Assembly (NCBI GenBank): GCA_017533165.1
Contig: JAFXIM010000181.1
Span: forward strand, 1-9,577
DNA length: 9,577 bases
Direction of reading: 5' to 3'
Source of the DNA: Eggerthellaceae bacterium
GTDB taxonomy: Bacteria; Actinomycetota; Coriobacteriia; Coriobacteriales; Eggerthellaceae
Positions 1 through 9,577 of the stretch are shown one piece after another. How positions within the stretch are numbered: the first letter of the stretch is position 1; each line of letters starts with the position of its first letter. A model generated the notes under the pieces. The model was given only the letters and a program-made list of their open reading frames with translations, made no database searches and was not told the DNA's origin. The position numbers and the translations under genes are program-made.

Positions 1-406
1 AGACATCAATGAGCTTTTCGATGAGGCCGGCGGCCTTCTCCTTGCCAAAGGCAATCTCCATAGAGGTCTTATTAAAGGGGACGGGCATGTAGGTACCGTA
101 CCAGTCGGCGAGAACCCTGTGCTGATAGCTGGTCCATCCGCCAAAACGCCTCAGGTAAAAGAAGGCGCGCTGGTCATTGGTATGGAAAATGTGCGGCCCG
201 TAACGGTGCACCAAAATACCCGCATCGTCCTTTTCGTCATACATGTTGCCACCGATGTGGGGGCGTTTTTCATTGATAAGAACTCGAAGGCCTGAACGCT
301 CAGCAAGCTCACGAGCGCAGACGCTCCCGGCAAAACCGCTTCCGACAACCAAAGCGTCATAGTCTTCAGCTCGAACATCCTTGAAGTCAATGTAATTAAC
401 GGCCAT
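1..406 (-). CDS. glf: UDP-galactopyranose mutase, N-terminal part (runs off left edge)
   Basis: Encodes the first 135 residues of UDP-galactopyranose mutase, the FAD enzyme that interconverts UDP-galactopyranose and UDP-galactofuranose for cell-envelope or capsular galactofuranose. Seen in the translation: an FAD-binding GSGFAG loop at residues 22-27, an acidic residue ending the second strand followed by a family-typical RPHIGGNMYDE stretch (about 48-58), and the diagnostic YGPHIFHTN motif at 69-77. The ATG is at 404-406 and is preceded on this strand by a GAAAGGTG Shine-Dalgarno (411-418). The family is usually about 370-400 residues, so roughly two thirds lie beyond position 1. It is divergent from pta; no clear promoter for it could be picked out of the 180-base gap, although a TAAAAT box lies at 440-445. 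The identity is secure because the motifs are specific to this family. Confidence 0.95.
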   Translation of the reverse strand, partial: MAVNYIDFKDVRAEDYDALVVGSGFAGSVCARELAERSGLRVLINEKRPHIGGNMYDEKDDAGILVHRYGPHIFHTNDQRAFFYLRRFGGWTSYQHRVLADWYGTYMPVPFNKTSMEIAFGKEKAAGLIEKLIDV

Positions 407-586
407 TAGGCACCTTTCAAACGTTTTGCAATCCACAGTATTTTATCTGTTTGAAGATTAACTACGTGCAAGTTACGCCGTAATCATACAAACCGAATAA
501 TTCAGCCAATATCTCCTTTGGCGCAGTGCTTTGTTCGCTCATCATCTACTCTTTTCTCATACAGATCCCTCATGGAAAGGAGTCCG

Positions 587-1576
587 ATGAGTTCATTTCT
601 TCAAACCATGATCGAACGGGCCAAAGCCAGCAAGCAAACCATTGTCCTTCCCGAAGGCAAGGACGCGAGGACCCTGCAGGCAGCGGAAAAGATCATCGAG
701 CAGGACATCGCCAAGGTCATTGTCTTGGGAAATGCCGATGAGATAAAAGCAAGCGGGTATCATCTCGAAGGTGCGGAGATCATCGATCCGTCGACATCCG
801 AGATTCGCGAAGAACTCGCCAATCTTCTGTATGAAACGCGTAAGGCAAAGGGGATGACCCTTGAACAGGCTTTTGAGCTGATTGAAAACGTCCTGTACTT
901 CGGTGTAATGATGGTAAAAACCGGTCGTGCCGACGGCATGGTCGCTGGTGCCTGCCACTCTACAGGCGATGTGTTGCGCCCGTGTCTTCAAATTCTCAAA
1001 ACCGCACCCGGCGTTAAGCTGGTCAGCTCCTTCTTCATCATGATCGTACCCGACTGCGATCTCGGAGAAAACGGCACCTTCCTCTTCTCAGATTGCGGAC
1101 TGGAAGTGCAACCGGACGCGGAGCGCCTCGCTCATATCGCCGTCAACTCCGCCAAATCCTGGAAAACCCTCGTTGGCACCGAGCCTCAGGTTGCAATGAT
1201 CTCCCACTCCTCTTATGGTTCCGCAAAAAACGACGATGCGTTCAAGGTTGTCAAGGCAACGGCTCTGGCAAAGGAGCTCGACCCCGATATTGCGCTTGAT
1301 GGCGAACTTCAGCTCGATGCTGCCATCGTCCCCGAAATTGGCAAGGCAAAGGCACCTCAATCTCAAGTTGCCGGGCAGGCCAACGTACTCATCTTCCCCG
1401 ACTTAGACGCGGGAAACATTGGCTACAAGCTCGTTCAGCGGCTTGCGAAGGCCGAAGCATACGGACCGATCACTCAGGGTCTTGCTGCCCCGGTAAACGA
1501 TCTTTCCCGTGGATGCTCCGCTGATGACATCGTAGGCGTAGTTACCATTACTTGCGTGCAGGCACAAGCCAAATAG
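587..1576 (+). CDS. pta: Phosphate acetyltransferase
   Basis: Converts acetyl-CoA and phosphate to acetyl phosphate plus CoA in the cytoplasm; with acetate kinase this gives acetate and ATP. The 329-residue product is the short, single-domain (PTA_PTB) form without the N-terminal regulatory DRTGG domain of enterobacterial Pta. Visible family signatures are LPEGKDARTLQAA (21-33), the DGMVAGACHSTGDVLRP core (116-132) and the C-terminal PVNDLSRGCSADDI (302-315), with Ser307, Arg308 and Asp314 matching the catalytic Ser-Arg and Asp described in the Methanosarcina enzyme. The ATG at 587 is chosen because AAAGGAG (576-582) sits just upstream; the reading frame is open back to an ATG at 518, but those 23 extra residues look unlike the family and lack a ribosome site. 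A possible -10 (AATAAT, 496-501) has no convincing -35. It faces ackA across a shared terminator. Confidence 0.96.
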   Translation: MSSFLQTMIERAKASKQTIVLPEGKDARTLQAAEKIIEQDIAKVIVLGNADEIKASGYHLEGAEIIDPSTSEIREELANLLYETRKAKGMTLEQAFELIENVLYFGVMMVKTGRADGMVAGACHSTGDVLRPCLQILKTAPGVKLVSSFFIMIVPDCDLGENGTFLFSDCGLEVQPDAERLAHIAVNSAKSWKTLVGTEPQVAMISHSSYGSAKNDDAFKVVKATALAKELDPDIALDGELQLDAAIVPEIGKAKAPQSQVAGQANVLIFPDLDAGNIGYKLVQRLAKAEAYGPITQGLAAPVNDLSRGCSADDIVGVVTITCVQAQAK

Positions 1577-1598
1577 CTTACGGCAAACACGAATAGCA

Positions 1599-1627
1599 AG
1601 AAGGGCTTCCACAGCGGAAGCCCTTCT
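1599..1627. terminator. Hairpin terminator shared by convergent pta and ackA
   Basis: A perfect 12-bp inverted repeat (arms 1599-1610 and 1616-1627, 5-base loop) lies 22 bases after the pta stop and 27 bases after the ackA stop on the other strand. The stem is GC-rich towards its centre. The downstream T-tracts are modest on both strands (TGTTGT on plus, TGCTATT on minus), so it probably acts in both directions, but its strength is uncertain. Confidence 0.8.
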
Positions 1628-1654
1628 GTTGTATGCGAAGAATCTCGATCGGCA

Positions 1655-2854
1655 CTACATGCCTTCGTGAAGGATCTCGTAGGTATCACGCGCGATCATG
1701 TACTCCTCGTTAGTGGGAATGACGAGAATCTGAACCTGGGAATCATCCGTGGAAATCTCGCGCTCTCCTTTAGTCAGGCGATTCTTCTCTCGATCGAGAA
1801 CAATGCCCAAGGGCTGCAGGCCCGCAAAAATCATACGGCGCATCTTGTCGCAGTTCTCACCAACGCCAGCCGTCAACACAATGGCGTCGACACCACCCAT
1901 GACGGCAATGTATTGCCCAATGTACTTCTTTACGGAGTGCGAGTACATATCATAGGCAAGCTGGGAAAGCTCGTGCCCTGCCTCGGAAGCCTCTCGTATG
2001 GCACGCAGGTCATTTGACAAGCCGGAGATACCGAGCAGACCCGACTTCTTGTTCAAAAGGTCGTTCATCTCAGCGGAAGTAAGGCCCTCATGTTCCATCA
2101 CGAAGGGGACGATGGCGGGGTCGATGGCACCGCAGCGCGATCCCATCATAAGACCATCGAGAGGCGTCAGGCCCATTGACGTGTCAACCGCCACACCATG
2201 GTCGATTGCCGACATTGAGCAACCGTTTCCAAGATGGCAAGTAATCAACTTAAGATCATCCAAGGACTCGTCCAAAAAGTCAGCGGCACGCTGAGCGATA
2301 TAGCGATGAGAAGTGCCATGAGCGCCGTACTTTCGGATGCCGTACTTTTCATATAGATCGTAAGGCAAAGGATACATGTACGCCTTAGGCGGCAAGGTTT
2401 GGAAGTAGGACGTGTCAAAAACCGCGACCATAGGCTTGCCCGGCATTTGGCTTTGACAAGCATAGATGCCCATGAGAGCAGCCTTGTTATGCAACGGCGC
2501 AAGCTCTGCAAGCTCGTCAATCTTCGCGATGACGTCATCGTCAATGCGAACCGAACGGTCGAAGTACCTACCACCCTGAACTACACGATGACCAACAGCA
2601 TCGATTTCATCCAAAGACTCGATCGCCTTTGTTGGTCCGGAAATGAGCGCCTTAAGAACCAAGCCCATGGCCGCATCATGATTGGGCATGGGTACGTGAT
2701 CAAGTTGAGAAGCGCCACTCAGACCATGCTTATGGAAAGCATCATCTGAGCCAACGCGCTCACATATGCCCTTAGCGAGTACTTCCTGACGCTCAACGTT
2801 AATGAGCTGATACTTTAAGGAAGATGATCCTGCATTGATTACCAGTACGTTCAA
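1655..2854 (-). CDS. ackA: Acetate kinase (TTG start)
   Basis: Transfers phosphate from acetyl phosphate to ADP, yielding acetate and ATP. The 399-residue product has the normal family length and all landmarks: NAGSSSLKYQL (7-17), HRVVQGG (89-95), FDTSYF (146-151), YGAHGTSHRYI (176-186), the CHLGNGCSM loop (206-214) and TAGVGEN (328-334). Arg90, Asp147, His179, Arg240 and Glu383 correspond, one residue earlier, to Arg91, Asp148, His180, Arg241 and Glu384 of the Methanosarcina thermophila enzyme. The start is a TTG at 2852-2854: a GAGGAGG Shine-Dalgarno lies seven bases upstream, the protein begins exactly where the family does, and no in-frame ATG is better placed. It lies 97 bases after the HIT gene on the same strand; a TAAAAT box (2885-2890) could be its own -10 but has no good -35. 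Its 3' end faces pta. Confidence 0.97.
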   Translation of the reverse strand: MNVLVINAGSSSLKYQLINVERQEVLAKGICERVGSDDAFHKHGLSGASQLDHVPMPNHDAAMGLVLKALISGPTKAIESLDEIDAVGHRVVQGGRYFDRSVRIDDDVIAKIDELAELAPLHNKAALMGIYACQSQMPGKPMVAVFDTSYFQTLPPKAYMYPLPYDLYEKYGIRKYGAHGTSHRYIAQRAADFLDESLDDLKLITCHLGNGCSMSAIDHGVAVDTSMGLTPLDGLMMGSRCGAIDPAIVPFVMEHEGLTSAEMNDLLNKKSGLLGISGLSNDLRAIREASEAGHELSQLAYDMYSHSVKKYIGQYIAVMGGVDAIVLTAGVGENCDKMRRMIFAGLQPLGIVLDREKNRLTKGEREISTDDSQVQILVIPTNEEYMIARDTYEILHEGM

Positions 2855-2861
2855 CGATCTG

Positions 2862-2868
2862 CCTCCTC
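2862..2868 (-). promoter_or_regulatory. Ribosome binding site that fixes the TTG start of ackA
   Basis: GAGGAGG on the minus strand, seven bases before the TTG. It is a near-perfect anti-Shine-Dalgarno match at ideal spacing and is the main reason to accept a TTG rather than a downstream ATG. Confidence 0.8.
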
Positions 2869-2951
2869 AACATTCAATTAGTTAATTTTAGGCTGATAGT
2901 CGAAAGCCTGTTACCGTACCCATGCCTGATTCGGCGAATGGAAACGAACCG

Positions 2952-3305
2952 CTACGCAAGCGAAGGATTGCCGTCATTCATCTGCGCACCTCCAAGAACG
3001 TGGACATGCAGATGGTGGACGGACTGACAAGAATGATCATTGGTGTTAGCAAGCGTTCTAAAGCCCTCTTCCACAATGCCCTTTGCCTCTGCCACCTTCT
3101 GAACAGCACCAAACACTGCCACGAGATCTTCAGGAGACACGTTGTCGGCGATGTTGTCGTAGTGGTTCTTGGGGATGATCAGGGTATGAACCGGCATCAT
3201 GGGGCTGATGTCCTCGAAAGCAAGGACCCTCTCGTCTTCATACACCTTTGTCGAGGGAATATCCCCTCGAGCGATCTTACAAAACAGACAATCATCCTTT
3301 TGCAT
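2952..3305 (-). CDS. HIT-family (histidine triad) nucleotide-binding hydrolase, HinT-like
   Basis: A 117-residue HIT protein. The family hydrolyses phosphoramidate or acyl bonds on purine nucleotides such as AMP-lysine; the true physiological substrate is often unknown. The nucleophile motif is HLHVHVLGG, with the triad at His98, His100 and His102, and the N-terminal CLFCKIARGDIPS (6-18) is the typical HinT opening; the CxxC there (Cys6, Cys9) with His48 resembles the zinc site found in some bacterial members. Length is normal for HinT. ATG at 3303-3305 follows GGGAGAGGTG on the minus strand. It lies 38 bases after xseB with no hairpin between them, so it is probably co-transcribed with xseAB, and 97 bases ahead of ackA. 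No functional link to exonuclease VII is implied by the sequence. Confidence 0.93.
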   Translation of the reverse strand: MQKDDCLFCKIARGDIPSTKVYEDERVLAFEDISPMMPVHTLIIPKNHYDNIADNVSPEDLVAVFGAVQKVAEAKGIVEEGFRTLANTNDHSCQSVHHLHVHVLGGAQMNDGNPSLA

Positions 3306-3343
3306 GGTGCACCTCTCCCTGTTTTCCTCAATAGTCGTTTTGT

Positions 3344-3595
3344 TTAAGACAGGTTTGCATCACGAGCGGTATCGTCGGGTCCCGACTCAAACTCGCCCAT
3401 GAGAACTACCACTTTCTGCTCTGCGGCATCAAGGCGCTGCTTCATAGAACGCAGGAGCGTCACTCCGCGCTCATAACTGACAAGACTCTGCTCGAGTTCA
3501 AGCGAATTGCTCTCCAAAACGCTCACGATAGAATCTAACTCTGTCATAGCTTCGCGAAAGCTCAGCTCCTCTACCGGACGCGGGTTCTCGCTCAT
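3344..3595 (-). CDS. xseB: Exodeoxyribonuclease VII small subunit
   Basis: The 83-residue small subunit of exonuclease VII, which together with XseA degrades single-stranded DNA from both ends to oligonucleotides. The core LSFREAMTELDSIVSVLESNSLELEQSLVSYERG, split here as LSFREAMTELDSIV (11-24) and ELEQSLVSYERG (33-44), is the family signature of two helices, the second carrying the conserved L-E-x-S-L-x-x-Y-E-x-G pattern. A third, more variable helix (about 45-67) and an acidic tail follow. Its ATG overlaps the xseA stop in an ATGA arrangement (3592-3595), so translation is probably coupled to give matched amounts of the two subunits. Length is at the upper end of the usual 65-85 residues. 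Confidence 0.95.
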   Translation of the reverse strand: MSENPRPVEELSFREAMTELDSIVSVLESNSLELEQSLVSYERGVTLLRSMKQRLDAAEQKVVVLMGEFESGPDDTARDANLS

Positions 3596-4980
3596 AACAA
3601 CTCCTTCAAATTGTAGACACCAGTATCGACACGATTGGTCGACAACACATGCGAAACGACTTCGCCGTCACTTAACTGCAAAGTGAACTCATCCCCCGCC
3701 GAAATATCGTCAATTGATTTGACGAGGCGCCCATCCGCATCCCTTGCCATACCGTAGCCGCGGGCTATTACCGCAAGTGGCGAAAGGTCATTAAGACGCG
3801 ATGCGGTTAGTGCAATTTGACGCTTCCTGCACTCGAGCGCATCCTTAATGCCCCTGTCTAAACGGACAGAAACCGCTTCGATGCTAGCACGGTGGCGCGA
3901 AAACAGATTCGGCATCACCCGATACAGACGATCCTCTTTGCTATCGAGAAGAATTCGGTCTCTTTCAAGAGCTCGTGGAATAGCAAGGGGCAAACGAGAC
4001 GCAAGGTCATCGAACATAAGAGCATATGACGAAAACACGCTTTCCGGGCGGGAGAAGAGATCGCGTGCCAATACGCGATCAAGGTGGAGCTGCGATCGCT
4101 CTATACGCGACAAAAGACGCGACGACAAGCGTTGCGCGCATGAATCTACCTGAGCCGAGATGCTGGCCTGATCGGGGGCAACCGCCTCCGCAGCAGCAGT
4201 AGGCGTAGATGCACGAACATCAGCCACCATATCAGCAATAGAGGTGTCGGGCTCATGTCCGATACCGGTAACCACAGGTACGGAACAAGAGGCGATGCAG
4301 CGCGCCAAGCCTTCGTCATTAAAGGGCATCAGGTCCTCGAAGGAGCCTCCGCCACGAACGACAAGGACCACCTCAGCCCCATGCTGCACTACGCAGCGTA
4401 TGCCCTCCTGAAGATATCGTGGCGCCTGAGCGCCCTCGACGGGCACGCCTGCCAACATGACCTGTGCCATCGGGTAGCGCCTACGTAGCGTGCGAAGGAC
4501 GTCATGCACGGCTGCGCCACGAGGAGAAGTGACCAAACCTATCGCTAGCGGATATGCGGGCAAAGCCCTTTTACGCGAAGGTTCCATCAATCCCTCAGCC
4601 TGCAGCTTTTTCGCGAGTTCCGCCACCTGCATACGCAGCTTTCCCTCTCCCGCCAAAGACAGGGAAAAGGCCTCGAAGTTCATCCTTCCCTTAGCTGCAT
4701 AGAGCGTAAAACGACCCGTAATCTCCACGAGCGCGCCAACGCTCAAGCTCACGCCTGATGCGAGATAGCGATTGTTCCACATCATGCAGGGCAAAGAGGC
4801 CGACTTGTCCTTAATGGTGAAGTAGACAGCCTTGTACCCCGCCTTGTTCGACAGCTCGGAGACTTCGCCCACCATGCGCACAGTAACCGACTCAAGGGCT
4901 CCCTTCGCCAAAGCCATGGCAGCCGAAACGCTCAATGCAGATGAGTCATCTCGATCCCTTTGGTAGGACTCAGCAGGCAT
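3592..4980 (-). CDS. xseA: Exodeoxyribonuclease VII large subunit
   Basis: The catalytic subunit of exonuclease VII, a single-strand DNA exonuclease used in mismatch repair and DNA damage tolerance. The 462 residues show an N-terminal OB-fold (about 14-110, including VGEVSELSNKAGYKAVYFTIKD), then the nuclease domain with TSPRGAAVHD (151-160), RGGGSFEDLMPFND (209-222) and GIGHEPDTSIAD (239-250) followed by the RASTPTAAAE stretch; Asp160, Arg209, His242 and Asp245 are the conserved residues of this family. A long charged helical region (about 270-410) is the expected coiled coil where small subunits bind. The ATG at 4978-4980 is only 12 bases after the stop of the upstream zinc peptidase; its ribosome site is weak (AAGG about 10 bases away, AGGAG overlapping the preceding stop), suggesting coupled translation. 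The N-terminus aligns well with the family, supporting this start. Confidence 0.96.
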   Translation of the reverse strand: MPAESYQRDRDDSSALSVSAAMALAKGALESVTVRMVGEVSELSNKAGYKAVYFTIKDKSASLPCMMWNNRYLASGVSLSVGALVEITGRFTLYAAKGRMNFEAFSLSLAGEGKLRMQVAELAKKLQAEGLMEPSRKRALPAYPLAIGLVTSPRGAAVHDVLRTLRRRYPMAQVMLAGVPVEGAQAPRYLQEGIRCVVQHGAEVVLVVRGGGSFEDLMPFNDEGLARCIASCSVPVVTGIGHEPDTSIADMVADVRASTPTAAAEAVAPDQASISAQVDSCAQRLSSRLLSRIERSQLHLDRVLARDLFSRPESVFSSYALMFDDLASRLPLAIPRALERDRILLDSKEDRLYRVMPNLFSRHRASIEAVSVRLDRGIKDALECRKRQIALTASRLNDLSPLAVIARGYGMARDADGRLVKSIDDISAGDEFTLQLSDGEVVSHVLSTNRVDTGVYNLKELL

Positions 4981-4992
4981 AACGGTGCAGCC

Positions 4993-5649
4993 TTACTCCT
5001 GGCGCTGACCGAGAAGCCACAACAGCTGCAAAATAGAGGTGAGCGCAGCAGCCACATATGTAAAGGCACAGGCACGCAGGACCTTAGACGATGCAGTCAG
5101 TTCAACCTGAGCTGCACCTGCGTTGGTCAGGTACTTCATAGCGCGCCTCGAAGCATCAAACTCGACAGGGAGAGTGACCAGCTGAAAAAGCACCACCGCC
5201 GCATACATAACGATGGCAAGTAAGACAAGCTCGTTAACGTAGAGGAAGATGCCAAGCATAAGAAGGAAGATCCATGCGTTAGAGGCGAGGTTAACAGCGG
5301 GAACCAAGGCACCACGAATCTTCATAGGCGCGTAACCTTGGGCAAACTGGCAAGCATGACCAACCTCATGACAAGCGGTGGCCATAGCCGTAATGCTGCG
5401 ACCGTTGTAAACGCTCGGTGATAGAGAAATTGAATTAGACCGCGGGTCAAAGTGATCCTGGCCCTCTGCGCCGCTGTACACGCGAACGCCGGACACGCCA
5501 TGAGCAGAAAGCATAGCGTGTGCCATTTGAGCGCCGGTAAATCCACTTGCGCTGGCAACCTTGGAGTACTTCTTCAACGCGGAATTAACGCGCCAAGTGG
5601 CGATAGCACCAATGGCCAAGGTAAGAATGATGAATGTCCAATAACTCAT
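4993..5649 (-). CDS. Membrane zinc metallopeptidase, YugP / Zn_peptidase_2 family
   Basis: A 218-residue predicted membrane protein with a zinc-peptidase motif. An N-terminal hydrophobic segment (about 4-19) is followed by a soluble stretch carrying HFDPRSNSISLSP (66-78) and HEVGH at 94-98; the two histidines and Glu95 fit an HExxH zinc site, with VEFDASRRA (162-170, Glu163) as a likely third-ligand region. Hydrophobic segments at about 116-135, 139-158 and 192-213 suggest three further membrane helices. This order is that of the YugP family of Bacillus and relatives, whose substrate is not established. ATG at 5647-5649 follows AGGAG at eight bases. It is the first gene of the run leading into xseA (12-base gap) and has its own extended -10 promoter upstream. 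Confidence 0.9.
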   Translation of the reverse strand: MSYWTFIILTLAIGAIATWRVNSALKKYSKVASASGFTGAQMAHAMLSAHGVSGVRVYSGAEGQDHFDPRSNSISLSPSVYNGRSITAMATACHEVGHACQFAQGYAPMKIRGALVPAVNLASNAWIFLLMLGIFLYVNELVLLAIVMYAAVVLFQLVTLPVEFDASRRAMKYLTNAGAAQVELTASSKVLRACAFTYVAAALTSILQLLWLLGQRQE

Positions 5650-5690
5650 GTCTATCGCTCCTAATACGCTGACTTGCTTGTTTCAAACTA

Positions 5691-5699
5691 ATTATACCA
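5691..5699 (-). promoter_or_regulatory. Extended -10 promoter of the zinc peptidase / xseAB operon
   Basis: The minus strand reads TGGTATAAT, a consensus -10 hexamer (complement of 5691-5696) preceded by the TGn extension. The -35 region at 17-base spacing (CAGCCA) is poor, which is usual for extended -10 promoters. It lies about 42 bases before the gene start in a 150-base gap after rnd. No terminator for rnd could be identified in that gap, so some read-through is possible. Confidence 0.6.
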
Positions 5700-5803
5700 G
5701 ACAGGCGTACGGTTGGCTGATACATGGGCGTACCTTGATATAGCAACACACTTGCCGTAAGGCGACGGTCATCTGCAAGCTTCGGAGTACGTGAGGCTAT
5801 TGA

Positions 5804-6952
5804 TCACTGAACGCGTTCAACAACAAGCGTTCCACCCATGAGGCTTAACCGTATCTTTCCATCGAGAAGGTCCTGAAGCTCCTCGCCAACGATTGCCCTT
5901 CGCCACCCTCTCATTACGTCGACGTCGTCATAGTGACCGCGAGCCAAGTTACAGAGATCGTTGTGGCTCGCCAATGTTTGCATGGCGATGTCGTTCTCCT
6001 TCGCTCGCAAACGCACGAGTGAGGTCATGAGATCGAGCTCGGCATCGACGTTCGGCTCATTCTTGGTGCTTCTATCGTATTCGGGCCATTCCTCTGCGGG
6101 CAAATCCATTCCAGTGCAAATTAGCTTGACAACCATGCGCGCATCTCGCGTTGAAAGGCGATCCTTCATTCCGCGCACCATGAAGAGCTCGTCAATGCTA
6201 CGGGCATCACGTTTACACGCCTCGACGATCTGCTCATCAGTGAGAACCCACTTGCGCGGAATGTTGCGACGCCGGGCCTCAAGCTCACGCCACGCAGCAA
6301 GCTCGCGCGCAGCAGAGAGCTGCCTGCGAGAAAGAGAGGCTACACGCTTCAGACGCTTATAACGCAAACGCGGATCTTCCTGGTAGTTGGAAGGGTCGGT
6401 AAGCTCGGCAAAATCATTGTCAAGCCATGCAAGGCGCCCCTTCTCTTCCAAACGAGAGCGCATGCTGGCATACATCTCCGGAAGATAGATCACATCATCA
6501 GCTGCATAGGTGATCTGGGAATCCGACAGCGGCCTTTGGGACCAATCGGTAAACGAATCCGTCTTTTTCAGAGCTACGCCGCATACGGAATGAACCAATG
6601 CGGCATAACCGATCTGCAGGGTGTGTCCCAAAAGCGCAGCAGCCACCTGGGTGTCAAAAATGGGCTTAGGCAAAACACCGACCTCGCGGTACAGGATCTC
6701 CAAATCCTGACCACCAGCATGAAACAGCTTTACGATAGAGTCGTTATCAAACAGAACAGAGAGGCACTTGATGTTCTTGACGGAGAAAGGATCAACGATG
6801 ACAACCTCAGTATCAGTGGCCATCTGCAAAAGACAGAGTTTTGCATAATAGGTTTTCTCTCGAAGAAACTCAGTATCGATGGCAAGCACCGAAGAAGAGC
6901 GAGCTCGGTCAATGAACGCCTCGAACTCTTCCTGATTAGATATGTACTGCAA
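5804..6952 (-). CDS. rnd: Ribonuclease D (TTG start preferred; ATG at 6970 possible)
   Basis: A 3'-to-5' exoribonuclease of the DEDDy class that in other bacteria trims tRNA and small stable RNA 3' ends. Numbered from the TTG at 6950-6952 (382 residues), the catalytic set is Asp26 and Glu28 in AIDTEF, Asp83 in HAGGQDLEIL, and Tyr149 with Asp153 in YAADDVIYL; these are spaced exactly as in E. coli RNase D (D28, E30, D85, Y151, D155). An HRDC domain follows at about 207-284 (LSRRQLSAARELAAWRE, then RNIPRKWVLTDEQIVE), and the C-terminal third resembles a second, weaker HRDC-like region. The TTG is preferred because AAGGAT lies about five bases upstream and the product then opens with the family-typical QYISNQEE; the ATG 18 bases earlier has no clear ribosome site. 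Divergent from the lipid kinase gene. Confidence 0.93.
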   Translation of the reverse strand: MQYISNQEEFEAFIDRARSSSVLAIDTEFLREKTYYAKLCLLQMATDTEVVIVDPFSVKNIKCLSVLFDNDSIVKLFHAGGQDLEILYREVGVLPKPIFDTQVAAALLGHTLQIGYAALVHSVCGVALKKTDSFTDWSQRPLSDSQITYAADDVIYLPEMYASMRSRLEEKGRLAWLDNDFAELTDPSNYQEDPRLRYKRLKRVASLSRRQLSAARELAAWRELEARRRNIPRKWVLTDEQIVEACKRDARSIDELFMVRGMKDRLSTRDARMVVKLICTGMDLPAEEWPEYDRSTKNEPNVDAELDLMTSLVRLRAKENDIAMQTLASHNDLCNLARGHYDDVDVMRGWRRAIVGEELQDLLDGKIRLSLMGGTLVVERVQ

Positions 6953-7017
6953 GATGATCCTTACTTCCATTGCAACTCGTTTGTAGTACCATCAAGATAC
7001 CGAGTGAAAGGATACCC

Positions 7018-7938
7018 GTGAAACTACTCGTCATCAACAATCTGATCTCCGGATACGGAGACGGAGCTATTCATGACTATATTCGAAATATTGTCCAAGA
7101 TGGTGATGAAGTCGTCATTCGATCGACCGACGGCTCTTCTGATACGCGTAGATTCCTCAGCGACGCAAAGGATTTCGATGCCGTTATCGCCAGCGGCGGA
7201 GATGGCACCGTGGCAACCGTCGCCTACGAGCTTCGCAACAGCGGCGTTCCCATTCTACCCTTCCCCGCAGGAACGGCAAATCTTCTCGCAATCAATCTTG
7301 CTTCGCCGACTGAGCCTCATGCGCTCGCCAAGCTTACGCGTGATATGTCCACGCTCGATTTCGACCTTGGTGAAATCGAGTTGGCCTCAGGTGAGACCTT
7401 TGGTTTTTGCGTTATGGCTGGCGCCGGCTACGACGCAACCATCATGAAAGGGGCCGCCCCTTCTAAGAAGCTCCTCGGCCCACTTGCCTATTTCACAGCC
7501 GCCCTTGCCAACCCCACGCCCCAGTTCTCTAAGTACATCATCGACATCGACGGCAAGCGTATTGAAAGCGAAGGCGTTGGCGTTCTGATGATCAACTTCT
7601 CGAAAATCCAGTTCGACATCTCGGTTGTTCACGAGAACCTGCCGCGTGACGGCGTCTTCGACATTGCCATCCTCAAAGCAAAAGACGCGTTTGGCCTTAT
7701 TCCCGCCCTGGTTGCCGGCCTGCTTGACAGATCGGGTGGATATCCCAATCGCACAGACGCGCTCGAGATCCATCGCGGATGCAAGGTGACTGTAGAAGCC
7801 GATCCACCTCTTCAGGTGCAATACGATGGTGAAGTCACCAGCCTGACGACACCTTTCACCATTCGCATGCTTCCGAAGGCAGCGCGTTTTATCGTTTCCG
7901 AAGAATGCAAGAAGCTATACGGAGAGGTCCTTGAATAA
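7018..7938 (+). CDS. Diacylglycerol-kinase-type lipid kinase (DagK/YegS/BmrU family, GTG start)
   Basis: A 306-residue member of the diacylglycerol kinase catalytic family, which phosphorylates diacylglycerol or related membrane lipids with ATP; DgkB-like enzymes recycle diacylglycerol released during envelope polymer synthesis, but the lipid used here cannot be told from sequence. Visible are the nucleotide-binding loop ASGGDGTVATVAYEL (58-72), the PFPAGTANLLAINL motif (81-94) and the C-terminal YDGE (269-272), the conserved acidic element of the second domain. There is no membrane segment, as expected for a soluble peripheral enzyme. The frame is open upstream to an ATG at 6970, but the GTG at 7018 is preferred: AAAGGA (7007-7012) lies five bases ahead and KLLVINN is the normal opening strand of the fold. 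Divergent from rnd with a very short gap; convergent with terC. Confidence 0.92.
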   Translation: MKLLVINNLISGYGDGAIHDYIRNIVQDGDEVVIRSTDGSSDTRRFLSDAKDFDAVIASGGDGTVATVAYELRNSGVPILPFPAGTANLLAINLASPTEPHALAKLTRDMSTLDFDLGEIELASGETFGFCVMAGAGYDATIMKGAAPSKKLLGPLAYFTAALANPTPQFSKYIIDIDGKRIESEGVGVLMINFSKIQFDISVVHENLPRDGVFDIAILKAKDAFGLIPALVAGLLDRSGGYPNRTDALEIHRGCKVTVEADPPLQVQYDGEVTSLTTPFTIRMLPKAARFIVSEECKKLYGEVLE

Positions 7939-7974
7939 ACTAAGGGCCTCTCTCGCTCATATCAGGCTCAGGCT

Positions 7975-8859
7975 TTAAGCCTCACCCTTATCTGAGATCG
8001 ATCCGATCTCAGATTTGTTTTCAGCATCAATTGCAGTGATTGCGCCATCTTCAGCCGGGAGGACTATCTCACCCTGCTCGAGACGCCACGCTTCAAGATT
8101 GGAAAGGTACTTCATTTGGATGAGCTCGAGGATAATCGAGAAGACCATGGCGAAGTACACCATGAGCTTCTCCATATGCATATCAAGGACCTCGATGCCA
8201 GAATGAATGGCCATGGAATCCAGAACGAGCAGAACGCCAATTGCAACGATAAAGACGAGAGCCAAGATCTTCATCTGCGGGTGGCTGTTAATGAAGTTGG
8301 AAATGGGATCGATGAACACCATCATGATGATCACAGCCACCATAACGGCGATGATCATAATGATAAGATGCTCCGCTAAGCCAACCGCCGTGATGACAGA
8401 GTCAATGGAAAACACGAGGTCCATCACCATAATGGTGGCAATGGCCTGAGGGAGGCCAAGCTGGCGGGAGGCCTTGTGCTCGGCACTCGTCTCAGACTTG
8501 ATCTCGGAAAGGGACAAAACCTCTCGAACCTCAGTAATACCCTTGTAAATTAGGTATGCGCCGCCAAGAAGCAACACCAAGTCGCGCATGGAGAAACCAT
8601 GCTCGAAGAAGCCCAGATCGATGTGGAACAAAGGCGTTGTCATGTGGACCAAGTAAGATGCGAAGCACAAGAAGACAATACGCATAACGAGCGCACCCGC
8701 AAGACCAAGTTTACGGCCCAGGTGTTGCTTTTCTTTGGGAAGTCGATCGGTTGTAATCGAAATGAACACCAGATTATCAACACCCAGGACGATCTCGAGG
8801 AAGATCAGGGTCAGAAGGCTGATCCACGCTTCCGGCGTTGCAAATATTGACAAATCCAC
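7975..8859 (-). CDS. TerC/YkoY-family integral membrane protein, probable Mn2+ exporter (GTG start)
   Basis: A 294-residue TerC-family protein with seven or so hydrophobic segments (about 10-31, 53-74, 91-108, 137-157, 164-184, 196-214, 232-249). Two halves carry the family's acidic intramembrane motifs: LEIVLGVDNLVF (21-32; Glu22, Asp28, Asn29) and MDLVFSIDSVITAVG (146-160; Asp147, Asp153). TerC relatives in Bacillus (YkoY/MeeY, YceF/MeeF) export manganese, which agrees with the candidate Mn2+ riboswitch ahead of this gene. The polar, acidic C-terminal tail (about 262-294) is probably cytoplasmic. The frame is open to an ATG at 8949, but the GTG at 8857-8859 is chosen because AAGGAG (8865-8870) lies five bases upstream and the extra 30 residues would be encoded across the terminator loop. 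Manganese specificity is inferred, not shown. Confidence 0.9.
   Translation of the reverse strand: MDLSIFATPEAWISLLTLIFLEIVLGVDNLVFISITTDRLPKEKQHLGRKLGLAGALVMRIVFLCFASYLVHMTTPLFHIDLGFFEHGFSMRDLVLLLGGAYLIYKGITEVREVLSLSEIKSETSAEHKASRQLGLPQAIATIMVMDLVFSIDSVITAVGLAEHLIIMIIAVMVAVIIMMVFIDPISNFINSHPQMKILALVFIVAIGVLLVLDSMAIHSGIEVLDMHMEKLMVYFAMVFSIILELIQMKYLSNLEAWRLEQGEIVLPAEDGAITAIDAENKSEIGSISDKGEA
7990..8020 (+). terminator. Likely terminator of the lipid kinase gene, inside the 3' end of terC
   Basis: A perfect 11-bp inverted repeat (7990-8000 and 8004-8014) closes a three-base ATC loop and is followed on the plus strand by TTGTTTT. It begins 51 bases after the kinase stop. The stem is only about half GC, so efficiency is uncertain. 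It overlaps the last codons of terC on the opposite strand, encoding part of its polar tail. Confidence 0.55.
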
Positions 8860-8904
8860 TATTGCTCCTTCTTGCACTATCTCGATTAAAGAGCTTAGCC
8901 TGCA

Positions 8905-8970
8905 TAAAAAAAGACTCATGGCGTAGCCCGATTGAAAGCACACGTTCAAAACAAGCTACGCCATGAGTCT
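8905..8970 (-). terminator. Intrinsic terminator in the terC leader (attenuator)
   Basis: Perfect 16-bp inverted repeat, arms 8912-8927 and 8955-8970, with a 27-base loop that itself can form a 5-bp stem (8932-8936 with 8945-8949). On the minus strand the stem runs directly into seven U residues (8906-8912, one shared with the stem). The plus strand has no T-tract after the stem, so the signal is directional towards terC. No minus-strand gene lies between it and the divergent gene at 9145, so it most likely terminates the terC leader itself. The U-tract ends about 35 bases before the terC Shine-Dalgarno. Confidence 0.8.
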
Positions 8971-9065
8971 CGCAATTTAAGGTACGCCAGACGAACCGTC
9001 AACATACTGTAGGCCGCCACGATGTTGAACGTACCGCATATATATGCCAGCTACTCCCCCATGGG
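8971..9065 (-). ncRNA. Candidate yybP-ykoY (Mn2+) riboswitch aptamer in the terC leader
   Basis: Read on the minus strand, the RNA starts near 9065 with CCCAUG, then GGGGGAGUAGC (9060-9050), which matches the most conserved segment of the yybP-ykoY family. A short hairpin follows (GCAUA/UAUGC), then a stem UCAACAU/AUGUUGA (about 9022-9028 with 8999-9005), then GUUGAC with a small GACG/CGUC hairpin and GGCGUACCUU (8987-8978), which resembles the family's closing GCAAGACCUU. CGTACC (9030-9035) and GGTACG (8981-8986) could also pair. Position just upstream of a terminator and a TerC-family gene is the classic setting of this manganese switch. The 3' segment differs from consensus (GU in place of AAG), and the fold was drawn by hand, so a covariance search should decide. 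Confidence 0.68.
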
Positions 9066-9073
9066 ACGAATGT

Positions 9074-9102
9074 ATGCTATCAAAGTAGCGCATGCGCGGC
9101 AA
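9074..9102 (-). promoter_or_regulatory. Probable sigma-70-type promoter of the terC leader transcript
   Basis: On the minus strand TTGCCG (complement of 9097-9102) and TAGCAT (complement of 9074-9079) are separated by exactly 17 bases, each matching consensus at four of six positions. Transcription would begin around 9066-9068, immediately before the CCCAUGGGGG start of the candidate riboswitch. The match is moderate; the placement is what makes it credible. Confidence 0.45.
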
Positions 9103-9111
9103 TGATATAAT
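9103..9111 (+). promoter_or_regulatory. Extended -10 promoter of the membrane protein gene at 9145
   Basis: TGATATAAT on the plus strand contains a perfect TATAAT (9106-9111) with the TGn extension. No convincing -35 is seen at 16-18 bases. The predicted start of transcription (about 9118) gives a short leader of around 27 bases before the ATG. It directly abuts the -35 of the proposed terC promoter on the other strand. Confidence 0.6.
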
Positions 9112-9144
9112 CTCAGTTGTTCACCAAACCTTCAGGAGTCCACA

Positions 9145-9577
9145 ATGCCATCACGAAACAACAACTTATCGGGCGAAGAACAGGCGGTGGTCTACCCCGA
9201 CGGAAGTGCTCTTCTCAGACCCCTTGACCCGCCACGCTCCCTTAAGGCAAAAATGCTCGTACCGGTCGTTGCGGCCTGCCTCATTGGCGGTGCTATCTTT
9301 TTGGGCTACGCTAACGCCGTAATTGGAGAGCCCCAGCGACAGCAGGAGGCTCTTGAGGCCAACATCACTCGCGACGTTGCCCTCGATCTTCCCGCAATTG
9401 CCCCTCTTCTTTCCATGGGTGATCAGGACATCATGAGCTCCCTGCAGTCTTCTGGCTACACCATGTACGAAAAGACGCCCTTAGGCAGCAACGAAAAGGG
9501 TGGTTTCGAAGTTATCAAGCTGCCGTCTGATGTAAGCCTCGAGCAGGCTGGGCTCATGTACCTTCAGGGTATCGACA
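9145..9577 (+). CDS. Unrecognised membrane-anchored protein, N-terminal part (runs off right edge)
   Basis: The open frame gives 144 residues with no stop before the window ends. I do not recognise the family. A polar N-terminus of about 35 residues (MPSRNNNLSGEEQ, then a VYPDGSALL stretch and a proline-rich PLDPPRS) precedes one clear hydrophobic helix (about 37-59, LVPVVAACLIGGAIFLGYA). With basic residues (Arg31, Lys34, Lys36) just before the helix, the N-terminus is probably cytoplasmic and the rest outside. The following part (60-144) is soluble, lacks cysteines and reads as a mixed helix/strand domain. There is no signal-peptidase or lipobox site. AGGAG (9134-9138) sits six bases before the ATG, and a good extended -10 lies upstream, so the gene is real. 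It is divergent from terC. Confidence 0.85.
   Translation, partial: MPSRNNNLSGEEQAVVYPDGSALLRPLDPPRSLKAKMLVPVVAACLIGGAIFLGYANAVIGEPQRQQEALEANITRDVALDLPAIAPLLSMGDQDIMSSLQSSGYTMYEKTPLGSNEKGGFEVIKLPSDVSLEQAGLMYLQGID

Follow-up and report, generated by a model that had tools for sequence, protein, structure and literature searches.

Introduction

The closest described systems to the RNA studied here are the Mn2+ aptamers of X. oryzae and L. lactis, the E. coli mntP leader and a yybP-ykoY member of Streptococcus. According to PMC6754395, the L3 residues of the X. oryzae aptamer are A45, A46, A48, U49, A50, C51 and U52, of which A48 contacts Mn2+, and the 3' half of L1 together with P1.1 reads GAGACCAGGGAU. 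In L. lactis, Mn2+ is described to stabilise P1.1 and to prevent the terminator (PMC11087558). The E. coli mntP leader, a member of RF00080, is presented in PMC11647493 as a translational riboswitch, whereas the leader described below has a terminator as its expression platform. The function of the TerC proteins that such RNAs may control is described in more than one way: for Bacillus TerC, PMC10550928 favours the supply of Mn2+ to exported enzymes over export, and the RefSeq name of the E. coli TerC-family protein Alx is Mn2+ exporter.

In this paper we analyse a stretch of 9577 bases from an Eggerthellaceae bacterium (the window), in which a sequence-only reading had proposed a Mn2+ (yybP-ykoY) riboswitch before terC. 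Our results make it highly probable that terC is preceded by a yybP-ykoY-type Mn2+ riboswitch, which turns the gene on by blocking termination.

Results

Gene and leader architecture

The terC product matches the Pfam family TerC (PF03741) with 155.2 bits, and its best NCBIfam match is the YkoY family with 96.7 bits, which is below the cut-off of 138.5. A divergent open frame at 9145-9576 on the plus strand runs off the window and has no Pfam family at E<=0.001. The features of the locus are listed here with their basis in brackets.

7975..8859, minus strand: terC coding region from GTG 8859 (start chosen by homologues; a longer frame runs from TTG 8949)
8865..8870, minus strand: RBS-like AAGGAG (by eye)
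8906..8912, minus strand: U-tract of seven (sequence)
8914..8968, minus strand: terminator hairpin, -32.5 kcal/mol, 17 outer pairs (folding)
8961..9064, minus strand: whole aptamer, P1.1 to P1.1 (28-row alignment, pair counts, model match)
9058..9064, minus strand: P1.1 switch helix, 5' strand CCAUGGG (96.4% of cells paired, 4/7 pairs doubly changed)
9052..9057, minus strand: L1 5' side GGAGUA, core of GGGGAGUAGC (GGGAGUAG in 108/108 members)
9049..9051, minus strand: P1.2 5' strand GCU, opposite 8974-8972 (outermost U-U unpaired in the window)
9036..9047, minus strand: P2 hairpin, 4 pairs in the window (pair counts over 28 rows)
9030..9035, minus strand: P3 5' strand GGUACG (5/6 pairs doubly changed)
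9019..9029, minus strand: L3 5' side UUCAACAUCGU ([UC]CA[AC]CA in 108/108)
8990..9018, minus strand: outer P3 hairpin, 9018-9015 paired with 8993-8990, interior variable (pair counts over 28 rows)
8981..8986, minus strand: P3 3' strand CGUACC (pair counts over 28 rows)
8975..8980, minus strand: linker UUAAAU, six bases, at the place of P4 in other members (alignment, E. coli mntP comparison)
8972..8974, minus strand: P1.2 3' strand UGC (pair counts over 28 rows)
8968..8971, minus strand: L1 3' side GAGA ([AG]C[AG]AGAC in 103/108 members)
8961..8967, minus strand: P1.1 3' strand CUCAUGG, common to the terminator (pair counts, terminator fold)
9074..9102, minus strand: promoter-like pair TTGCCG-17-TAGCAT (8/12 consensus matches; transcription start expected near 9067)

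The strings on which the sequence-only reading was based are all present on the minus strand in the order it gave, and the small hairpin it saw after the first string is P2 (9047-9036). The first of them, GGGGAGUAGC, occurs as a single copy in the 9577 bases, at 9059-9050; shuffled sequences hold 0.03 copies on average, and 5 of the 200 shuffles have at least one. Another, CUGGCGUACCUU, is made up of the L3 3' side and the P3 3' strand. That reading was wrong about the 3' part of the RNA. It had ended the aptamer at 8971, which cuts off most of the L1 3' half GAGA (8971-8968) and the P1.1 3' strand, as the aptamer extends to 8961. It had also described a 3' core departing from consensus, but the core is orthodox, with the 3' half GCGAGAC at 8973-8967, of which 8970-8967 are outside the region it considered. 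The core looked deviant because GCGAGAC and CUCAUGG (8967-8961) lie mostly and wholly, respectively, past the boundary at 8971.

Core residues and junction

Among 108 members including the window, GGGAGUAG and [UC]CA[AC]CA are each found in 108 and [AG]C[AG]AGAC in 103, although part of this core conservation reflects selection because the members were picked by a model. On the two sides of L1 we find GGGGAGUAG (5' side, 108/108) and GAGAC (3' side, 103/108), both of which are present in the window. The X. oryzae L3 residues given in PMC6754395 fit UCAACAUACU of E. coli mntP, and therefore the counterpart of A48 would be at window position 9023. A9023 is thus the putative Mn2+-contacting adenosine, and the motif that would carry this invariant residue, [UC]CA[AC]CA, is shared by all members. 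The described X. oryzae segment GAGACCAGGGAU corresponds to GAGACUCAUGG in the window leader.

In the E. coli mntP leader, GGGGAGUAGC, UCAACAU and GCGAGAC follow one another as they do in the window leader, P2 and P3 are likewise present, and E. coli mntP belongs to the regulated family that makes up half of our set. Unlike the window leader, E. coli mntP has a P4 hairpin (judged by eye). The L. lactis and X. oryzae aptamers, as described, likewise share the L1 and L3 residues and a P1.1 switch helix that is set against a terminator, but they form a four-way junction with P4. In the window, the P3 3' strand is separated from P1.2 by six unpaired bases. In 101/103 measured members the C of P1.2 lies at a distance of 14-15 from CUGG, and in the other two at 10. 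As P4 is lacking, the aptamer has a three-way junction. We do not hold P4, or a four-way junction, to be obligatory for the class. The three-way form is not new, because a review reports it for the S. pneumoniae mgtA yybP-ykoY aptamer (PMC9495176), which by its description belongs to another lineage and to another gene, that of a P-type ATPase.

Conserved structure

In the alignment of the window with 27 related leaders (28 rows) we see P1.1, P1.2, P2, P3 and the outer P3 hairpin. Pairing holds in 96.1% of the 698 cells and 16/25 pairs are doubly changed; slid controls reach 30.4-50.9% of cells. When no structure was given, RNAalifold predicted 26 pairs, including 24 of the 25 alignment pairs. 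A separate set of 50 mntP leaders (46 distinct), none of them in the training set, has 94.8% of cells paired and 19/25 pairs doubly changed against 31.3-49.3% in slid controls; this alignment leans towards the structure because it was fitted to the model. The covariation across homologous leaders that had been proposed as a check is thus present in the 28 leaders, and the terC set, the mntP set and RNAalifold together support the helices P1.1, P1.2, P2 and P3.

A further stem of the sequence-only reading, CAACAU/AUGUUG, was rejected as a conserved element. Over the 28 leaders, 53.0% of its cells are paired, near the shuffled mean of 51.0% (slid controls 18-38%), with one doubly changed pair. 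Energy folding of this one leader without the terminator prefers this stem, which would occupy L3 (MFE -31.6); the aptamer energy is -21.8 when the stem forms and -19.8 when the outer P3 hairpin forms instead. The stem may therefore compete in this one sequence.

Searches with Rfam and a lineage model

At gathering thresholds, the whole window has no match in Rfam. At a relaxed threshold, the RF00080 search aligned GGGGAGUAGC and UCAACAU and gave 9.4 bits (E 0.72-1.4), which is not significant; the gathering score of 45 bits is a database threshold and not a property of the RNA. The models bglG-cis-reg (E 0.017) and MIR6201 (E 0.004) rank above RF00080 and both span the terminator hairpin. We rejected these two together with AbsR11, SNORA56 and RAGATH-28, as all are far under their gathering scores.

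We built a covariance model, R1, from the 28 rows. It scores 98.0 bits at 8958-9069 of the window, which belongs to its training set. R1 matches 16/16 relatives' genomes and, at E<=0.1, 87/296 Coriobacteriia genomes, whereas RF00080 is over its cut-off in 0/20 loci, 0/16 relatives' genomes and 0/296 class genomes. Across the phylum RF00080 passes in 1/396 genomes, and as a control it passes in 2/14 control genomes. The class and phylum searches used stricter filters, by which weak matches are lost. Elsewhere in the phylum there are RF00080-like RNAs (L201-L218), many of which have a canonical appearance by eye and may likewise be under-annotated. In E. coli, R1 recovers mntP (E 2.4e-4 in 13 kb, 21.1 bits), with P3 misplaced, and misses alx, a member that has been studied. 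No match was obtained when plasmids were searched with the leader.

The expectation that standard models would score this RNA weakly is borne out by RF00080, in the window as in the class genomes, but the explanation offered, that the 3' core deviates, does not hold. More likely, the low scores stem from the lack of P4 together with a printed RF00080 consensus that contains neither the GAGAC strand nor P1.1.

Relatives and downstream genes

A TerC protein scan of genome contigs resulted in 50 loci, of which two are from Planctomycetota, two are titled 'bacterium' (L007, L013) and the rest are titled Eggerthellaceae or other Coriobacteriia. The best match is 85% identical and comes from an Eggerthellaceae MAG. 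L049 and L050 were left out because they contain the 3' part of the gene only. In 27 of the 48 loci with a gene start, GGGAGUAG is found within 280 bases upstream of terC. None of the remaining 21 matches R1, even at E<=10, and therefore terC does not always come with this RNA.

For the class as a whole we investigated the downstream gene at 107 places, which comprise 106 of the 107 class-search matches (G069:C19, E 0.096, was left out) and one place from the relatives' genomes. The partner was called by similarity to the TerC of the window or the MntP of L068. TerC follows at 52 places, at least 12 of which come from training-set loci, MntP at 50 and neither at 5. The RNA, which stands before terC in the window, is thus associated with Mn2+-related membrane proteins. 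The L068 protein is a putative manganese efflux pump by Pfam and does not pass the stricter MntP model of NCBIfam.

The five other places comprise three Castor/Pollux-type channels, one P-type ATPase and one place without a clear gene. Of the 8 Coriobacteriia loci that have a Castor/Pollux-type channel, 3 carry a copy of the RNA before it, and the L3 of these copies reads C-CA[AC]CAGCAAGG, not UCAACAU.

L225, 458-580, plus strand: copy before a Castor/Pollux-type channel gene (place L144)
L226, 2644-2744, minus strand: copy before a Castor/Pollux-type channel gene (place L185)
L227, 550-649, plus strand: copy before a Castor/Pollux-type channel gene (place L182)

Contig C55 of G275 has two copies on the same strand (L177 and L186), separated by about 3 kb, one before mntP and the other before the P-type cation ATPase gene. 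L183 has a full aptamer with no clear partner gene downstream, and is possibly a rearranged locus.

Terminator and switching

The sequence-only reading had placed the RNA between a promoter and a terminator. The terminator is there, downstream of the core, although a stock terminator scanner found none in the window. The upstream part of the claim is less firm: the promoter scanner does not list TTGCCG-17-TAGCAT, which is below its threshold with 8/12 matches. This pair ends at 9074, ten bases ahead of P1.1, and many of the 27 related leaders have a similar pair in the corresponding position, which weakly suggests that it may act as the promoter.

The 5' arm of the terminator takes up 7/7 bases of the P1.1 3' strand CUCAUGG in the window. 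As this strand is common to both, aptamer and terminator would be mutually exclusive, as in an ON switch. A strict test for such sharing was passed by 25/28 terC leaders against 29/140 shuffled tails, and by 37/50 mntP leaders against 46/250. A loose version was passed by 26/28 and 50/50 leaders, and we used the strict version alone because the loose one also passed many shuffled tails (63/140 and 107/250). The sharing fits the mechanism described for L. lactis. In two Slackia leaders (L014, L044) the aptamer precedes terC with no evident terminator, and control could be translational there. The leader including the terminator folds better than shuffles (z -4.83). At -66.1 kcal/mol, against -47.3 for the best fold that keeps P1.1, the terminator fold is favoured by about 19 kcal/mol in an energy model that leaves out tertiary docking and metal, and therefore switching would be decided during transcription.

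For the metal, the docking and the switching direction we draw on the studied relatives. Transcription would start just ahead of the aptamer. At low Mn2+, CUCAUGG would join the terminator and transcription would stop at the U-tract. At high Mn2+, L1 and L3 would dock around the ion and hold P1.1, so that CUCAUGG would be unavailable and RNA polymerase would continue into terC. The product would then move Mn2+ out of the cytoplasm, either for export or for supply to exported enzymes.

Discussion

Our analysis bears out the proposal of a Mn2+ (yybP-ykoY) riboswitch before terC. The core strings are ordered as in E. coli mntP, and the residues agree with the aptamers described for L. lactis and X. 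oryzae. Strong covariation is seen among the terC leaders as well as in the separate mntP set, and 50/107 places are before mntP. The sequence, the conserved structure, the shared strand and the gene association are shown by this analysis. The conserved core and the mntP association point to Mn2+ as the probable ligand.

The alternative that deserves most attention, while still unlikely, is that the same fold has another main ion, in which case the three-way form would sense Ca2+ to the same extent as Mn2+, or would respond to a different divalent ion. The affinity of the three-way Streptococcus mgtA member is reported to be higher for Ca2+ than for Mn2+, but the same review describes the activation of transcription in Streptococcus as more prominent with Mn2+ (PMC9495176). 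The single place before a P-type ATPase and the three before Castor/Pollux-type channels would also suit another ion; the 50 before mntP, a manganese efflux family according to Pfam, speak for Mn2+. A response of the leader to Ca2+ is possible.

It is very improbable that the leader is conserved but no metal switch, for instance a simple attenuator or an antiterminator bound by a protein, with an accidental likeness to yybP-ykoY. The RF00080 score, which is not significant, and the weak matches to a bglG-type antiterminator and other families could be read in this way, but the leader combines both L1 halves, L3, P1.1, P1.2, P2 and P3 in the way that E. coli mntP does, and the RNA precedes two Mn2+-tied families. 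Hardly any weight is left for a chance motif ahead of an ordinary terminator. It is true that the fold of the aptamer alone is not better than that of shuffled sequences (z 0.52), but the absence of a conserved RNA is refuted by the covariation in 28 + 50 sequences against shuffled and slid controls.

Beyond the yybP-ykoY-type Mn2+ switch at this locus, we tentatively raise the idea, more doubtful than probable, that the Coriobacteriia carry their own P4-less Mn2+ riboswitch subtype, present in 87/296 genomes and invisible to Rfam, whose three-way junction may shift ion preference or sensitivity and which has in places been recruited to a Castor/Pollux-type ion channel. Our literature searches, which covered a minority of the subscription papers, returned no paper on Coriobacteriia members of yybP-ykoY under the class name, one preprint under the genus name Eggerthella and, in full text, no report of a Castor/Pollux-type channel as a riboswitch partner.

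An RF00080 scan reports no such RNA in this gut-bacterial group (0/296), against 87/296 with the lineage model, and there seems to be room for improvement in the 3' part of the RF00080 model. The P4-less members are a natural collection for studying the role of P4. For the bacteria themselves, our results suggest that terC and mntP would answer to one signal.
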